Below are positions 1 to 64,000 of a stretch of 64,000 bases of DNA, in pieces. The DNA lies in NCBI GenBank assembly GCA_946187345.1, contig CAMHQD010000005.1:1-64000 (forward strand). The letters run 5' to 3'. The stretch is from an uncultured Porphyromonadaceae bacterium. GTDB lineage: Bacteria; Bacteroidota; Bacteroidia; Bacteroidales; Muribaculaceae. A model generated the notes under the pieces. It saw only the letters and a program-made list of their open reading frames with translations. It ran no database searches and had not been told where the DNA came from. Position numbers and translations under genes: made by a program. Position 1 is the stretch's first letter, and every line of letters begins with the position of its first letter.

Positions 1-54
1 CTAGGACGCCGCCCTCTCACGGCGGAAACCAGGGTTCGAGTCCCTGTTTCACTA
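1..54 (+). tRNA. tRNA-Glu(CTC), 5' part cut off by the window edge
   Basis: The anticodon stem is CCGCC/GGCGG at 9-13 and 21-25, with loop CTCTCAC at 14-20. The anticodon is therefore CTC, which reads the glutamate codon GAG. The T arm is CAGGG-TTCGAGT-CCCTG at 30-46, followed by the 3' acceptor strand at 47-53 and the discriminator A at 54. CCA is not encoded. The acceptor 5' strand and most of the D arm lie upstream of the window, so the acceptor pairing cannot be checked. Confidence 0.9.
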
Positions 55-61
55 CGATAAT

Positions 62-89
62 AGCCTCTCCCTGCCGGAGGGGCTTTTTT
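62..89 (+). terminator. Rho-independent terminator of the tRNA
   Basis: The stem AGCCTCTCC / GGAGGGGCT (one G-U pair) has a five-base loop CTGCC and runs directly into six T. It sits eight bases after the tRNA end. Confidence 0.85.
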
Positions 90-173
90 GTTTCTGTTAT
101 CAAAGCGGCATGGCCGCTTTGCCCTCCACTCGGCCGCTTTTCGCGCCACTCCTTTTAATGTGGCTGCTGTTTA

Positions 174-186
174 TGACAGATTGTCA
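174..186. promoter_or_regulatory. 13-bp palindrome upstream of groES, possible operator
   Basis: TGACA-GAT-TGTCA is a perfect inverted repeat 13 bp upstream of the sigma-54-like element at 200-215. Its position and symmetry suit an activator or repressor site. No known regulator can be assigned from the sequence. Confidence 0.4.
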
Positions 187-199
187 CGAGGTGGGGAAG

Positions 200-215
200 T
201 GGCACGGGGTGTGCT
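200..215 (+). promoter_or_regulatory. Candidate sigma-54 (-24/-12) promoter of groES-groEL
   Basis: TGGCACGGGGTGTGCT fits TGGCAC-N5-TTGCW with one mismatch, and the GG and GC dinucleotides (201-202 and 213-214) have the exact sigma-54 spacing. The start of transcription would be near 226, giving a leader of about 68 nt. No good TTTG/TAnnTTTG pair is seen between the tRNA terminator and groES. A TATAAT at 215-220 overlaps it but has no matching -35 element. Confidence 0.45.
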
Positions 216-293
216 ATAATGGGTGTGCGCGGCGCGTTGATTGCGTTGCACAGCAAGAATTTTTTAACAACTTAAAATAACAACAGATTTATC

Positions 294-563
294 ATGACAA
301 TCAAACCATTGGGCGATCGCGTACTCGTGGAGCCCGCCAAGGCAGAAGAAGTAGTGGGCGGTATCATCATTCCTGATAGCGCCAAGGAGAAGCCGCTGAA
401 GGGTCTTGTGAAGGCCGTTGGCTGCGGCACGAAGGACGAGCAGATGCAGGTGAAGGCCGGTGACACGGTGCTGTATGGCAAGTATGCCGGCACTGAGATT
501 GAGATTGACGGCGAGAAGTTGCTGATGATGCGTCAGAGTGACATTCTGGCAGTAGTTGAGTGA
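294..563 (+). CDS. groES: Co-chaperonin GroES
   Basis: This is the 10-kDa cytoplasmic co-chaperonin that caps the GroEL chamber and drives ATP-dependent folding. At 89 residues it has normal GroES length. It opens with the typical [12 protein letters not shown] strand, has the mobile loop [13 protein letters not shown] near residues 22-34, and ends with a short beta-rich tail ([13 protein letters not shown]). The ATG lies in an A-rich context without a Shine-Dalgarno sequence, as usual in this phylum. groEL follows after 65 bp, so the two genes form the usual operon. Transcription may start from the sigma-54-like element at 200-215. Confidence 0.97.
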
Positions 564-616
564 TGACAGTTGTTACGATACTTTGTCTCACTTTACAAAT
601 TATAAATAATAAATAA

Positions 617-2266
<1,650 letters not shown>

Positions 2267-2310
2267 GCCATATTGTCAGCCCCAGTTAAAGGGGTGCAAA
2301 TGATAAGACG

Positions 2311-2350
2311 ATAGTCGCCGTCCCACTGAAGTCGGGGCGGCGACTATTTC
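2311..2350 (+). terminator. Hairpin terminator after groEL
   Basis: The arms 2311-2324 (ATAGTCGCCGTCCC) and 2334-2346 pair almost completely and are followed by TTCTATTT. It is a strong hairpin 44 bp after the groEL stop codon, with an imperfect T tract. Confidence 0.7.
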
Positions 2351-2376
2351 TATTTGCGGTTGATATCAAACTGAAG

Positions 2377-2402
2377 CGGGGTGTCTTGTAGCCCCGTTTT
2401 TT
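2377..2402. terminator. Second hairpin with T tract between convergent genes
   Basis: CGGGG (2377-2381) pairs with CCCCG (2392-2396) around a ten-base loop and is followed on the plus strand by TTTTTT, which runs into the stop codon of the minus-strand gene. It would end any transcription that passes the first groEL hairpin. Confidence 0.7.
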
Positions 2403-2910
2403 ATTCTACCATAAAGAATGTGATAGAGTCAGTGGCGATATCGTCGAGGAACCTGTAGGTGGTGTCACTTTCCCAGATGGGGATGCTATCGTTATGCTTG
2501 CCGATGACAGTTCCGATGCCGATGCCGGTTGTGCTGCCGCCGACGAGTGTCATTCCGGCCTGCTTGGTCTTTTGTTTCTTTGGTTTAGGTTTGCTGTAGG
2601 TGGTGTAGAACAGGGCTTTGGTGGTGGTGCATAGGTCAGACTTGCGGTCTTTGGCCACGGAGCCGATTTTGCCGGAGAATTTCTTGCGTATGAGCCACCG
2701 TTTGCCGGCTTGTTTGTCAACGATAATGAGTACGCCGCCCTCTTTGACGTTGACTTTGGTCTGTTCGTCGAGCGTCATTCCGGCTTGCAGTTCGGTGGGT
2801 TGGTCCTTGAGCCATGCTTTGGCGGCTTTCTCGATGTGGAAGGTTCTTGCCATCAGAGTGGTGAGGGCTGAGATGCCGAGCACGATAGTTATGAGAATCA
2901 GTTTTTTCAT
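2401..2910 (-). CDS. Small exported protein, partner of the CHASE2 protein
   Basis: A 169-residue protein with an N-terminal signal or anchor segment (hydrophobic residues about 3-20). The stretch LQAGMTLDEQTKVNVKEGG, with the following LIIVD and W-I-R residues, looks like the small beta fold found in FecR-type and similar periplasmic domains. That is only a resemblance. A basic segment (KPKPKKQKTK, near residue 108) and an acidic, Ser/Thr-rich end follow. It starts 13 bp after the CHASE2 gene on the same strand, so the two are almost certainly co-transcribed. I do not recognise a named family. A role in the envelope together with the CHASE2 protein is inferred only from the operon. Confidence 0.7.
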   Translation of the reverse strand: MKKLILITIVLGISALTTLMARTFHIEKAAKAWLKDQPTELQAGMTLDEQTKVNVKEGGVLIIVDKQAGKRWLIRKKFSGKIGSVAKDRKSDLCTTTKALFYTTYSKPKPKKQKTKQAGMTLVGGSTTGIGIGTVIGKHNDSIPIWESDTTYRFLDDIATDSITFFMVE

Positions 2911-2923
2911 AATTAGTTAACGA

Positions 2924-4093
2924 TTATAATAAGGATTGTTTTAACCACTTGAAGTCATATTTAACGCGCAGTGCGGCAAGTGCCGCTTTGTAAATGTTGC
3001 GGCTTTCGGGCACGAGCACTATTGTGGTGAAGATGAGGGTGAAACGGTAGAATCGTCCCTGTAGAGTCGCGTTTATCATTACAATAGTGAGAATGGTGAG
3101 CAGGGGCACGAGCACGATGTTGGTGAGATATGAACTGCGTAACCATTCTCTAAAGAAGACGGCCCAGGGGCGTTGAGCCTGAGGCAGATGAGTCTGAATC
3201 GCGGTGAGGAGAACCTCGAAGGCATAACTGAGGACGAAAGCGATGAGTATATTGATTGATAGGGGTACTTCGCTGGGGTAGCGGGTGGTGTTGTGAAGTG
3301 TTTCGAGGCAGGCGGCGTGGATTTCAACCCCAGGCATGTATGCCCGGCGTGAGGGCACTCTCATGACGTCGCTTCCGCTGCTTGTTACGCCGATGAGCAC
3401 GATGCGGCCTTTAATCTCATCGGCATAGTCTTGCAGTTGTTCGGCGTTAATGATTCGACACCCGGTGTTGTAGTCGATTATGAGTGGTGTTTGGCGCAGT
3501 TCAAGCGATTGCGTGATGCCGTAATGGTTGTTCCAAATATTGTTGAGCAATGCGACCATAGCGGTGTCGCCGTCTTGCTGGACCGGGCAGAATGTGTGTA
3601 CGACGCCGGCTTGGTCGATATCCAGTAGTGAACTTCCGGATTGCAAGCCGAGAGAGTCGGCGAAGTAGGATTGGATAGTGTTGCCGTCTTCGTCTGTCAT
3701 TCGCGCCATCACGACGCGTTGCCGGATTGCGGTGAGAGCGGTAGTGAGGCAACTGTCGGCCTTGCGGTCGGATGGTTGTGGGAACACGGCATCGATGCCG
3801 ACAGCAATAGGCTCCATGCCTGAAAGCTTTTCCAACACTCCCGCGATATAGTTACGGTTAACGTGGGTGCCGAGATCGACGACGACAATGTTGTCGGCCA
3901 CAGCCACATCCTCGTCCTGCTCGCCCTGGAAGACGGTCTCGCTAAGTGAGTTGGCGCTGACACTTTTCTGGTAAGGATTTTTGAGCCCGAGCCAGTCAAA
4001 AAGCGCACCGAACGCACCGGTGAGCGCAATAGCAATAATGACGACACATAAGTGGTCGCGATGAAAAGTGAATCTAAGCCAATTTTTGGACAT
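2924..4093 (-). CDS. CHASE2-domain membrane sensor protein without output domain
   Basis: 389 residues. One N-terminal membrane helix (about 14-34) is followed by a periplasmic CHASE2 domain of roughly 230 residues, recognisable by VVVDLGTHVNRNY, AVGIDAVFP, and KGRIVLIGVTSSGSDV followed by the PGVEIHA segment. Hydrophobic segments at about 274-300 and 325-365 come next. CHASE2 domains usually sense an extracytoplasmic signal for an attached kinase, cyclase or protease. Here nothing enzymatic follows the last helices, so any output must come through a partner, for example the small exported protein encoded directly downstream. The gene is divergent from the primary sigma factor gene, with 177 bp between the starts. 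Confidence 0.85.
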   Translation of the reverse strand: MSKNWLRFTFHRDHLCVVIIAIALTGAFGALFDWLGLKNPYQKSVSANSLSETVFQGEQDEDVAVADNIVVVDLGTHVNRNYIAGVLEKLSGMEPIAVGIDAVFPQPSDRKADSCLTTALTAIRQRVVMARMTDEDGNTIQSYFADSLGLQSGSSLLDIDQAGVVHTFCPVQQDGDTAMVALLNNIWNNHYGITQSLELRQTPLIIDYNTGCRIINAEQLQDYADEIKGRIVLIGVTSSGSDVMRVPSRRAYMPGVEIHAACLETLHNTTRYPSEVPLSINILIAFVLSYAFEVLLTAIQTHLPQAQRPWAVFFREWLRSSYLTNIVLVPLLTILTIVMINATLQGRFYRFTLIFTTIVLVPESRNIYKAALAALRVKYDFKWLKQSLL

Positions 4094-4144
4094 AAGAAAA
4101 CCCTAATCTTGTGGAAAAACAAAGGTCATATCATAACATGGCAA

Positions 4145-4152
4145 CAAATATA
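4145..4152 (-). promoter_or_regulatory. Possible -7 element for the CHASE2 operon
   Basis: On the minus strand this reads TATATTTG, a match to TAnnTTTG. It would start transcription about 45 nt before the CHASE2 start codon. No clear -33 element is present at the right distance. Confidence 0.4.
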
Positions 4153-4190
4153 ATCATTATTTTTGAATAAACTATTTTTTCTTGAAATTT

Positions 4191-4206
4191 TGGCACAAAA
4201 TTTGCT
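4191..4206 (+). promoter_or_regulatory. Candidate sigma-54 (-24/-12) promoter before the primary sigma gene
   Basis: TGGCACAAAATTTGCT matches TGGCAC-N5-TTGCW completely, with GG at 4192-4193 and GC at 4204-4205. Transcription would begin near 4217. The same bases form an inverted repeat, AAATTTT-GGCAC-AAAATTT (4185-4203), so they could instead be an operator. It lies upstream of the housekeeping-type promoter at 4213-4243. Confidence 0.5.
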
Positions 4207-4212
4207 ATAGTT

Positions 4213-4243
4213 ATTGTGATATAAGTTTTTTTTTGTAACTTTG
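4213..4243 (+). promoter_or_regulatory. Housekeeping -33/-7 promoter of the primary sigma factor gene
   Basis: ATTG at 4213-4216 and TAACTTTG at 4236-4243 are separated by 19 bp, the standard Bacteroidetes arrangement. The transcript would start near 4250, about 20 nt before the start codon. Confidence 0.75.
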
Positions 4244-4270
4244 CACGCTTAAACGCGTTTTTGTGAAAAG

Positions 4271-5128
4271 ATGAGACAACTCAAGATTACCAAATCGATT
4301 ACCAACCGTGAGAGCGCGTCGCTCGACAAGTATCTGCAAGAGATTGGCCGTAAGGAACTTATCTCTGTTGAGGAAGAAGTGGAGTTGGCGCAGCGTATCC
4401 GTCAGGGTGATGCAGAGGCGTTGGACCGGCTTGTTAGCGCGAACCTGCGTTTTGTTGTGTCTGTGGCAAAGCAGTACCAGAATCAAGGGTTGGGTCTTCC
4501 CGACCTTATTGATGAGGGTAATTTAGGCCTGATCAAGGCCGCCCAGAAGTTTGACGAGACCCGTGGTTTCAAGTTTATCTCCTACGCTGTGTGGTGGATC
4601 CGTCAGTCGATTCTCCAAGCACTTGCAGAGCAGGCACGTATCGTGCGTTTGCCGCTGAACCAGGTCGGTTCTCTTAACAAGATAGGCAAGGCGCTGTCGC
4701 GCTTCGAGCAAGAGCATGAGCGCCGTCCGAGCGCCGAGGAACTTGCCGAGGAGTTGCAAGTGCCTGTCGAGAAGATAAGCGACACGATGAAAGTCAGCAG
4801 CCGTCACGTGAGTGTTGACGCGCCGTTTGTTGACGGTGAGGACAACAGTCTGTTGGATGTGCTACCAAATGACGACTCGCCGATGGCCGATAGTACGTTG
4901 AACCAGGAGTCGCTATCGAAAGAGGTGGCACGCGCTTTGGAACAACTCAACCCTCGCGAGCGTGACATTCTGCGTATGTTCTTCGGCATCGGTTGCCAAG
5001 AGATGACGCTTGAGGAGATTGGGGCCAAGTTCGACCTCACTCGCGAGCGAGTGCGTCAGATTAAGGAGAAAGCGATCCGCCGGCTGAAGGGCCAAAAGAG
5101 CAAGTTGCTCAAGGCTTACCTTGGGTAA
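4271..5128 (+). CDS. rpoD: Primary (housekeeping) RNA polymerase sigma factor
   Basis: 285 residues, the short form typical of Bacteroidetes sigma-70 (sigma-ABfr), without region 1.1. Region 1.2 is near residues 10-40 ([16 protein letters not shown]). Region 2 follows with [13 protein letters not shown] and the -10 reading and melting helix [13 protein letters not shown]. Region 3 is near 130-180. Region 4.2 holds the helix-turn-helix [20 protein letters not shown] near 250-275, which would read the TTTG -33 element. The gene is monocistronic: it has a housekeeping promoter, a possible sigma-54 promoter and its own terminator. Confidence 0.97.
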
Positions 5129-5171
5129 GTACTAAGTATTGCGTATTGACATTGTTGCAAAAAAGAATTGG

Positions 5172-5200
5172 CGGGGTGCGATTGCGTGCCCCGTTTTTTT
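5172..5200 (+). terminator. Rho-independent terminator of the sigma factor gene
   Basis: CGGGG (5172-5176) pairs with CCCCG (5189-5193) and is followed by seven T. It lies 44 bp after the stop codon. Confidence 0.85.
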
Positions 5201-5219
5201 AATATAAATATTCACTTTT

Positions 5220-5251
5220 TTTGGTGGTGTGGATTTTTTTTGCTACCTTTG
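5220..5251 (+). promoter_or_regulatory. Strong -33/-7 promoter of the structured RNA
   Basis: TTTG (5220-5223) and TACCTTTG (5244-5251) with a 20-bp spacer fit the Bacteroidetes consensus exactly. No protein gene follows for more than 300 bp, so the transcript, starting near 5258, should be a non-coding RNA. Confidence 0.8.
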
Positions 5252-5257
5252 CGATGC

Positions 5258-5560
5258 AAAACAGAAGAACTGTTGGATAAAGAGAAGAAGATGTTTTAAG
5301 TTCATTGACATTAGTCATATCCACATCAAAGCAGATCGGGATACTCTTCAAATTATATTGAAATGCCGAGAAACGTAGCCATATCAATGGCGGGCCTCAC
5401 TCCCTTAGTGGAGTCGCACCGGTTGTGACGGAGGATTACAGCGATATGGTTGCCCTCAAATCCTGTTTTTATCGGAGTTTCATCACATCCTTTGGTGTGG
5501 ATTTCCTATAGAAGTCTCGCGCGTACAACACTGTGATGTTGTGTGCCCGAGACTTTTTTT
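5258..5560 (+). ncRNA. Structured non-coding RNA of about 300 nt, 6S-like shape, family unknown
   Basis: The segment runs from a consensus promoter to a strong terminator and holds no plausible ORF. Its ends fold on each other. ATCCACATCAAAG (5319-5331) pairs with CTTTGGTGTGGAT (5490-5502) over 13 bp with one G-U. Further in, GATACTC (about 5339-5345) pairs with GAGTTTC (5475-5481) with one mismatch. CCATATC (5379-5385) pairs with GATATGG (5443-5449). ACTCC/GGAGT (5399-5414) closes an inner hairpin. A 5' hairpin AACAG/CTGTT (5260-5274) precedes these. The long rod with interior bubbles recalls 6S RNA. The hallmark segments of RNase P RNA, tmRNA (tag ORF) and SRP RNA were not found. The identity is therefore open. 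Confidence 0.6.
5513..5560 (+). terminator. Terminator of the structured RNA
   Basis: AGTCTCG (5513-5519) pairs with CGAGACT (5548-5554), and the inner arms ACAACA/TGTTGT (5525-5530 and 5537-5542) pair around CTGTGA. Seven T follow. Its 3' arm also carries the -33 element of the next promoter. Confidence 0.85.
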
Positions 5561-5569
5561 GTACCTTTG
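5539..5569 (+). promoter_or_regulatory. -33/-7 promoter of the outer membrane barrel gene
   Basis: TTG (5539-5541) and TACCTTTG (5562-5569) have a 20-bp spacer. The -33 element lies inside the terminator hairpin of the upstream RNA. The transcript would start near 5576, giving a leader of about 22 nt. Confidence 0.75.
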
Positions 5570-5597
5570 CAGCCGATTTTGAGACATTATAATGTAG

Positions 5598-6815
5598 ATG
5601 ACAAACGATAATAACAATATGACGCGGCGTTTGGCTTTGTCGCTGACGGTGTTATTTATAGCGGTAGCGGCTGTGGCGCATACGGCGGACAGTCTTGTTT
5701 TGGTGTCAGCCGATAGTGCCGCCATTGCTACCGCCGACACTGTGGGGATTCCAAAGCGCCCCGGATTTTTTAAGCGCATTATAGACTACTTCACAGAGAC
5801 TGAGGAGGAGGAGTTGGCGGCTCGTAACAAGCGAGTGCGCTTCAGCGTGCTTGGAGGTCCGAGTTATTCGGGTGATAGCAAGTTGGGTATCGGCCTGGCC
5901 GGCGTAATCAATTTCCGGACAAAGGGGAGCGAGTATCCGATGCAGCCGAGCACAGCAATGGTGTTTGCCAGCATTTCGACAGAGAAATTCTGGACGGCAG
6001 GAGTGCGCAGCATTTCGTTTTTCAAGGGCGAAAAGATACGCCTTAACTGCGATATTGATTTCAGTTACTCGCCGCGCCGATATTGGGGCGTCGGTTACGA
6101 CAGGGGTAACGTTAATGACGGCTACATCAAACTCAAAGAGTATGACATCTTTGTGGTCGCCGAGTGGTTGTGGCGTGTGCGTCATAATTTGTACTTGGGT
6201 CCTGCCGTGCGGTGGGACTATGTGAACGGCGGTTCAAACGACCATCCGGAGTACTTCAACGGTCAAGACGTTGTCACGCGCAACTATGGAGTGGGACTGG
6301 TTGCCGTTTATGATAGTCGCGATGTGATACAGAACGCCTACAGCGGTTGGTATGTATATCTGGGACAGATGTTCCGTCCCAAGTGGTTAGGCAACGACTA
6401 TGCGTTTTCTACGACTGAGTTGCGGTTGAGCCATTACCGCAAGGCGTGGAAGGGTGCGGTGATCGCCGCCGAGGTTCGCGGCAAGTTTAACTTCGGCAAT
6501 CCGTCGTGGGCGATGATGAGTCTCTTTGGCGACAACTACACCATGCGCGGCTACTACAAGGGCCGTTACCGTGACAAGCATATTGTCACGGCGCAACTTG
6601 AGGTGCGTCAGCACATCTGGAAAAGTATCGGCTTGGTCGCGTGGGGCGGCGGAGGTAGTGTGTTTCACGATACCGACTCATTCAAGCACTGGTTGCCCAA
6701 CTTCGGTATCGGTGCCCGTTGGGAGTTCCGTAACCGCATCAATGTCCGGTTGGACTACGGCTTTGGTAAGCGTGGCCAGTCTACATTTATTTTCTCAATT
6801 AACGAGGCGTTTTAA
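5598..6815 (+). CDS. BamA/TamA-family outer membrane beta-barrel protein
   Basis: 405 residues. A signal peptide lies near residues 8-28 if the first ATG is used; the ATG at 5619 (MTRRLALSLTVLFI) is an equally good start. A short linker (PGFFKRIIDYF) leads into about 320 residues of alternating aromatic beta strands that end in a terminal phenylalanine, as expected for a barrel inserted by the Bam machinery. The C-terminal part resembles the surface antigen (D15) barrel of the Omp85 superfamily, but the protein is too short for POTRA repeats. Substrate or role is unknown. It may form a transcription unit with the transferase gene 81 bp downstream. Confidence 0.8.
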   Translation: MTNDNNNMTRRLALSLTVLFIAVAAVAHTADSLVLVSADSAAIATADTVGIPKRPGFFKRIIDYFTETEEEELAARNKRVRFSVLGGPSYSGDSKLGIGLAGVINFRTKGSEYPMQPSTAMVFASISTEKFWTAGVRSISFFKGEKIRLNCDIDFSYSPRRYWGVGYDRGNVNDGYIKLKEYDIFVVAEWLWRVRHNLYLGPAVRWDYVNGGSNDHPEYFNGQDVVTRNYGVGLVAVYDSRDVIQNAYSGWYVYLGQMFRPKWLGNDYAFSTTELRLSHYRKAWKGAVIAAEVRGKFNFGNPSWAMMSLFGDNYTMRGYYKGRYRDKHIVTAQLEVRQHIWKSIGLVAWGGGGSVFHDTDSFKHWLPNFGIGARWEFRNRINVRLDYGFGKRGQSTFIFSINEAF

Positions 6816-6896
6816 GACAAGAGAACGATAGAATAAAAAAGTACAGGAGTTTTATTCATACACTCGAGCAATCAAATAATCGAAAAGAGAACCCAA

Positions 6897-8585
6897 ATGA
6901 AGCGTTTTTTCACTAATCAACGGTTAATATATTGGATATTTGTGGTTGTGCTGATGATACCCAACATTGGCATGTTCTACACTGAGAGCACCGGCTTGCT
7001 CACGCGCGTTATTGCTGTGTTGCTGCCAGTGGGTTGCTATATGGCGGCCTTCACATTGCGACGGAGGCCAGGCGTAATGTTCTGGTGGTTGTTCTTGCTG
7101 GTGTTTATCGGCGCGTTCCAGACGTTCCTGCTATTCCTGTATGGCGAGAGTCCTATTGCTGTGGATATGTATCTTAACGTGGTCACCACCAATGTCACCG
7201 AGGCGAGCGAATTGCTTGCCAACCTGCTTGGTGGCCTGCTATTTGTTATTGGAGTGTATGGCGGCAGCATCGCGTTGGCTATTGTGTCGCAGCGTGCGTC
7301 TACGACTCTCGATGAATCGTTCCGTCATCGCTGGCGCCGTATGGGGCTCTGTTTGGCAGCGGCCGGGTTGTTGCTGCTCGGCGTGAATTATGCGGTTGAC
7401 AAACGCTTCCGCCTACTCAACGATGTGTTTCCGGTGAATGGTGTCTACAATATGGTTCTGGCAGTGGAGCGCTTTAGTGACGGTATCACTCGTGCGGACG
7501 ACTGGCGGACATTTGACGCCCAGGCCCACCGCACACGGCAAGACTCGGTGCCGGAGGTGTATGTGCTCATTGTGGGTGAGACGGCGCGCGCGGCCGATTT
7601 TGCCATATACGGCTATGACCGTCCCACCACGCCGCGACTGAGCGCATTGGGTGATAGCATTGTCGCCTTCAGCGACGCATTGACGATGAGCAACACGACC
7701 CACAAGAGTGTGCCGCTATTGTTAAGTGCGGTAGCCAGCGAGGGGAGTATGGATAGTCTCTATACTCAACGTGGATTGATTAACGCATTTGCCGGAGCCG
7801 GCTTTGCCACGGCTTATTATAGTAACCAGCGTCGCAATCATTCGTTCATAGACCGCTTTGGCAGCGAGGCCGATGAGGTGCATTTCCTCAAGGATAGCCT
7901 GCTGCTGGCAAACGTGTATGATGAGGAACTGTTGCCGCTTGTTGATGATCGCCTGGCTCGCTATGATGGCGGCAAACTGCTAATCGTGCTACACACCTAC
8001 GGGTCACACTTCAAATACCATGACCGCTATCCGGAGCAGATGGCTTACTTCAATCCCGAAAATCCTGTGAGTGCCGAGATGGTGATGCGTGACCAACTCG
8101 TGAACGGCTACGACAATACCATCCGTTATGCTGACCACATTGCCGGCGAGATAATCGCGAGACTGGATAGCCTTGATGTGCCCGCGGCAGTGATTTACAC
8201 CAGTGACCACGGCGAGGACATCTATGACGACAAGCGTGGCCGCCTGTTGCACGCCTCGCCTGTGCCTACCTATTGGCAGGTGCACGTGCCGCTGGTGGTG
8301 TGGACCTCAGGTGAGTACCGCACGTCTTATCCTGAAAAGTGGAGCGCGTTAGTTGCCAACGCTTCTCGTCCCGTGGCGACAAATATGGTACTTTATCACA
8401 CTGTACTCGATATGGCCGGCATCGCGACTCGTCTCACGCGCCCAGAGTTATCGCTTGCCGGTGCGGGATATAATCCACCAGAGCGCCTCTATGTGACAGA
8501 CCACAATGAATTCGTCCCTTTGAATCAAGCGGGCTTTAAGCGGCTTGACCTTGACGAGTTTAGCCGTCGCGGTATCTCATTCTGA
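6897..8585 (+). CDS. Phosphoethanolamine transferase, EptA-like (sulfatase/alkaline phosphatase fold)
   Basis: 562 residues, inner membrane, active site in the periplasm. Four to five hydrophobic helices cover residues 10-165. The catalytic domain begins with VLIVGETARAADF (Glu228 as metal ligand). The nucleophile is probably Thr267 or Thr268 in SNTTHKSVP, and the second metal site is TSDHGED near 435-441. This is the arrangement of EptA-type enzymes, which move phosphoethanolamine from phosphatidylethanolamine to lipid A or other envelope glycans and so lower surface charge. The acceptor cannot be read from the sequence. It follows the barrel gene on the same strand and ends before the large hairpin at 8607-8653. 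Confidence 0.88.
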   Translation: MKRFFTNQRLIYWIFVVVLMIPNIGMFYTESTGLLTRVIAVLLPVGCYMAAFTLRRRPGVMFWWLFLLVFIGAFQTFLLFLYGESPIAVDMYLNVVTTNVTEASELLANLLGGLLFVIGVYGGSIALAIVSQRASTTLDESFRHRWRRMGLCLAAAGLLLLGVNYAVDKRFRLLNDVFPVNGVYNMVLAVERFSDGITRADDWRTFDAQAHRTRQDSVPEVYVLIVGETARAADFAIYGYDRPTTPRLSALGDSIVAFSDALTMSNTTHKSVPLLLSAVASEGSMDSLYTQRGLINAFAGAGFATAYYSNQRRNHSFIDRFGSEADEVHFLKDSLLLANVYDEELLPLVDDRLARYDGGKLLIVLHTYGSHFKYHDRYPEQMAYFNPENPVSAEMVMRDQLVNGYDNTIRYADHIAGEIIARLDSLDVPAAVIYTSDHGEDIYDDKRGRLLHASPVPTYWQVHVPLVVWTSGEYRTSYPEKWSALVANASRPVATNMVLYHTVLDMAGIATRLTRPELSLAGAGYNPPERLYVTDHNEFVPLNQAGFKRLDLDEFSRRGISF

Positions 8586-8606
8586 ATGTGAATTACCATA
8601 GCGTAA

Positions 8607-8653
8607 GGTGACGGTACTTGTGTCTCAAATAGTGAGACACAAGTACCGTCACC
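8607..8653. terminator. Perfect 21-bp hairpin between convergent genes
   Basis: The arms 8607-8627 and 8633-8653 are exact reverse complements around the loop AATAG. It lies between the stop codons of the transferase (plus) and the trpB gene (minus). There is no T tract on either side, so it is either an unusually stable bidirectional terminator or an mRNA 3' end stabiliser. Confidence 0.7.
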
Positions 8654-8674
8654 AAATTAATTACGATACCTGTA

Positions 8675-10039
8675 TCAGCGGAGAATCTTCTCGAGTTGGG
8701 CTGTGTTGCGCGCGATTTCCTCATCGCTCACCTCGTAGTTAGCCAGATCGTTGGCGAAGTAACGGTCGTAGGCAGTCATGTCAATCAGCCCGTGGCCAGA
8801 AAGGTTGAAGAGGATGACTTTCTTCTTACCCTCAACTTTGGCTTGCAAGGCTTCGCGGATGGCGCTTGCGATGGCATGAGATGACTCTGGGGCGGGAATG
8901 ATGCCCTCGGTGCGAGCGAAGAGTGTAGCCGCCTTGAACGATTCGAGTTGCGGAATATCGACAGCGTCAATCAGGCCGTCATGCTTGAGTTGGCTGACAA
9001 TAGCACCGCCACCATGGTAGCGCAAGCCGCCGGCGTGGATGTTGGCCGGAGCGAAGTTGTGGCCGAGTGTGTACATCGGGATAAGCGGAGTGTAACCGGC
9101 CTCATCACCGAAGTCATACTCAAATTCACCGCGGGTCAACTTCGGGCAACTCGATGGTTCAGCCGCAATAAAGCGGATGTTGGCACCCTCCTTGAAGTTC
9201 TTGCGCAAGAACGGGAACGCAAGACCGCTGAAGTTGCTGCCGCCACCAAAGCATGCAATAACCGTGTCGGGCATCTCGCCAGCCATCTCCATCTGCTTGA
9301 GCGCTTCTTGTCCAATCACCGTCTGGTGCAGCGCGACGTGGTTGAGCACCGAGCCGAGGACATATTTGCAGTTGGGTGTACTCATGGCCAATTCGACGGC
9401 CTCACTGATGGCAGTGCCAAGGGAACCTTTGTAGTTGGGGTGTTCGGTGATAATCTTGCGTCCGGCCTTGGTGCTCATGCTCGGAGATGCAATAACTTCG
9501 GCGCCATAAGTCTGCATGATAGAGCGCCGGTAAGGCTTCTGCTCATAACTGATTTTCACCATATACACGGCGAGTTCCAGTCCAAAGTGCTTGGCGGCCA
9601 TCGATAGTGCGGCTCCCCATTGTCCGGCACCGGTCTCTGTGGTAATATTAGTGATGCCCTCTGCCTTGCAATAGTAGGCTTGTGCGATGGCACTGTTGAG
9701 TTTGTGTGAGCCTACCGGGCTGACACTTTCGTTCTTGAAGTAGATGTGGGCAGGAGTGTCTAATGCTCGTTCCAATCCCTCGGCACGCACCAGAGGGGTA
9801 GGACGCCAGATGCGGTAGAGTTCTCGCACTTCGTCCGGAATCTCGATGAACGGGTCGGTGTAGTTCACTTCCTGGTCGCTACACGCGCGTGCGAATAGTG
9901 GATACAAGTCCTCGGCCTTGATCGGCTCATGGGTGGCAGGGTTGATCATGGGGCGTGGCTTGTTAGGCATGTCCGCGATCACATTGTACCATGTGGATGG
10001 GATGTCCTGCTCTTGAAGTAAGAATTTTTTCTTAAGCAT
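8675..10039 (-). CDS. trpB: Tryptophan synthase beta chain, TrpB2 type
   Basis: PLP enzyme that condenses indole with serine to give tryptophan. With the start at 10039 (MLKKKFLLQEQDIP) it has 454 residues; an in-frame ATG at 10066 would add nine. The PLP lysine is in SVSPVGSHKLNSA near residue 113, and the phosphate-binding glycine loop is CFGGGSNFSG. The longer N-terminal part and the TGAGQWGAA segment place it in the TrpB2 branch, which often acts without TrpA as an indole scavenger. In agreement, no trpA or other trp gene is nearby. It is monocistronic, with a promoter at 10086-10114. Confidence 0.92.
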   Translation of the reverse strand: MLKKKFLLQEQDIPSTWYNVIADMPNKPRPMINPATHEPIKAEDLYPLFARACSDQEVNYTDPFIEIPDEVRELYRIWRPTPLVRAEGLERALDTPAHIYFKNESVSPVGSHKLNSAIAQAYYCKAEGITNITTETGAGQWGAALSMAAKHFGLELAVYMVKISYEQKPYRRSIMQTYGAEVIASPSMSTKAGRKIITEHPNYKGSLGTAISEAVELAMSTPNCKYVLGSVLNHVALHQTVIGQEALKQMEMAGEMPDTVIACFGGGSNFSGLAFPFLRKNFKEGANIRFIAAEPSSCPKLTRGEFEYDFGDEAGYTPLIPMYTLGHNFAPANIHAGGLRYHGGGAIVSQLKHDGLIDAVDIPQLESFKAATLFARTEGIIPAPESSHAIASAIREALQAKVEGKKKVILFNLSGHGLIDMTAYDRYFANDLANYEVSDEEIARNTAQLEKILR

Positions 10040-10085
10040 AGTTCTTGAAAATTTATAGTTATGCAAAAATTTTTAATCTTTGATG

Positions 10086-10114
10086 CAAATTTAATCATTT
10101 TTCCTAACATACAA
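10086..10114 (-). promoter_or_regulatory. -33/-7 promoter of trpB
   Basis: On the minus strand, TTG (from 10112-10114) and TAAATTTG (from 10086-10093) are 18 bp apart. Transcription would start near 10079, leaving a leader of about 40 nt before the ATG at 10039 but only 13 nt before the one at 10066. This favours the inner start. Confidence 0.65.
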
Positions 10115-10234
10115 GCATTTTTGTTGAAAAAATATAAATTTTTGAGATTTTTTTTCAAAAGATTACTATTTGTCGCAGTAAAGTGATGTTTTTTCTATCT
10201 ATATTCTTATCAGCGATTATTCATTATATGCAAA

Positions 10235-10264
10235 GGGAGGGCAATCCGATTTAATTGCCCTCCC
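10235..10264 (-). terminator. Hairpin after the dockerin-type secreted protein gene
   Basis: GGGAGGGCAAT (10235-10245) and ATTGCCCTCCC (10254-10264) are perfect complements with an eight-base loop, 24 bp after the stop codon of the minus-strand gene. Only a weak T stretch follows. Confidence 0.65.
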
Positions 10265-10287
10265 CTTGTTAACATATTCTATATTCT

Positions 10288-12012
10288 CTACTCTTTAAGA
10301 ATCGCATTTAGGATGACATTAACATCGCCAACGTTCACCTCTCCATCGCCGTTAACGTCATACTTATTGTCACTATCTTCGTTGAGTATTGCCTCAAGAA
10401 CAACATTCACATCACCAACGTTCACTTCTTTATCTCCGTTAATATCAATTGGATTATCGGCCGACGGAATCTCAAACGCGGCTATGACGCAGGCAAACTG
10501 AGGCACGCTGAGCGCAGTGGCGCCGATGGTGACGTTGCCACGCACTCGCAACATAGCATACAGGCGGTCATCATTAATAATGATGTTTTGGGCAGTGGCA
10601 ACGCTTGAGCATAACTGCACTTGCTCATCAATCTCAAGGGTCGCGCAGTTGACTTTGCCAAGCATGGCCGGCGCATAGAGGCCATTGAACCACGCGGCAT
10701 AGATGTGGTTGCTATCGCACGGCGCGACATCGAAGAAGCCTGACCAGCCTTTGCCGAGAGTGATGCCGTTGAGTGCCTCGCCCGTAGTCTTGTCAAATTT
10801 AATCAGCAACGCGTCGCGCGTCAGTTTGCCGCTGTTCACGTCTTTGCCTCCGGCCATGAGCCCCAACTGCCCCTCGGCAGCCAGCCAAAGGCTCTCGCCA
10901 ATGACTTTGAACGACGGCACTTGAAGCGGCGTCTTGGTGTTGAGGGTGTTGGGGTAGATGTTAAACCACAGGGCGCTGAGGTCACTGTCAAAGCAGATGG
11001 CCGCTAAATTCAGGTTAGTGGTCGCGGGCACCTCAACGCTCTTACCGGCAAGTGAAACGGTGGCGGCCTCGCCGTTGCCGGTCATGTGTAGCAAAGCGTA
11101 AATCTTGTCTCCGTCCACGGCAAGACAACGTATATTGTCCTGAGTAATTTCGCCGGCAGTGGTGATGTGGCCCACATATTTACCAGTGTTGTCGAGTTTG
11201 ATGAGGAAGGCGTTGCCAACACTTTTCTGGCTATCGCCATCCCAACCAGTGATGTTGTGCGGCAAGATTGTTTTGCCGTCAATATAGATGGCTGCGCGTT
11301 GGTTGCCGGCAATGTAAATGTTGCCCTCGGCATCCATCGCGGCATCTGCCACTGTCACGCCACTGGAGATAAACTCGGCGTCAACAATGCCTGTAGCGGG
11401 TTCGGTCTCGACAGTTAGTAGTTTGGTCCATAGTAGTTTGCCATCGCCGTCTACTTTGACCACAAACGGACAATAGAAACGTTTCTCGACATTGAGGAAA
11501 GGCGATGAGATTGTTTGGTTATATCCCGGTCCGATGAGTGTCGGATTTAGCCCCTCGGCACCCTGGGTGACACGCAAGGCGGTGACAACCACGGCTCCAC
11601 CGTCGGCAGTTGGCATGACGCGTCCGTTGCCGGAGGCGATTTCGCCGTTGCTGGCATAGACACACCATTGAGGCGTGCCATCAGTCGCAATCTTTGTCAG
11701 GCAGAACGTCATGGGCGAAGCGGTGCCGTTGTAGTATGGCGTGCCGGCGGCAATGACGTTGTCGCCAAAAAGCACGCGGTCGCTCTCACTGCCTGCTCCC
11801 ACATTACCGAAGGCGAGAAGTGTGCCGTCTGTAGCCAAGGCGATGTTGGTGCCTTGAGTGGTCTGGCCTTGGCCGCTGACTGTGCTGATGGCGGGATCGA
11901 CTGTGAAAGCGTGTGCCCAAAGGGCTATGGTGCCATCGTTGAGCGACTGAGCGGCGGCGCAGATTGATGTGGCCGCAAATAATAATGCAAATAAATATTT
12001 TTTCATCTTCAA
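10288..12012 (-). CDS. Secreted repeat protein with C-terminal dockerin-type domain
   Basis: 574 residues with a clear signal peptide (KYLFALLFAATSICAAAQ). The body, about 480 residues, consists of recurring beta-rich units with a G-N-(I/A)-Y-(I/V)-A-G pattern, FLIKLDNTGKYV and similar lines, which suggests a propeller or SBBP-like fold. The last 55 residues are two calcium-loop repeats, DINGDKEVNVGDVN and DVNGDGEVNVGDVN, each followed by a short helix. That is the dockerin type I layout. It is a paralog of the next minus-strand gene: the PHN-TGWDGDSQKS region and the following lines align by eye. In gut Bacteroidales such dockerins are not tied to cellulosomes, and the binding partner is unknown. 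A hairpin at 12020-12046 separates the two genes. Confidence 0.75.
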   Translation of the reverse strand: MKMKKYLFALLFAATSICAAAQSLNDGTIALWAHAFTVDPAISTVSGQGQTTQGTNIALATDGTLLAFGNVGAGSESDRVLFGDNVIAAGTPYYNGTASPMTFCLTKIATDGTPQWCVYASNGEIASGNGRVMPTADGGAVVVTALRVTQGAEGLNPTLIGPGYNQTISSPFLNVEKRFYCPFVVKVDGDGKLLWTKLLTVETEPATGIVDAEFISSGVTVADAAMDAEGNIYIAGNQRAAIYIDGKTILPHNITGWDGDSQKSVGNAFLIKLDNTGKYVGHITTAGEITQDNIRCLAVDGDKIYALLHMTGNGEAATVSLAGKSVEVPATTNLNLAAICFDSDLSALWFNIYPNTLNTKTPLQVPSFKVIGESLWLAAEGQLGLMAGGKDVNSGKLTRDALLIKFDKTTGEALNGITLGKGWSGFFDVAPCDSNHIYAAWFNGLYAPAMLGKVNCATLEIDEQVQLCSSVATAQNIIINDDRLYAMLRVRGNVTIGATALSVPQFACVIAAFEIPSADNPIDINGDKEVNVGDVNVVLEAILNEDSDNKYDVNGDGEVNVGDVNVILNAILKE

Positions 12013-12019
12013 TTATTAA

Positions 12020-12046
12020 AGAGGGGAGCACACCGTGCTCCCCTCT
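12020..12046 (-). terminator. Terminator or attenuator between the two secreted paralogs
   Basis: Twelve-base arms (12020-12031 and 12035-12046, core GAGGGGAGCAC) pair perfectly around ACC. On the minus strand the hairpin is followed by TTTAATAATT. It sits just before the start of the dockerin gene, for which no separate promoter is seen, so it may set a lower level of the second gene. Confidence 0.65.
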
Positions 12047-12075
12047 GAAACAGGGAACTTGCGTTCGAGAATATT

Positions 12076-14163
12076 TTATCGGACGATGAGTTTGCTACCG
12101 GCGGCGATGTAGATGCCGGTGGGCAGGGTAGCGCTCTGGCCGGCATTGACAACGGCTACGCGTTGGCCGAGGGTGTTGTAAACCGTGACAGCCTCACTGC
12201 CGGTGGCAGTGACGGTGTTTCCGCTGACGCTCACGCCGCCCTTGTCGGCATTCAGGTCACGCACGGCGGTGGGATTGTCGACGCGCACTTGGATGCTTTG
12301 TTTTACAGAGGGATTGCCGGCACTGGTGACGGTGATGGTGGCAGTCTCGGCCGCCGGGGCGCGGCGAGCGGGAGCGTTGCTCCACGTGCCGTGCTTGTCG
12401 GCGGTGATAAGGCCATTCTCGTCGATGGTGGCAACGCTTTGGTCGCTGCTACTGTAGATGAGGGCGCCGTTGGCGGCGGTTGCCGGGATGACGGAGGCGT
12501 TGAGTTGATAGGTGTCGCCGCCGAGGTCGAGGACTATGGGTTGGCTCGGGTCAAGTCCTCCGAGGTCGATGCCGGAGATTGTGCCGGCGCTCTCGGGCAC
12601 CGTGATGGACTGCTGCACCCAGCGGAACTCCTCGCTATTGAACTTCTCGCCGCTGCCGGCAAACGTCACGTCGACGTTCTTGGCACCGTGGCGGAACATA
12701 AGGTAAACGTCAGTGCCGCGGGCGAGCAGCGACTGCGCGCTGGCTGTGAAATTGCAGTATTCCGCCTCGTCAAGCACCTCAAGAGATGTGGGGTCAATCT
12801 TATTGAGCAGGCCGGTGCTTGTCCACAAGGCGCTGGCGGGAGTGAGGCCGCGCTGGGCGACATAAAGGTTGCCGTCAACGCCCTCATAGAGACCGTAGAA
12901 ACTATTCTGGTTACTTGCCTTGACAAGGCATGCGGTGGGCTGGCCATTGGTGGCGTCAAACTGGATGAGCCACGGCTCGCGGGCATTGCGAGTGGCGCTG
13001 TTGGTATAGGTCTTGTCGCCGATGGTGAGCCCGAACTTGGCCGAGCCCGCCACATAGAGTTTGTCGCCAATCGCGGCGAGGGTGTGCTCGTTCCACGCGC
13101 TGCCGCTGACGCTCGAGGCGATATAGTTGGCCCAATTGACACCCAGGTTGGTGTTGAGTTCTGCGACGAGGAGGCCGCCATAGGTGGTAGCGGGAGTGAA
13201 CGTATTGTCGTCGAGGCTAAAGTCAGTGTTTGCCAGGCCGACAGCCCAAGCGAGCATATAGATTTTGTCGCCCACAATTTGGAGGCGTTGGACAGTCTCT
13301 TGGGTTGAAGAGCCTCTGCTGACGAGATGGTTGATGTAGTTGCCGTCGGCGTCAAGTTTGATGACGAAGAGGTTTCCGGCGGTCTTCTGCGCGCTACCGT
13401 TCCATGTGTCAACGTTATGGCAGGGGATGGTGACACCGTCGACGGTGACATCGGCACACATGATACCGCCCACGTAGATGTTGCCGACAGCGTCAACGTC
13501 GAGCGCGTTGGTTTTGATGCCTTGAGTGATGACGTCTTTTGCCTGTGACCATGCGGGATACTTGTCGGCAGCGGCGGTGGTGTCGGGCGTGAGTTCCTTG
13601 ATCCACTCGATGGCGCCATCGGCGTCGACCTTGATTACGATGGCGAGATAGGCACGTGTATCGCCATTGACAAGTTCCCAAGCAAGTTCGCGCGTGTCAC
13701 CGGCGGCATCGGTGAAAGCGATTGGCGCTGAATTGCCTTCGGTGTGTCGCACGTTGGTAAAGATTACCGCGCCGCCGTCGGCAGTGGCGGCAATCCTGTC
13801 CTCGTTGCTTGAAATCTCACCCACGCTCTGACAGATGCTCCAGAGCACATCGCCTCCTGTGGTCAACTTCATTGCCACAAGCCCCTGGTTGGCGCTGTTG
13901 CCGCTGTAACCGGCGACACCGGTCGCAACCTCATCGCCGCCGAACAGAATCGACTGCTCATCGCTTGTGGAGCCTGCCTGACCCACAACGAGGAGGTTGC
14001 CGTCGGCAGCAAAGGCCATACTGCCGCCCTGGCTCGTCACGGACGAGCCGCCGTCGCTGTTGCTTACTTCCTTGACCCAATTGGTCTGGAGGGTAAAAGA
14101 CTGTGCTGTGGCCATCGTCGCCGATGCCAGCAGAGCCAGTCCAATCATGTAGGTTTTTTTCAT
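12076..14163 (-). CDS. Secreted protein with BIG2-like domain and T9SS-type C-terminal domain
   Basis: 695 residues from the ATG at 14163 (MKKTYMIGLALLASATMATAQ is a good signal peptide; the longer reading frame to 14502 has no signal peptide and runs through the divergent promoter). Residues about 20-480 are the same beta-rich repeat body as in the neighbouring dockerin protein. Near 540-620 there is an Ig-like BIG2 pattern (SSSDQSVATIDENGLITA). The end, VYNTLGQRVAV followed by LPTGIYIAAGSKLIVR, is the form of a type IX secretion sorting domain, predicting surface display or release. It is divergent from the TonB receptor operon and probably belongs to the same function. Confidence 0.78.
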   Translation of the reverse strand: MKKTYMIGLALLASATMATAQSFTLQTNWVKEVSNSDGGSSVTSQGGSMAFAADGNLLVVGQAGSTSDEQSILFGGDEVATGVAGYSGNSANQGLVAMKLTTGGDVLWSICQSVGEISSNEDRIAATADGGAVIFTNVRHTEGNSAPIAFTDAAGDTRELAWELVNGDTRAYLAIVIKVDADGAIEWIKELTPDTTAAADKYPAWSQAKDVITQGIKTNALDVDAVGNIYVGGIMCADVTVDGVTIPCHNVDTWNGSAQKTAGNLFVIKLDADGNYINHLVSRGSSTQETVQRLQIVGDKIYMLAWAVGLANTDFSLDDNTFTPATTYGGLLVAELNTNLGVNWANYIASSVSGSAWNEHTLAAIGDKLYVAGSAKFGLTIGDKTYTNSATRNAREPWLIQFDATNGQPTACLVKASNQNSFYGLYEGVDGNLYVAQRGLTPASALWTSTGLLNKIDPTSLEVLDEAEYCNFTASAQSLLARGTDVYLMFRHGAKNVDVTFAGSGEKFNSEEFRWVQQSITVPESAGTISGIDLGGLDPSQPIVLDLGGDTYQLNASVIPATAANGALIYSSSDQSVATIDENGLITADKHGTWSNAPARRAPAAETATITVTSAGNPSVKQSIQVRVDNPTAVRDLNADKGGVSVSGNTVTATGSEAVTVYNTLGQRVAVVNAGQSATLPTGIYIAAGSKLIVR

Positions 14164-14202
14164 AAATTTTGACGAATTTAGTATGATTTGTATTTTCGAC
14201 GG

Positions 14203-14232
14203 CAAAATTACTGCATTCCGGTAGTATGCAAA
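14203..14232 (-). promoter_or_regulatory. -33/-7 promoter of the secreted paralog pair
   Basis: Minus-strand TTTG (14229-14232) and TAATTTTG (14203-14210) are 18 bp apart. The start would be near 14197, with a leader of about 34 nt. It lies back to back with the receptor promoter at 14281-14312. Confidence 0.6.
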
Positions 14233-14280
14233 ATCGCAAAATTTGGTGAAAAAGCCAATGTCATATCCCCCCGATTGGTT

Positions 14281-14312
14281 ATTGTGCATACCGAATAATG
14301 GTAGTAATTTTG
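14281..14312 (+). promoter_or_regulatory. -33/-7 promoter of the TonB receptor operon
   Basis: ATTG (14281-14284) and TAATTTTG (14305-14312) are 20 bp apart, a consensus spacing. Transcription would start at about 14316-14319, only two to five bases before the ATG at 14321, so the mRNA would be nearly leaderless. It also shows that the reading frame upstream of 14321 is not coding. Confidence 0.7.
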
Positions 14313-14320
14313 CAGGCGAA

Positions 14321-17113
14321 ATGGATAGGAACTTAACAATCAGGCGGCTTGAGGTGCTGCTGGTAATGACGATTGCGACGGCTTTCGCGGCCGTGGCGGC
14401 GACCGTGCGCGGCACGGTGCGCGACGCCGCCACCGGTGACGGTGTGCCCTTTGCCACGGTCACTGTCCATCCCGGAGGAGTTGCGTCGGCCACCGATGCC
14501 AATGGTCGCTTTTTCTTTGAACTCAGTTCGGGCTCTTATGAGTTAAAGGCTTCATACGTAGGATATAAACCGGCTTCAGTTAGAGTGACAGTCAAGGCGG
14601 ACGTCGATGTGACAATCACAATTCAGGAGGATTCGCAATTACTCGACGAAGTTGTGATTACCGCCACCGAAGGTGCCGGTCTGTCGTCGAGCAGCCGCAT
14701 TGACCGCGACGCGATGAGTCACCTGCAACCCACCAGTTTCACCGACCTGCTTGAATTGTTGCCGGGCAACGTGAGCCATACGCCTGACATGGGTAGCGCC
14801 AACACTATCAAACTGCGGGAAACCGGCACACTGGGTGCCAACGGCCAAGCAACCGAGGGGAGTGACTACACCATCTCGTCGCTCGGCACGTTATTTGTTG
14901 TTGACGGGGCACCCGTCAACGGCGATGCCAACCTGCAGAGTGTGCCCGGTAGCAGTAGCACCGACCCAGAGGGCAAACGCGATATTACCAACCGCGGTGT
15001 TGACATGCGCACCATCAGTACCGACAACATCGAGAGCGTGGAGGTCGTGCGCGGTATCCCAAGCGCCGAGTATGGCAACCTCACAAGCGGTATGGTGAAC
15101 ATCAAACGCATCCGCCGCGCCACGCCGCTCACGGCGCGCTTCAAGGCCGACGAATACAGTAAACTTGTGAGTATTGGTAAAGGTTTCAACCTGGGAACAC
15201 GAGACCATGTGATGAACGTGGACGGCAGTTACCTCGACAGTAAAGTGGATCCACGCAACAATCTTGAGAATTACAAGCGATTGACGCTCTCGACGCGCCT
15301 TAACATGCGTTGGGATCGCCCCGCGTTGCAAACCGGCTGGGTCGTTGGTGTGGACTATACAGGTTCGTTTGACAATAGCAAGACAGACCCCGACTTGAGT
15401 TATAACCGCATTAACGAGTACCGCAGCAGTTATAACCGGGTCGCTTTGACAAGCGACTTGAACCTTCGCTTGACACGCTGCCGCTGGCTCAACCACATCA
15501 ACGTCAATACCAGCGTGAGTTATCAGAGTGACCGGCTCACACGGCGTCGTCAAGTGTCGCCGCAGCGCGCCAGTGTTGCGCCAACCACAATGGAGGCGGG
15601 CGAGCACGATGGGCGATACTTGTTGAGTGAGTATATCGCTGACTACAGTAACGATGGCCGTCCGGTCAATATTTTTGTCAAGGCTAAAGCCGAGGGTGAG
15701 GCCGGCACAACGACATTCCTTAATAAATATAAGGTGGGCGTGGAATGGAATTTCTCCAAGAATTACGGTCGCGGGCAGGTATATGACCTTGAACGACCGC
15801 TCAGTGCGTCGTGGACGACGCGTCCGCGAGCCTTTAGCGACATTCCGTCGCTGAACGTTGTGTCGGCATTCGTCGAAGACGACATGAGCGCTCGCATCGG
15901 TTCGCACACACTGCAGTTGCAGGCCGGGTTGCGCTCCATCGGTCTCGCAGGATTGGGTAGCCGCTATACGCTTGCCGGTAAACTTTATCTTGACCCGCGC
16001 TTCAATCTCAAGTGGGAGTTTCCGTCCATCACGGTGGGGGAGCGGCAACTCAAACTGCATTTGGCCGGCGGCTATGGCTTGACGACCAAGATGCCTACTA
16101 TTGCCTATCTCTTTCCTCAGGCTCATTACAGCGATTTTATCCAACTCAATTACTACGATGTGAACGACCCCGCCGGTCGTAGCCGCATAAGCCTGCGCAC
16201 ATATATTGACGATGTGACCAACTACGACCTGCGTGCCGCACGCAACAGCAAATGGGAAGTGAGATTGGGCGCCTCGATTGGCAAGAATACGCTCTCTATC
16301 ACCTACTTTAACGAGCGTATGAGCGACGGCTATCGCTATACGGCTGTTTATCACCCGTACTCTTACACCCGCTATGACGTGAGTGCCATCGACCCGGCCA
16401 CGCTCACGGCGCCACCCACGCTTGATGGACTTCCAAGCCGGGCCGTCAGCGAACTTGACGGCTATCGCATGGCATCCAACGGTAGTCGTCTCAACAAGCA
16501 GGGCATCGAGTTTACCTTAGCCACAGCGCGCTGGCGGCCGTTAGCCACGGCGCTTACCGTCACCGGCGCGTGGTTCCATTCCACTTACAGCAACTCGATG
16601 ATGCTCTACGACCCGGTGAGTGAGGTTATTGACGGTCGTCGCGTGGCCGATAGTTACATTGGCCGCTATGACTACGTTGACGGCCGGGTGAACGACCAGT
16701 TCAATACCAACTTCATGTTTGACACTCAGATTAAGCGATGGGGGCTTATATTTTCCACCAGTGTGCAGTGCATGTGGTTTGTGACCACTCGCAAACTGTG
16801 GCAGAACGGTGTGCCGATGAGTTACCTCGACGTGGCCGACGGACAGTTGCACCCTTACGATGAAACGGCTCAGGCAGATGCCGTGCTGCAATCGCTTGTT
16901 AGAACTTATAACCCGGCGTCGTTCAACCGGCAAACGGTTCCGATGGCGCTTTATGTCAACCTCAAGGCAACAAAGCAGGTGGGCAAATGGCTGAAAATCG
17001 CGGTTTTCGCTAACCGACTGATTGATTATTTGCCCGACTATACGAGCAATGGTCTCAAGATACGACGTACGAGTGACCCTTACTTCGGCATGGAGTTGAA
17101 TTTCACACTATAA
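14321..17113 (+). CDS. TonB-dependent outer membrane receptor with N-terminal carboxypeptidase-like domain
   Basis: 930 residues from the ATG at 14321, with a signal peptide to about residue 27. A CarboxypepD-regulatory-like domain (ATVRGTVRDAATGDGVPFA and YELKASYVGYKP) covers about residues 28-110. The plug follows, with LDEVVITATEG, then DGAPVNGDANLQ and VEVVRGIPSAEYGNLTSGM. The remainder is a 22-strand type barrel ending in YFGMELNFTL. Such receptors use TonB energy to bring a ligand across the outer membrane. There is no SusD gene next to it, which argues against a standard glycan utilisation locus. The following genes (DUF4876-like lipoprotein, DUF6850-like barrel, M16 protease) run in the same direction with gaps of 53, 24 and 18 bp and should be one operon. 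Confidence 0.93.
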   Translation: MDRNLTIRRLEVLLVMTIATAFAAVAATVRGTVRDAATGDGVPFATVTVHPGGVASATDANGRFFFELSSGSYELKASYVGYKPASVRVTVKADVDVTITIQEDSQLLDEVVITATEGAGLSSSSRIDRDAMSHLQPTSFTDLLELLPGNVSHTPDMGSANTIKLRETGTLGANGQATEGSDYTISSLGTLFVVDGAPVNGDANLQSVPGSSSTDPEGKRDITNRGVDMRTISTDNIESVEVVRGIPSAEYGNLTSGMVNIKRIRRATPLTARFKADEYSKLVSIGKGFNLGTRDHVMNVDGSYLDSKVDPRNNLENYKRLTLSTRLNMRWDRPALQTGWVVGVDYTGSFDNSKTDPDLSYNRINEYRSSYNRVALTSDLNLRLTRCRWLNHINVNTSVSYQSDRLTRRRQVSPQRASVAPTTMEAGEHDGRYLLSEYIADYSNDGRPVNIFVKAKAEGEAGTTTFLNKYKVGVEWNFSKNYGRGQVYDLERPLSASWTTRPRAFSDIPSLNVVSAFVEDDMSARIGSHTLQLQAGLRSIGLAGLGSRYTLAGKLYLDPRFNLKWEFPSITVGERQLKLHLAGGYGLTTKMPTIAYLFPQAHYSDFIQLNYYDVNDPAGRSRISLRTYIDDVTNYDLRAARNSKWEVRLGASIGKNTLSITYFNERMSDGYRYTAVYHPYSYTRYDVSAIDPATLTAPPTLDGLPSRAVSELDGYRMASNGSRLNKQGIEFTLATARWRPLATALTVTGAWFHSTYSNSMMLYDPVSEVIDGRRVADSYIGRYDYVDGRVNDQFNTNFMFDTQIKRWGLIFSTSVQCMWFVTTRKLWQNGVPMSYLDVADGQLHPYDETAQADAVLQSLVRTYNPASFNRQTVPMALYVNLKATKQVGKWLKIAVFANRLIDYLPDYTSNGLKIRRTSDPYFGMELNFTL

Positions 17114-17166
17114 CGTTACTCACGAGACTTCGTCCCGCATTACAAAACAGAAAAATTTGATTTCAA

Positions 17167-18438
17167 ATGAAGATAATTTTTAAATTACTGATGGCTGTGG
17201 CCGTTGTTATTACCGCCGGTGGCTGTGACGACAAACTCGACAATAACTTGATTGAGCGATATGCCTTGCCGGTGGCTATCTCTTTGCCGGCCAACGTGAC
17301 CGGCGAGATAATCAACGAGAAGATAGAGGTGCGCGACGTGTCGAGCGGCGCCAAAACAGTCTATAGTGCCTTGGGAGATGTGAAACTCAAGACCGGACTC
17401 TATGATGTGAGTTACGATGCCGATGTTGTCAGTGACGGCGTGTCGCGCCACGTGTGCGGTTACGTGCAGTCGGTTCAAGTTGGGGAACAAGCACGCACAG
17501 TTGCGATGACGGCATATGAGAACCGAGTTAGTGATGATTTCATTATCCAAGAGATATTCTTCACCGGCACATTGCAAGGCAGCGGCAACCAATATTATGG
17601 CGACGACTACGTGAAAATTTACAACAACACCGATCATGTGCTCTATGCTGACGGCTTGACGTTTGTCGAGTCAAAATTCCTTACTACCGAGAAGTATGAC
17701 TACATGCCAGACATCATGTCAACTCACATGACAGTACAGGCCATCTACACCATCCCCGGTAGTGGTAGGGATTACCCGGTTGAGCCGGGTGGTAGCCTCC
17801 TGCTCGCCGATACCGGTATTGACCACCGCGTGGCAAACCCAAACTCGTTTGACTTGAGCGGTGCCGACTTTGAGTGGTTCGATGTGTCGAGCCAGCCGGC
17901 TCATCTCGATATTGACGGCCCCACAGTGCCGAACCTCGACAAGTGGTATTGCTACACCCAATCATTCTTCCTGTTGCATAACCGCGGTTTCCGTGCCTAT
18001 GCTCTTGCACGCATACCGGTGGACAAAGACTCTTATCTTGCCGAGAACCGCTATACCTATGAGTACGTCATGATGGTGACCGCCGGCACGTTCCCTATGT
18101 CACAAACGAGTTATAAGTTGCCCAACAAGTGGATTGTTGACGCGGTAAATTGCAGCGTCGAGGCAAAATATGCCTGGAACGTAACGTCTCCCGAACTCGA
18201 CCGCGGATGGACCTATTGCGGCACGATGGACAAGGACAAGAGCCGCTATTTCCATAGCGTTCGCCGCAAGATGCTCTACCTCAAGGACGGCCGTCCGGTG
18301 CTCAAGGATACCGACAACAGCACTGAAGATTTCAACCCCTACTGCGTGCCCAGTGAGATTGAGCGGCAGGGAACAGCGATTGATGTTAACGGCACGCCTT
18401 GCACCACCATCACATGGGATGGTGTGGTGGCCAAATAA
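17167..18438 (+). CDS. Surface or periplasmic lipoprotein, DUF4876-like
   Basis: 423 residues. The signal peptide ends in a lipobox (VVITAGGC, Cys at about residue 20), so the mature protein is lipid-anchored. A small beta domain lies at about residues 35-125. The core then starts with FIIQEIFFTGTLQGSGNQYYGDDYVKI (given in parts: IIQEIFFTGTL, then QYYGDDYVKIYNNTD), a pattern I associate with DUF4876 and which resembles lamin-tail-like beta domains. In many Bacteroidales this kind of lipoprotein travels with a TonB receptor and a DUF6850 barrel, as here. It could be the ligand-binding lipoprotein of the receptor, in the role SusD has in glycan systems. That role is inferred. Confidence 0.75.
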   Translation: MKIIFKLLMAVAVVITAGGCDDKLDNNLIERYALPVAISLPANVTGEIINEKIEVRDVSSGAKTVYSALGDVKLKTGLYDVSYDADVVSDGVSRHVCGYVQSVQVGEQARTVAMTAYENRVSDDFIIQEIFFTGTLQGSGNQYYGDDYVKIYNNTDHVLYADGLTFVESKFLTTEKYDYMPDIMSTHMTVQAIYTIPGSGRDYPVEPGGSLLLADTGIDHRVANPNSFDLSGADFEWFDVSSQPAHLDIDGPTVPNLDKWYCYTQSFFLLHNRGFRAYALARIPVDKDSYLAENRYTYEYVMMVTAGTFPMSQTSYKLPNKWIVDAVNCSVEAKYAWNVTSPELDRGWTYCGTMDKDKSRYFHSVRRKMLYLKDGRPVLKDTDNSTEDFNPYCVPSEIERQGTAIDVNGTPCTTITWDGVVAK

Positions 18439-18446
18439 CAATGACC

Positions 18447-18462
18447 ACTAACGATTAACGAC
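18447..18462 (+). repeat. 16-bp spacer motif ending at a start codon, copy 1
   Basis: ACTAACGATTAACGAC lies directly before the GTG start at 18463. An identical 16-mer is at 25113-25128, just before the start of the DAHP synthase gene. Confidence 0.75.
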
Positions 18463-19953
18463 GTGAAACAAACAGTTATAACGCTCATATTGGCAATTTG
18501 TGGCTTTAGAGCCGTGGCCGGCGTAGTCAACCGCGTGGACGACGATGCCGTGTCGCCGCGCTCGCTGCTCAAGACGACTTGGCATAGCCCCGTGGCAATG
18601 GAACAGCGACGTGATAGCGCGCTAAGTGCCGTTGGCGGCCACTATGCCTTGCGCCATGAGGACGAGCCGCTTGACGCGCGCCGCGGAAACCGTGAGCAGA
18701 CGTTTTCGTTCCTTGCCTCCACCTATCTTCACCACCGCGCGAGTACGTTGTGGGGGAGTGCTCGCTATGACAATGCCACAGTAAAGGGAATGAGATGGAA
18801 CGAGACGAGCGACATAGACATTGTGTCGCCATATCTGCTGGCCGACAGTGTGGCAACAGGAACGATGTACGGCGAGCGCTACGCCTTTATGGGCGGATAT
18901 GCCGGCCATAGCGGACGGTGGCATTATGGCGCGACACTCGCTTATGAGGCGGGCCAATACTATCGCCGTGTTGATCCGCGACCGCGCAATGTTACCGCCA
19001 ACCTCGACTTGTCTGTCGGTGGCGGTGTTGACCTGCGCCAATATCGCCTCTCGCTGGCCATCGGTTTCAATCGTTACAAGCAAACCAACGATGTGACTTT
19101 CTATAGTGAGATGGGCAATGACAAATTATTCCACCTCACCGGACTCGTCACGGATTACGGCCGCTTTGGCGGCACCGGTTATTCAACCTACTATCGCGGG
19201 CACCGCTGGCAAGCAGTTGTCACATTGACACCGCAGAATACTCATGGCCTATGGGGGGCGGTTCGCCTCTCGCGTATGAGCGTTGATAACGTGATCACAT
19301 CACTCAACAAGTTGCCGATGGCTAATGTCACTATGAATCGGGCCGATGTCGAATTTGGTTGGCTGCAGCCAAGATGGGGCGTTGTAGCCGTCGCGCACTT
19401 GTCTCGCCGATTGGGTACGGAAAATGTCTTTGGCGATGCGGCAGCCGGCGTTTATCCCGAGATTGGGTCGTTGTCTCTCTATCGTGAGAACCGCGCTGCG
19501 GTCGCCTTGCGTGGCGTGTACAGCCATGTTATCGGGCACTGGATGCTAACCGCGCGTGCCATGGCCGGGTATGATCACTTGAACGTCATCTACCTCGATC
19601 CGCAGTGTCGCCAATTGGTGAACCGCATTACCGCCGCTACCGCGTTCACGGCTGCTTTCAGCACGCTGCGTCACACTACAGCCTTCAATATTGGCGCCGA
19701 CATCTCCGCGCCCACGGCCGATGAACTCTTGCTGCCCACAATCAAAGATGAACTCGCCGGCTTGACTCGCCAACTCATGGCGCGTCACGACATGATGAGC
19801 CATAGCGCAACCGCTGTGACCGTTGGCCTGCGCCACACCCACGCCATTGGCTCTCGCTTTGCTATTGAGGGAACCGTAGCCTACCGCCACGGTTTCCACT
19901 TCAACGACGTAGCCAGCCACAGCGTCAACGCCTCGCTACGATTCCTTTTCTGA
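18463..19953 (+). CDS. Outer membrane beta-barrel protein, DUF6850-like
   Basis: 496 residues starting with GTG. A signal peptide (KQTVITLILAICGFRAVAG) is followed by about 470 residues of alternating polar and aromatic strands, with several Y-R/Y-x-R turns, ending in VNASLRFLF with a terminal phenylalanine, which is typical for an outer membrane barrel. I assign it to the DUF6850 type from its size, strand pattern and position after the DUF4876-like gene, not from a diagnostic motif. It is the third gene of the receptor operon. A second barrel in a receptor operon may serve as an accessory pore or assembly partner. No enzyme motif is visible. Confidence 0.72.
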   Translation: MKQTVITLILAICGFRAVAGVVNRVDDDAVSPRSLLKTTWHSPVAMEQRRDSALSAVGGHYALRHEDEPLDARRGNREQTFSFLASTYLHHRASTLWGSARYDNATVKGMRWNETSDIDIVSPYLLADSVATGTMYGERYAFMGGYAGHSGRWHYGATLAYEAGQYYRRVDPRPRNVTANLDLSVGGGVDLRQYRLSLAIGFNRYKQTNDVTFYSEMGNDKLFHLTGLVTDYGRFGGTGYSTYYRGHRWQAVVTLTPQNTHGLWGAVRLSRMSVDNVITSLNKLPMANVTMNRADVEFGWLQPRWGVVAVAHLSRRLGTENVFGDAAAGVYPEIGSLSLYRENRAAVALRGVYSHVIGHWMLTARAMAGYDHLNVIYLDPQCRQLVNRITAATAFTAAFSTLRHTTAFNIGADISAPTADELLLPTIKDELAGLTRQLMARHDMMSHSATAVTVGLRHTHAIGSRFAIEGTVAYRHGFHFNDVASHSVNASLRFLF

Positions 19954-19971
19954 AAAAACGATAATAATAAT

Positions 19972-22845
19972 ATGAAACACTTCATCAATCTATTCAATGT
20001 GTGCGGAGCAAAGTGGCCAAGCCGCTTTGTGGTTGTCGCAGCACTGGCAGTTGCTGCCGCCCTAACCGCCTCCGCCCAAATGCGTGAACCGGTCCCCGTC
20101 GATCCCGACCTCCGTACCGGCACCCTGTCTAACGGACTCACCTACTACGTTCGTCACAACGACTACCCCGAGCACCGCGCTGACTTCTTCATCGCACAGC
20201 GGGTCGGCTCGATTCAGGAAATGGAAAGTCAGCGAGGCTTGGCTCACTTCTTGGAGCACATGTGTTTCAATGGTACGCGCCACTTTCCCGGCAATGCGAT
20301 CATTGACTATATGGAGAGCATCGGCGTTAAGTTCGGCGCTAACCTTAATGCCTACACGAGCACTGACGAGACCGTCTATAACATCTGCAACGTGCCCACC
20401 ACGCGACAAGGCGCGCTCGACACCTGTTTGCTCGTGCTAAGCGACTGGAGCCAAGACCTCTTGCTCAAGGGCAAGGATATTGACGAGGAGCGCGGCGTGA
20501 TAGAAGGGGAATACCGCCACCGTGCCGGCGCTAATTACCGCTTTTTAGACAAGGCCCTGCCGCGCCTCTATCCCGGCAGCCTCTATGGCCAGCGCCAGCC
20601 GATCGGCCTAATGAGCGTCGTCAAGACGTTTAAACATAAAGTGCTGCGCGACTACTACAAGCGTTGGTACCACCCATCCAACCAATGTATCATCGTTGTG
20701 GGTGATATTGATGCCGATCGCACTGTCGCTCAAATAGAGAAACTTTTCGGCAAAGTGAAGAATCCTAAGAACGCGCCCGCTGTCACCCCGGTTGCTGTGC
20801 CTGACAACGAGCAGGCTATCACTATTGTCGAGACCGACCCTGAGCAAACAACAACCAGTGTGCGCCTCATGTTCAAGCATGACGGCCTTGACGACGCGCT
20901 CAACCCTACAGTCGAATTCCTGCGACATGACTATGTGCGTACCATTGTTGTGGCGATGCTGCGCGAACGTATGGCTGATGTGGTGAAGCAGCCCGGCTCA
21001 CCCGTCACCCACGTGGGGATCACCGACCGCAACTATATGCTCTCCAAGACAAAGCAAGCGCTGCAGATCTTCGCTACCGCTCGCGACGCATCTGTGTCCG
21101 ACAGTGCCATGACGTGGATCGCGCGTGAAGTGCGTCGCGCTGTTGAGCACGGTTTTACAGAAGGAGAACTGCGTCGGGCGCAACTTGACTATGAGGCAGC
21201 ACTTGACAAGTTCTACCGTGAGCGCGACAAATACACTAATACGCGTTATGCACGCGACTTTGTGCGCGCCTACCTTGACGGTGAACCCGTGCCAAGTATT
21301 GAGCAGAACTATCGCCTCATGCAACGCATTATCAGCCAAGTGACCCTCACCGATGCTGACAACTATCTGCGTTCCATTGTCAGCGACACCGACCGCAACG
21401 TTGTTCTTGTGACATTCGCTCCCGAGGCACAGCGCGCCGCTTTGCCCACCGAGGCTGCTCTGCTCGATGCCTTCCACCAGGGGCGTGACGCATCCACCGA
21501 AGCCTATGTTGACACCCTCAAGGCGTCACAGTTGCTTCCCTCTCTGCCCCATGCCGGCAAGGTTGTTGATGAGCAACGCGTGCCGGAGTTTGACGCTACC
21601 TGTTGGACTCTATCCAATGGCATACACGTCTATGTTAAACCCACAACAATCACGGCGGGTGAAGTCGTTCTCGCCGGCACCTCACGTGGAGGATTCTCGC
21701 AAGGTTATGACCCGCAACACGTGGCAAGTTATAAAGCGTTGGATGGAGTCATTGCCGCCTCGGGTTTCGGACAGTTCTCCTCGTCTGACCTCAAGAAGGT
21801 TTTAGCCGGAAAAGACGTGAAGATGCGTACCTTTGTCAATAAGGTGAGCGAAGGCTTCCAAGGCAGCAGTTCGCGTACTGACCTCGAGACTGCCATGCAG
21901 TTACTCCACCTCAAGTTGACGCGCCCTGTTAAGGACGAAGGCTCGTTCACTGCCTATCTCGAGAGCAACCGCAGCCGCATCGCTGGTCAGGGCAATGACC
22001 CGAAGTATGAGTTTGCCGACTCTATCTTCTCCAATGTCTTTAACGGGCACCCGCTCGGCGCCGAGCGTCTCACTTTGCCGCAAATCGATCAAGTGGACTA
22101 CGACTTTGTCCTCGACGTTTATCGTGACCGCATGAGCGACTTGAGCGACCTTAACGTAATTATAGTGGGAGACTTCGACACCGACTCTCTTAAGAATCTC
22201 GTTGAGACCTATATCGCTTCACTGCCCGGCGGCGGACGTGTCGAGCAACCAGCCGACATCGCCTACCGTCTCTTCCCTGCGAGCAAGCGCAACTATTGGA
22301 CCCGTCACATGGAGAATCCGCAAGACAAGGTCTATTACTTCTGGACAAACGATTGCCCCTATAACCTGCGCAACACCCTGCTTGCCAAAATTTCCGGTCA
22401 ACTGGTCACCAACATCCTGCGTGAGGAGTTGCGTGAGAAACGCGGTTGGACTTATCATGTAGACACCCACTGCAGCGTGGTCACAGACCAGAACGGTGAT
22501 GACGGCCCCGTTATCTTCATGCCGCTAAACGTTACAGTGCAGGCCGGTACGGCGGCGGCCACTCGAGACATTATCGAGGCGACCATCGCGTCTGTCGCGC
22601 GTGACGGTGTAACGGCCGAGGCTCTTGACAAAGTGAAGAAATATCTCATCAAAGTCCACAACGAGGACATCACAGACAATACCTATTGGATGGCGATGAT
22701 CAATAACTTCGTTAAGCACGACATGGACTTCAACGCCACTTATGTTGATACTATAAATGCCATTACGCCTGCTGATATTACCGATTTCGTTGCCCGTTAC
22801 ATAGTTTCGGGTCGTGTTCTCACCCTCACCATGACGCCCGAATAA
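19972..22845 (+). CDS. Exported M16-family zinc metalloprotease (pitrilysin type)
   Basis: 957 residues with a signal peptide cleaved after about residue 35 (TASAQ), so it acts in the periplasm. The inverted zinc motif HFLEH (His92, Glu95, His96) and the distant ligand Glu172 or Glu173 in DEERGVIEGEY are all present, so the first half is an active M16 domain. The second half repeats the fold without the motif, giving the two-half clam-shell that takes in unfolded peptides. It is the last gene of the TonB receptor operon, only 18 bp after the barrel gene. M16 proteases next to TonB receptors are known to cut imported proteins (FusC with FusA for ferredoxin). A similar job is possible here. Confidence 0.9.
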   Translation: MKHFINLFNVCGAKWPSRFVVVAALAVAAALTASAQMREPVPVDPDLRTGTLSNGLTYYVRHNDYPEHRADFFIAQRVGSIQEMESQRGLAHFLEHMCFNGTRHFPGNAIIDYMESIGVKFGANLNAYTSTDETVYNICNVPTTRQGALDTCLLVLSDWSQDLLLKGKDIDEERGVIEGEYRHRAGANYRFLDKALPRLYPGSLYGQRQPIGLMSVVKTFKHKVLRDYYKRWYHPSNQCIIVVGDIDADRTVAQIEKLFGKVKNPKNAPAVTPVAVPDNEQAITIVETDPEQTTTSVRLMFKHDGLDDALNPTVEFLRHDYVRTIVVAMLRERMADVVKQPGSPVTHVGITDRNYMLSKTKQALQIFATARDASVSDSAMTWIAREVRRAVEHGFTEGELRRAQLDYEAALDKFYRERDKYTNTRYARDFVRAYLDGEPVPSIEQNYRLMQRIISQVTLTDADNYLRSIVSDTDRNVVLVTFAPEAQRAALPTEAALLDAFHQGRDASTEAYVDTLKASQLLPSLPHAGKVVDEQRVPEFDATCWTLSNGIHVYVKPTTITAGEVVLAGTSRGGFSQGYDPQHVASYKALDGVIAASGFGQFSSSDLKKVLAGKDVKMRTFVNKVSEGFQGSSSRTDLETAMQLLHLKLTRPVKDEGSFTAYLESNRSRIAGQGNDPKYEFADSIFSNVFNGHPLGAERLTLPQIDQVDYDFVLDVYRDRMSDLSDLNVIIVGDFDTDSLKNLVETYIASLPGGGRVEQPADIAYRLFPASKRNYWTRHMENPQDKVYYFWTNDCPYNLRNTLLAKISGQLVTNILREELREKRGWTYHVDTHCSVVTDQNGDDGPVIFMPLNVTVQAGTAAATRDIIEATIASVARDGVTAEALDKVKKYLIKVHNEDITDNTYWMAMINNFVKHDMDFNATYVDTINAITPADITDFVARYIVSGRVLTLTMTPE

Positions 22846-22866
22846 AAAGAATTTGACCTGTGAATC

Positions 22867-22920
22867 CCAACCGCCTTCTTCTTTCTAATAATACTGTAGT
22901 CAGAAGAGGGCGATTGGTTT
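22867..22920 (+). terminator. Terminator of the TonB receptor operon
   Basis: The arms 22867-22881 (CCAACCGCCTTCTTC) and 22903-22917 pair with one G-U and one mismatch and are followed by TTTATA. It lies 21 bp after the protease stop codon. Confidence 0.65.
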
Positions 22921-22956
22921 ATAATCACGAAAAATGATGAAAAAGCCGGGCGCAGG

Positions 22957-22987
22957 TTGTGTAAAATGAAAATTGTCGCTAAATTTG
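22957..22987 (+). promoter_or_regulatory. -33/-7 promoter of the aromatic amino acid operon
   Basis: TTG (22957-22959) and TAAATTTG (22980-22987) are separated by 20 bp. The transcript starts near 22993, giving a leader of about 74 nt before the pheA start at 23067. Confidence 0.75.
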
Positions 22988-23066
22988 CACGAAATTTTGT
23001 CTTGAAACATGGGTAGTGACGCGAGATGTCGTTTCACAATACAAGACAATGATTGTTGATATATTG

Positions 23067-23918
23067 ATGAAAAGTGAAAATGTGCCACTGCGAGTGGCTA
23101 TACAAGGCATTGCCGGATGCTTTCATGATGCTGCCGCTCGTGAATATTTTGAAGGTAGAGAGGTGGAGAGCGTTGCCTGCGACACGTTTGAGGACGTCTT
23201 TGACGCTCTCCGTTTTGATGCGTCTATGGTTGGTATTGTGGCTATAGAGAACACTATTGCTGGCAGTCTGCTCCAAAATCATGAACTGTTGCGTCAAAGC
23301 AACCTCACCATCGTGGGAGAACATAAGAAGTACATCTCGCAGGCATTAGCGGTCTTGCCAGGTGACACGATTGATATGATAAGCGAGGTGCACAGTCACC
23401 CAATAGCTCTGAGGCAGTGTGAGCAGTTTCTGCACCGTTATCCAAATATTAAACGAGTGGAAGCGCATGACACAGCAGGCAGCGCGATGGAGATTGCGCG
23501 TGATGGGCGGCACGGTCATGCGGCAATATGTGGCCGGTATGCAGCTGAACTCTATGGCCTTGACGTTCTTGCCGATGATATTCAAACGAATAAACGCAAC
23601 TTCACAAGATTCCTGATTCTCGCCGACCCGTCTAACGTTCGGGAACTAATGCCGCAATCTCACACCGACAAGGCGTCGCTGGCGTTCACTCTACCTCACA
23701 GCCAAGGCTCATTGAGTGCTGTGTTGACGATATTCTCGTTTTACGGTATGAACTTGACTAAAATTCAGTCGCTTCCTATTATTGGTCGTGAGTGGGAGTA
23801 TCGCTTCTATATAGACTTGACATTCACTGACTATACACGGTATCGTCAGTCGATAGACGCTGTCCGTCCGTTGATTAGCGACTTCAAAATACTTGGCGAG
23901 TATGAGCAGAGCGTGTAA
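23067..23918 (+). CDS. pheA: Prephenate dehydratase
   Basis: Converts prephenate to phenylpyruvate, the committed step to phenylalanine. 283 residues from the ATG at 23067 (MKSENVPLRVAIQG, in register with relatives). An ATG at 23049 and a GTG at 23016 are in frame but add unconserved residues. The catalytic domain shows VAIQGIAGCFHDAAA, VAIENTIAGSLLQNH, and NKRNFTRFLIL, where the Thr-Arg-Phe triad is catalytic. The last 90 residues are an ACT domain (SLAFTLPHSQGSLSAVL), expected to bind phenylalanine for feedback control. It is the first gene of a four-gene operon in the usual Bacteroidetes order. Confidence 0.94.
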   Translation: MKSENVPLRVAIQGIAGCFHDAAAREYFEGREVESVACDTFEDVFDALRFDASMVGIVAIENTIAGSLLQNHELLRQSNLTIVGEHKKYISQALAVLPGDTIDMISEVHSHPIALRQCEQFLHRYPNIKRVEAHDTAGSAMEIARDGRHGHAAICGRYAAELYGLDVLADDIQTNKRNFTRFLILADPSNVRELMPQSHTDKASLAFTLPHSQGSLSAVLTIFSFYGMNLTKIQSLPIIGREWEYRFYIDLTFTDYTRYRQSIDAVRPLISDFKILGEYEQSV

Positions 23919-23928
23919 GATATTAAAT

Positions 23929-23949
23929 GTGAATTATGAATTGTGAATT
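23929..23949 (+). repeat. Three tandem 7-mers (RTGAATT) over the start of the aminotransferase gene
   Basis: GTGAATT, ATGAATT and GTGAATT follow each other without a gap. The ATG used as start at 23936 is part of the second unit, so the first residues of the aminotransferase may be repeat-derived. Confidence 0.7.
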
Positions 23950-25117
23950 GAACATAAGGCCCGCCGACAGGGTGGCGACAGTGGAGGAGTATTACTTCTC
24001 GCGCAAACTCAAGCAGATTGCGAGGCTTAACGCGGCGGGAGCGGACATCGTGAGCCTGGGCGTGGGCGGCCCTGACCGTCCGCCACGCGACGAGGTAATC
24101 GAGCGCCTGGTTAGTGAAGCCCGCAAGCCAGACGCGCACGGATATCAGCCCTACGTGGGTTTGCCGCAGTTGCGCCGCGCCTACGCCGACTGGTACGGAC
24201 GTTACTATGGCGTGTCGCTCGACCCGGACGGTGAAGTGCTGCCGCTCATCGGCAGTAAGGAGGGAATCTTGCACATCACTATGGCCTTTGTCAACCCCGG
24301 TGACGCGGTGCTGGTGCCTAACCCGGGATACCCGACGTACACGAGCGTCAGCCGCTTGTGCGGAGCGCGCATCATCTACTACGATTTGACTGAGGAAGGT
24401 GACTGGGAACCGGACTTTGAGGCGTTGGAGGCCGCCGGATTGGAAGGTGTGAAACTGATGTGGGTCAACTATCCCCACATGCCAACGGGGCGCATCGCGT
24501 CGCCGGAGTTGTTCCAACGGCTTGTTGACTTCGGTCGCCGCCATGGCATCGTGATTGTGAACGACAACCCCTATAGTTTTATCTTGAACGATGACCGCCC
24601 GCTGAGTATTCTCGCAGCCTCGGGAGCGCGCGAGGTGGCCATCGAGATGAACTCGCTGAGCAAGGCTCACAATATGCCGGGATGGCGAATGGGAATGGTG
24701 GCGGCAAACAAGGACTTTATCGACTGGGTACTGCGGGTGAAGAGCAATGTGGACAGCGGGCAGTTCCGTCCGATGATGCTGGCGGCGGTTGAGGCGCTTG
24801 CGGCAGGAGACGAATGGTACGCTGCGCTTAACGGAGAGTACCGGCGCCGTCGCGCGGTTGCCATGGAAATAATGCGTACTCTCGGTTGCCACGTTGATGA
24901 ACGCCAACGCGGGTTGTTCCTGTGGGGGCGTGTGGCTGATGGCGTAGAGAGTGGTGAGGCGTTGGCCGACGAGGTGCTGGAGCGGGCGCGTGTGTTTATC
25001 GTGCCGGGCCATATCTTTGGCAGCAACGGCGCTCGTTATGTGAGACTGAGCCTCTGCGCCCCGTTACCTCGCCTCACTGAAGCCCTGCGCAGACTGCAGT
25101 TAATGACTAATAACTAA
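23936..25117 (+). CDS. PLP-dependent aminotransferase of the aromatic operon (class I/II)
   Basis: 393 residues, fold type I. The PLP lysine is in MNSLSKAHNMPGWRMG, the N-terminal substrate segment is SLGVGGPDRPP, and the Asn-Pro region is VNDNPYSF. In Bacteroidetes this gene lies between pheA and the DAHP synthase gene. It probably makes the last step to phenylalanine and tyrosine, although its sequence also recalls LL-diaminopimelate aminotransferases, so the amino donor and acceptor are not certain. The ATG at 23936 lies in a tandem 7-mer repeat. A TTG at 23948 (giving M-NIRPADRV) fits relatives equally well. The gene starts 17 bp after pheA. Confidence 0.88.
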   Translation: MNCELNIRPADRVATVEEYYFSRKLKQIARLNAAGADIVSLGVGGPDRPPRDEVIERLVSEARKPDAHGYQPYVGLPQLRRAYADWYGRYYGVSLDPDGEVLPLIGSKEGILHITMAFVNPGDAVLVPNPGYPTYTSVSRLCGARIIYYDLTEEGDWEPDFEALEAAGLEGVKLMWVNYPHMPTGRIASPELFQRLVDFGRRHGIVIVNDNPYSFILNDDRPLSILAASGAREVAIEMNSLSKAHNMPGWRMGMVAANKDFIDWVLRVKSNVDSGQFRPMMLAAVEALAAGDEWYAALNGEYRRRRAVAMEIMRTLGCHVDERQRGLFLWGRVADGVESGEALADEVLERARVFIVPGHIFGSNGARYVRLSLCAPLPRLTEALRRLQLMTNN

Positions 25118-25128
25118 CGATTAACGAC
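25113..25128 (+). repeat. 16-bp spacer motif before a start codon, copy 2
   Basis: ACTAACGATTAACGAC is identical to 18447-18462 and lies two bases before the ATG at 25131. The surrounding 25100-25133 is made of similar TAAC/TGAC words. Confidence 0.75.
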
Positions 25129-25130
25129 TG

Positions 25131-26213
25131 ATGACTGAATATTTCAAGGATTTAGTGCCAATCACATTTGATGGCATCGATAACAATCGTCCGCTTGTAA
25201 TCGCGGGACCCTGTAGCGCCGAGAGCCGCGAACAGATTTTTGAGACGGCGCGCGGAGTGAAAGCAGCCGGAGTGGGCGTTTTCCGCGCGGGCATTTGGAA
25301 ACCGCGCACCAAGCCCGGAGGCTTTGAGGGTGTGGGCATCCGTGGCCTGTTGTGGCTTGCCGAGGTCAAGCGCGACCTTGGACTGCTCACGGCCACCGAG
25401 GTCGCCACGCGCGACCATGTGGCTGCAGCGCTTGATGCGGGCGTGGACATCCTCTGGATTGGTGCCAGAACGAGCGCCAACCCGTTTGCGATGCAAGAGA
25501 TTGCCAACGCGTTGCAGGGACATCCCGAGGTGACGGTGCTTGTGAAAAATCCGGTAAATCCTGACCTGGAGTTATGGATTGGCGCCTTGCAGCGCATCTA
25601 TAATGCAGGAGTGAGGCGCCTGGGCGCAATCCATCGCGGCTTTAGCACCTACGGCAAACATCTCTACCGCAACGAGCCGCAGTGGTATATCCCCATTGAG
25701 TTGCATCGTCGTGTGCCGAAACTGCCAATTTTGAGCGACCCGTCACACATGGGCGGTAAGCGCGAACTGATTGCGCCAATCGCCCAGCAAGCGTTGGATA
25801 TGGATTTTGCCGGCTTGATGATTGAGACGCATTGCAATCCGGACTGTGCCTTGAGCGACCGCGACCAGCAGGTGACGCCGGAGGCTCTGAATTTGATATT
25901 AAACACACTGGTGATGAGAGATAAGAAGCAATCTACCGAAAATCTGAATCTGCTGCGGCAACAGATTGACCGCTGCGACAACGAGTTGCTGGAGGTGTTG
26001 AGCCGACGAATGCGTGTGTCGCGTGAAATCGGTCAGTATAAACTCGAGCACAATATGAGTGTTGTTCAAGCCGGACGTTATAGTGACATCATGGCTGACC
26101 GCTTGCGTCTGGCAAGTGAGATGGGGATTGGTGCGGACTGCATGCAAGTGATCATGCAGGCAATCCATGAGGAAAGTGTGCGTCAACAAATCGAGATAGT
26201 CAACAAGTCATGA
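25131..26213 (+). CDS. Bifunctional DAHP synthase / chorismate mutase
   Basis: 360 residues. Residues 1-260 are a type I DAHP synthase of the short KDPG-like group (PLVIAGPCSAESREQ, the metal and PEP segment VFRAGIWKPRTKPGGFEG, and LSDPSHMGGKREL). It joins phosphoenolpyruvate and erythrose 4-phosphate, the first step of the shikimate pathway. Residues about 270-355 are an AroQ-type chorismate mutase (LRQQIDRCDNELLEVLSRRM, then REIGQYK), which turns chorismate into prephenate. The fusion lets the downstream enzyme control the first step, as in other Bacteroidetes. The stop codon overlaps the ATG of the prephenate dehydrogenase gene by four bases. Confidence 0.94.
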   Translation: MTEYFKDLVPITFDGIDNNRPLVIAGPCSAESREQIFETARGVKAAGVGVFRAGIWKPRTKPGGFEGVGIRGLLWLAEVKRDLGLLTATEVATRDHVAAALDAGVDILWIGARTSANPFAMQEIANALQGHPEVTVLVKNPVNPDLELWIGALQRIYNAGVRRLGAIHRGFSTYGKHLYRNEPQWYIPIELHRRVPKLPILSDPSHMGGKRELIAPIAQQALDMDFAGLMIETHCNPDCALSDRDQQVTPEALNLILNTLVMRDKKQSTENLNLLRQQIDRCDNELLEVLSRRMRVSREIGQYKLEHNMSVVQAGRYSDIMADRLRLASEMGIGADCMQVIMQAIHEESVRQQIEIVNKS

Positions 26214-26986
26214 AGATATTGGTAATGGGGGCCGGCAAGATGGGCTCCTTCTTCTGCGACCTGCTCACGCGCGAGCACGAGGTGGCAATATATGACACGT
26301 GCAAGGAACGGTTGCGGTTCACCTTTGACGCGTTGCGGTTCACTTCGCTTGACGAGGTGGACGCTTTCGCGCCCGAACTGCTCATCAACGCTGTGACAGT
26401 CAAGTACACCATCGAGGCGTTCAATGCCGTGCTGCCTCATCTGCCGACGGGCTGTATCATCAGTGACATTGCCTCGGTGAAAACGGGTTTGCCGGAGTTT
26501 TACACATCACAGACTCACCCGTTTGTGAGCACTCACCCGATGTTTGGTCCCACATTCGCGTCGTTGAGCAACCTCGCTAATGAGAACGCGATTATCATCA
26601 GTGAGGGAAACCACTTGGGCAAAGTGTTTTTCCGCGACCTGTATAAGTCGCTGGGACTGAACGTGTGTGAGTACACATTCGCCGAACACGATGAGACAAT
26701 CGCCTATTCGTTGTCGATACCATTTGCAAGCACATTGGTTTTTGGCAGTGTGATGAAACATCAGGACGCGCCGGGCACGACGTTCAAGCGCCATTTGGCC
26801 ATTGCTCGCGGCCTGATGAGTGAGGACGACTACCTGTTGCAGGAGATTTTGTTCAACCCCCACACTGCCGGGCAACTCGAGCGCATTCAGGCGCGGCTTG
26901 ATGAGTTGCGCGCGATTATCGAGCGTCACGACGCTCCGGCGATGAAGTCGTTCCTCGACGAGGTGAGGGATAATATCGAGCGATAG
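26210..26986 (+). CDS. tyrA: Prephenate dehydrogenase
   Basis: Oxidises prephenate to 4-hydroxyphenylpyruvate in tyrosine synthesis. 258 residues. The Rossmann start is MKILVMGAGKMGSFF, followed by ISDIASVKTGLP and the substrate region THPMFGPTFAS. A helical C-terminal half completes the usual dimer domain. It has no ACT domain. Translational coupling to the DAHP synthase/chorismate mutase gene (overlap ATGA) closes the operon. A small 7-bp hairpin (27006-27022) follows before tsaD. Confidence 0.9.
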   Translation: MKILVMGAGKMGSFFCDLLTREHEVAIYDTCKERLRFTFDALRFTSLDEVDAFAPELLINAVTVKYTIEAFNAVLPHLPTGCIISDIASVKTGLPEFYTSQTHPFVSTHPMFGPTFASLSNLANENAIIISEGNHLGKVFFRDLYKSLGLNVCEYTFAEHDETIAYSLSIPFASTLVFGSVMKHQDAPGTTFKRHLAIARGLMSEDDYLLQEILFNPHTAGQLERIQARLDELRAIIERHDAPAMKSFLDEVRDNIER

Positions 26987-27005
26987 AAATGTGTAATAAA
27001 TGACA

Positions 27006-27022
27006 AAGTGACACGGTCACTT
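27006..27022 (+). terminator. Small hairpin after tyrA
   Basis: AAGTGAC-ACG-GTCACTT is a perfect 7-bp stem in the 54-bp gap between tyrA and tsaD. There is no T tract, so termination is uncertain. Confidence 0.4.
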
Positions 27023-27040
27023 CGCACTCCACTCAATTAA

Positions 27041-28051
27041 ATGATTATATTAGGAATAGAGTCGTCTTGCGACGACACATCGGCGGCCGTGATAGACGAC
27101 TGCGTGCTGCTGTCGAGCGTTATAGCGAGTCAAAAGGTGCATGAGGCTTACGGCGGAGTGGTGCCTGAACTGGCTTCGCGTGCCCATCAACAAAATATCG
27201 TGCCGGTGGTGAGTGAGGCCATTCGCCAGGCTGGCATCGACCGCAAGGATATTGGCGCGGTGGCGTTTACTCGCGGCCCCGGGTTGCCCGGTTCGCTCCA
27301 TGTGGGCTGCGCCTTTGCCAAGGGACTTGCTTTGGCATTGAATGTTCCGCTTGTTGATGTGAACCACCTGCACGGGCATGTGCTCGCTCATTTTGTGAAA
27401 CATAAGCCGGACGATGAGGTGCCCGAGTTCCCGTACCTGTGTCTTCTGGTGAGCGGCGGTAATTCGCAGATTATCCGCGTGGACTCGCCGGCAGAGATGA
27501 TCGTGCTCGGGCAGACGATTGATGACGCGGCGGGCGAGGCGTTTGACAAGTGCGCCAAGGTGATGGGCCTGCCCTATCCCGGCGGACCGGTCATCGACCG
27601 TTTGGCGGCCGAAGGCGACCCGTCACGATTTAAGTTCGCAAAACCGCATATTGACGGTTATAATTATAGTTTCAGCGGCCTGAAGACATCGTTTCTTTAT
27701 ACCCTGCGTGATGCCCTCAAGGAAAATCCCAACTTCATTGAGGAGAACAAGGCCGACTTGGCAGCGTCGTTGCAACGCACGATTGTGGATATTTTGATGC
27801 ACCAGTTCACGCGTGCCATCAAGGACACAGGCATCAAGACGATTGCCATCGGCGGGGGAGTGAGCGCCAATAGCGGTGTGCGTGACGCAGTGGCCGACTA
27901 TGCGCGTCGCCATCGTCTGCGGGCATTCATCCCGGAGCGGTCGTTCACTACCGACAATGCCGCGATGATTGCGGTTGCCGGTTGGTTTAAGGCTCAACGC
28001 GGCGAGTTCTGCGACCCGACAGAGCCTCCGTTTGCCAGAGTAGTGATTTGA
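27041..28051 (+). CDS. tsaD: tRNA N6-threonylcarbamoyladenosine transferase TsaD
   Basis: Catalytic subunit that transfers the threonylcarbamoyl group to A37 of ANN-reading tRNAs, working with TsaB and TsaE. 336 residues, full length. ASKHA-type motifs: GIESSCDDTSAAV at the start, the metal-binding VNHLHGHVLAH near residue 110, LLVSGGNSQI, DDAAGEAFDK near 165, and GGGVSANSGVR near 270. Essential in most bacteria. It follows the aromatic operon after 54 bp, and the hairpin in that gap may give partial separation. Confidence 0.97.
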   Translation: MIILGIESSCDDTSAAVIDDCVLLSSVIASQKVHEAYGGVVPELASRAHQQNIVPVVSEAIRQAGIDRKDIGAVAFTRGPGLPGSLHVGCAFAKGLALALNVPLVDVNHLHGHVLAHFVKHKPDDEVPEFPYLCLLVSGGNSQIIRVDSPAEMIVLGQTIDDAAGEAFDKCAKVMGLPYPGGPVIDRLAAEGDPSRFKFAKPHIDGYNYSFSGLKTSFLYTLRDALKENPNFIEENKADLAASLQRTIVDILMHQFTRAIKDTGIKTIAIGGGVSANSGVRDAVADYARRHRLRAFIPERSFTTDNAAMIAVAGWFKAQRGEFCDPTEPPFARVVI

Positions 28052-28062
28052 TAAACGTCTAA

Positions 28063-28208
28063 GGTTGAGGGGGTGAGAGGTTGAGCCTCGCGCTGGCGCG
28101 CTCGGGGATAATGGATTTGCCTCCGGGATGGCCAAGCCCAACATTTCTTCCCAATCGCGATAGCGATTGGCTCAACCTCTCAACACCTCAACCCTCAACC
28201 TCTCAACC
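28063..28208. repeat. Palindromic intergenic element with 24-bp inverted ends
   Basis: The arm 28063-28086 and the arm 28170-28193 are reverse complements with two mismatches. Between them lie CGCGC-TG-GCGCG and a perfect hairpin CCAATCGC-GATA-GCGATTGG (28151-28170). The right side continues with further copies of the 7-mer CTCAACC up to 28208, ten bases before the cinA start. It looks like a small non-coding repeat element (MITE- or REP-like). No target-site duplication could be recognised. Confidence 0.65.
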
Positions 28209-28218
28209 TATAAACAAA

Positions 28219-29463
28219 ATGCGTTACGATATAATTGCGATTGGAGATGAACTGCTCATTGGTCAGGTGACCGATACAAACAGCGGTGCGATAGCGCGGA
28301 TGCTCTCGCCGCACGGGTGGCAACTGAATGAGACGCGCGTTATCGGCGATGACGCGGCGGCTATTACCGCGGCTCTTGACGCGGCGTTGGCCGAGGTGGA
28401 TGTCGTGTTGATGACCGGCGGACTCGGTCCCACCAAGGACGACATCACCAAACCGGCGCTGGCGCGCTACTTCGGCGGCGAGATGCGTTGGGACGAGACT
28501 GTGGAGGCCGATGTGCGCCGCGTGTTTGCGGCGCGAGGCTTGGAGTTGAACGAGTCGACGCTATCGCAGGCGTGGGTACCGTCGTCGTGCCGCGTGATTC
28601 ACAACCGCGTGGGTACGGCGCCGCTGATGTGGTTTGAACGCGATGGCAAGGTGGCAGTGAGTATGCCCGGTGTGCCTCATGAGACATTGACGATGATGCG
28701 TGAGGCGGTGTTGCCGCGATTGCTCGAGCGGTTCCCGTCCGGCGAGAGTATCGAGCACCGCACAACGGTTGTGGCCGGCGTCATCGAGAGCAAACTATCG
28801 GAGCGTTTGGAGGCCTTTGAAGCGGCGTTGCCCACGTTTTTCCATTTGGCTTATCTGCCGGAGGCCGGGCTCATCCGGTTGCGCCTGACCGGACGTCATC
28901 CTGACGCGGAGTTACTGCATCACATGGTGGACGAGATTGACGACAGGCTGCAGCAAGAACTTGGAGAATATGCCATTTGCCGCGGCGACAAGCCGCTGGC
29001 GGCAATCGTCGGCGACCGTCTGAGTGAGCGTGGCCTCACGGTGGCGACGGCCGAGAGTTGCACCGGCGGCAATATAGCCCACCGCTTGACGCTCATTGCC
29101 GGCAGCAGCGAGTACTTTCGCGGTGGGGTAGTGGCCTATAGCAACGATGTGAAGCGAGACGTGCTTGGAGTGAGCCGTGACGACCTGGACGCTTACGGCG
29201 CGGTGAGCGAACCGGTAGTGCGGCAGATGGCATTGGGTGCGTGTCGTGTGACCGGCAGCGACTGCGCCGTAGCCACCAGCGGTATCGCCGGTCCCGGCGG
29301 CGGCACGCCCGAGAAGCCCGTGGGCACCGTGTGGATTGCGGCCGCAGTCCGTGGCCATGTCGTCACGCGCCTGCTTCACCTGCCCGGTGACCGCCGCCGC
29401 GTGATAGACCGTGCGACCACCGAGGCTTTGCTACTGCTTTTGAAGATGTTAGATGTTAGATGA
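28219..29463 (+). CDS. cinA: CinA-family protein (nicotinamide-nucleotide amidase, competence/damage-inducible)
   Basis: 414 residues from the ATG at 28219 (MRYDIIAIGDELLIGQVTDTN); the reading frame upstream is made of the palindromic element and is not coding. The N-terminal MoCF/COG1058 domain (about 1-170) has TGGLGPTKDD and SMPGVPHE. The C-terminal domain (about 255-410) is the deamidase, with the Ser/Lys-type segment VATAESCTGGNIAHRL, SEYFRGGVVAYSNDVK, and ATSGIAGPGGGTPEKPVGTV. It removes the amide of nicotinamide mononucleotide in pyridine nucleotide salvage. The last bases overlap possible starts of the next gene. Confidence 0.93.
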   Translation: MRYDIIAIGDELLIGQVTDTNSGAIARMLSPHGWQLNETRVIGDDAAAITAALDAALAEVDVVLMTGGLGPTKDDITKPALARYFGGEMRWDETVEADVRRVFAARGLELNESTLSQAWVPSSCRVIHNRVGTAPLMWFERDGKVAVSMPGVPHETLTMMREAVLPRLLERFPSGESIEHRTTVVAGVIESKLSERLEAFEAALPTFFHLAYLPEAGLIRLRLTGRHPDAELLHHMVDEIDDRLQQELGEYAICRGDKPLAAIVGDRLSERGLTVATAESCTGGNIAHRLTLIAGSSEYFRGGVVAYSNDVKRDVLGVSRDDLDAYGAVSEPVVRQMALGACRVTGSDCAVATSGIAGPGGGTPEKPVGTVWIAAAVRGHVVTRLLHLPGDRRRVIDRATTEALLLLLKMLDVR

Positions 29464-29476
29464 AATGCCAAAGATT

Positions 29477-30700
29477 ATGAAACCAATATCACGATTACTC
29501 TTTTTGTCGGCATTGCTGCTCGCGTCACATAACGCGTGGGCACAGTCATCCGGCTACCCGAAACTTGACGCGTGGGTGCAGATTTGGAAAACCGGACACC
29601 GCACTTACTTCGGATACCCCGTTAACCAGCAGTCACAGATGCGCGACTTCTATGAGTGGTACCTGTCGACCGGAATGGAGTCGGTGAACCTCAACAACGC
29701 CGGCGACCCGATGACCGACTCGCCGTGGACGATGTCGTCGCAGGCTTTTGAGCGCGATGTGATTGAGTATTTCGCTCCGCTATATGATTTCGACAAGGAC
29801 AACGTGTGGGGCATCGTGACCCATAGCGGCACCGATGGCAATAACCATGGCATATACTTCGGTGCCAACTATCTGAAGAATAAAACCCAAAAAGATCCGA
29901 TAGTCTACGTGAGCGACGAGGCTCACTATTCCAACTTGCGTCTAACTGACCTGCAGAACCTTGACGTGCGATTAATCAAGAGCGACCGAATGGGCCGTAT
30001 GATTCCCGAAGAGTTGGAGAAATCGTTGGACACTTCGCGACCCGCCCTGATTATTTACGCGATGGGATCAACGTTCAAGGGAGCCATCGACGACATCCCC
30101 ACTTTGAACGCTGTGCTTGCCGACCATCCGGAGTTGCCCGGCATCTACCGCCACGTTGACGCGGCTTTGTTTGGCGGCTACCTGCCGTTCACGCGTTATC
30201 GCGATATGGTGAGCCAACGCGAATTGGACTACGAGTCCATCGCCATCAGCGGTCACAAGTTTTTCGGCATCGACTCGCCGTCGGGCTTGTTCTTGTGTAC
30301 GCGCGATGTGTATGACAACCAGACGGACTTCAATGTGACGTATCTCAACTTCAACATGAAGATGATCAACTGTTCGCGCGACGCGGTGCAGCCGCTCAAG
30401 TTCTGGTGGCTGATACAGAAGGTGGGTACCGAGGGATGGACCCGTCAGGCCGAGCAAATGCTTGCCTGCACCGATTATCTGAAGCAGCGGCTCGACGAAA
30501 TTGGCTGGCCCGCATGGCGTAATGAGTTCAGCAACACCGTCTTCTTCCGTCGTCCGTCCAAGCGTGTCATCTCGGAGTACACCCTCGCTTTGGGCCACGA
30601 TGAGAACTTCGGCGGCGATTTGGCTCACGTCGTTGTGATGCAGCACGTGACCAAAGACAAAATCGACACCTTCATCAACACTCTCCTCAATGACGATTAA
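29477..30700 (+). CDS. Exported PLP-dependent decarboxylase, histidine-decarboxylase-like
   Basis: Group II PLP decarboxylase. With the start at 29477 it has 407 residues. ATGs at 29453 and 29465 are in frame and would lengthen the N-terminus. Residues 1-22 (KPISRLLFLSALLLASHNAWA) form a textbook signal peptide. The enzyme body has WGIVTHSGTDGN near 111-122, DEAHYS with the PLP-stacking His150, HVDAALFGG with Asp228, and ISGHKFFG with the Schiff-base Lys261. The layout follows the PLP-type histidine decarboxylases of enteric bacteria, but substrate residues were not verified. An exported decarboxylase would work in the periplasm, which is unusual for this family. The gene overlaps or abuts cinA and ends before a strong terminator. 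Confidence 0.85.
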   Translation: MKPISRLLFLSALLLASHNAWAQSSGYPKLDAWVQIWKTGHRTYFGYPVNQQSQMRDFYEWYLSTGMESVNLNNAGDPMTDSPWTMSSQAFERDVIEYFAPLYDFDKDNVWGIVTHSGTDGNNHGIYFGANYLKNKTQKDPIVYVSDEAHYSNLRLTDLQNLDVRLIKSDRMGRMIPEELEKSLDTSRPALIIYAMGSTFKGAIDDIPTLNAVLADHPELPGIYRHVDAALFGGYLPFTRYRDMVSQRELDYESIAISGHKFFGIDSPSGLFLCTRDVYDNQTDFNVTYLNFNMKMINCSRDAVQPLKFWWLIQKVGTEGWTRQAEQMLACTDYLKQRLDEIGWPAWRNEFSNTVFFRRPSKRVISEYTLALGHDENFGGDLAHVVVMQHVTKDKIDTFINTLLNDD

Positions 30701-30737
30701 GTTTTAATTGACAAGAGAACAGGAGAGTTCTCAGAAA

Positions 30738-30790
30738 AGAGAACAGGAGCGCTTTGTAGGCAAGAGAAGTCGCTCCTGTTCTCTTTTTTT
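30738..30790 (+). terminator. Strong Rho-independent terminator after the decarboxylase gene
   Basis: AGAGAACAGGAGCG (30738-30751) and CGCTCCTGTTCTCT (30771-30784) are perfect complements over 14 bp and are followed by a run of seven T. The left arm sequence AGAGAACAGGAG also occurs as a direct repeat at 30715-30726. Confidence 0.9.
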
Positions 30791-30826
30791 CTACTGTGTT
30801 CCTGTCTCGGCAATTTACGAAAATAC

Positions 30827-30960
30827 GGGCAGTTGCTCCAACCCTGGAGCCAGTTGTGGGTTACAGCAAGCAAAAGACTGCCTCTGGAAGAGGCTCAATA
30901 TACGTCACCCCACCGAGCATTCGCTCGGGTGTAATATAAATAACGCCCTCCGGGCTGAGG
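30827..30960. repeat. Cluster of small palindromes in an intergenic region
   Basis: Several hairpin units follow one another: GCTCC-AACCCT-GGAGC, GCCTCT-GGA-AGAGGC, CCGAGC-ATTC-GCTCGG and CGCCCTCCGGGCTG. The palindromes and the lack of coding potential suggest REP-like intergenic DNA. A short reading frame over 30708-30992 is not supported. The rest of the 681-base gap (30961-31185) is AT-rich and holds only the palindrome at 31011-31023. Confidence 0.5.
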
Positions 30961-31010
30961 TCACTTCCACCTTGAGAATTGAATTATTATAATTTGCGAA
31001 ACTTCAATAT

Positions 31011-31023
31011 AATGATTATCATT
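31011..31023. promoter_or_regulatory. Palindrome similar to half of a Fur box
   Basis: AATGAT-T-ATCATT is a perfect 13-bp palindrome. With its flanks it matches about 14 of 19 positions of the classical Fur box. No good promoter or gene is directly next to it, and rplM starts 360 bp further on. The function is doubtful. Confidence 0.2.
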
Positions 31024-31185
31024 TAACCGCGAATTAAACGTATTTTGTTTTTCAATTACCCATGCGATTCGTTATATAGTCAATACTTTTCGGGAAATTT
31101 CAGAATTTTTTGTGAGCCTTCTTTTCTTGGTAGTTAAAGTTTGTTAAATATTATTGTTGTGTGGGAGTCGGAGAGTGGTGAGTGG

Positions 31186-31215
31186 TTGCCATGTCGTGAA
31201 AATGTTGTACCTTTG
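31186..31215 (+). promoter_or_regulatory. -33/-7 promoter of the rplM-rpsI-rpsB-tsf cluster
   Basis: TTG (31186-31188) and TACCTTTG (31208-31215) are 19 bp apart. Transcription would start near 31221. Confidence 0.8.
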
Positions 31216-31220
31216 CGGCA

Positions 31221-31381
31221 CCGATTATATCCAACATTAACCAACGCTTGGAGCCATGGTGGGCATTTGGCCGTGTCTGCCGTGTGTACTTTGGGCAAAA
31301 ATTTAACTATTTATCAGTAATCCTCCCTAACTCCCTCCTACTGAATGAAGGGAAGAAACGGAGAAACATTATTTTAAAGAA
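31221..31381 (+). promoter_or_regulatory. Long 5' leader of the rplM operon
   Basis: About 160 nt lie between the predicted start of transcription and the GTG of rplM. This is far longer than the 20-40 nt leaders of most other genes here. The part before the gene (31321-31364) holds the TCCTCCC...CCCTCC / GGGAAG...GGAG pattern, which can fold and is also seen before rpsB and after wzc. Ribosomal protein leaders often bind their own product, but no known leader family was recognised. Confidence 0.45.
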
Positions 31382-31861
31382 GTGGATACTTTAAGTTACA
31401 AGACCGTTTCGGCTAACGCCGCGACTGTCCAGAAAGAATGGGTAGTGGTCGATGCTACCGATCAGATTCTGGGTCGCTTGTGCTCGAAGGTTGCAAAACT
31501 CCTCCGTGGCAAGTACAAGCCCAACTTCACTCCGCACGTGGACTGCGGTGACAATGTGATTATTATCAATGCCGACAAGGTTCGCATGACCGGCAAGAAG
31601 TGGAATGAGCGCCAGTATGTGAGTTACACGGGCTATCCCGGTGGCCAGCGTTTCGCCACTCCGGCTATCCTGCAGGCGAAGAGCCTGCGTCGCGGCGGCA
31701 AGGCCGGCAAGCACCCCCTGTTCATCCATGTGGTGAAGGGTATGCTTCCCAAGAATCGCCTGGGTGCGAAGTTGCTCAACAACCTGTATGTGTACAACGG
31801 CAGCGAGCATCCCCACGAGGCGCAGCAGCCCAAGGCAATCGACATCAACACCCTTAACTAA
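31382..31861 (+). CDS. rplM: 50S ribosomal protein L13
   Basis: 159 residues. The start is GTG (MDTLSYKTVSANAATV, the usual Bacteroidetes N-terminus). Signature segments are WVVVDATDQILGRLCSKVA, LLRGKYKPNFTPHVDCGD and the conserved VKGMLPKNRLG. It binds 23S rRNA early in assembly of the large subunit. rpsI follows after 12 bp, the universal rplM-rpsI pair, and rpsB and tsf complete the cluster. Confidence 0.98.
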   Translation: MDTLSYKTVSANAATVQKEWVVVDATDQILGRLCSKVAKLLRGKYKPNFTPHVDCGDNVIIINADKVRMTGKKWNERQYVSYTGYPGGQRFATPAILQAKSLRRGGKAGKHPLFIHVVKGMLPKNRLGAKLLNNLYVYNGSEHPHEAQQPKAIDINTLN

Positions 31862-31873
31862 GCAATCGGAGAT

Positions 31874-32263
31874 ATGGAAAACAAGATCAATGCAGTTGGC
31901 CGCCGCAAGGCAGCAGTCGCCCGCGTTTTTGTCAGCGAGGGCACCGGTGTGATCACCATCAACAAGCGCACTCTGGCCGAGTATTTCCCCTCGCCGATTC
32001 TTCAGTTTATCGTCAAGCAGCCGCTGACAACCCTCGATGTTGCCGAGAAGTATGACATTCAGGTCAACCTTGACGGTGGTGGCTACAAGGGCCAAGCCGA
32101 GGCTTTGCGTCTGGCTATCGCCCGTGCGCTGGTTAAGATTAACGCTGATGACAAGAGCGCTTTGCGCAAGGAAGGCTTTATGACTCGCGACCCGCGTGTT
32201 GTCGAGCGTAAGAAGCCGGGTCAGCCCAAGGCTCGCAAGCGCTTCCAGTTCAGCAAGCGTTAA
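31874..32263 (+). CDS. rpsI: 30S ribosomal protein S9
   Basis: 129 residues, full length. It starts with INAVGRRKAAVARVFV, has GGGYKGQAEALRLAIARAL in the middle, and ends with the basic tail GQPKARKRFQFSKR, which reaches the P-site tRNA on the ribosome. It is the second gene of the rplM operon. Confidence 0.98.
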   Translation: MENKINAVGRRKAAVARVFVSEGTGVITINKRTLAEYFPSPILQFIVKQPLTTLDVAEKYDIQVNLDGGGYKGQAEALRLAIARALVKINADDKSALRKEGFMTRDPRVVERKKPGQPKARKRFQFSKR

Positions 32264-32268
32264 CGAGA

Positions 32269-32443
32269 GTTTAGTATCTAAACCGTGTCGACTCACGTGC
32301 CGCGCGAGCGCTGCATGACTACCCCACGGTTGGATGTCCTCCGTCATCAAGGAGGAACATTATTAACAAGAAAGTAAACAATCCTCCCCCAAGCCCTTCC
32401 TAAATTAGAGGGTAGAAGAGGAGAAATTTCAAAAAACAAAAAA
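32269..32443 (+). promoter_or_regulatory. Structured spacer before rpsB, possible S2 leader
   Basis: The 180-bp gap between rpsI and rpsB holds three good hairpins: GTTTAG-TAT-CTAAAC (about 32269-32283), AACCGTG paired with CACGGTT across about 38 bases, and TCCTCC-GTCATCAA-GGAGGA. A C-rich/G-rich pattern at 32382-32425 resembles those at 31321 and 39685. In several bacteria S2 represses its own operon through such a leader. That role is inferred here. Confidence 0.45.
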
Positions 32444-33259
32444 ATGCAAATTCCCACATTTGAACAACTGCTGGAGGCCACGTGCCACTTCGGTCACCTC
32501 AAGCGCAAATGGAACCCCGCAATGGCTCCTTATATCTTCATGGAGCGCAACGGTATCCACATCATCGACCTTTACAAGACGCAGGCCATGCTTGACCGCG
32601 CTGCTCAGGCTTTGGCGAACATCGTTCGTCAGGGTCGCGACGTTCTTTTCGTCGCCACCAAGAAGCAGGCCAAGCAAGTCGTCGCCGACCACGCCCAGAG
32701 CGTCGGCATGCCGTTTGTGATTGAGCGCTGGCCCGGTGGTATGCTCACCAACTTTGGCACCATCAAGAAGGCTGTTCGCAAGATGACGACCATCGACAAG
32801 ATGATGGAGGACGGCACGTTTGACAACATGTCGAAGCGTGAGCGTCTGCAGATTACCCGCCAGCGTGCCAAGTTGGAGAAGAACCTCGGTTCGATCGCCA
32901 ACATGAGCCGCCTGCCGGCCGCTCTGTTTGTGGTCGACGTGCTGAAGGAGCACATTGCCGTCGCTGAGGCCAACCGCCTGGGTATTCCCGTGTTTGCGAT
33001 GGTCGACACCAACAGTGACCCCTCCAACATTGACTATGTAATTCCCGCCAATGACGACGCGTCGAAGAGCATTGATTTGATTATGGCCACGTTGTGTGCC
33101 GCCATCAAGGAGGCTGTTGCCGAGCGTAAAGCCGGTGAGCCTTCGGAGCCTGCCGAGGGCGAGCAGGGAGAGCGTCAGCCGCGTGAGCGCCGTCGTCGTA
33201 TGGTGCGTCGCCGCGGCGACGATGAGGCCCCTGCCGCAGAGGCCCCTGCTGCCGAGTGA
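32444..33259 (+). CDS. rpsB: 30S ribosomal protein S2
   Basis: 271 residues. The core (1-225) has FEQLLEATCHFGHLKRKWNP, then YIFMERNGIHIIDLYKT, FVATKKQAKQVV, RWPGGMLTNF and VFAMVDTNSDPSNIDYVIP, the standard S2 signatures. The last 45 residues form an extra tail, first acidic, then very arginine-rich (RERRRRMVRRRGDD), then Ala/Pro/Glu. Such tails occur in S2 of Bacteroidetes. It is co-oriented with tsf, as in nearly all bacteria. Confidence 0.98.
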   Translation: MQIPTFEQLLEATCHFGHLKRKWNPAMAPYIFMERNGIHIIDLYKTQAMLDRAAQALANIVRQGRDVLFVATKKQAKQVVADHAQSVGMPFVIERWPGGMLTNFGTIKKAVRKMTTIDKMMEDGTFDNMSKRERLQITRQRAKLEKNLGSIANMSRLPAALFVVDVLKEHIAVAEANRLGIPVFAMVDTNSDPSNIDYVIPANDDASKSIDLIMATLCAAIKEAVAERKAGEPSEPAEGEQGERQPRERRRRMVRRRGDDEAPAAEAPAAE

Positions 33260-33383
33260 CAATAGCGTGTAGCATGTAACTAATGCAGTGGTGGCTCCGC
33301 GATGTCGCTCGACTTGACAATGCGGTGTCACCACTACTTTAAAAATTAAGAATCAACAATACAAAAACATCAAATACAGAACA

Positions 33384-34382
33384 ATGGCTGTAACAATTGA
33401 AGACATCAAGAAACTGCGCAACCTGACCGGTGCCGGCTTGAGTGACTGCAAGAAGGCTTTGATCGAGGCCGAGAACGATTTGGATAAGGCTGTGGAGTTG
33501 ATCCGCAAGCGTGGTCAGGCTATCGCCGCCAAGCGTGAGGATCGCGATGCCGCTCAGGGTGTGGCTTTGGCCAAGACAGTTGGCGAGTTTGCCGCCATCG
33601 TCGCCCTGAAGTGCGAGACCGACTTTGTGGCTGCCAACGAGAAGTTTGTTGGCCTTGCTAACCGTATTCTTGACGCCGCCGTTGAGGCTCGCGTGAAGAG
33701 CATGGACGAACTGCAGGCGCTGGTGATAGACGGCAAGACTGTGCCCGAGTTGATAACCGAACTGAGCGGTATTACCGGCGAGAAGATGGAGTTGGGCGCA
33801 TACGAGTGCCTTGAGGCTCCGTTCAACGTGATTTATAACCACTTCAACAAGAAGTTGGCGACCATCGTGTCGTTCAACAAGGCTGAGGTTGATCCCGATG
33901 TGGCCAAGGGCGTTGCCATGCAGGCCGCGTCGATGAACCCGACCGCCGCCACCCGCGACCAGATTCCTCAGAGCGTGATTGACGAGGAGTTGCGCATCGC
34001 CGTTGACAAGACTCGCGATGAGTTGGTGAAGAAGGCTGTTGAGGCCGCGTTGAAGAAGGCCGGTTTCAATCCTTACTACTGCGCCACCGAGGAGCACCAG
34101 GACGAGGCTGTCCGCAAGGGCTACATGACCGAGGAAGATGTCGCCAAGGCTCGCGAGATTATGAAGACTACCGCCGAGCAGAAGGCCGCGTCGCTTCCCG
34201 AGCAGATGATTCAGAACATCGCTCAGGGTCGCCTTGGCAAGTACTTCCAGGAGAACGTGCTGATGGAGCAGAACTACGAGGCCGCCGAGGGTGAGAAGAT
34301 CACGGTTGCCGAGTTCCTGGCCCGCAGCGACAAGGAGTTGAAGGCAATTGCCCTGAAGCGTGTGAACCTGAACGTCGACTAA
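33384..34382 (+). CDS. tsf: Translation elongation factor Ts
   Basis: 332 residues, the longer form usual in Bacteroidetes. The N-terminal UBA-like part is followed by the EF-Tu contact segment (KKLRNLTGAGLSDCKKAL), and KCETDFVAANEKF carries the TDF motif that enters EF-Tu. It catalyses GDP release from EF-Tu. It follows rpsB after 124 bp, and in this gap AGTGGTG (33287-33293) can pair with CACCACT (33329-33335). A terminator follows at 34417-34455. Confidence 0.98.
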   Translation: MAVTIEDIKKLRNLTGAGLSDCKKALIEAENDLDKAVELIRKRGQAIAAKREDRDAAQGVALAKTVGEFAAIVALKCETDFVAANEKFVGLANRILDAAVEARVKSMDELQALVIDGKTVPELITELSGITGEKMELGAYECLEAPFNVIYNHFNKKLATIVSFNKAEVDPDVAKGVAMQAASMNPTAATRDQIPQSVIDEELRIAVDKTRDELVKKAVEAALKKAGFNPYYCATEEHQDEAVRKGYMTEEDVAKAREIMKTTAEQKAASLPEQMIQNIAQGRLGKYFQENVLMEQNYEAAEGEKITVAEFLARSDKELKAIALKRVNLNVD

Positions 34383-34416
34383 CTTTAGAGTGTAGTCTAT
34401 AGCGTGTATAACTGAT

Positions 34417-34455
34417 GTGCGGTGGTCTCAATGAGAGGCCGCCGCACTATTTGTT
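34417..34455 (+). terminator. Terminator of the ribosomal protein/tsf cluster
   Basis: GTGCGGTGGTCTC (34417-34429) pairs with GAGGCCGCCGCAC (34435-34447) with two G-U pairs and is followed by TATTTGTTTTT. Confidence 0.8.
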
Positions 34456-34478
34456 TTTCAAAAAAATATTAAATTTCA

Positions 34479-34508
34479 TTGTCGTTACAGGAAAAATATG
34501 TAACTTTG
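34479..34508 (+). promoter_or_regulatory. -33/-7 promoter of the exopolysaccharide locus
   Basis: TTG (34479-34481) and TAACTTTG (34501-34508) are 19 bp apart. Transcription would begin near 34514, 181 nt before the start of the antiterminator gene. No other convincing promoter is seen until the end of the plus-strand part at 51219, so the locus may be one very long transcript. Confidence 0.75.
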
Positions 34509-34513
34509 CAAAC

Positions 34514-34694
34514 AAATATGGCCACTACAATAGGTCTTATAGGACCTGTGGTGGATGTTTCGAAATGGAATTAATATTCCATGTTGAATTATTTCTTTGG
34601 GTTTCAATTTGTTAAGTGAAATCCAAAGCACCAAAGATTTGTTATTTTGTCAACAACAAGCACCCCATCGACCATTATTCAAATCGAGCAATCC
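34514..34694 (+). promoter_or_regulatory. Hairpin-rich 5' leader of the exopolysaccharide locus
   Basis: Three hairpins in a row: AGGTC-TTATAG-GACCT near 34532-34548, ATGGAAT-TAAT-ATTCCAT (34565-34582), and a 12-bp stem CTTTGGGTTTCA / TGAAATCCAAAG (34595-34606 and 34617-34628, one G-U) with a ten-base loop. In Bacteroides, UpxY proteins act on the leader of their own capsule operon to let RNA polymerase pass early termination. This leader is in the right place for that. Confidence 0.6.
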
Positions 34695-35276
34695 ATGTCG
34701 TCGCTGCCCGCGTTGTGGCACGCGATGCGTGTGACTTATCGTCGTGAACTTCAAGTGAAGCAGATGATTGATGACTTGGGTATAGACGATGTAGACACCT
34801 ATGTGCCGTTGCGCCGAGTGAGCAAAGTGACGCGACGCGGAGTGAAGACAGTGGTCAACGAGCCGGCGGTGCACAACCTGCTTTTCGTCAGAGCGCGTCG
34901 GGAGTGGCTGCAGGAGTTCAAGAGCCGTGTGCCTCACCTGCAGTACTTGACGATGCGCAGCGGCGGTCGCAGTGTGCCCATTGTTGTGCCGGACGGGCAG
35001 ATGGACGCGTTCATCGCGTTGTCGCGCAGCGCCGGCGATAATGCCGTCTACTTCGCACCCGGCGAGTTGGACCTGCGCCGCGGCACTCGCGTGAGGCTTC
35101 ACGGCGGCTTGTTGGACGGCGTGCAGGCCACCTATGTGAAACTTGCCGGCCGCCGTAACCGTCAGATTGTCGTAGAGATCGACGGTGTGGTGTCTATTGC
35201 CACGGCGACGGTCTCTCCGGACTATATTGAAGTTATTGAGCCATCAAAATCTCAAAATTCAAATTCGCTATCATAA
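34695..35276 (+). CDS. UpxY-family transcription antiterminator (NusG paralog)
   Basis: 193 residues from the ATG at 34695 (MSSLPALWHAMRVTYRRE). A TTG at 34647 is in frame but gives an unconserved extension. The N-terminal NGN domain shows the A/M-R-V-TYRRELQVKQ line and VHNLLFVRARREW. The C-terminal part is a KOW-like domain (FAPGELDLRRGTRVRLHGG, then DGVQATYVKLAGRRNRQ). NusG paralogs of the UpxY/LoaP type join RNA polymerase at the leader and allow full transcription of long polysaccharide operons. As the first gene of the locus, behind a hairpin-rich leader, it very likely controls it. Confidence 0.88.
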   Translation: MSSLPALWHAMRVTYRRELQVKQMIDDLGIDDVDTYVPLRRVSKVTRRGVKTVVNEPAVHNLLFVRARREWLQEFKSRVPHLQYLTMRSGGRSVPIVVPDGQMDAFIALSRSAGDNAVYFAPGELDLRRGTRVRLHGGLLDGVQATYVKLAGRRNRQIVVEIDGVVSIATATVSPDYIEVIEPSKSQNSNSLS

Positions 35277-35305
35277 CGTATCAACTGTTCCAGAACTTCT
35301 CATCT

Positions 35306-36460
35306 ATGACATCGTTTTTGATTCTCACATTGACTTTTCTGCTGAGCGTTGGCATCTCGTCGATAATTATTCCGGCGATAATTCGTTTCGCGTTCAAGAA
35401 GCAGTTATTTGATGAGCACAACGAGCGCAAGATCCACAACGGCGCAGTGCCCCGGTTGGGCGGATTGGCTTTTTTCCCGGTGACAATATTCTGCATGGCT
35501 ATTATAGTTGCAGTGATTAATATCGTGTTCAGTCCCGGCGCCGATCCGTCCAAACACACGTTTATCGACCACTTTGCGAGTGCTGAGTGGATGCTTGAGG
35601 TGGGCCCGAGTCTGCTAATGGGTTTCAGCGCGGTGATGATTCTTTATGTTGTCGGCATTATTGACGACGTCCATGGTTTGAAATATCGCAGCAAATTTGT
35701 CGCACAGTTTGTAGCCGGCCTCTTGATTTGTGCCAGTGGCATATATATCAACAACTTCCACGGCGTGTTCGGGTTATATGAGTTGCCCGTGTGGGCCGGT
35801 TGGACGTTGACGATTTTCGCGATTATGTTGGTGACAAATGCCATCAACTTTATTGACGGCATTGACGGCTTGGCGAGCAGCATCAGCAGTATCGCCCTGA
35901 TTTACTATGCCATCGTGTTTGGCGTGACGGCCCACATGGGTTATGTGATGATGCTTGTGGCGATTCTTGGCAGCATTCTGCCGTTCTTGTGGTATAATGT
36001 GTTTGGCACAGCCGAGCGTCATAACAAGATATTCATGGGCGACACCGGCTCCCTGTTTCTCGGCCTTGTGCTGGCAACGGTGGGGTCGGTTCTTTGTATG
36101 GAACTCAGTGATGAGCCGGGCTTGAAGCCCAATGCTTTCGCGCTGGTGTTCGCTCCGCTGATGGTGCCTTGCTATGACGTGTTGCGTGTGATTATCCACC
36201 GCGTGCGCAACCACCGCAACCCTTTCAAGCCCGACCGTAACCACTTCCATCACCGCTTGATGGACAGCGGTTTGGGTCAGCACGCTGCCTTGGGCGCGAT
36301 GATTGCGGTAGATGTGTTTATGATTGCGCTTGCCGTGGTGAGTTCCATTTGGCTGGATATCAATCTGGTGCTTGCGATAACGCTCGCATTCTGGTATTTG
36401 CTCGGCTTGTGGTTATCGCGCCGCATTAAGACGAAGAATATAAATCAAACAAACATATAG
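35306..36460 (+). CDS. Undecaprenyl-phosphate sugar-1-phosphate transferase, WecA/MraY family
   Basis: 384 residues, 10-11 membrane helices. Landmarks: the cytoplasmic loop RKIHNGAVPRLGGLAF near residue 42, the catalytic Asp pair in GIIDDVHGLKYRSKF near 116-130, NFIDGIDGLASS near 190, MGDTGSLFLG near 245, and the histidine segment RNHFHHRLMDSGLGQ near 310. It starts repeat-unit synthesis by moving a GlcNAc-1-phosphate type sugar from its UDP form to undecaprenyl phosphate in the inner membrane. It stands second in the exopolysaccharide locus, with its stop only one base before the next start. Confidence 0.93.
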   Translation: MTSFLILTLTFLLSVGISSIIIPAIIRFAFKKQLFDEHNERKIHNGAVPRLGGLAFFPVTIFCMAIIVAVINIVFSPGADPSKHTFIDHFASAEWMLEVGPSLLMGFSAVMILYVVGIIDDVHGLKYRSKFVAQFVAGLLICASGIYINNFHGVFGLYELPVWAGWTLTIFAIMLVTNAINFIDGIDGLASSISSIALIYYAIVFGVTAHMGYVMMLVAILGSILPFLWYNVFGTAERHNKIFMGDTGSLFLGLVLATVGSVLCMELSDEPGLKPNAFALVFAPLMVPCYDVLRVIIHRVRNHRNPFKPDRNHFHHRLMDSGLGQHAALGAMIAVDVFMIALAVVSSIWLDINLVLAITLAFWYLLGLWLSRRIKTKNINQTNI

Positions 36461-36461
36461 G

Positions 36462-37256
36462 ATGAAAACTAGTAAACTTTTCATTGCCGCCGCGGCCGCA
36501 TTGCTGCTATCGGCATGCTCGACACCCAAGTTGGGTTACTTTCAGGATGTGCAGAGCGGTCAGTTGCACCAGTTGCAGCGCCCGACGTATGTGAAGATTC
36601 AGCCGGGTGATAAACTTTCCATTTTGGTCAGCAGCAAAAATCCGGAATTAGCCTATCTCTACAACCTGCCTGTTGTGGGGCATTATCAGTCATCGACAAG
36701 TGGCAAAGGTTTAACGACCAGCACTGTGACCAATTACACGGTTGACGCTGAAGGAAACATTCAGTTCCCGGTGCTTGGCAAGATGCACATTGGCGGTATG
36801 ACGCGCAATGAGATTGCCGAGTACGTTCGCACTCAACTGGTGAACGGAGACCACCTGAAAGACGCGACGGTGACGGTTGACTTCCTGGACATGTACTTTG
36901 GCGTGATGGGTGAGGTGAAGACTCCCGGCCGGTTTATCATCGACCACGACAACATCACGCTGCTTGACGCGTTGACCCGTGCCGGTGACTTGACTATTAA
37001 CGGTGTGCGTAACAATGTGTTGGTAATGCGCACCGAGAACGGTCAAGAGACGGCCTATCGTGTTGACCTGACGAATGCCGATAACCTCTATAGCTCTCCG
37101 GCATTTTATGTCAAGCAGAACGATATTATCTATGTTGAGCCCAACGCCAAGCGCGCCCGCGAGTCGACGGGTACGGGCAACGCGTTCCAGAATCCGTCGT
37201 TATGGATTTCGCTGGCCTCGCTGTTGACAACGATTACTGTGCTAATTGTGAAGTAA
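36462..37256 (+). CDS. Wza-like polysaccharide export lipoprotein
   Basis: 264 residues. The signal peptide has a lipobox (LLLSACS, Cys at about residue 19). A polysaccharide export (PES) domain follows (YVKIQPGDKLSILV, then NYTVDAEGNIQFPVLGKM). SLBB-type units follow (GEVKTPGRFIIDHDNITLLDAL). A C-terminal hydrophobic segment (WISLASLLTTITVLIVK) is present, as often seen in Bacteroidetes homologs. It forms the outer membrane exit channel for the polymer together with the Wzc-like protein encoded next. Confidence 0.93.
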   Translation: MKTSKLFIAAAAALLLSACSTPKLGYFQDVQSGQLHQLQRPTYVKIQPGDKLSILVSSKNPELAYLYNLPVVGHYQSSTSGKGLTTSTVTNYTVDAEGNIQFPVLGKMHIGGMTRNEIAEYVRTQLVNGDHLKDATVTVDFLDMYFGVMGEVKTPGRFIIDHDNITLLDALTRAGDLTINGVRNNVLVMRTENGQETAYRVDLTNADNLYSSPAFYVKQNDIIYVEPNAKRARESTGTGNAFQNPSLWISLASLLTTITVLIVK

Positions 37257-37287
37257 AATTATTTATAGATATTTCAATTCCAGATTT

Positions 37288-39681
37288 ATGGCTGAGAAAT
37301 TAAACACCCATCAAATCGAAGATCAAGGCGATTCGATAGACTTCCGTGCGATAGTATCGATTTGCATGCAGAATTGGTATTGGTTTGTCATCAGTACTAT
37401 AGTCGCTGTAACCCTTGCCATTATCTATATTCTCATTACGGCTCCGGTATATACACGCACGGCGTCGGTTATTGTCAAGGAAGGTAGTAACAAGTCGATT
37501 AGTAGTGAGTTTGGTCATTTTTCTGATGTGGCTTTCGGAATAGAGCGCACCAACCTTTCGAATGAGATGCTGACGTTCTTGTCACCGTCTTATATGGAAG
37601 AGGTTGTCCGTAAGTTGCATCTTGATGTGAATTACACCCAAGACGGTCCATTCCACGTCAATACCCTTTATGGCAAGACATTACCGTTGAATGTCGCGTT
37701 TGTGGATCTCAATGACGATGAGTCAGCAAGTGTTTCCATTACAATTGAAGATGGTAACAAGATAGTATTGAGCAAATTCGTGCGCAATGGTGAAAAACTT
37801 ACGAATGCCCCCATTAAGGCCAATATCTCATCGGCAATCAATTCGCCGATTGGCAAACTGATAATCAGTCCGACAAAGAATTATATCGGCAAAGTAGAGA
37901 AGCCCATCCACGTGTTTCGTAAGTCAATCAATGATGCGACACGCGCGTGTGTGGCATCATTGACGGTGACCAATACCGATAAGAATTCGTCGATATTGGA
38001 TTTGAAGTATGACGACGTGAGTCCTGAGAGGGCTGTTGATGTGTTGAACAACCTTTTTGCCGTTTATAACAAGCGGTGGGTTGATGACATCAACGAGCAA
38101 GCAATCAGCACGAGCCAGTTTATTGACGAGGAACTTCGTCAGATTGAGCGTGAGTTGGGCAGCGTTGATGCTGATATCAGTTCCTATAAGAGTCGCAATA
38201 TGGTGCCTGACTTGAATCAAGCCTCGTCAATATATATGCAGAAGGCTGAGGCAGTGGGCAATCAGTTGCTTGACCTGAACAATCAGTTGTACATGGCCAA
38301 CTATATCCGCCAGCAGTTGTCGAGCGGTGACCGCTACAAAGTGTTGCCCGCCAACTCCGGCATCAACAATGCCAGCGTGGCTACTCAGATCGCGAGTTAT
38401 AACGAGAAAGTGCTTCAGCGCAACAGTTTGGTCGCCAATAGCGGTACCAATAGCCCTTTGGTTCAAGATTTGGATCAAAGCCTTGAAGCGATGCGCCAGG
38501 CGATAATCGCTTCGCTTGACAATGTGGTTGTGACTTTGCGCCAACACATTGCTAATCTGAAAAACAGCGAGTTATCCACTCAGCAAAAAATCGCTTCAAA
38601 TCCGACTCAGGCTCGCGACTTGTTGAGTGTTGAGCGTCAGCAGAAGGTGAAAGAGCAACTTTATATCTTCTTGCTGCAAAAGAAAGAGGAGAATCAGTTG
38701 TCGAAGGCATTTACGGCTTATAACACCAAGATGTTGAATCCGCCGACCGGTTCAAAGTTGCCTTCCAAGCCGGTGAAGTTCAATTTGTTGATGATTGCTT
38801 TGTTGCTTGGCTTGTTGGTTCCGTCGGTTATTTTGTTTATTATTCACAATCTTGATAACGCGGTGCACAACCGTCGTGATCTTGATAAGGTGTCTATTCC
38901 GTTTGTCGGTGAGATTCCTCTTTCGTACAAGGTTTACCATGGCTTGATGTCAATCTTCAATCGCAAGCATAACGAGCGTGAGATTGTTGTCAAGGAGAAG
39001 GGAGGCAATATCATCAACGAGGCCTTCCGTGTGGTGCGCACTAATGTTGAATTTGTGTTAGGCAAGGGGACAACTTGCAAGACGATGATGCTCACCAGTG
39101 CCAACGCCGGTTCCGGTAAGACATTCATCAGCATGAACATGGCGTTGAGTTTTGCCATCAAGGAGAAGAAGGTGCTGGTTATAGACCTTGACTTGCGCAA
39201 GGGTTCGTTGTCGACCTATGTCAAGTCGCCCGGCCGTGGTATTAGTAGTTATCTGAGCGGCCACGTTGACGATGTCGACTCTGTGATGATCAAGGGTACG
39301 CTTAACCCCAATTTGGATGTGCTGCCTGTGGGCACCTTGCCTCCGAATCCGACCGAGTTGCTCTTCACCGACCGTTTTGACGAGATGATGGCTGAGATGC
39401 CCAAGCACTATGACTATATCATTATCGACTGTCCGCCGCTTGATGTGGTTGCTGACGCGAGCATTATCAACAAGTTCTGTGACTTGACAGTCTTTGTCGT
39501 CCGCGCCGGCATGTTCGACAAGCGCGTGTTGCCCGATGTGCAGCGCTACTATGACGAGAAGCGCTACCGCAACTTGGTTATCTTGCTCAATGGCACGACC
39601 GACACCGACAACGGCTATGGCTATGGCTACGGCTATGGCTACGGTTATGGTTACGGTTACGGCCACGAGAAGAAAAAGTGA
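37288..39681 (+). CDS. Wzc-like polysaccharide co-polymerase with tyrosine autokinase domain
   Basis: 797 residues. The N-terminal Wzz domain has membrane helices near residues 30-52 and 505-528 and a long periplasmic coiled part between them. The cytoplasmic BY-kinase domain has Walker A SANAGSGKTFISMN near 602-615, Walker A' VLVIDLDLRKGS near 630, and Walker B IIIDCPPLDV near 712. The C-terminal tail is a Tyr-Gly run, GYGYGYGYGYGYGYGYG, then HEKKK. It is an extreme form of the tyrosine cluster that is phosphorylated and dephosphorylated to control chain length and export. The tail is encoded by a tandem hexanucleotide array. It follows the Wza-like gene after 31 bp. Confidence 0.94.
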   Translation: MAEKLNTHQIEDQGDSIDFRAIVSICMQNWYWFVISTIVAVTLAIIYILITAPVYTRTASVIVKEGSNKSISSEFGHFSDVAFGIERTNLSNEMLTFLSPSYMEEVVRKLHLDVNYTQDGPFHVNTLYGKTLPLNVAFVDLNDDESASVSITIEDGNKIVLSKFVRNGEKLTNAPIKANISSAINSPIGKLIISPTKNYIGKVEKPIHVFRKSINDATRACVASLTVTNTDKNSSILDLKYDDVSPERAVDVLNNLFAVYNKRWVDDINEQAISTSQFIDEELRQIERELGSVDADISSYKSRNMVPDLNQASSIYMQKAEAVGNQLLDLNNQLYMANYIRQQLSSGDRYKVLPANSGINNASVATQIASYNEKVLQRNSLVANSGTNSPLVQDLDQSLEAMRQAIIASLDNVVVTLRQHIANLKNSELSTQQKIASNPTQARDLLSVERQQKVKEQLYIFLLQKKEENQLSKAFTAYNTKMLNPPTGSKLPSKPVKFNLLMIALLLGLLVPSVILFIIHNLDNAVHNRRDLDKVSIPFVGEIPLSYKVYHGLMSIFNRKHNEREIVVKEKGGNIINEAFRVVRTNVEFVLGKGTTCKTMMLTSANAGSGKTFISMNMALSFAIKEKKVLVIDLDLRKGSLSTYVKSPGRGISSYLSGHVDDVDSVMIKGTLNPNLDVLPVGTLPPNPTELLFTDRFDEMMAEMPKHYDYIIIDCPPLDVVADASIINKFCDLTVFVVRAGMFDKRVLPDVQRYYDEKRYRNLVILLNGTTDTDNGYGYGYGYGYGYGYGYGHEKKK
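39608..39664 (+). repeat. Tandem hexanucleotide array coding for the Tyr-Gly tail
   Basis: About nine units of GGY-TAY (GGCTAT, GGCTAC, GGTTAT, GGTTAC) follow each other inside the kinase gene. Gain or loss of units keeps the frame and changes the number of tyrosines. Confidence 0.85.
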
Positions 39682-39693
39682 AGTCCTCCCCCG

Positions 39694-39720
39694 CCCCTCC
39701 CAAATGGTTGGGGAGGGTGC
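39694..39720 (+). terminator. G/C-rich hairpin between the kinase and dehydrogenase genes
   Basis: CCCTCCC pairs with GGGAGGG around AAATGGTTG, 13 bases after the kinase stop. There is no T tract. It may reduce expression of the downstream genes or protect the upstream mRNA end. Similar C-rich/G-rich patterns occur before rplM and rpsB. Confidence 0.45.
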
Positions 39721-39776
39721 TGATGCTGTAAGGTATATATTTAAAATTAGAAATATTTAAAACTATATAGAAGAAA

Positions 39777-40982
39777 ATGAAAGCATGTTTCATGGGCTTG
39801 GGCTATATCGGCCTGCCCACCGCGATTATCGCCGCTAAGCACGGCGTTCAGATTATCGGTGTTGACATCAATCCTCGTGTGGTTGAGTTGACCAACGCCG
39901 GCCACCTGCATATTGTTGAACCCGGCATGGAGGAGATGCTTCAGGAGGTTGTCGCTAACGGTATGCTGCGCGCCAGCACCACTCCCGAGGTGGCTGACGC
40001 CTACTTTATGGTTGTGCCCACTCCGTTCAAGGGCGACCACGAGCCCGATGTGAGTTACGTTGAGTCGGCCACGCGCATGGTGTTGCCGTTGCTTAAGGAG
40101 GGTGACCTCTATGTGATCGAGAGCACATCGCCGGTGGGTACCACCGAGCAGATGGCCGAGATTATCTATAGCGAGCGTCCCGAGTTGAAGGGTAAGATAC
40201 ACATTGCCTACTGCCCGGAGCGTGTGTTGCCCGGCAATGTGATTTATGAGTTGGTGCACAACGACCGCGTGATTGGCGGTATGGACGAGGCCTCGACCGA
40301 CGCCGCCATCGGTTTCTACTCACAGTTTGTGCAGGGCACGCTGCACCGCACCAACTGCCGCACGGCCGAGATGTGCAAACTCACCGAGAACTCGAGCCGC
40401 GACGTGCAGATTGCGTTCGCCAACGAGTTGTCGATTGTTTGTGAGAAGGCAGGCATCAATGTGTGGCGCCTGATTGAACTTGCCAACAAGCATCCGCGCG
40501 TCAACATCCTGCAGCCCGGTTGCGGAGTGGGCGGTCACTGCATCGCCGTCGACCCGTACTTTATTACGGCAGCCTTCCCTCACGAGGCTCAGATTATCGG
40601 CAAGGCTCGCGAGATCAACAACTACAAGAGCGAGTGGTGTGTGGAGCGCGTGAAGAACGCTATGCTGCGTTTTGAGCTCGACAACAAGCGCAAGCCGCGC
40701 GTGGCGATGATGGGCCTGGCATTCAAGCCCAATATCGATGACCTGCGCGAGTCGCCTGCCAAGCACATCGTCACGAGCGTGATGCAGGGCTGCAACAACG
40801 CCGACATTATGGTTGTTGAGCCTAACATCAGTGAGCATAAGGTGTTTAAACTCACTGACTATCGCACGGCCTATGACAATGCCGACATTGTTGTCTTCCT
40901 CACCGCTCACAACGAGTTCAAGACTCTGGAGTGGCGTGACGACAAAGTAATCCTCGACTTCTGCGGCATCTTCAAACGATAA
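39777..40982 (+). CDS. wecC: UDP-N-acetyl-D-mannosamine dehydrogenase
   Basis: 401 residues. It oxidises UDP-ManNAc twice at C6 with NAD to give UDP-ManNAcA, an acidic sugar for the repeat unit. The Rossmann start is KACFMGLGYIGLPTA. IESTSPVGTTEQM and AYCPERVLPG are typical of this branch rather than of UDP-glucose dehydrogenases. The catalytic cysteine is in GCGVGGHCIAVDP near residue 255, and AFKPNIDDLRESPA opens the C-terminal UDP-binding domain. The 2-epimerase that supplies UDP-ManNAc (WecB) is not encoded in the window. Confidence 0.9.
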   Translation: MKACFMGLGYIGLPTAIIAAKHGVQIIGVDINPRVVELTNAGHLHIVEPGMEEMLQEVVANGMLRASTTPEVADAYFMVVPTPFKGDHEPDVSYVESATRMVLPLLKEGDLYVIESTSPVGTTEQMAEIIYSERPELKGKIHIAYCPERVLPGNVIYELVHNDRVIGGMDEASTDAAIGFYSQFVQGTLHRTNCRTAEMCKLTENSSRDVQIAFANELSIVCEKAGINVWRLIELANKHPRVNILQPGCGVGGHCIAVDPYFITAAFPHEAQIIGKAREINNYKSEWCVERVKNAMLRFELDNKRKPRVAMMGLAFKPNIDDLRESPAKHIVTSVMQGCNNADIMVVEPNISEHKVFKLTDYRTAYDNADIVVFLTAHNEFKTLEWRDDKVILDFCGIFKR

Positions 40983-40999
40983 TCTCACCACGATAGAAC

Positions 41000-42157
41000 G
41001 TGAGTGACCTGATAGTAAGCCTTGGCGTTTACATCTCCACGGCGACTGCTTTGTTCTTACTCATGTGGCATTCCCTGCGTCGAGCTGAGCGGGATGCCAC
41101 GCGAGTAGTTACATGGGAGATGATTGTCGGCGTGCTATTGCTGGCTATCATTGCCGGGCTGCGTTGGGGGACCGGATACGACCATCAGTCCTACTATAAC
41201 CAGTATATGGCGATGATAGACACAGGTGTGTTCACTCGCCATAACTACGAGGCCGGTTTTGAGTGGATAACTCGAGGCTTTGTGGCTTGTAGGGCTCATT
41301 ACACGCTCTTCTTCGGCTTTTGGGCTCTGTTGCAGGCCGGTCTGCTCTTCATTGGCCTGCGCGACCGCAAGCACTTGCTGCCGTGGTTGTCGGCAGTGCT
41401 GGTGCTAAACATTTGGTATATCCACTTCATGAACACTATCCGTCAGGGTGTGGTGGAGTGCCTTTTTGTGGCGTTGGTGCCGCTGATTGCCGAGCGTCGT
41501 TTTTGGCTGTATGCGGTGTGTGTGCTGATTGCATCGCTGATTCACCGTGCCGCATTGCTGTTGTTGCCGGTCTACCTGCTGTGCTACGCTCCGCTGCGGC
41601 GTGTTGGCAAACCTTGGCTGGCGATAGGCTGCCTGGCCGTAAGTATGCTGATTGGCCTCAAGCCTGTGTGGCTTGAGGTGTTCCGGCCCGTGTTCCAGTT
41701 GGCGCAGCCGTTGGGCTTTGGTGACTGGTATCAAGAGAATGTGGCCGATGTGCTTTCCGGCAACTTCCGTTGGGTGACTTTCGGTCCCGCGAGGCTGATG
41801 GGGCTTGCGACTGTCGTGATGGTGATGTTACTCTATCCGGCCGTGAGGAAACGTTTCAAGGACGACAAGGCCTTGCCGGTGTTCTACTTGGCGATGGTGA
41901 TAGGGGAGTGCCTGCACCAAGCGTTGATAAACACATCGTTCTACTTCCTTCGACCCACCGAGTTGCTCACAATCTGCACTATGGTGATGATTGCCTATTC
42001 GTGCAGTTTCTTGTGGCAGACGCGTCGCCGTTGGCAACTAGCGGTGTTGCTGGCACTCACGATAACCTACGTGCCGATTGAGATTTTCAAGGCTACGATG
42101 GCGCCAACAGAAACTAACCAACAGGTTCTATACAGTTTTTTCTTCTGTAACGTTTGA
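41000..42157 (+). CDS. EpsG/Wzy-like polysaccharide polymerase
   Basis: 385 residues with about 10 hydrophobic helices. It starts with GTG. The first periplasmic loop has LRWGTGYDHQSYYNQY, the R-x-G-x-x-x-D-x-x-x-Y pattern seen in EpsG-family membrane proteins, followed by FEWITRGF and NTIRQGVVE. Such proteins join lipid-linked repeat units in the periplasm. It is one of two polymerase candidates in the locus; the other is at 44242. The next gene starts three bases after its stop. Confidence 0.75.
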   Translation: MSDLIVSLGVYISTATALFLLMWHSLRRAERDATRVVTWEMIVGVLLLAIIAGLRWGTGYDHQSYYNQYMAMIDTGVFTRHNYEAGFEWITRGFVACRAHYTLFFGFWALLQAGLLFIGLRDRKHLLPWLSAVLVLNIWYIHFMNTIRQGVVECLFVALVPLIAERRFWLYAVCVLIASLIHRAALLLLPVYLLCYAPLRRVGKPWLAIGCLAVSMLIGLKPVWLEVFRPVFQLAQPLGFGDWYQENVADVLSGNFRWVTFGPARLMGLATVVMVMLLYPAVRKRFKDDKALPVFYLAMVIGECLHQALINTSFYFLRPTELLTICTMVMIAYSCSFLWQTRRRWQLAVLLALTITYVPIEIFKATMAPTETNQQVLYSFFFCNV

Positions 42158-42160
42158 GTT

Positions 42161-43087
42161 ATGCCCAAAGTCTCGATAATTGTGCCCGTGTTCAATGCGG
42201 CGGCCACACTTGAGCGTTGCGTCGGTTCACTGGCGGCACAGTTATTCGACGATGTTGAGGTGATATTTGTAGAGGATGCAAGCACTGACGGGAGTCTGAA
42301 CAAACTGAAAAGTCTGCTGAAATCGCTGCCTGCTTTAGCCGGCAAAACGCGGATTATTGCGCATGAGACAAATCTTGGCTGCGCCGTGACCCGTCGAGAT
42401 GGGATGCAAGCCGCACGTGGACAATATATGATTCATGTGGATGCCGACGACTGGGTGGAGCCGGAATTTGTATTGTCATTATACGAACACGCTATGGCGA
42501 CCGATGCCGACATTGTGATTTGCAACGCCGAGCGGTTGCTGCCAAATGGCAAGAAACGCCTTATTGAGGCTCAGAAATGCAACACAATCGACGGCTACCT
42601 GTGCAGGGCATTATCCGGCGAGATTCATAATTGCTTGTGGAACAAGTTGATTAGAACAGAAATCATACATCAAAAGAAGATATATCCTATCGACGGGCTC
42701 TCAATGTATGAAGATAAAATGGTTGTTGTCAACTTGTTATCTCAGGCTGAAGTGAAAAAAGTGTCACTTGTGCAACGTGTGCTTTATCACTACGACAATC
42801 GCGTGTCCGGCTCTATAACGAACAAGATTCGTGGCAATAACGAAGAGATTGTGGCGGCCCGGACTTATATCGATTGGGTTGAAAACAACATCAGGTTGAG
42901 TGAAGCGGCGCAGGCGGCTCATCGCCAATTCAAACTTGCTGTGACCGCGTTGCAAATCAGGCTGTCTCAGTCAAAGGGCGAATTTGTATTGCCGCTAAAA
43001 AATGTGGCCTATGGTGAGATTTGGTCTTCGACTACATTGCCGTTACACTACAAATCATTATTGACATTGGCAAAACTATTTTATTGA
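42161..43087 (+). CDS. Family 2 glycosyltransferase
   Basis: 308 residues, GT-A fold. VSIIVPVFNAAATLERCVGSL is the usual nucleotide-sugar start (shown here as VSIIVPVFNAAATL), EVIFVEDASTDGS follows, and the metal-binding motif is HVDADDW near residue 95. The later part (NCLWNKLIRTEII, then YEDKMVVV) is typical of capsule enzymes that add a sugar to a growing lipid-linked unit at the inner face of the membrane. Donor and acceptor cannot be read from the sequence. Confidence 0.88.
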   Translation: MPKVSIIVPVFNAAATLERCVGSLAAQLFDDVEVIFVEDASTDGSLNKLKSLLKSLPALAGKTRIIAHETNLGCAVTRRDGMQAARGQYMIHVDADDWVEPEFVLSLYEHAMATDADIVICNAERLLPNGKKRLIEAQKCNTIDGYLCRALSGEIHNCLWNKLIRTEIIHQKKIYPIDGLSMYEDKMVVVNLLSQAEVKKVSLVQRVLYHYDNRVSGSITNKIRGNNEEIVAARTYIDWVENNIRLSEAAQAAHRQFKLAVTALQIRLSQSKGEFVLPLKNVAYGEIWSSTTLPLHYKSLLTLAKLFY

Positions 43088-43106
43088 GTAGTGAGCCTTA
43101 TTGTTT

Positions 43107-44186
43107 ATGACGAATTATCAAGATAGCATATTGATGGTTGGCCCTGCGTTTGACAAACCGCGGGGCGGCATCGCTATGTGCCTATACAACCTCAATCAGT
43201 ATGTGTTTGCCGGCAAGATGAACTTCATCGCCAACTCGACTTCCGGTTCAACGTTGAAGAAGGTGCTCATTATGCTCATTGCACTATGTGCCCTCTTCTT
43301 TAGGCTGCTCTTTAACCGCCAGTTGAGATTGGTGCACATCCATGCGGCCAGTTCCAATAGTTTCCGTCGTGCGGCATATTTTGTGCGATTGTCAAGATGG
43401 ATGGGTCGCAAGGTCATTCTCCATATTCACGGCGGCGCCTTTGATGTATATTATAATCTTGGTGATAACGCGCGGATGATTAACGCTATATTTGCCAAGA
43501 CTGATGCTTTGGTGGCTTTGACTGAGTCTTGGAAAGACTATTATAAAAACACGATAGGCTATCAAAATCCGGTGTATGTGTTGCCGAATATAGTACCTCC
43601 TCCCGAGCATTGCGATATAGAAAATGATGGCCGTCTGCATTATCTGTTTTTGGGTAGGATTGATGTCAAGAAAGGCGTGCTTGACCTGCTGCAGGCGGTT
43701 GACTATGTTGCCGACACCCTTCATGGCAAGGCCGTCGTCCACATGGCCGGCTCGGGGCCTGACGAGGATAAGGTTGATGATTTCATCCGTTCCAACGGGT
43801 TGAGTGATTTGGTCATTCGTGAGGGTTGGGTGAGCGGTGACAAGAAAGCGATGTTGCTGAGCCAGTGTCGCGTGATGTTGTCGCCCAGTTATGCCGAAGC
43901 ATTGGGCATCAACAACCTTGAGGCGATGTCTTACGGTATGGCGGTGATCGCCTATAACGTGGGCGGTATTCCCACCATCGTGAAGGATGGCGTGAACGGT
44001 ATTCTGGTGACGTGTAAGGACGTGCGTGCCTTGTCAGAGGCGATGGCCCGGGTGGTGGACGACGCGGAGTTGCTGTCGCGTTTTGGAGCGGCGTCACTGC
44101 AAATGGTGAAGCCTTATTTGGCCGATAGCGTGAAGTCAACATTAACAGATATTTATGCGGCCGAGTTGACCGGCGTCGCGTCCTAA
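43107..44186 (+). CDS. Family 4 glycosyltransferase, first of two paralogs
   Basis: 359 residues from the ATG at 43107; a TTG at 43101 is in frame. GT-B fold. PRGGIAMCLYNLNQYVF near the start, HIHAASSNSFRRAAYF, a hydrophobic stretch at about 50-72 that could contact the membrane, then FLGRIDVKKGVLDLLQA, and the donor-site motif PSYAEALGINNLEAMSYG with the E-x7-E spacing of GT4 enzymes. The gene at 45675 encodes a protein of the same layout, so the two probably arose by duplication and may add similar sugars. Confidence 0.88.
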   Translation: MTNYQDSILMVGPAFDKPRGGIAMCLYNLNQYVFAGKMNFIANSTSGSTLKKVLIMLIALCALFFRLLFNRQLRLVHIHAASSNSFRRAAYFVRLSRWMGRKVILHIHGGAFDVYYNLGDNARMINAIFAKTDALVALTESWKDYYKNTIGYQNPVYVLPNIVPPPEHCDIENDGRLHYLFLGRIDVKKGVLDLLQAVDYVADTLHGKAVVHMAGSGPDEDKVDDFIRSNGLSDLVIREGWVSGDKKAMLLSQCRVMLSPSYAEALGINNLEAMSYGMAVIAYNVGGIPTIVKDGVNGILVTCKDVRALSEAMARVVDDAELLSRFGAASLQMVKPYLADSVKSTLTDIYAAELTGVAS

Positions 44187-44241
44187 ACAAGAAGTCAGGT
44201 ATCGCCACCTAAGTTTCATTCTTTGTCAAAAAACAATTTGC

Positions 44242-45612
44242 ATGAAGCAATTTGACTACATAGATTCCAAGAGAGGCATATATGACATCAAGCAATTTTT
44301 TGTGGTGTCAATAATCTTCTTTGTGGCTCTTGCCTTGTATTATACACTCACGTCCTATAAGGAGCACATTCCCTTGTATCTCGAGCAGATACGTTTAATG
44401 GCCTCAGCCTATTATGTGCTGATGATTTTGGTGTGCTTCTATCGGATGCGCGTCTCCAGACTACTGATATTGAACGCCGTCATGATGTTCGTGCTGTTGC
44501 TGCTTGTCAAGTTGACTTATGAACGGGCGGGTGCGAATACATTTAATGGCGCGGTTGATGCCCAAAAGTATCTTAATGAGACGTTGGCCTTCGCTCATCT
44601 CTCTTATGGAGACTTTGTGGAACAAATTTATAATAATCGTTTTGATATTCATGATTTAGGTAATTTTACGCTTAATTATATAGTCTATCAGATTTATCCG
44701 GATAAGGAATTTGTGATTTATGGCGTAGCCTTTTTCAATATCATTTTCTTGTATATCTCATCAGTTTATTTGTTTAAACTGGCTCAACTGTTCCGCTTCA
44801 ACGACATCATTAGTAAGTTAATTACTATTTTATATGCCGCGTCACCGTATGCTTTGATAACAATCTCGAACGGACTGAAAGAGGTGTTTTTCGTTATGGT
44901 CATTATTTTGGCCATGTATTACATCTGCAAGGCTCAGCGCGAGCATCCATTGAAGAATATCCTGATAGCGGCTCCATTCATTTATGGCACTAATCTTTTC
45001 CGTGGTGCGATTTTCTATATGGTTGTTCTCTCGGCAATTGTGGCTTTGACGTCCAAACGCGAGAATAAAAAAATGTATTTGCTCTTGATGTGCATTGGCG
45101 CTATTGTCGGCGGTTATTTTCTGCCGCTTTTCCTTGAGACTTTCCTTGACAGATCTCAGGAACTTTCGGAGCAAATCATCAACTTCAGGTTCCGTAACAG
45201 AATTACGAGTTTTTCCACTTCGGTATTCCCATACGTGGCTGCGTTTTTTGGCCCATATTCCAATTTTGACCGTTTGGGTACCTCCGGATTGACATTTGTC
45301 ACATCAATAACCATGTTTATAAAGGCGATATTAAGCCTTTGGTTTGTGGTGGGCATCTTTAGAATAATCAAGCACTACAAAGAAGAATATTATCCGATGC
45401 TTGTTTATATTTTAGCGTCCATCGCGATGCTGATCCAGAGTGGTGTGTCGCTTGACATGCGTTTCCATTTTACCTATCTGCCATTCTTCTTTATTGTGGC
45501 GTTCTCAGGAAATATCAAGCATAAATATATCAATTATTTATATATATTGATTATTGTGGTGATATGCGTATTGTATTGTACGCGTCCGGTGTACAGTGGC
45601 ACGTCGGCGTAA
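44242..45612 (+). CDS. Multi-spanning membrane protein, probable Wzy-type polymerase
   Basis: 456 residues with about 11 hydrophobic helices. A larger loop near residues 95-150 contains DAQKYLNETLAF and the line DIHDLGNFTLNYIVYQIYP. That pattern of an acidic residue and tyrosines in a periplasmic loop is common in O-antigen polymerases and in GT39-like enzymes. It has no strong family signature, and the gene is clearly more AT-rich than its neighbours, as polymerase genes often are. Its place between two glycosyltransferase genes supports a role in assembling repeat units. Confidence 0.6.
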   Translation: MKQFDYIDSKRGIYDIKQFFVVSIIFFVALALYYTLTSYKEHIPLYLEQIRLMASAYYVLMILVCFYRMRVSRLLILNAVMMFVLLLLVKLTYERAGANTFNGAVDAQKYLNETLAFAHLSYGDFVEQIYNNRFDIHDLGNFTLNYIVYQIYPDKEFVIYGVAFFNIIFLYISSVYLFKLAQLFRFNDIISKLITILYAASPYALITISNGLKEVFFVMVIILAMYYICKAQREHPLKNILIAAPFIYGTNLFRGAIFYMVVLSAIVALTSKRENKKMYLLLMCIGAIVGGYFLPLFLETFLDRSQELSEQIINFRFRNRITSFSTSVFPYVAAFFGPYSNFDRLGTSGLTFVTSITMFIKAILSLWFVVGIFRIIKHYKEEYYPMLVYILASIAMLIQSGVSLDMRFHFTYLPFFFIVAFSGNIKHKYINYLYILIIVVICVLYCTRPVYSGTSA

Positions 45613-45674
45613 TTCTGCGGCGATATTGATGCTTGCTATCGTCATTCTTTAAAAACAATTAGTGGAAATCAGCG

Positions 45675-46727
45675 ATGATGATTAATAATCCTACAGTATT
45701 GCAGGTTGGTTGCTCTCACCGTCACTCACGTGGAGGTATAGCGCAGGTGCTCAATAACTATGAGAAATATGTTTTCGCTGATATGCGTTTCCTCGCCAAC
45801 TCCTGTGATGGCCCCAAGATAGTCAAGGCAATCTTTTTTGTCTTTGCCATAATCAAATTTATCGTCAAGTTGACTTTCTGCCGCTCAATCAAGATTGTGC
45901 ATATCCACACGTCGTCTTACTTCAGTTACCAGCGCTCTTATTATTATGCGCGCATCTCCAAGTTCTTCGGCAAGAAAGTGATTATGCATGTTCACAGTGG
46001 CAAATTCAGCCAGTACTATGCCGAGTATCCTGCGTTTGTCGAGAATGGTCTCAAATATTGCGACAAGGTGATTGCCCTCACGCCCACGTGGAAAGAGTTT
46101 TTCTCTTCCATCATTGACGCAGACAAGATTGAGGTAGTTCCCAATCCGGTGCCGATGCCTCCACACATTGAGCGTAAGTTCAACGGCAAGTTGCGTTTCT
46201 TGTTTATGGGCTTCGTCTCTCGCGACAAGGGCGCGATGGACTTGCTCGAGATGGTCGTCAGCCACAAGGGGCGGCTGAGCAAGAAGACGCAGTTCACGCT
46301 GTGTGGCAATGATATTGACTGCAATGTTGGCAAGTATATCCGCGAGAACCACCTCGGCGACCTGGTGGTGTATCGCGGCTGGGTGAAGGGCGAAGAGAAG
46401 CAGAAGATGTTTGATAGCCACGATGTGCTGGTGCTGCCGTCTTATGCCGAGGGATTGCCGATGACTATTATTGAGGCGATGGCCAACGGTATGCCTGTTA
46501 TTGCGAGTAATGTGGGTGGCATACCAGACATTGTCAATGAGCGCGTCAACGGCCTCTTGATTACCAGTGGCAATAAGAATGAATTGTTCTCGGCTGTGAT
46601 GACCTACGTCAACGACCGCAACATGGTCGCTTCTCACTCCGCTGCGGCTTTTGAGACTGCTGCCGCCTACAGTCCCGATATTATCGCGTCGCGGTTAGAA
46701 ACGCTCTATGAAGAATTGAAAAATTGA
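45675..46727 (+). CDS. Family 4 glycosyltransferase, second paralog
   Basis: 350 residues; a second ATG follows immediately at 45678. GT-B fold with HSRGGIAQVLNNYEKYVF, the same hydrophobic insert at about 50-70 and HIHTSSYFSYQRSYYY as in the 43107 gene. The donor-site segment is PSYAEGLPMTIIEAMANG. The preceding FMGFVSRDKGAMDLLEM also matches its paralog. It is expected to act on the cytoplasmic face of the inner membrane in building the repeat unit. The next gene starts 17 bp further. Confidence 0.88.
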   Translation: MMINNPTVLQVGCSHRHSRGGIAQVLNNYEKYVFADMRFLANSCDGPKIVKAIFFVFAIIKFIVKLTFCRSIKIVHIHTSSYFSYQRSYYYARISKFFGKKVIMHVHSGKFSQYYAEYPAFVENGLKYCDKVIALTPTWKEFFSSIIDADKIEVVPNPVPMPPHIERKFNGKLRFLFMGFVSRDKGAMDLLEMVVSHKGRLSKKTQFTLCGNDIDCNVGKYIRENHLGDLVVYRGWVKGEEKQKMFDSHDVLVLPSYAEGLPMTIIEAMANGMPVIASNVGGIPDIVNERVNGLLITSGNKNELFSAVMTYVNDRNMVASHSAAAFETAAAYSPDIIASRLETLYEELKN

Positions 46728-46744
46728 GACACAAAAATATTAAG

Positions 46745-47608
46745 ATGAGTTTAAAAAAATTACTTAAGACACTATTTCCCTCATCGTTTCGGGTTAAGTT
46801 GCGCAAATGGAAGCGCCATTTCGTGAACTGGTTCAAGCGTGGCAATGCTAAAACCACAATTGACGATTTGCGTGATGTGCTTGTGCATGAGTTAGGCATC
46901 AAACGTGGCGACAAACTGATTGTCTCGTCAAGTTTCGGGCAACTCAACGCGTCATATAGCCCGCAACAGGTTGTTGACTTGCTGAAGGAACTTGTGGGGC
47001 CGGAAGGCTTGATAATGATGCCTTATTATCCTCCAATGAATTCGACCGAGTGGGCAGCCAAGGGACTTGTCTTTGACATGAACAAAACAAAGTCGGGCAT
47101 GGGTGTGCTCACCAATGTGTTCGCCCGTTCCGAAGGCGTCGTGATGAGCAAGCAACCCATCAAGGGAGTGTGCGCTTGGGGCGCCGGAGCCGCCGAAATG
47201 ATTGCGGACCATGACAAGTCGACAACACCGTTCTATTGGGACTCGCCGTATGGCCGCCTGCTAAAGGCACATAGCAAATCTCTCGGACTTGGTCTGAAGA
47301 ATATCCCGATTTTCCATACTTTTGAAGATGTGCTTTCAGCGCACCCTTCAGACTATTATCAGGCCGAGAAGTATAACCTTGAAATGATTTTACTTGACGG
47401 CTCGCATGAGATGGTTGAGACCTACGTCCACAGTGATGAAGTGTTGAACAAATGTGTCGCTGCCGGTGATTATGTCCGCGACCTGCGTTGCCCCACATAT
47501 AAACGGCTTAATTTCGGCTACGCGTTTCTTTATATCATTGATAACGACGATCTGTTTGAGCGTTGCAAGAAAGAGTTCGCCGCCGGGAATTCCCGCATAC
47601 GTCATTAA
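46745..47608 (+). CDS. AAC(3)-family N-acetyltransferase, probably acting on a sugar
   Basis: 287 residues from the ATG at 46745 (MSLKKLLKTLFPSSF). A TTG at 46724 would overlap the previous stop. Family features: LGIKRGDKLIVSSSFGQLN (the binding loop), LVGPEGLIMMPYYPP, GVLTNVFARSEGV and the HPSDYYQAEKY region. Relatives named aminoglycoside 3-N-acetyltransferases use acetyl-CoA. Members inside polysaccharide loci are thought to acetylate amino sugars rather than antibiotics. The usual S/T-x-P-x-x-S-V-H-P line around the active site is altered, so it should not be taken as a resistance gene. Confidence 0.78.
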   Translation: MSLKKLLKTLFPSSFRVKLRKWKRHFVNWFKRGNAKTTIDDLRDVLVHELGIKRGDKLIVSSSFGQLNASYSPQQVVDLLKELVGPEGLIMMPYYPPMNSTEWAAKGLVFDMNKTKSGMGVLTNVFARSEGVVMSKQPIKGVCAWGAGAAEMIADHDKSTTPFYWDSPYGRLLKAHSKSLGLGLKNIPIFHTFEDVLSAHPSDYYQAEKYNLEMILLDGSHEMVETYVHSDEVLNKCVAAGDYVRDLRCPTYKRLNFGYAFLYIIDNDDLFERCKKEFAAGNSRIRH

Positions 47609-47621
47609 TGAACTAATATAG

Positions 47622-48677
47622 ATGTCCGAAAAACGGTACATACTGACGCTTGACTATGAATTGTACGGTGACGGCAGCGGCGATGTGTTTCGTAACGTTG
47701 TCGAGCCGACACAGAGGTTGCTGACTATTGCCCGAGAGAAAGGCGTGAGATACACGTTCTTCTTTGAGGTGGTGGAGTATTGGTGCCTCAAGAGCGAGTG
47801 GGAGCGTGGCAACACCATGGGTTACAGCCGCAACCCTGTGGAGGCGATGGAGACGCAGATGCGACAGGCTGTTGCCGATGGGCACGATGTGCAACTGCAC
47901 ATTCACCCGCAATGGTGTGGCGCGCGATGGCAGGACGGTCATTGGGTCGTTGAAAACAGCCAATGGCGTTTGGCCGACTACGCCGGCGATATGGTCGACT
48001 TGTTGCGCCGCGGCAAGCGGACTCTCGAGGAGATGTTGAGGCCGGCGAAACCTGGCTATCGCTGCATAGCCTTGCGTGCCGGCGGCTATAATGCCTACCC
48101 GAGTGAACGCATCGTCCAGGCGATGCGCGAGGTGGGCCTGACGGTAGACTCATCGGTTGTGCCCGGTGCTGTGGAGAACGGCGCGCTGTCACGCTATGAT
48201 TATTCCTCGTCGCCGACAGAGAGCGGCTGGTGGCATGTTGACGCTTGCCTCGAGCAACCCGCAGCCGAAAGAACCGACTTGATTGAGTTGCCGATTGTGT
48301 CGGCACCGATGTTGCGCATCAGGAAGTTCCTGTCATGGAGTCGCATCAAGTCGATATTGAACAACCGCGCGTCGGCGCAACGCTCGTTTGCCGCAAAGAC
48401 GGCCTCCGATGGAGGCGGTGGCGGACGATTGTCGTCGCTGTGGCGCAAAGTCAAATATTTATTCTCGCGTGAGAGCCAAACGTGGGACTTCTGCTTGTTC
48501 TCTAACTCGATGCATCGCAATTTTATAGGCCACTCTGTGTCAGAAGGTCGCGACACCTACGTTTTGGTGGGCCATCCCAAGGGCTTTGCCGACGAGGGGA
48601 GTGCAATATACCTCTTCTCAAGAATAGAAAACACCGTCACAATCTCATCATTTATTGACCAATTGCAGGTTCGTTAA
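47622..48677 (+). CDS. Polysaccharide deacetylase-like (NodB fold) protein
   Basis: 351 residues without a signal peptide, so probably cytoplasmic. The first strand YILTLDYELYGDGSGD has the Asp that starts the catalytic site, FFFEVVEYW follows, and the metal-binding histidines are in HDVQLHIHPQW near residue 91. Later, RCIALRAGGYNAYPS is the motif-3-like arginine segment. It may remove an N-acetyl group from a sugar or be a degenerate member. The neighbouring AAC(3)-type acetyltransferase gene suggests that acetyl groups are exchanged in this pathway. A glycine-rich linker interrupts the sequence near residue 265. Confidence 0.75.
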   Translation: MSEKRYILTLDYELYGDGSGDVFRNVVEPTQRLLTIAREKGVRYTFFFEVVEYWCLKSEWERGNTMGYSRNPVEAMETQMRQAVADGHDVQLHIHPQWCGARWQDGHWVVENSQWRLADYAGDMVDLLRRGKRTLEEMLRPAKPGYRCIALRAGGYNAYPSERIVQAMREVGLTVDSSVVPGAVENGALSRYDYSSSPTESGWWHVDACLEQPAAERTDLIELPIVSAPMLRIRKFLSWSRIKSILNNRASAQRSFAAKTASDGGGGGRLSSLWRKVKYLFSRESQTWDFCLFSNSMHRNFIGHSVSEGRDTYVLVGHPKGFADEGSAIYLFSRIENTVTISSFIDQLQVR

Positions 48678-48698
48678 CCGCGGATTACATTCTGAATA

Positions 48699-49976
48699 AT
48701 GAATTCATCGTTAAAAGAATTTGTGCGCGACCTTGCGCATTTTACACCACAATATCGTGCGGCGCGTGCCGGCCTTGAAGAGACGTTCACTCTTGAGAAA
48801 CTGCACCGCGCTATTGCTCAGGCCATCGCTCATGTCCCTTATTATCAGTCGCATGGCTATGCCGATTTGTTGCCGTCCGGCGCAGAGGAGTTTGATATAA
48901 CCAAATTTCCGATTATTACCAAGGAGGATGTGATTGGTCATGAGGAGGAGATGGTTTCGGACCGCTTCTTTAAATGCCTTTTTCGTCATGAGAAGACCGG
49001 CGGCTCGTCCGGTCGCTCGATGAAACTGTTTTATTCGCCCACCCTGTCGTTTGCCCGCACAGCCCAGCCTGACATCCTGTATGACCGTTACGTGGGCAAG
49101 CCGTTCAGCGCCGCGATGTTGCGAGGCAACCGTCCGGCAGGAGGCCAAATCAGCCAGCGCATCAGTCCCAAGAGGCTAGTGCTCTCATCCTACTTGATGA
49201 GCGATGCCACGATAGACACCTATCTCAATATCATTCGCGATGAGGGCTTCACCTGCCTGTTGGCTTATCCATCGTCAATCACAGTGTTTGCCCATCTGGT
49301 AAAAGACCGTTACGGCGTGGCGGAATTGCCCGCGCTGAAGGCCATAATGACATCGAGTGAGATTTTCTCGCGTGAAGACAAAGAGTTGGTCACGAGTGTG
49401 TTTCCCAATGTGACTGTGATTGATTTCTATTCGATGTCGGAATTTGCCACGGCGGCCTATAGTATTGGCATGGGCAATTATGAGTTCAATTTTAACTATG
49501 GCTATGTCGAGTTTATCGACACGGGCGACCGCACTCCGGCCGGCAACAAAATATGTGAGATTGTGGCCACGAGTGTGATGAACGACACGATGCCGCTCAT
49601 CCGCTATGCCACGGCCGACTATGCTGAGTTGGATGCCGACGGCAATGTGATTAACATTATAGGACGCACCTCGGACTATGCGGTCAACAAGAATGGCAAA
49701 CTGTCGCCGTGCATTGTTGTGTTCAGCAAGGCTCCGATGTTGAAAGTGCTCCAGTTCCAGTATTATCAGGACACGCCGGGCAAGGTTGAGTTCCACGTTA
49801 TTCCCAAGGGTGATGACTTCAATGAGGAGGATCGTTTGACACTCGTCCATGATATGGAACAGTCGTTTGCGGGCGCGGTGGACTGTGATGTGAAGGTCGT
49901 TACCGAACTTGAGAAGACGCGCATCGGCAAGTTGCGCCGCATGGTGCAACGCCTTGATTTGTCAAAGTATAAATAA
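48699..49976 (+). CDS. CapK/phenylacetate-CoA-ligase-like adenylate-forming enzyme
   Basis: 425 residues, ANL superfamily. The ATP-binding loop is RHEKTGGSSGRSMKLFYSP near residues 93-110, and a Tyr/Ser-rich segment DFYSMSEFATAAYS near 245 takes the place of the A5 motif. IRYATADYAELD is the region with the ribose-binding Asp, and GKLRRMVQ near the end has the final lysine. CapK proteins occur in capsule loci and are thought to activate a carboxylic acid as its adenylate. The substrate is unknown. It precedes a dehydrogenase gene after 13 bp, so the two may act together. Confidence 0.82.
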   Translation: MNSSLKEFVRDLAHFTPQYRAARAGLEETFTLEKLHRAIAQAIAHVPYYQSHGYADLLPSGAEEFDITKFPIITKEDVIGHEEEMVSDRFFKCLFRHEKTGGSSGRSMKLFYSPTLSFARTAQPDILYDRYVGKPFSAAMLRGNRPAGGQISQRISPKRLVLSSYLMSDATIDTYLNIIRDEGFTCLLAYPSSITVFAHLVKDRYGVAELPALKAIMTSSEIFSREDKELVTSVFPNVTVIDFYSMSEFATAAYSIGMGNYEFNFNYGYVEFIDTGDRTPAGNKICEIVATSVMNDTMPLIRYATADYAELDADGNVINIIGRTSDYAVNKNGKLSPCIVVFSKAPMLKVLQFQYYQDTPGKVEFHVIPKGDDFNEEDRLTLVHDMEQSFAGAVDCDVKVVTELEKTRIGKLRRMVQRLDLSKYK

Positions 49977-49989
49977 TTATCTGAACGGA

Positions 49990-51219
49990 ATGTATAAAAT
50001 CAAGATTGGTATAATAAAGGAGACCAAGACGCCAGTCGACAATCGCGTGTTGTTTTCGCCCGAGCAGATGCTGCGCATTCAACGACTCTATCCCAATATT
50101 GAGTTTAAGGTTCAAAGTAGCGACATCCGCGTGATAGCAGATGATGAGTATCGGCAAGCCGGATTTGAGGTAGCCGACGATATGAGTGACTGCGACTACT
50201 TGGTGGGCATCAAGGAGGCGAAACCCGAAACGCTGATACCGCACAAGCACTACTTCTTCTTTGGTCATGTCGCCAAAGAGCAGCCTTACAATCGCGAATT
50301 ATTCAAGTCGATGCTCGAGCGCAAGATAACGTTCAGCGACTATGAGTATCTTGTTGATGAGCGTGGCCATCGCTTGTGCGCGTTTGGCTATTGGGCCGGT
50401 GTGGTGGGCGTGTACAACACGTTGCGCCTTTACGGATTGAAGTATGGTTACTATGACCTGCCCATCACCGATGTCAATTTCACCTATGAAGTGTTGCTCA
50501 AGCGTCTGAAATCGGTGTTAGCAATTCTCGATAGCCACAATGTGCGCGTCGTTGTGACCGGCAACGGCCGTGTCGCGCACGGTGCCATCGCGGTGCTTGA
50601 CGAGGTGGGCGTCTCGAGGGTGAGTGTTGAGGATTACTTAGCCGGTAAAGGCAATGGCGCTGTCTATTGCCAAGCGTTGTTGAAGCATACTGTGGGGCGC
50701 GCTGATGATATTGAGATGTATGACCGCGACGATTTCCATCATAATCCCTCGCAATACGTGAGCCGTTTTGACCGCTTCGCCGCTTGCTCCGATGTGCTCA
50801 TCACTTGCCACTATTGGGACAATGCCGCGCCGGTGTATATGACGCCAGAGTTGATCGCTTCGGAGAAGAACCGTATTCGGGTGATTGGTGATATATCGAT
50901 GGACATCAAGGGCAGCGTGGCGTCGACTATTCGCGCGGCCACTCATGCCGAGCCGTTCTATGAGGTGACGCGCGATGGCCTGCAAGAAGTGCCATTGTTT
51001 AGCGACCCGGACAATATCAGTGTCGAGGCTGTTGACACGTTGCCCAATGCGTTGCCTCGTGAGGCGAGTGCCGAGTTTGGTGACGCGTTCATTGAGCATG
51101 TGATACCATTGCTTGCCGGCCGCCTCAACAATGATGTGATGCACCGCGCCACGATTGTTACCAATGGCATGATTAACGCGCCGTTTGTCTATCTTGCCGA
51201 CTACGCCGGCCTCAAATAA
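49990..51219 (+). CDS. Alanine dehydrogenase/saccharopine dehydrogenase-family oxidoreductase
   Basis: 409 residues from the ATG at 49990 (MYKIKIGIIKETKTPVDNRV); the frame upstream overlaps the CapK gene. The N-terminal AlaDH/PNT domain has VLFSPEQML, then YLVGIKEAKPETL and KHYFFFGHVAKEQPYN. A Rossmann domain follows with VRVVVTGNGRVAHGAIAVL. IGDISMDIKGSVAST and VDTLPNALPREAS are typical of lysine-forming saccharopine dehydrogenases and relatives in Bacteroidetes. These enzymes link or split an amino acid and a keto acid using NAD. It closes the plus-strand part of the exopolysaccharide locus. Whether it serves the polymer or amino acid metabolism is open. Confidence 0.8.
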   Translation: MYKIKIGIIKETKTPVDNRVLFSPEQMLRIQRLYPNIEFKVQSSDIRVIADDEYRQAGFEVADDMSDCDYLVGIKEAKPETLIPHKHYFFFGHVAKEQPYNRELFKSMLERKITFSDYEYLVDERGHRLCAFGYWAGVVGVYNTLRLYGLKYGYYDLPITDVNFTYEVLLKRLKSVLAILDSHNVRVVVTGNGRVAHGAIAVLDEVGVSRVSVEDYLAGKGNGAVYCQALLKHTVGRADDIEMYDRDDFHHNPSQYVSRFDRFAACSDVLITCHYWDNAAPVYMTPELIASEKNRIRVIGDISMDIKGSVASTIRAATHAEPFYEVTRDGLQEVPLFSDPDNISVEAVDTLPNALPREASAEFGDAFIEHVIPLLAGRLNNDVMHRATIVTNGMINAPFVYLADYAGLK

Positions 51220-51292
51220 TATAAAGCAATAAGCATAAGCAAAGTTAAAGTGGCACATCGCAACTTATAGTGCCCGTCGGGTAGAGAATTGA

Positions 51293-51490
51293 ACCCGCTA
51301 AGCGGGTGGCAGTACATAGGCGGGGGTGAAGCGAAGCGTAACCCCCGTTTCGGTTTCAACATTCACAATAATTAAGCCCCGTAGGGGCGACAGTCTCAAC
51401 ATGTTTCTGTCGCCCCTACGGGGCTTTGATTGTGAGGAACTCGTTACAGTTACGGGGACTGGCGCCCCCGCCTATGGACTGTCGCCCCTA
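51293..51490. repeat. Nested palindromic repeat element between convergent genes
   Basis: ACCCGCT-A-AGCGGGT (51293-51307); CATAGGCGGGGG (51315-51326) facing CCCCCGCCTATG (51465-51476); inside that, perfect 20-bp arms 51374-51393 and 51407-51426 with a 13-base loop; and another copy of CTGTCGCCCCTA at 51479-51490. CGGGGGT/ACCCCCG (51321-51347) is a further small hairpin. No reading frame of note. It looks like a composite REP-type element and may also end transcription from both sides. Confidence 0.75.
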
Positions 51491-51502
51491 ACGGTGCTCA
51501 CA

Positions 51503-52297
51503 TTATTGAGCGAAATTTTGCCAAGTGGCGTACTCGATGCCCTCTACTGCCCGCAATTGGCTGATGTTGGTCATCATCGGCTGGCGGTCATGCTTGAGAT
51601 ATGAGGGGCTATCGTCAAGGAAGACACCGTCCTTATAGTGCGGGTGGCAGTAGATTTCCATGACGTCGTACTGTCTCATCTGCTCCAACTTGGTGATGAA
51701 GTAGTCAATGTTGGTGGCGGGAATATACTTCACGCGAGGGTTCCACGTGAGAGGACGGCAGATAATGCCACGCAGCGTTGTGCGATGGTGCAACGCGCAG
51801 AACCTGACAGTTTCTATATCGTAGTTTCGTGTGAAGAGGTTCAGCGCGATGCTCGCCGGCATGGTGAGATTATACCAGAGGTGGAAGTCTACGTGGCGAT
51901 AGTCGGCTTTGCCATCAGTGACCTCCTTGAACTTCTCATATTGTGCCACGAGTTCGCGATAAATCATTTTCCACTTCAAGATGCTGCCGGGGTTGTAGGG
52001 CAGTCCGCGGTTAACGAAAAGGCCATCGGCGTTGCAAAAGAAACGGTCGGTCTTCATCTCATCGGTCAGGGGAGCATCCTGTGAGCCTTCTTGCGGTTGA
52101 TTGGTCGACAGGTTGAAGTGAATGTGCAACTTGTCGGTATATCCGCCCTCGTTAGCCATGCGGACGGCATCATCGAGATAGCGACCGGTAACAATCAGTC
52201 CGGCAGCAGTGATCAACTCTTGTTGGAAAGAGTCGTGGATAGCCTGATTGCGACCCGGACTCTTGCCGAAGTCGTCGGCATTGAGTATCAACTTCAT
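51503..52297 (-). CDS. ChbG/HpnK (YdjC) family carbohydrate deacetylase
   Basis: 264 residues. Family hallmarks are LILNADDFGKSPGRN at the start with the metal-binding Asp pair, LHIHFNLSTNQP near residue 57, HVDFHLWYN near 135 and MEIYCHPHYKDG near 210. Such enzymes remove acetyl groups from acetylated oligosaccharides (chitooligosaccharides in E. coli ChbG) or from lipid-linked sugars (HpnK). Here the gene is next to the exopolysaccharide locus, but on the other strand and separated from it by the palindromic element. It could be a housekeeping enzyme or could modify the polymer. Confidence 0.85.
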   Translation of the reverse strand: MKLILNADDFGKSPGRNQAIHDSFQQELITAAGLIVTGRYLDDAVRMANEGGYTDKLHIHFNLSTNQPQEGSQDAPLTDEMKTDRFFCNADGLFVNRGLPYNPGSILKWKMIYRELVAQYEKFKEVTDGKADYRHVDFHLWYNLTMPASIALNLFTRNYDIETVRFCALHHRTTLRGIICRPLTWNPRVKYIPATNIDYFITKLEQMRQYDVMEIYCHPHYKDGVFLDDSPSYLKHDRQPMMTNISQLRAVEGIEYATWQNFAQ

Positions 52298-52357
52298 TGT
52301 GAAATAACTCGTTTAAAAATTTTATGCAAAATTAGTGAATAATCCGCTATTCTATCA

Positions 52358-52424
52358 CGAAATTTGCGAAAATTTCCGAAAATTAATCTCCCGTGAATTT
52401 TCGTGAATTTTCGTGAATATTTGC
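52358..52424. repeat. AT-rich imperfect palindrome, copy A
   Basis: The left arm with GAAATTTGCGAAAATTTCCG and the right arm with GTGAATTTTCGTGAATTTTC pair over roughly 20 bases around AATTAATCTCCC. A clearly related copy is at 55187-55251. It lies after the lysA stop codon. Confidence 0.65.
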
Positions 52425-52427
52425 GTA

Positions 52428-53564
52428 TTATATGAGTTGGTGGTGGGGGAGGGGGCGCATATTGTAGCGCGATGACATGCTCTCGCCGTAGGCTCCGGCG
52501 GAGCGGATGGCGATCAGGTCACCGCGGGTCGTTACGGGCAACTGCTCGTCGCGGCCAAACACGTCGCTTGATTCACACACCGGTCCCACGACATCGTAGT
52601 TCTGCCAACGCTCGGACTTGGAGGTTAAGTTTTGGATTTGGTGGTGAGACTGGTAGAGGGCCGGTCGGATAAGGTCCGTCATGCCGGCATCGAGAATGAC
52701 GAACTGCTTGTTGCCGTTGTCCTTGACGTATAGCACACGCGAGAGCAGTGTGCCGCACTGCGCCACAACCGAGCGCCCGAACTCGAAGTGTAATTGTTGT
52801 CCCTCGCGGAGTTTGAGGTTGGCTTTAAACACATCAAAGAAACTCTTGAAGTCGGCAATCGGGTGCTCATCGGGATTGTCATAGTCCACCCCGAGACCGC
52901 CGCCGGCATTAATCATCTCAAAGAAGATGCCCTTGGCATTAAAATGGTCTTGCAGTTCGTTGATGCGCCCACACAAGAGTTTATAGGGTCGCATGGTCAT
53001 GATTTGTGACCCAATGTGAAAATGAAGCCCTCGCAGGTGTATGCCAGGCAGGCGTAAAGCCATATCGACGATGTTGTCAAGCAAGTTGAGGTTGATGCCG
53101 AACTTGTTCTCGGCAACGCCGGTAGTGACGTAGCGGTGGGTGTGGGCATTGATGTTGGGATTGACGCGGATTGCGACGTTGGCGACTTTGCCGCAGGCGG
53201 TGGCGATGTCGCTGATGTTTTGCAATTCCGGGAACGATTCCACATTGAAGCAGAATATGTCGTGATCAAGCCCGGCCTTGATTTCCCAGTCGGTCTTGCC
53301 CACCCCCGAGAACGCGAGTTGAGACGGCTTGAAGCCGGCATCGAGTGCCGCCTGCAGTTCGTAGCCGTTCACCAAGTCGGCACCGAGGCCGGTCGCCGCT
53401 ATCGTGGTGAGAATTTCCGGCGCATAGTTGGCCTTGATAGCGTAGTGCACGGTGGCGGGGTAGCCTTGAATGTTGCGTTTAATCTCATCGATTGTGCCGC
53501 GCAACAACTCCATGTCGTAAACATAACATGGTGTTTCTTGAATTTTGGTTGTTGATGGTAACAT
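52428..53564 (-). CDS. lysA: Diaminopimelate decarboxylase
   Basis: Last step of lysine synthesis: meso-diaminopimelate is decarboxylated with PLP. 378 residues from the ATG at 53564 (MLPSTTKIQETPCYVYD); the frame further upstream consists of a spacer repeat. The PLP lysine is Lys44 in HYAIKANYAP, HFHIGSQI and NAGGGLGVDYD form the phosphate site, and CESSDVFGRDE supplies the Cys/Glu of the substrate pocket from the partner subunit. It is somewhat shorter than typical LysA proteins. It lies 101 bp after the flippase gene on the same strand and may be co-transcribed with it. Confidence 0.93.
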   Translation of the reverse strand: MLPSTTKIQETPCYVYDMELLRGTIDEIKRNIQGYPATVHYAIKANYAPEILTTIAATGLGADLVNGYELQAALDAGFKPSQLAFSGVGKTDWEIKAGLDHDIFCFNVESFPELQNISDIATACGKVANVAIRVNPNINAHTHRYVTTGVAENKFGINLNLLDNIVDMALRLPGIHLRGLHFHIGSQIMTMRPYKLLCGRINELQDHFNAKGIFFEMINAGGGLGVDYDNPDEHPIADFKSFFDVFKANLKLREGQQLHFEFGRSVVAQCGTLLSRVLYVKDNGNKQFVILDAGMTDLIRPALYQSHHQIQNLTSKSERWQNYDVVGPVCESSDVFGRDEQLPVTTRGDLIAIRSAGAYGESMSSRYNMRPLPHHQLI

Positions 53565-53580
53565 TCTGTTATATAAAAGG

Positions 53581-53650
53581 TTGACAGTTGACCGTTGACA
53601 GTTGACCGTATGCGTCAGTTTCGGTAAACGGTCAACGGTCAACAGTAAAC
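53581..53650. repeat. Spacer repeat before lysA (TTGACAGTTGACCG twice, plus inverted copies)
   Basis: The 14-mer TTGACAGTTGACCG is present twice in tandem (53581-53594 and 53595-53608). After TATGCGTCAGTTTCGGT the inverted words GGTCAAC-GGTCAAC-AGT follow. The whole can fold into a hairpin just upstream of the lysA start. Confidence 0.75.
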
Positions 53651-53665
53651 TTTTAATGTTTTATA

Positions 53666-55117
53666 TTAATTCGATTTCTTGCGGTGGAGTTTTGAGAGGA
53701 ACATTGTGGAGAAAAATTCTTTGGCTTGCCGTGGCAACGAGAGGACTGATATGGCTAACGCAACGATGGCACACGCGATATTAATCCAAACGTTGCCAAC
53801 CCAATAGAATGGCATCGCGCAGGCCAATAGCAACGCGATTGGCACAATGATGCGTGGCGTGACACTGATGGTGAAGTAACGTCGCGTGTCGTAGTAACGG
53901 TAGGCGAAATAGAAGAAATAGGTGATGATAATCGACAGGATTACGCCATTGACGCCTAAAGGCTTGATTAGGATAAAGTTCAAGGCGAGCACGGCAATCG
54001 CGTTGACAAACACCGCCGGCACCGAGCGCTTGGTCTCCTTGGCGCATTGATAGGCGATGTCAAAGAAGCCGCTCATGCCACCGAGGATGGTGCTCACCGT
54101 GAGCAGATAGACAAAGGAGATGGCGCCTTGATAGTTTGGACCGATGAGCCACGGGAAAATCAGTTTCACGACAAAGATGAACGCGATGGCCGAGATGACG
54201 TAGAAAAAAATGAAGTTATTGAAGATTGAGGAGAAGTAACTGTCGCGGTCAGGGCTGTGATACTGCTTGAAAGCGTGTTCCTGCCATGCCTGCTGGAAGA
54301 TTGTGCCCAGGATGTGCAGCATCGTTGTCATGCGCGCCGCCACGGCATAGAGACCATTGGCCTCAAGGCCTATAAACTCTTTAATGAAGAAGCGGTTGCT
54401 GCTGCCAATCAGCCACCAGCACACGGCAGTGGGAATCATTGGCAGCGAGAACTTGAGCAACTCCTTGCCCAAAGCGCCATCGGCATAGCGCAGGTTTAGA
54501 TACTTGCGGAACAGTCCCGTGCGAACCTCGCCCACCGCGAGGCCAAACACTTTTGAGAGGATATTTGACAGGAAGATGCCGTCAATTCCCATTTTCATCA
54601 CAACGACAAACGTCACGGCAAGAATCGGCGTAATCAATGATGTGGTTAACGTCGTGGCGACAAAGGCACGGTTGTCGTTGGTCGCCCTGATCATCTGTAT
54701 CATCACCTCAAACACCGACATCGTCACCAGTAGTGCCACCGTGTACCACAAGCAGCGCACCGGATAAAAGAGTGCCATGCCCGTGGCAATGAGTATCGCC
54801 AGCATGATATTGCCTAACAATGTCTTGTAGACAAACGAGATGAGACCTTTGCGATAGGCCTCATCCTTGTTGTTGACAAGAAATCGGTAGGAGCCGTCGC
54901 GCATCTGTAGCGTCATAATTGGCATCAGCAAGAAGCAGGCTGCCAAACACATGTCGAAGTAGCCATAGTCGCCCGGATCGTCAACAAAGTAGGTGTAAAG
55001 CGGCACGAGCATGAACGTGATGAGTTTCATGCCGATGTTGCCAAGAGCATATATGCCGAAGTCCTTGATAAACCGCGAGCCGCGGTTAGCTGGCTGTTTT
55101 GGGGCGTTGTCTTGCAT
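53666..55117 (-). CDS. Wzx-type polysaccharide flippase
   Basis: 483 residues, about 14 hydrophobic helices, MOP/MVF superfamily. The N-terminal FGIYALGNIGMKLITFMLVPLY helix (shown as FGIYALGNIGMKLITF) and the following YGYFDMCLA are typical for Bacteroidetes O-antigen and capsule flippases. The middle contains LLKFSLPMIPTAVCWWL and SSNRFFIKEF. It turns lipid-linked repeat units to the periplasmic side. It is the only flippase candidate here, so it probably serves the exopolysaccharide locus although it is on the opposite strand. Confidence 0.9.
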   Translation of the reverse strand: MQDNAPKQPANRGSRFIKDFGIYALGNIGMKLITFMLVPLYTYFVDDPGDYGYFDMCLAACFLLMPIMTLQMRDGSYRFLVNNKDEAYRKGLISFVYKTLLGNIMLAILIATGMALFYPVRCLWYTVALLVTMSVFEVMIQMIRATNDNRAFVATTLTTSLITPILAVTFVVVMKMGIDGIFLSNILSKVFGLAVGEVRTGLFRKYLNLRYADGALGKELLKFSLPMIPTAVCWWLIGSSNRFFIKEFIGLEANGLYAVAARMTTMLHILGTIFQQAWQEHAFKQYHSPDRDSYFSSIFNNFIFFYVISAIAFIFVVKLIFPWLIGPNYQGAISFVYLLTVSTILGGMSGFFDIAYQCAKETKRSVPAVFVNAIAVLALNFILIKPLGVNGVILSIIITYFFYFAYRYYDTRRYFTISVTPRIIVPIALLLACAMPFYWVGNVWINIACAIVALAISVLSLPRQAKEFFSTMFLSKLHRKKSN

Positions 55118-55158
55118 TATTCAAGTGTCTGTTACGTGTCAGAATTTAATTTGAAATG

Positions 55159-55166
55159 CAAAGGTA
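55159..55166 (-). promoter_or_regulatory. -7 element of the flippase gene
   Basis: The minus strand reads TACCTTTG, the consensus. Transcription would start near 55152, leaving a 35-nt leader. The -33 region is occupied by the AT-rich palindrome (copy B) and has no clear TTTG. Confidence 0.6.
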
Positions 55167-55186
55167 CAAAATATTGAATTTATGCT

Positions 55187-55251
55187 CACGAAAATTCCCG
55201 AAAATTTTCGAAAATAAATCTCCCGTGATTTTTCGTAAACTTTCGTAAATG
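55187..55251. repeat. AT-rich imperfect palindrome, copy B
   Basis: It is related to 52358-52424 by the shared order CGAAAATTTTCGAAAAT, AAATCTCCCGTGA, then TTTTCGTAAA. It lies between the divergent flippase and acyltransferase genes. Further TTTACGAAAATTTACGA words continue to about 55330. Confidence 0.65.
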
Positions 55252-55340
55252 TCTTATTTGCATGTGGTTATCGTTAAAAGTTGTTTACGAAAATTTACGA
55301 GATAAAATTTTCGTGAGGAATTCGTGAGGTGTTGTTGCGG

Positions 55341-55372
55341 TTTGTGCAATTCAGATATATGTTGTAACTTTG
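55341..55372 (+). promoter_or_regulatory. -33/-7 promoter of the first acyltransferase gene
   Basis: TTTG (55341-55344) and TAACTTTG (55365-55372) are exactly 20 bp apart. The start would be near 55378, 21 nt before the ATG at 55399, which rules out the longer reading frame from 55324. Confidence 0.8.
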
Positions 55373-55398
55373 TCGTCGATTTGTTAACTTTATTTATT

Positions 55399-56451
55399 AT
55401 GACACTACAATCATTCAGTAAATACAAGACGCAGTTGATGGGCATGGCAATCCTGTGGGTGATGATGTATCATTGCTGCAAAGCAACGTGCTTCAAATTG
55501 CCGGTGCTGAACATAGCCAGATTCGGTTTCACAGGTGTGGACATCTTTTTCGTGTTGTCGGGAATGGGGTTGAGTTACGCGTGGTTCAAGGCTCCGGAAT
55601 TGATGCGCTTCCTCAAACGTCGCTTCGCCCGCATCATGCCCACCTATTGGATTGTGCTGGTGCTCTTCCACATGGTAGCGTTCGCCGCCGATTATGTTTG
55701 CTCCAATACCGGACGAACACACATCATCGAGGCTGCGGGCGTCTATCTGGCCTATCCGCACACCCTTTTGCAATATCTGTCTTATTATTTGGGAGGCTTC
55801 GGTTTCTTCTTTACGCCTGACCGGTCTTACTGGTTTGAGTGGTATGTGCCTACTCAGTTGCTTTTCTATCTGCTCTTCCCGTTGATTGCCTTTTACGCGA
55901 CGAGTTTGCGCAAGTCATTGGTCGCGCTCGCTGTGGCGATTGTTGTGAATATGGGTTTCGCCTATTGGTATCATGCGGCCGGTGATGAGGGCCTGCGTTA
56001 TTTGTGCTTCTCGCGTCTGCCGATATTCACACTGGGTGTTGTGCTCTATCACGCCATCCGGAATGAGAAAAAATGGTATACCATAGCGCTTGTCGTCGTC
56101 AGTGTCGTCACGATGATTGCCTGTGTTGCATTTAAGTTGCCGGCTTCAAAAGAAGGCTTTGGGGCGTTTATGAATCTCGTTTGCGGTTATCGGTTTTTCA
56201 TCATTCCCGGTCTATGCCTTATGCTTGTGCCTTTGTTTAAGTTCAAGGTGATTGACGCTTGTCTCACTTTCTTGGGCACAATCAGTCTTGAGTTATATCT
56301 GGTGCATATCAAGTTGGTGTTCCTGTTGCGTTTCGCTCTGCCGCGGTGGGATGCCGTTGGCGTGCTCATTTTGTTTGTTGTCTCAATCCCAGCCGCATGG
56401 CTATTGCACCTGCTCGCCGCAAAGTTGACCAAAGCCTTAAAATTGACTTGA
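55399..56451 (+). CDS. Acyltransferase family 3 membrane protein
   Basis: 350 residues from the ATG at 55399, about 10 membrane helices. The first helix with MMYHCCKA carries the histidine expected for acyltransferase_3 proteins, and FTGVDIFFVLSGMGLSYAW with RFLKRRFARIMPTYW completes the family pattern. Such proteins O-acetylate surface polysaccharides, or move succinyl groups, from the cytoplasmic to the outer side. The gene has its own promoter and ends before a perfect 24-bp hairpin. It probably decorates the polymer of the neighbouring locus. Confidence 0.87.
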   Translation: MTLQSFSKYKTQLMGMAILWVMMYHCCKATCFKLPVLNIARFGFTGVDIFFVLSGMGLSYAWFKAPELMRFLKRRFARIMPTYWIVLVLFHMVAFAADYVCSNTGRTHIIEAAGVYLAYPHTLLQYLSYYLGGFGFFFTPDRSYWFEWYVPTQLLFYLLFPLIAFYATSLRKSLVALAVAIVVNMGFAYWYHAAGDEGLRYLCFSRLPIFTLGVVLYHAIRNEKKWYTIALVVVSVVTMIACVAFKLPASKEGFGAFMNLVCGYRFFIIPGLCLMLVPLFKFKVIDACLTFLGTISLELYLVHIKLVFLLRFALPRWDAVGVLILFVVSIPAAWLLHLLAAKLTKALKLT

Positions 56452-56479
56452 CTATCTTCACTAAATCTCAGATAAGTCA

Positions 56480-56529
56480 AAAGAATAATCTCACGTAGAA
56501 TCCACGGATTCTACGTGAGATTATTCTTT
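56480..56529. terminator. Perfect 24-bp hairpin between two convergent acyltransferase genes
   Basis: The arms 56480-56503 and 56506-56529 are exact reverse complements with only AC between them, so nearly the whole 50-bp stretch is a palindrome. It lies 29 bp after one stop codon and 34 bp before the other and ends in TTCTTT on the plus strand. Confidence 0.75.
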
Positions 56530-56562
56530 CAGGATAAATATCGAGTTGATGGATTATTGTTT

Positions 56563-57540
56563 TCACACTTTCCAACCCGGACCGAAAAACTCTTCTTGAG
56601 CCGTCAATCGCGGCAAATATTTCTTGAGGAGATATATTACCGGGTATTCTAAGGCAAGAGTTCCGATAATTGTGGCAAAATATGCTAGCAATGGTTTGAG
56701 AAACGGTTTGATAACGGCGTTTAGAGGACCAATCAGGTAGTAGTGCGTACCGAGAACAATCAGGGAGTTCTTGCCCATAAACGAGACAAGAGGAATGTCT
56801 TTCTTTACTAAACGATGCCCGACCCACATCATTGGAATCGCCAGTAACAACGGAATTACAAAGAAATTGAATATTGAGGGATATGCTCGTTTATACATAT
56901 TCAGTCCGCAGTCTGCAAAGAATACTATACCTAAAGCGATAGCCAAGCACAGAAGACTGTATATTAATTTTGGTGATTTGTCGAGTAACGAACAGTTCTT
57001 CAATAGGCAGCCCACAGCAAAGAACGGGAGAGCGACCATTGTGATGTCAATCAGTAAGAATAACCGGGTATTCGTTGAGGCAAGGTAATAGCCTGCCACA
57101 CCGATTGCCAATGCCGGAGCGATGGCCCATGGTGGTGATAAAAGCTTACGTAGGAAGTAGTACAGGAGATTGACCTCAAACAATACCAAGAGAAACCACA
57201 TGGGGGTGTTGAGGTCAAATATGTTGGTCGGGAGTTTGTGAATTACGGCGGCTATGTTAAATCGGCTGAAAACCAATTCGCGCGCCACGAAATAAACAAA
57301 ACCGATGAAAAGGAAGAATATCATCGGCACGATGAGTGTATTGACTTTTCGGCGCAGGAATTCGAGAAAATTGTCTTGCGGCTTGAAGAAACACCCCGAT
57401 ATCAGGAAAAAGACAGGGAGACTGAGCAGCAGTTTATAGGAATGTTCGCCCCAAGCTAGAGGTTTGGTGTGGAACGCGACAATCAAGATGATGCACAGAC
57501 CCTTAATGAAGTCAATGTAGGCGATGCGTTGTTTTGTCAT
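56563..57540 (-). CDS. Acyltransferase family 3 membrane protein, second
   Basis: 325 residues, about 10 helices. It starts with RIAYIDFIKGLCIILIV followed by AFHTKP with the active-site histidine. SLPVFFLISGCFF and FLRRKVNTLIVPMIFF are the standard family lines. It belongs to a different subgroup from the convergent gene at 55399: the start pattern is that of proteins that acetylate secreted or membrane glycans. It probably serves envelope polysaccharide decoration. Confidence 0.87.
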   Translation of the reverse strand: MTKQRIAYIDFIKGLCIILIVAFHTKPLAWGEHSYKLLLSLPVFFLISGCFFKPQDNFLEFLRRKVNTLIVPMIFFLFIGFVYFVARELVFSRFNIAAVIHKLPTNIFDLNTPMWFLLVLFEVNLLYYFLRKLLSPPWAIAPALAIGVAGYYLASTNTRLFLLIDITMVALPFFAVGCLLKNCSLLDKSPKLIYSLLCLAIALGIVFFADCGLNMYKRAYPSIFNFFVIPLLLAIPMMWVGHRLVKKDIPLVSFMGKNSLIVLGTHYYLIGPLNAVIKPFLKPLLAYFATIIGTLALEYPVIYLLKKYLPRLTAQEEFFGPGWKV

Positions 57541-57559
57541 AATTGTCTCATTTTTTTTG

Positions 57560-57567
57560 CAAAGGTA
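57560..57567 (-). promoter_or_regulatory. -7 element of the second acyltransferase gene
   Basis: The minus strand reads TACCTTTG. The transcript would start near 57553, only 13 nt before the ATG. A -33 element is not evident. Confidence 0.55.
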
Positions 57568-57597
57568 ATAATTCTAATTCATTTTGTAAAATTTTTG

Positions 57598-58515
57598 CTA
57601 ACAGAACAGGCGCTTGATATAGAGGGCGAGGACGGTGGGGGCACAGAGGCCGGTGTCGGCTCGCAGGTAGCGCCATAGGGTTGTGGGTGAGGGCGTGAGG
57701 CCATGGTAGAGGTCGCCTCGCTTGCGGCGGGCGATATACTTGTTAAGGTCTTGATTGATGTCGGTGGTGTGGCGTGTGCCGGAGGGTAGCGTTGGCAGCC
57801 ATTGTCGTACCCACTGTGCTACCATGTCCCAAGCCTCAAGTTTGCCGAGCGTCTGCTCCGGCGAGTAGGCGCGAGTGAGGGCTTGTTCGTGTCGGCGGAA
57901 GCCGTATCCGGCTATGTTGCAGTTTGCCACGCCGGTGTTTGTCGCCGTCATTGCTGCAGTCACGTCGTCGCTGGCCCAGCCGTAGGGGAAGTCGGCGAAG
58001 CCGCCGTGAGCCATTAGAGTCGAGCGCCGCAGCAGCCAGTCGCCCATCGCTTGTCTGCGTCCTTGCCACTTGCGCCATAGCACCTCGCCGGCGTCCTCCG
58101 TCTCGGGGCGCTCACCGCCATCCTCAATCACCGCGCCAGTGGCGTCAATAACAACGATGCGTGTGTGGTAGGCATCACGACCGGGGTGCGTCGCTATGAG
58201 CGAGTCATAGCGACTTAAGCTGCCTGGTAGCAGCACATCGTCGTCGCCCATGCAGATGACAAACTCGCCGGAGGCGTGGCGAAGACACTCGTTCCAATTG
58301 CCAACCACGCTTGCCGCGCCATAGCCGACAGCGTTGCGACGGTAACTCACTCGCGGGTCGCTCAGGTAGGGAAGCACGATTGAGCGCAAATCATCTGGCG
58401 ATGCGTCGTCGACCACCACCAATTCCCAGTCGTCGCAGTCCTGGGTAACCACACTGCGCAGACATTCGTCAAGAAATGCCGCTTTGAACGCCGGCACAAG
58501 TATCGAGTATCTCAT
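57598..58515 (-). CDS. Family 2 glycosyltransferase
   Basis: 305 residues, GT-A fold. YSILVPAFKAAFLDECL at the start, ELVVVDDASPDD for the nucleotide, and CMGDDDVLLPGSL near residue 92 as the metal-binding DXD. The C-terminal part is rich in Trp and Arg and has no membrane helix. It lies upstream of the acyltransferase gene on the same strand, with 57 bp between them, but that gene has its own -7 element. The donor sugar is unknown. It belongs to the outer part of the polysaccharide region. Confidence 0.87.
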   Translation of the reverse strand: MRYSILVPAFKAAFLDECLRSVVTQDCDDWELVVVDDASPDDLRSIVLPYLSDPRVSYRRNAVGYGAASVVGNWNECLRHASGEFVICMGDDDVLLPGSLSRYDSLIATHPGRDAYHTRIVVIDATGAVIEDGGERPETEDAGEVLWRKWQGRRQAMGDWLLRRSTLMAHGGFADFPYGWASDDVTAAMTATNTGVANCNIAGYGFRRHEQALTRAYSPEQTLGKLEAWDMVAQWVRQWLPTLPSGTRHTTDINQDLNKYIARRKRGDLYHGLTPSPTTLWRYLRADTGLCAPTVLALYIKRLFC

Positions 58516-58655
58516 TTAACGCATTATCATTGGGAAAAAGACAATTTACTACAATTAATAACAGTTGTTTCAGTTGTGCCTCAACTATTTTGCTCTGTTT
58601 ACAGTAGACACAATTATTTTGTTTTTAATTGTACTTGATTGTATTATTCAGAGTG

Positions 58656-58685
58656 CAAAATTAGTTAAATTGTGGTAATCGGCAA
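58656..58685 (-). promoter_or_regulatory. -33/-7 promoter of the GT2 gene
   Basis: Minus-strand TTG (58683-58685) and TAATTTTG (58656-58663) are 19 bp apart. The leader would be about 134 nt. Apart from this and the divergent promoter I see nothing specific in 58516-58753. Confidence 0.6.
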
Positions 58686-58707
58686 GTGGCGGTTGAATAA
58701 AATGTTG

Positions 58708-58715
58708 TAACTTTG
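58708..58715 (+). promoter_or_regulatory. -7 element of the metallophosphoesterase operon
   Basis: TAACTTTG matches the consensus and lies 39 bp before the start codon. No TTG is found at the usual distance upstream. Confidence 0.55.
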
Positions 58716-58753
58716 CGTCGTGGTAGCAAATCGCTGCCGTTGCCATTCTATCA

Positions 58754-59842
58754 ATGAGACTTTTTTTTATCATATTCGCCACTCTGCCATTGTTGGCCCA
58801 CGCTTACGTGTCGTGGCATATCTACCAACTGATGCCGTTGCCCACGTGGGCTAAAATTTTGGTGGTCACGCTGCTCGCTTGCTGCTTTGTGAGTTTCTTC
58901 TCAATATTCTTTCTTGGACAGGATTCTCCATTGTGGCTCAATACGTTGCTCTATGATGCCGGAACATCGTGGCTTATCGTGTTGCTCTATGCGACATTGT
59001 TGTTTATAACGCTTGACGTGTGCCGGGCCATTGGATTGGTGCAGCCGTCTGTATTGCGGCAAAGCCTTGTCGGCACGCTTGCCGTGGTCGGCCTGTTGTC
59101 GGCATTGATGTGTTATGGCGGTTGGCGTTATCACAATAAGGCGCGTGTGACGTTGGAGTTGAGCGCTCCGGCCGGTAAAGCGTTGTCAAAGCCGGTCACG
59201 GCGGTGATGATGAGTGACTTGCATTTGGGGTATCACAACCGTCGCGCTGAACTTGGCCGGTGGGTTGATATGGTCAATGCCGAGCGGCCTGACGTGGTGC
59301 TTATCGCCGGCGACATCATTGACAGCAGTGTGCGGCCGTTGCTTGAGGAGGATATGGCTGCCGAGTTGCGCAGGGTCAACGCTCCGATAATCGCTTGTCT
59401 CGGCAATCATGAGTATTTCGCAACAACGCCGGCTGCCCGGCGGTTCATGAATGATGCCGGCATCACACTGCTTGTTGACAGTTGCCTGACAATGGGAGAC
59501 ATCACAATTATCGGTCGTGATGACCGCACAAATCGCGGGCGCGTCCCGTTGCGGCGGCTTGTCGCTAACGCCGATACCAGCCGGTACACCATTGTGCTTG
59601 ATCATCAGCCTCATGATTTGAGTGAGGCGGAGAATTGTCACGTGGACCTGCAGTTGAGCGGTCACACCCATCGTGGACAAGTGTGGCCTATAAGTTGGAT
59701 TACTGATGCCATGTTTGAGGTCTCACATGGATATAAACGTAAAGGTGATACCGATATTTACGTCAGCAGTGGCATGGGAATCTGGGGAGGTAAGATCCGC
59801 ATCGGCACAGTGTCGGAATATGTTGTTATAAAAATAAAGTAG
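58754..59842 (+). CDS. Membrane-bound calcineurin-like metallophosphoesterase
   Basis: 362 residues. Three to four N-terminal membrane helices (about 1-125) precede a phosphoesterase domain with all five metal-binding blocks: MMSDLHLGYH, IAGDIIDSS, CLGNHEYF, VLDHQPHD and LSGHTHRGQVWP. This arrangement is that of the YaeI/YkuE-type membrane phosphodiesterases, some of which act on lipid intermediates. The exact substrate is not known. Genes for a thioesterase and DprA follow closely (7 bp, then an overlap), so the three are probably one operon. Confidence 0.88.
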   Translation: MRLFFIIFATLPLLAHAYVSWHIYQLMPLPTWAKILVVTLLACCFVSFFSIFFLGQDSPLWLNTLLYDAGTSWLIVLLYATLLFITLDVCRAIGLVQPSVLRQSLVGTLAVVGLLSALMCYGGWRYHNKARVTLELSAPAGKALSKPVTAVMMSDLHLGYHNRRAELGRWVDMVNAERPDVVLIAGDIIDSSVRPLLEEDMAAELRRVNAPIIACLGNHEYFATTPAARRFMNDAGITLLVDSCLTMGDITIIGRDDRTNRGRVPLRRLVANADTSRYTIVLDHQPHDLSEAENCHVDLQLSGHTHRGQVWPISWITDAMFEVSHGYKRKGDTDIYVSSGMGIWGGKIRIGTVSEYVVIKIK

Positions 59843-59849
59843 CGAAGAA

Positions 59850-60278
59850 ATGATAGAAGGCCAAAAGCATACGTGTGAGTTTGAGGTGCGTGACTATGAG
59901 ATTGACAGCGAGGGAATTGTCAATAACGCAATCTATCTGCATTACATGGAGCATGCTCGCCATAACTTCTGCCGCGAGGCCGGCATGAGTTATGAGCGAA
60001 TGCGTGAGTTGGGCATGATGCCTGTTGTGGCGCGCATTGAGGTGAATTACCGCACTCCGTTGCGCAGTAATGACCATGTGAAGTGTGAACTGTGGGTCGA
60101 GCGTCGTGGTCCGCGATTCATTTTTCATCAGACGATTATCAACGCGACGACCGGAACTGTGGCCACCCAAGCGGTTGTTACAATAGCGTGTGTCATTAAC
60201 GGCCGTCTCTCGCGCGGCGATGAACTCGCTGAAGCATTTGCCCCTTATTTGTGTTCAATCCAACCAGGTGAAAAATGA
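59850..60278 (+). CDS. Acyl-CoA thioesterase, 4HBT (YbgC-like) hotdog protein
   Basis: 142 residues, one hotdog domain. FEVRDYEIDSEGIVNNAIY is the family start; it has D-S-E-G-I-V-N where the catalytic Asp of 4HBT enzymes is normally D-x-x-G-x-V-N, so the catalytic Asp or Glu region is kept. HYMEHARHNF forms the central helix, and RIEVNYRTPL follows. It hydrolyses acyl-CoA thioesters in the cytoplasm; the chain length is unknown. Its stop overlaps the dprA start by four bases. Confidence 0.87.
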   Translation: MIEGQKHTCEFEVRDYEIDSEGIVNNAIYLHYMEHARHNFCREAGMSYERMRELGMMPVVARIEVNYRTPLRSNDHVKCELWVERRGPRFIFHQTIINATTGTVATQAVVTIACVINGRLSRGDELAEAFAPYLCSIQPGEK

Positions 60279-61390
60279 ATGAAGACTTATTGCATAGCGT
60301 TGCATTTGCCGCCCTGCCGGGAATGAACCTTGATGTCGGACGTAAATTATTGGAGGTTGTCGGCAGTGAGGCGGACTTTTTCAAGATGAAGGAGGGTGAA
60401 CTTGTCTCACTTGTTGGAACCTCTAACCGATGGTTCACCCGTTCTACCCGTGATGAAGTGCTGCGCAAAGCGGACACTGAAATCCGGTTTATAGAAGATA
60501 AAAACGTCAATGCCGTCTATTATACCTCGCCACTGTATCCGCGTCGGTTACTTGAGGCGAACGATGCCCCGATGATGCTGTATGTTACCGGTGCCTGTGA
60601 CATGAACTCAAAGCACGTTGTCAGCGTTGTCGGCACTCGCAACGCGACTGCAGCAGGCGTGAAATTCTGTGATAATTTCGTTGGTCAACTCTCGGCCATG
60701 CTGCCCGATGTGGTGATTGTAAGCGGTCTGGCTTATGGCATTGATATTGCGGCGCATCGTGCGGCAATGGCTCATGGCGTCGGCACGGTGGCTGTGATGG
60801 CGCGTGGCCTTAACCGCATTTATCCAGCCGTGCACCGCCGTGACGCAGTTAATATAATTAAGCACGGCGGCGCGTTGGTCACAGATTATATGAGCCAAGA
60901 CGAGATGCACAAGGGGAACTTTCTGGCGCGCAACCGTATTATAGCGGCGTTGGCCGATGTCACAGTCGTTGTGGAGAGTGCCAGTCATGGCGGCTCCCTG
61001 GTCACGGCATCGCTTGCCATGAGTTACAATCGTGACGTGATGGCTGTGCCGGGTCGCGTAACGGATGAAATGTCACGCGGATGCAACAAACTTATCGCCG
61101 GCAACCGTGCCGCTCTGCTCACCGACGCCAACCAACTGGTTGAATCCATGCGTTGGGATGTTGATATAAGGCAGACACCGATAGCAAAGCAACTAAGCCT
61201 ATTCGAAGACCTCAACGAGAATGAGCAGGCAATTGTCAATGTCCTGCGTGGCGCGGAACAACCTATGCACGCCAATGACATCGCGCATGCGGTACGACAA
61301 CCCGCATATCTCGTGACAAGCACCCTTGTGGAACTTGACTTCAAAGGCATTATAGCAACCCTCCCCGGCAGTCGCTATCAGTTGGTTTGA
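60275..61390 (+). CDS. dprA: DNA-processing protein DprA
   Basis: 371 residues. A SAM-like helical N-terminus (about 1-65) is followed by the extended Rossmann domain: NAVYYTSPLYPRRL, VVSVVGTRNATAAGV, VSGLAYGIDIAAHRAA, GNFLARNRIIAALAD and MAVPGRVTDEMSRGCN. A winged-helix domain of about 60 residues ends the protein. DprA loads RecA on incoming single-stranded DNA during transformation and is kept widely in non-competent species too. It is coupled to the thioesterase gene. Confidence 0.95.
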   Translation: MNEDLLHSVAFAALPGMNLDVGRKLLEVVGSEADFFKMKEGELVSLVGTSNRWFTRSTRDEVLRKADTEIRFIEDKNVNAVYYTSPLYPRRLLEANDAPMMLYVTGACDMNSKHVVSVVGTRNATAAGVKFCDNFVGQLSAMLPDVVIVSGLAYGIDIAAHRAAMAHGVGTVAVMARGLNRIYPAVHRRDAVNIIKHGGALVTDYMSQDEMHKGNFLARNRIIAALADVTVVVESASHGGSLVTASLAMSYNRDVMAVPGRVTDEMSRGCNKLIAGNRAALLTDANQLVESMRWDVDIRQTPIAKQLSLFEDLNENEQAIVNVLRGAEQPMHANDIAHAVRQPAYLVTSTLVELDFKGIIATLPGSRYQLV

Positions 61391-61411
61391 AAAAAAACTT
61401 TGTACTTCATC

Positions 61412-61442
61412 TTTCATACGTCACACTTTTTTATTACCTTTG
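61412..61442 (+). promoter_or_regulatory. -33/-7 promoter of pta-ackA
   Basis: TACCTTTG (61435-61442) is a consensus -7 element. TTTC at 61412-61415, 19 bp upstream, is a weak -33 element. The leader would be about 28 nt. Confidence 0.6.
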
Positions 61443-61476
61443 CCAATTAGAATGAACAATCATAGAACAACAGACT

Positions 61477-62484
61477 ATGGAACCACTGTTTGAACAGATG
61501 AAACAACGGGCGATGTCGCGCCCCATGCGCATCGTTCTGCCTGAGAGCACCGAGCCGAGAACACTTCGTGCCGCCGATCGCATCATCGCTGATGGTGTGG
61601 CCGACATTTATCTCATTGGTGACAAATATGCCATCACGGCAAGCGCCCATGACCTCGGACTGACAAATATTGACAGCGCCACAGTCATTGACCCTTCGAA
61701 TGACGCGGTCATTGAAAAATATGCTCAACTATTCTTTGAGTTGCGCAAGAACAAGGGCGTCACAATCGAAGACGCTTGGCGCAAGGCGCGTGACCCGCTG
61801 TATCTGGGATGCCTGATGATAAAGAACGGTGATGCCGATGGGCAGGTTGCGGGGGCGATGAACTCCACCGGCAATGTGTTGCGTGCCGCGTTCCAAATAT
61901 TAAAGACAGCGCCGGGTGTGAGTGTTGTCAGCGGAGCGTTCTTAATGATGCTGCCCGAGGGAAGTCCCTATGGCGATAACGGAGTGATGGTGTTTGCCGA
62001 CTGTGCCGTCGTGCCCGACCCTGATGCCCAGCAGTTGGCTCAGATAGCCGTGCTGACGGCTAAGACCGCTCACGACCTGGCCGGGCTTGAGCCGCGTGTC
62101 GCTATGCTGAGTTTCAGCACCAAGGGCAGCGCAAGCCACAGCAAGGTTGACAAGGTAGTCGAGGCGACATCACTTGCCCGGCAGATGGCTCCCACGCTTG
62201 ACATTGACGGTGAGTTGCAAGCCGATGCCGCTATCGTGCCCAGCGTTGGAGCGAGTAAGGCCCCGGACAGTTCGCTTGCCGGCCATGCCAATGTGCTCGT
62301 CTTCCCCAACCTCGAGGTTGGCAATATCGCCTACAAGTTGGTGCAGCGCCTGGGCAATGTCACCGCTGTCGGCCCTGTGTTGCAAGGTCTCGCCGCGCCG
62401 GTTAATGATCTTTCTCGCGGTTGCAATGTTGATGATATCTACAAGACCATCATCATCACTTGCAATCAAGCCCTAAGCCGTTAA
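61477..62484 (+). CDS. pta: Phosphate acetyltransferase
   Basis: 335 residues, the short form with only the catalytic PTA_PTB domain. MRIVLPESTEPRTLRAADR at the start, GAMNSTGNVLRAAFQ with VSGAFLMM, then MLSFSTKGSASH and PVNDLSRGCNVDDIY near the end. It makes acetyl phosphate from acetyl-CoA. With ackA, 34 bp downstream, it forms the pathway that gives acetate and ATP, a major fermentation route in gut Bacteroidales. Confidence 0.97.
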   Translation: MEPLFEQMKQRAMSRPMRIVLPESTEPRTLRAADRIIADGVADIYLIGDKYAITASAHDLGLTNIDSATVIDPSNDAVIEKYAQLFFELRKNKGVTIEDAWRKARDPLYLGCLMIKNGDADGQVAGAMNSTGNVLRAAFQILKTAPGVSVVSGAFLMMLPEGSPYGDNGVMVFADCAVVPDPDAQQLAQIAVLTAKTAHDLAGLEPRVAMLSFSTKGSASHSKVDKVVEATSLARQMAPTLDIDGELQADAAIVPSVGASKAPDSSLAGHANVLVFPNLEVGNIAYKLVQRLGNVTAVGPVLQGLAAPVNDLSRGCNVDDIYKTIIITCNQALSR

Positions 62485-62518
62485 TATAACCCATAACTTC
62501 CATAACTCTTAACCACCA

Positions 62519-63730
62519 ATGAATATCCTTGTTTTGAATTGCGGCAGCAGCAGCGCCAAGTACAAGCTCATCGAGATTAAGAATAACGTGACCCTTGCCG
62601 AGGGTGGCGTTGAGAAAATCGGTTTGCCCGATGCCTTTATCAAAGTTAAACTTCCCGATGGCTCAAAGAAGGAGATCCCTCTTGACATCACCGACCACAA
62701 CGGAGCGATCAAGTCCATCCTTGATATTCTCACCGATGGTGAGTTGGGATGCATCAAGAGTTTTGATGAGATTGATGCCGTTGGTCACCGTATGGTGCAC
62801 GGCGGCGAGAAGTTCAGTCGCAGCGTCCTCATTAACGATGAGGTCAAGGCGATGATTGCCGACTGCTACGACATCGCCCCGCTTCACAACCCCGTCAACA
62901 TGGCTGGCATTGAGGCTATAGAGGCCATTCTCCCCTCGGTGCCGCAGGTGGCTGTGTTTGACACGGCTTTCCATCAGACTATGCCTGCCGCCGCTTATAT
63001 GTATCCGTTGCCATACAAGTACTACAAGCATGATCACGTCAGGCGTTACGGCTTCCATGGCACCAGCCATCGTTACGTCTCGCGCAAGGTGTGTGAGATG
63101 CTCGGTTTGGACTTCGAGAGCCAACGAATCATCTGCTGTCACATCGGCAACGGGGCCAGTATCTCGGCCATTGACCATGGCCGGTGCATCGACACCTCAA
63201 TGGGTCTCACTCCAACTGAAGGGTTGATGATGGGAACTCGTGTGGGTGACATTGATGCCGGCGCTCTTGTGTTCCTCATGAAGCGGTACGGTCTCGACGC
63301 GATGCAGGTGCAGAATCTCGTCAATAAGGAGAGCGGCGTGTTGGGTATCACCGGCATCAGTAGTGATATGCGTGAGGTTGTCGCCGCCGCCGATCAGGGT
63401 AATGAGCGCGCCAAACTCGCCCTTGATATGTATGAGTTGCGCATCCTGAAGTACATCGGCGCCTATGCCGCCGAACTCGGTGGTGTCGATGTTATCGCCT
63501 TTACCGGTGGAGTGGGCGAGAACCAAACCGTCACGCGCGAGAACGTCTGCCGCAAACTCGCTTATCTTGGAGTTGACATAGATACCGAGCTGAATGACAA
63601 GATGTGGCGTGGCAAGGACGGCGAGATCAGCAAGCCTGGCAGTAAGGTCCGCGTTGCGGTGGTGCTCACTGATGAGGAGTATATGATTGCCCGTGACACC
63701 GAGGCTATCGTTGAGGGACGTCAACCTTGA
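62519..63730 (+). CDS. ackA: Acetate kinase
   Basis: 403 residues, ASKHA fold. NILVLNCGSSSAKYKL at the start, GHRMVHGGEKFS, YGFHGTSHRYVSRKV with the catalytic His, CHIGNGASISA and IAFTGGVGENQ near the end. It turns acetyl phosphate and ADP into acetate and ATP. The stop codon lies inside the left arm of a hairpin (63726-63754). Confidence 0.97.
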   Translation: MNILVLNCGSSSAKYKLIEIKNNVTLAEGGVEKIGLPDAFIKVKLPDGSKKEIPLDITDHNGAIKSILDILTDGELGCIKSFDEIDAVGHRMVHGGEKFSRSVLINDEVKAMIADCYDIAPLHNPVNMAGIEAIEAILPSVPQVAVFDTAFHQTMPAAAYMYPLPYKYYKHDHVRRYGFHGTSHRYVSRKVCEMLGLDFESQRIICCHIGNGASISAIDHGRCIDTSMGLTPTEGLMMGTRVGDIDAGALVFLMKRYGLDAMQVQNLVNKESGVLGITGISSDMREVVAAADQGNERAKLALDMYELRILKYIGAYAAELGGVDVIAFTGGVGENQTVTRENVCRKLAYLGVDIDTELNDKMWRGKDGEISKPGSKVRVAVVLTDEEYMIARDTEAIVEGRQP

Positions 63731-63754
63731 CCAAGTGTTTTTTATTTGGTCAAG
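63726..63754 (+). terminator. Hairpin at the end of ackA
   Basis: CTTGACCAA (63726-63734) and TTGGTCAAG (63746-63754) pair perfectly and the loop holds a T run. The hairpin includes the ackA stop codon and overlaps the -33 element of the next promoter. Confidence 0.55.
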
Positions 63755-63776
63755 TCAAATAATTCTCTTATCTTTG
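63745..63776 (+). promoter_or_regulatory. -33/-7 promoter of the YtxH-like gene
   Basis: TTTG (63745-63748) and TATCTTTG (63769-63776) are 20 bp apart. Transcription would start near 63783, 32 nt before the ATG. Confidence 0.75.
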
Positions 63777-63814
63777 CCGAAAATAAGTTTAACCTACTAA
63801 AACTCTTTACAAAT

Positions 63815-64000
63815 ATGAAACCGTTGCACATTATCCTTGCCGTTGTGGGCGGCACCATCGCCGGAGCGGCGCTCGGACTGCTTTTCGCTCCCGAAAAGGG
63901 TAGCGAAACCCGTCAGAAGATTATTGACCTCCTGCGTGAGAAGGGCATCAAACTTCCCGGAGACAAGATGGATGAACTCGCCGATGAGATTGCGGCCGAG
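63815..64000 (+). CDS. YtxH-domain small membrane protein, cut by the window end
   Basis: The first 62 codons are present. A membrane helix (IILAVVGGTIAGAALGLLFA) is followed by PEKGSETRQKI and an amphipathic, charged segment. The G-x-x-x-G-A-x-x-G-L-L-F-A-P-x-x-G-x-x-T-R pattern is that of the YtxH family, small general-stress proteins found in many bacteria. The function is unknown. It has its own promoter. Confidence 0.85.
   Translation, partial: MKPLHIILAVVGGTIAGAALGLLFAPEKGSETRQKIIDLLREKGIKLPGDKMDELADEIAAE

Follow-up and report, generated by a model that had tools for sequence, protein, structure and literature searches.

A DUF4876-type TonB receptor operon with an exported M16 protease: a candidate iron-source import module in Bacteroidota

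Introduction

Proteobacteria possess import systems, Fus and YddB/PqqL, in which a TonB receptor and an M16 protease of PqqL/FusC relationship are encoded in one operon with a link to iron. The published Fus survey, in the parts drawn on here, describes clusters without FusC that in multiple cases carry cytochrome c peroxidase genes, proposed to release the iron cofactor, and reports that FusB and FusD are not universal in Fus clusters (PMC6793856).

In Bacteroidota, loci combining a DUF4876 gene with a TonB receptor form part of the iron-starvation response of Porphyromonas and Bacteroides, according to the available portions of an expression study (PMC10434189). Iron depletion raised expression of PG1019-22 by 20.8-214.5-fold, of BT1933-39 by 3.5-7.4-fold and of BT3625-33 by 38.1-128.1-fold, and BT2063-65 and the hmu loci, of the XusABC and Hmu iron/haem systems, are named as well (same portions, PMC10434189). 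In the figure 1C legend of that source, PG1019-21 and BT1938-39 share a group with a locus of Prevotella intermedia. Its Table 3 gives two P. intermedia entries, a five-gene 'TonB-dependent transport system' (PIOMA14_I_0804-08, 5.2-33.2-fold) and 'TonB-dep. receptor, peptidase, 50S protein' (PIOMA14_I_1877-79, 9.4-72.4-fold), neither of which is specified as the M16 form; the paper's text contains neither 'M16' nor 'insulinase' nor 'zinc protease' (PMC10434189). Excerpts of a hemin study give a DUF4876 gene a log2 fold change of -5.42, with the same sign as HmuY (PMC10470040), and PG_1019 and PG_1020 are listed in the consulted part of a PG_0686-mutant study (PMC10101095).

DUF4876 is named in the open-access literature, where the passages concerned give no function, and we found no paper in that literature naming the DUF6850 family. 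Likewise, a search of mainly open-access literature, with few subscription papers, returned no paper describing a protease-linked module of this kind in Bacteroidota. Here we analyze such a locus in a window of 64,000 nucleotides (contig CAMHQD010000005.1, positions 1 to 64,000) from the 2.79 Mb genome of an uncultured member of the Muribaculaceae (GCA_946187345.1), the closest named relatives of which belong to Bacteroidales, and compare it with its relatives and with the systems above.

Results

Four intact, co-directional open reading frames occupy positions 14321-22845, separated by intergenic gaps of 53, 24 and 18 bases. They encode, in order, a TonB-dependent receptor (14321..17113, plus strand, 930 aa) with an N-terminal carboxypeptidase-regulatory-like domain (Pfam CarbopepD_reg_2, 64.9 bits; Plug, 43.2 bits), a DUF4876 lipoprotein (17167..18438, plus strand, 423 aa; Pfam DUF4876, 238.4 bits), a DUF6850 outer-membrane beta-barrel of about 18 long strands (18463..19953, plus strand, 496 aa, GTG start as listed; Pfam DUF6850, 252.5 bits) and an exported M16 protease whose sequence resembles that of PqqL (19972..22845, plus strand, 957 aa; Peptidase_M16_C, 118.9 bits, and Peptidase_M16, 83.0 bits). 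Two genes for secreted proteins are divergent from this operon, and prephenate dehydratase is the next gene 3' of the M16 gene, 170 bases on. The first-pass annotation had described a receptor, lipoprotein, barrel and M16 operon that lacked SusD and glycan enzymes, ended in an exported M16 protease with an intact HFLEH motif and faced a divergent secreted pair. This description held throughout: all four frames are open, co-directional and carry the domains named, and a domain scan of six proteins (the four of the operon and the two divergent ones) found neither SusD nor glycan-enzyme families. HFLEH lies at residue 92 with the downstream motifs in place, and the divergent pair is present on the minus strand at 10288-12012 and 12076-14163, beyond the segment which that annotation had covered. 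The four operon genes include no FusB-like (TonB-like) or FusD-like gene. The DUF4876-module layout of Bacteroidota, a DUF4876 lipoprotein beside a TonB receptor and a DUF6850 barrel, is present in the window, and the same gene set was seen again in many genomes. We judge the operon to be ordinary as a TonB operon and unusual in its partner place.

At the sequence level, the receptor would stand outside the FusA/YddB family. A profile of 35 receptors searched against PDB sequences gave 23 matches up to E 10, all confined to the N-terminal domain and plug (among them a SusC homolog, 47.5 bits; RagA, 30.8; ferric enterobactin receptor, 22.9, E 0.00017; colicin I receptor, 20.0), and none of the 23 was labelled as a FusA or YddB chain. 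The single receptor sequence gave five PDB matches, confined to residues 21-151 and likewise without FusA/YddB. The plug resembles SusC/RagA and, weakly, enterobactin receptors, and the profile result slightly favours a siderophore. Like SusCD/RagAB, the window's receptor has the N-terminal carboxypeptidase-regulatory-like domain and the plug similarity; unlike them, it scored 77.5 bits against the SusC/RagA model (cut-off 368.25), its lipoprotein is DUF4876, and SusD and glycan enzymes are missing. The window shares the combination of DUF4876 and a TonB receptor with the iron-responsive PG1019-22, BT1938-39 and BT3625-33, and its lipoprotein, probably located at the cell surface, matches the BT_1938 structure (4q1z). 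BT3625-33 differs from the window in having PepSY, ABC and DUF4857 genes. XusABC and Hmu of Bacteroidota likewise join a TonB receptor to accessory genes under iron control; DUF4876 forms a separate family. Fold searches with the DUF6850 protein returned generic barrels only, a result that rules out no family.

The protease carries HFLEH at residue 92, ERGVIxxE at 173 and LREKxGxxY at 820. In a PDB sequence search its best match was 9ldy, 'Peptidase, M16 family' (616 bits), a closest solved M16 for which we found no describing paper, then PqqL (248.6) and 6b03 (120.1), labelled putative zinc protease in the PDB listing and which we take to be FusC. It is a FusC/PqqL-type protease, and its active-site motifs are intact. 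HFLEH occurs in 71 of 72 M16 proteins compared, the remaining, unlinked one having HLLEH, so the motif is not a mark of the linked group.

The genes closest to this protease are linked to the module. DUF4876 was detected in 58 of 120 genomes, the window's own included; across the 120, all 17 matches to the window's M16 with at least 58% identity lie beside DUF4876 (17/17, counting the window's own), and the next match below this group, at 41% identity, is unlinked. For comparison, we examined 21 control loci, which carry 27 other M16 genes; DUF4876 and DUF6850 were absent from all of them. At the edge of one of these control loci there is a weak receptor match (86 bits).

From the DUF4876 side the partner varies. 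In a first sample of 62 further DUF4876 loci of relatives, M16 occurred within the fetched stretch in 37, a remnant (L039) and split copies (e.g. L054) included; the loci without it held the secreted protein x419 (18/62), DUF4857 (3/62) or none of these (4/62), and none of the 62 had two together. Under an operon rule (same strand, gaps below 300 bases), M16 was present in 35 of the 62, absent from 20 and the locus incomplete in 7; one locus (L082) counts among those without M16 because its DUF4876 gene is split. The second sample comprised the 80 named-record loci closest in DUF4876 (best 80 of 472), 14 of which overlap the first. Among these best 80 of 472, the partner was M16 in 38, a DUF4857/ABC cassette in 18 and a di-haem cytochrome c peroxidase domain protein (CCP) in 10; 42 loci were thus without M16, including 14 in which no partner was found. 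No locus had two partner types, an absence that does not amount to 80 independent observations because partner types follow lineage in part. The CCP domain was identified by Pfam on two loci and by similarity on the remainder of the 10, and all 10 CCP loci belong, by title, to Flavobacteriales or Sphingobacteriales. In L161, from Segatella copri, DUF4876 and M16 are both present, and the contig stops short of the receptor. Carriers of the DUF4857 cassette include Bacteroides fragilis, Phocaeicola sartorii and Porphyromonas uenonis; our own genome has no DUF4857 match. A PepSY membrane protein accompanies 11 of the 18 cassettes (domains checked on L146), and PepSY proteins such as FoxB are described, in the excerpts used, as periplasmic ferric reductases that can reduce ferric siderophores (PMC10866019). 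PepSY proteins are also found with copper receptors (PMC12914433). The cassette proteins are short (about 190 aa, PepSY_TM_like_2) and missing from 7 of the 18 cassettes, so a reductase role for them is drawn by analogy.

The protease belongs to the receptor system. The cross-genome check proposed in the first-pass annotation, whether the M16 gene is always linked to this receptor type, came out positive for the closest proteases (17/17) and negative from the module's side, with 42 of the 80 named loci (best 80 of 472) lacking M16. Its counter-case, a protease usually found elsewhere in relatives, describes the other M16 genes, which are located elsewhere, and does not apply to the 17 linked ones.

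An M16 tree was built from 38 of the 72 proteins, omitting near-copies and long rows (e.g. L096, L098 and L131). Its 13 linked A-type proteins formed one fully supported group and its 10 linked B-type proteins another, and unlinked proteins lay between the two; a single group of all linked proteases was rejected at AU p 0.012, a nominal value because the groups were chosen after a first tree. The receptor tree (71 rows, with nine partnerless rows left out of the change count) requires at least 3 changes between M16 and other partners, and 4 when all partner types are considered. In three Prevotellaceae loci, L142, L143 (Segatella buccae) and L145, the receptor is from the A side but the protease is B-type. 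Together, the two trees and the mixed loci show that the protease entered such modules, or passed from one to another, more than once; repeated gain and loss from an older link are indistinguishable in these trees. In a distant operon from another family (L096), receptor, DUF4876, DUF6850 and M16 are all present, with the M16 on a long branch.

The divergent genes encode two secreted proteins of one SBBP-like propeller family, as an alignment of 30 members indicates. DIV1 (12076..14163, minus strand, 695 aa, ATG at 14163) has a Big_2 domain (34.9 bits) and a T9SS type A-like C-terminal tail that scored 14.4 bits against Por_Secre_tail, under the cut-off of 23; DIV2 (10288..12012, minus strand, 574 aa, TTG start as listed) had no match to that model, ends in a dockerin-type tail (Dockerin_1, 25.2 bits) and scored 22.3 bits with the SBBP lipoprotein model, far under its cut-off. 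SBBP repeats were recognised in 8 of the 30 family members and T9SS type A tails in 11 (E 0.05). The window's genome contains GldK (514.9 bits), presumably a T9SS component. We regard the family as part of the module because its genes sit within the operon at five loci (L142, L143, L145, L146 and L150), and the secreted proteins may bring ligand to the receptor.

The ATG codons of the receptor (14321) and DIV1 (14163) are 157 bases apart. This interval contains putative Bacteroidetes-type -7 elements for the divergent genes (TAATTTTGC, 14202..14210, minus strand) and for the receptor operon (TAATTTTGC, 14305..14313, plus strand). Between the divergent genes lie two pseudo-palindromic putative operator sites, 32 bases apart, at 14233..14250 (12 of 14 consensus positions) and 14265..14282 (11 of 14), neither assigned to a strand. 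Across 18 A-side promoters (near-copy L044 left out), the 32-base spacing gave the top mean pair score, 18.8 (mean over spacings 16.5, SD 0.57), compared with a highest score of 16.1 in 40 shuffled sets; it was not the top spacing in 25 other promoters. The operator consensus was drawn from the same sequences, which makes its enrichment circular, but the 32-base spacing was not built in. With two mismatches the 18-base pattern matched 111 sites in our own genome, compared with 25 for the reversed control, and a regulon defined by this pattern was discarded because such sites are too common. A cobalamin uptake theme was also set aside: an Rfam scan of the window and 13 of the 62 relatives' loci found no cobalamin riboswitch. 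The genes beside one of the relatives' operons (L055) are presumably cob genes.

A hemerythrin-LuxR gene lies directly 3' of M16 in 16 of the 62 relatives' loci, and all 16 high-scoring matches to it are placed directly after M16 (gaps of 20-239 bases; domains shown on one). Iron-responsive hemerythrin/regulator pairs are reported as BT0519-20 and PG1236-37 (CdhR), and as fused in P. intermedia, in the portions of the expression study used here (PMC10434189). A comparable pair, likewise split, lies on a different contig of the window's genome (112 and 52 bits). DUF2023, strongly iron-induced in relatives, had no match in this genome and was found in 3 of 73 genomes.

Discussion

We propose that the TonB receptor and the DUF4876 lipoprotein would capture and import an iron source, that the DUF6850 barrel and the secreted propeller-type proteins may help at or outside the outer membrane, and that a periplasmic partner enzyme would release the iron. 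The M16 protease of this lineage would cleave an iron carrier, either protein or peptide, in the way that FusC cleaves ferredoxin; the partner in related operons would be a di-haem peroxidase or else a DUF4857/ABC cassette, which PepSY often accompanies. We give this whole model, an iron-starvation import module with M16 cutting the imported iron carrier, a probability of roughly 0.4. Its component claims differ in strength. That the module imports an iron source is probable, the iron regulation being known from relatives, and, given such uptake, proteolysis of the imported cargo by M16 stands at slightly better than even odds. A siderophore or a peptide carrier is possible as cargo. In favour of the model stand the iron response of DUF4876 loci in relatives, the match to BT_1938, the recurrent linkage and repeated joining of M16, the single partner per locus (best 80 of 472), the parallel with Fus clusters and the hemerythrin-LuxR genes next to M16. 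Against it count the receptor matches, with no FusA or YddB chain up to E 10 and a plug that suits a siderophore equally well, the 42 of 80 named loci (best 80 of 472) without M16, and the lack of any DUF2023 or DUF4857 match in the window's genome.

The parallel with Fus that the first-pass annotation had drawn is borne out for the protease, whose closest named matches are PqqL and then 6b03, and fails for the receptor, whose matches up to E 10 include no FusA or YddB chain. A protease recurs in the receptor operon as in Fus-type systems (38 of the 80 named loci, best 80 of 472, and 35 of the 62 relatives' loci), and M16 and cytochrome c peroxidase alternate in both; that this alternation recurs with a different receptor module argues most strongly for a Fus-like way of working. 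The window operon differs from Fus in adding DUF4876, DUF6850 and secreted proteins, and in having no FusB/FusD-like gene. By analogy, we judge that the system may work like Fus while not being a Fus member; we file it outside Fus because its receptor has no FusA or YddB chain among its matches up to E 10. Tentatively, and with the odds against it, one may go further and see a phylum-wide iron-piracy platform of Bacteroidota, in which a conserved import module has one exchangeable slot (M16, di-haem peroxidase or PepSY-type cassette) and which would represent a second, convergent invention of Fus-like iron-protein import by another receptor family with the same protease/peroxidase swap. In such a platform a secreted propeller is often present and would collect the ligand.

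Appreciable weight, short of even odds, goes to import of a small ferric siderophore or haem, with M16 trimming peptide parts of the carrier or serving only in maintenance. The resemblance of the receptor plug to ferric enterobactin receptors fits this explanation, as do the DUF4857/ABC cassettes in 18 of the 80 loci (best 80 of 472), 11 of them with PepSY. So do the response of DUF4876 loci to iron (PMC10434189), the DUF4876 gene among those changed with hemin availability (PMC10470040) and the capacity of PepSY proteins to reduce ferric siderophores (PMC10866019), each as given in the portions of these sources used. A maintenance role would fail to explain why, in separate receptor clades, M16 takes the place that redox or transport partners fill at other loci.

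We consider it unlikely that the module takes up peptides or proteins for M16 to digest as a source of amino acids. M16 proteases do digest peptides, the plug resembles that of RagA, a peptide importer, and in the distant operon L096 an S46 peptidase gene lies two genes after M16. Such a role accords poorly with the di-haem peroxidase found in the same place in other loci and with the iron regulation in relatives (available portions of PMC10434189), and the relatives' data favour iron over a nutritional use of protein. More improbable again is a protective function in which M16 destroys antimicrobial peptides or bacteriocins entering via this receptor. TonB receptors are common entry doors for bacteriocins, and the patchy linkage of M16 would suit such a function, which fails to explain that no locus combines M16 with CCP or DUF4857 (best 80 of 472).

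According to the consulted parts of the expression study, the strongly iron-induced genes of Bacteroidota include DUF4876 loci (PMC10434189). The partner pattern offers a concrete, testable function for the proposed iron-source import module, and it suggests that the class of ligand can be read from the gene next door. Were the M16 branch to import proteins, gut and rumen commensals would pirate iron from proteins of the host, the diet or their neighbours.

Among the 62 further DUF4876 loci of relatives, 18 encoded x419, a secreted protein, and M16 was present in none of these 18. Two examples of x419 (L075:9238–10494 and L083:10907–12124; L-numbers denote loci fetched from other genomes, in their own coordinates) carry a C-terminal tail that, judged by eye, resembles those of T9SS substrates, and a Pfam search of x419 gave no match above the cut-off. 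Long M16 genes also occur in clusters, with three each in L112 and L113 and two in L109, control loci fetched for other M16 genes; no DUF4876 or receptor matches were found within these fetched stretches.

Module composition varied further. At L039:8657–12843, receptor and DUF4876 are retained, M16 is a remnant of only 449 codons and DUF6850 was not found; the module may be in decay at this locus. At L096:11217–18457, from a different family, the genes after M16 encode a membrane 4Fe-4S protein and then an S46 peptidase. DUF4876 genes number three in tandem in Capnocytophaga periodontitidis (L196:7101–11224) and two in Porphyromonas uenonis (L146), and a DUF4876 protein of Prevotella koreensis (L178:8506–9957) contains a BspA-type leucine-rich repeat region.

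In the window, at 14305–14323, the receptor ATG lies 7 bases past the end of the presumed −7 element, and the receptor mRNA may thus be almost leaderless. Upstream, the plus strand encodes the 6S-like Bacteroidales-1 RNA (5319–5508, 104.8 bits) and an EptA/EptB-type phosphoethanolamine transferase (6897–8585) with Sulfatase and EptA_B_N domains.

Alongside the PepSY/ABC/DUF4857 cassette, one of the alternative partners to M16, small lipoprotein-like proteins (L146:14533–15117, L047:2976–3608) share a CTHxCKHG motif and could possibly bind metal.
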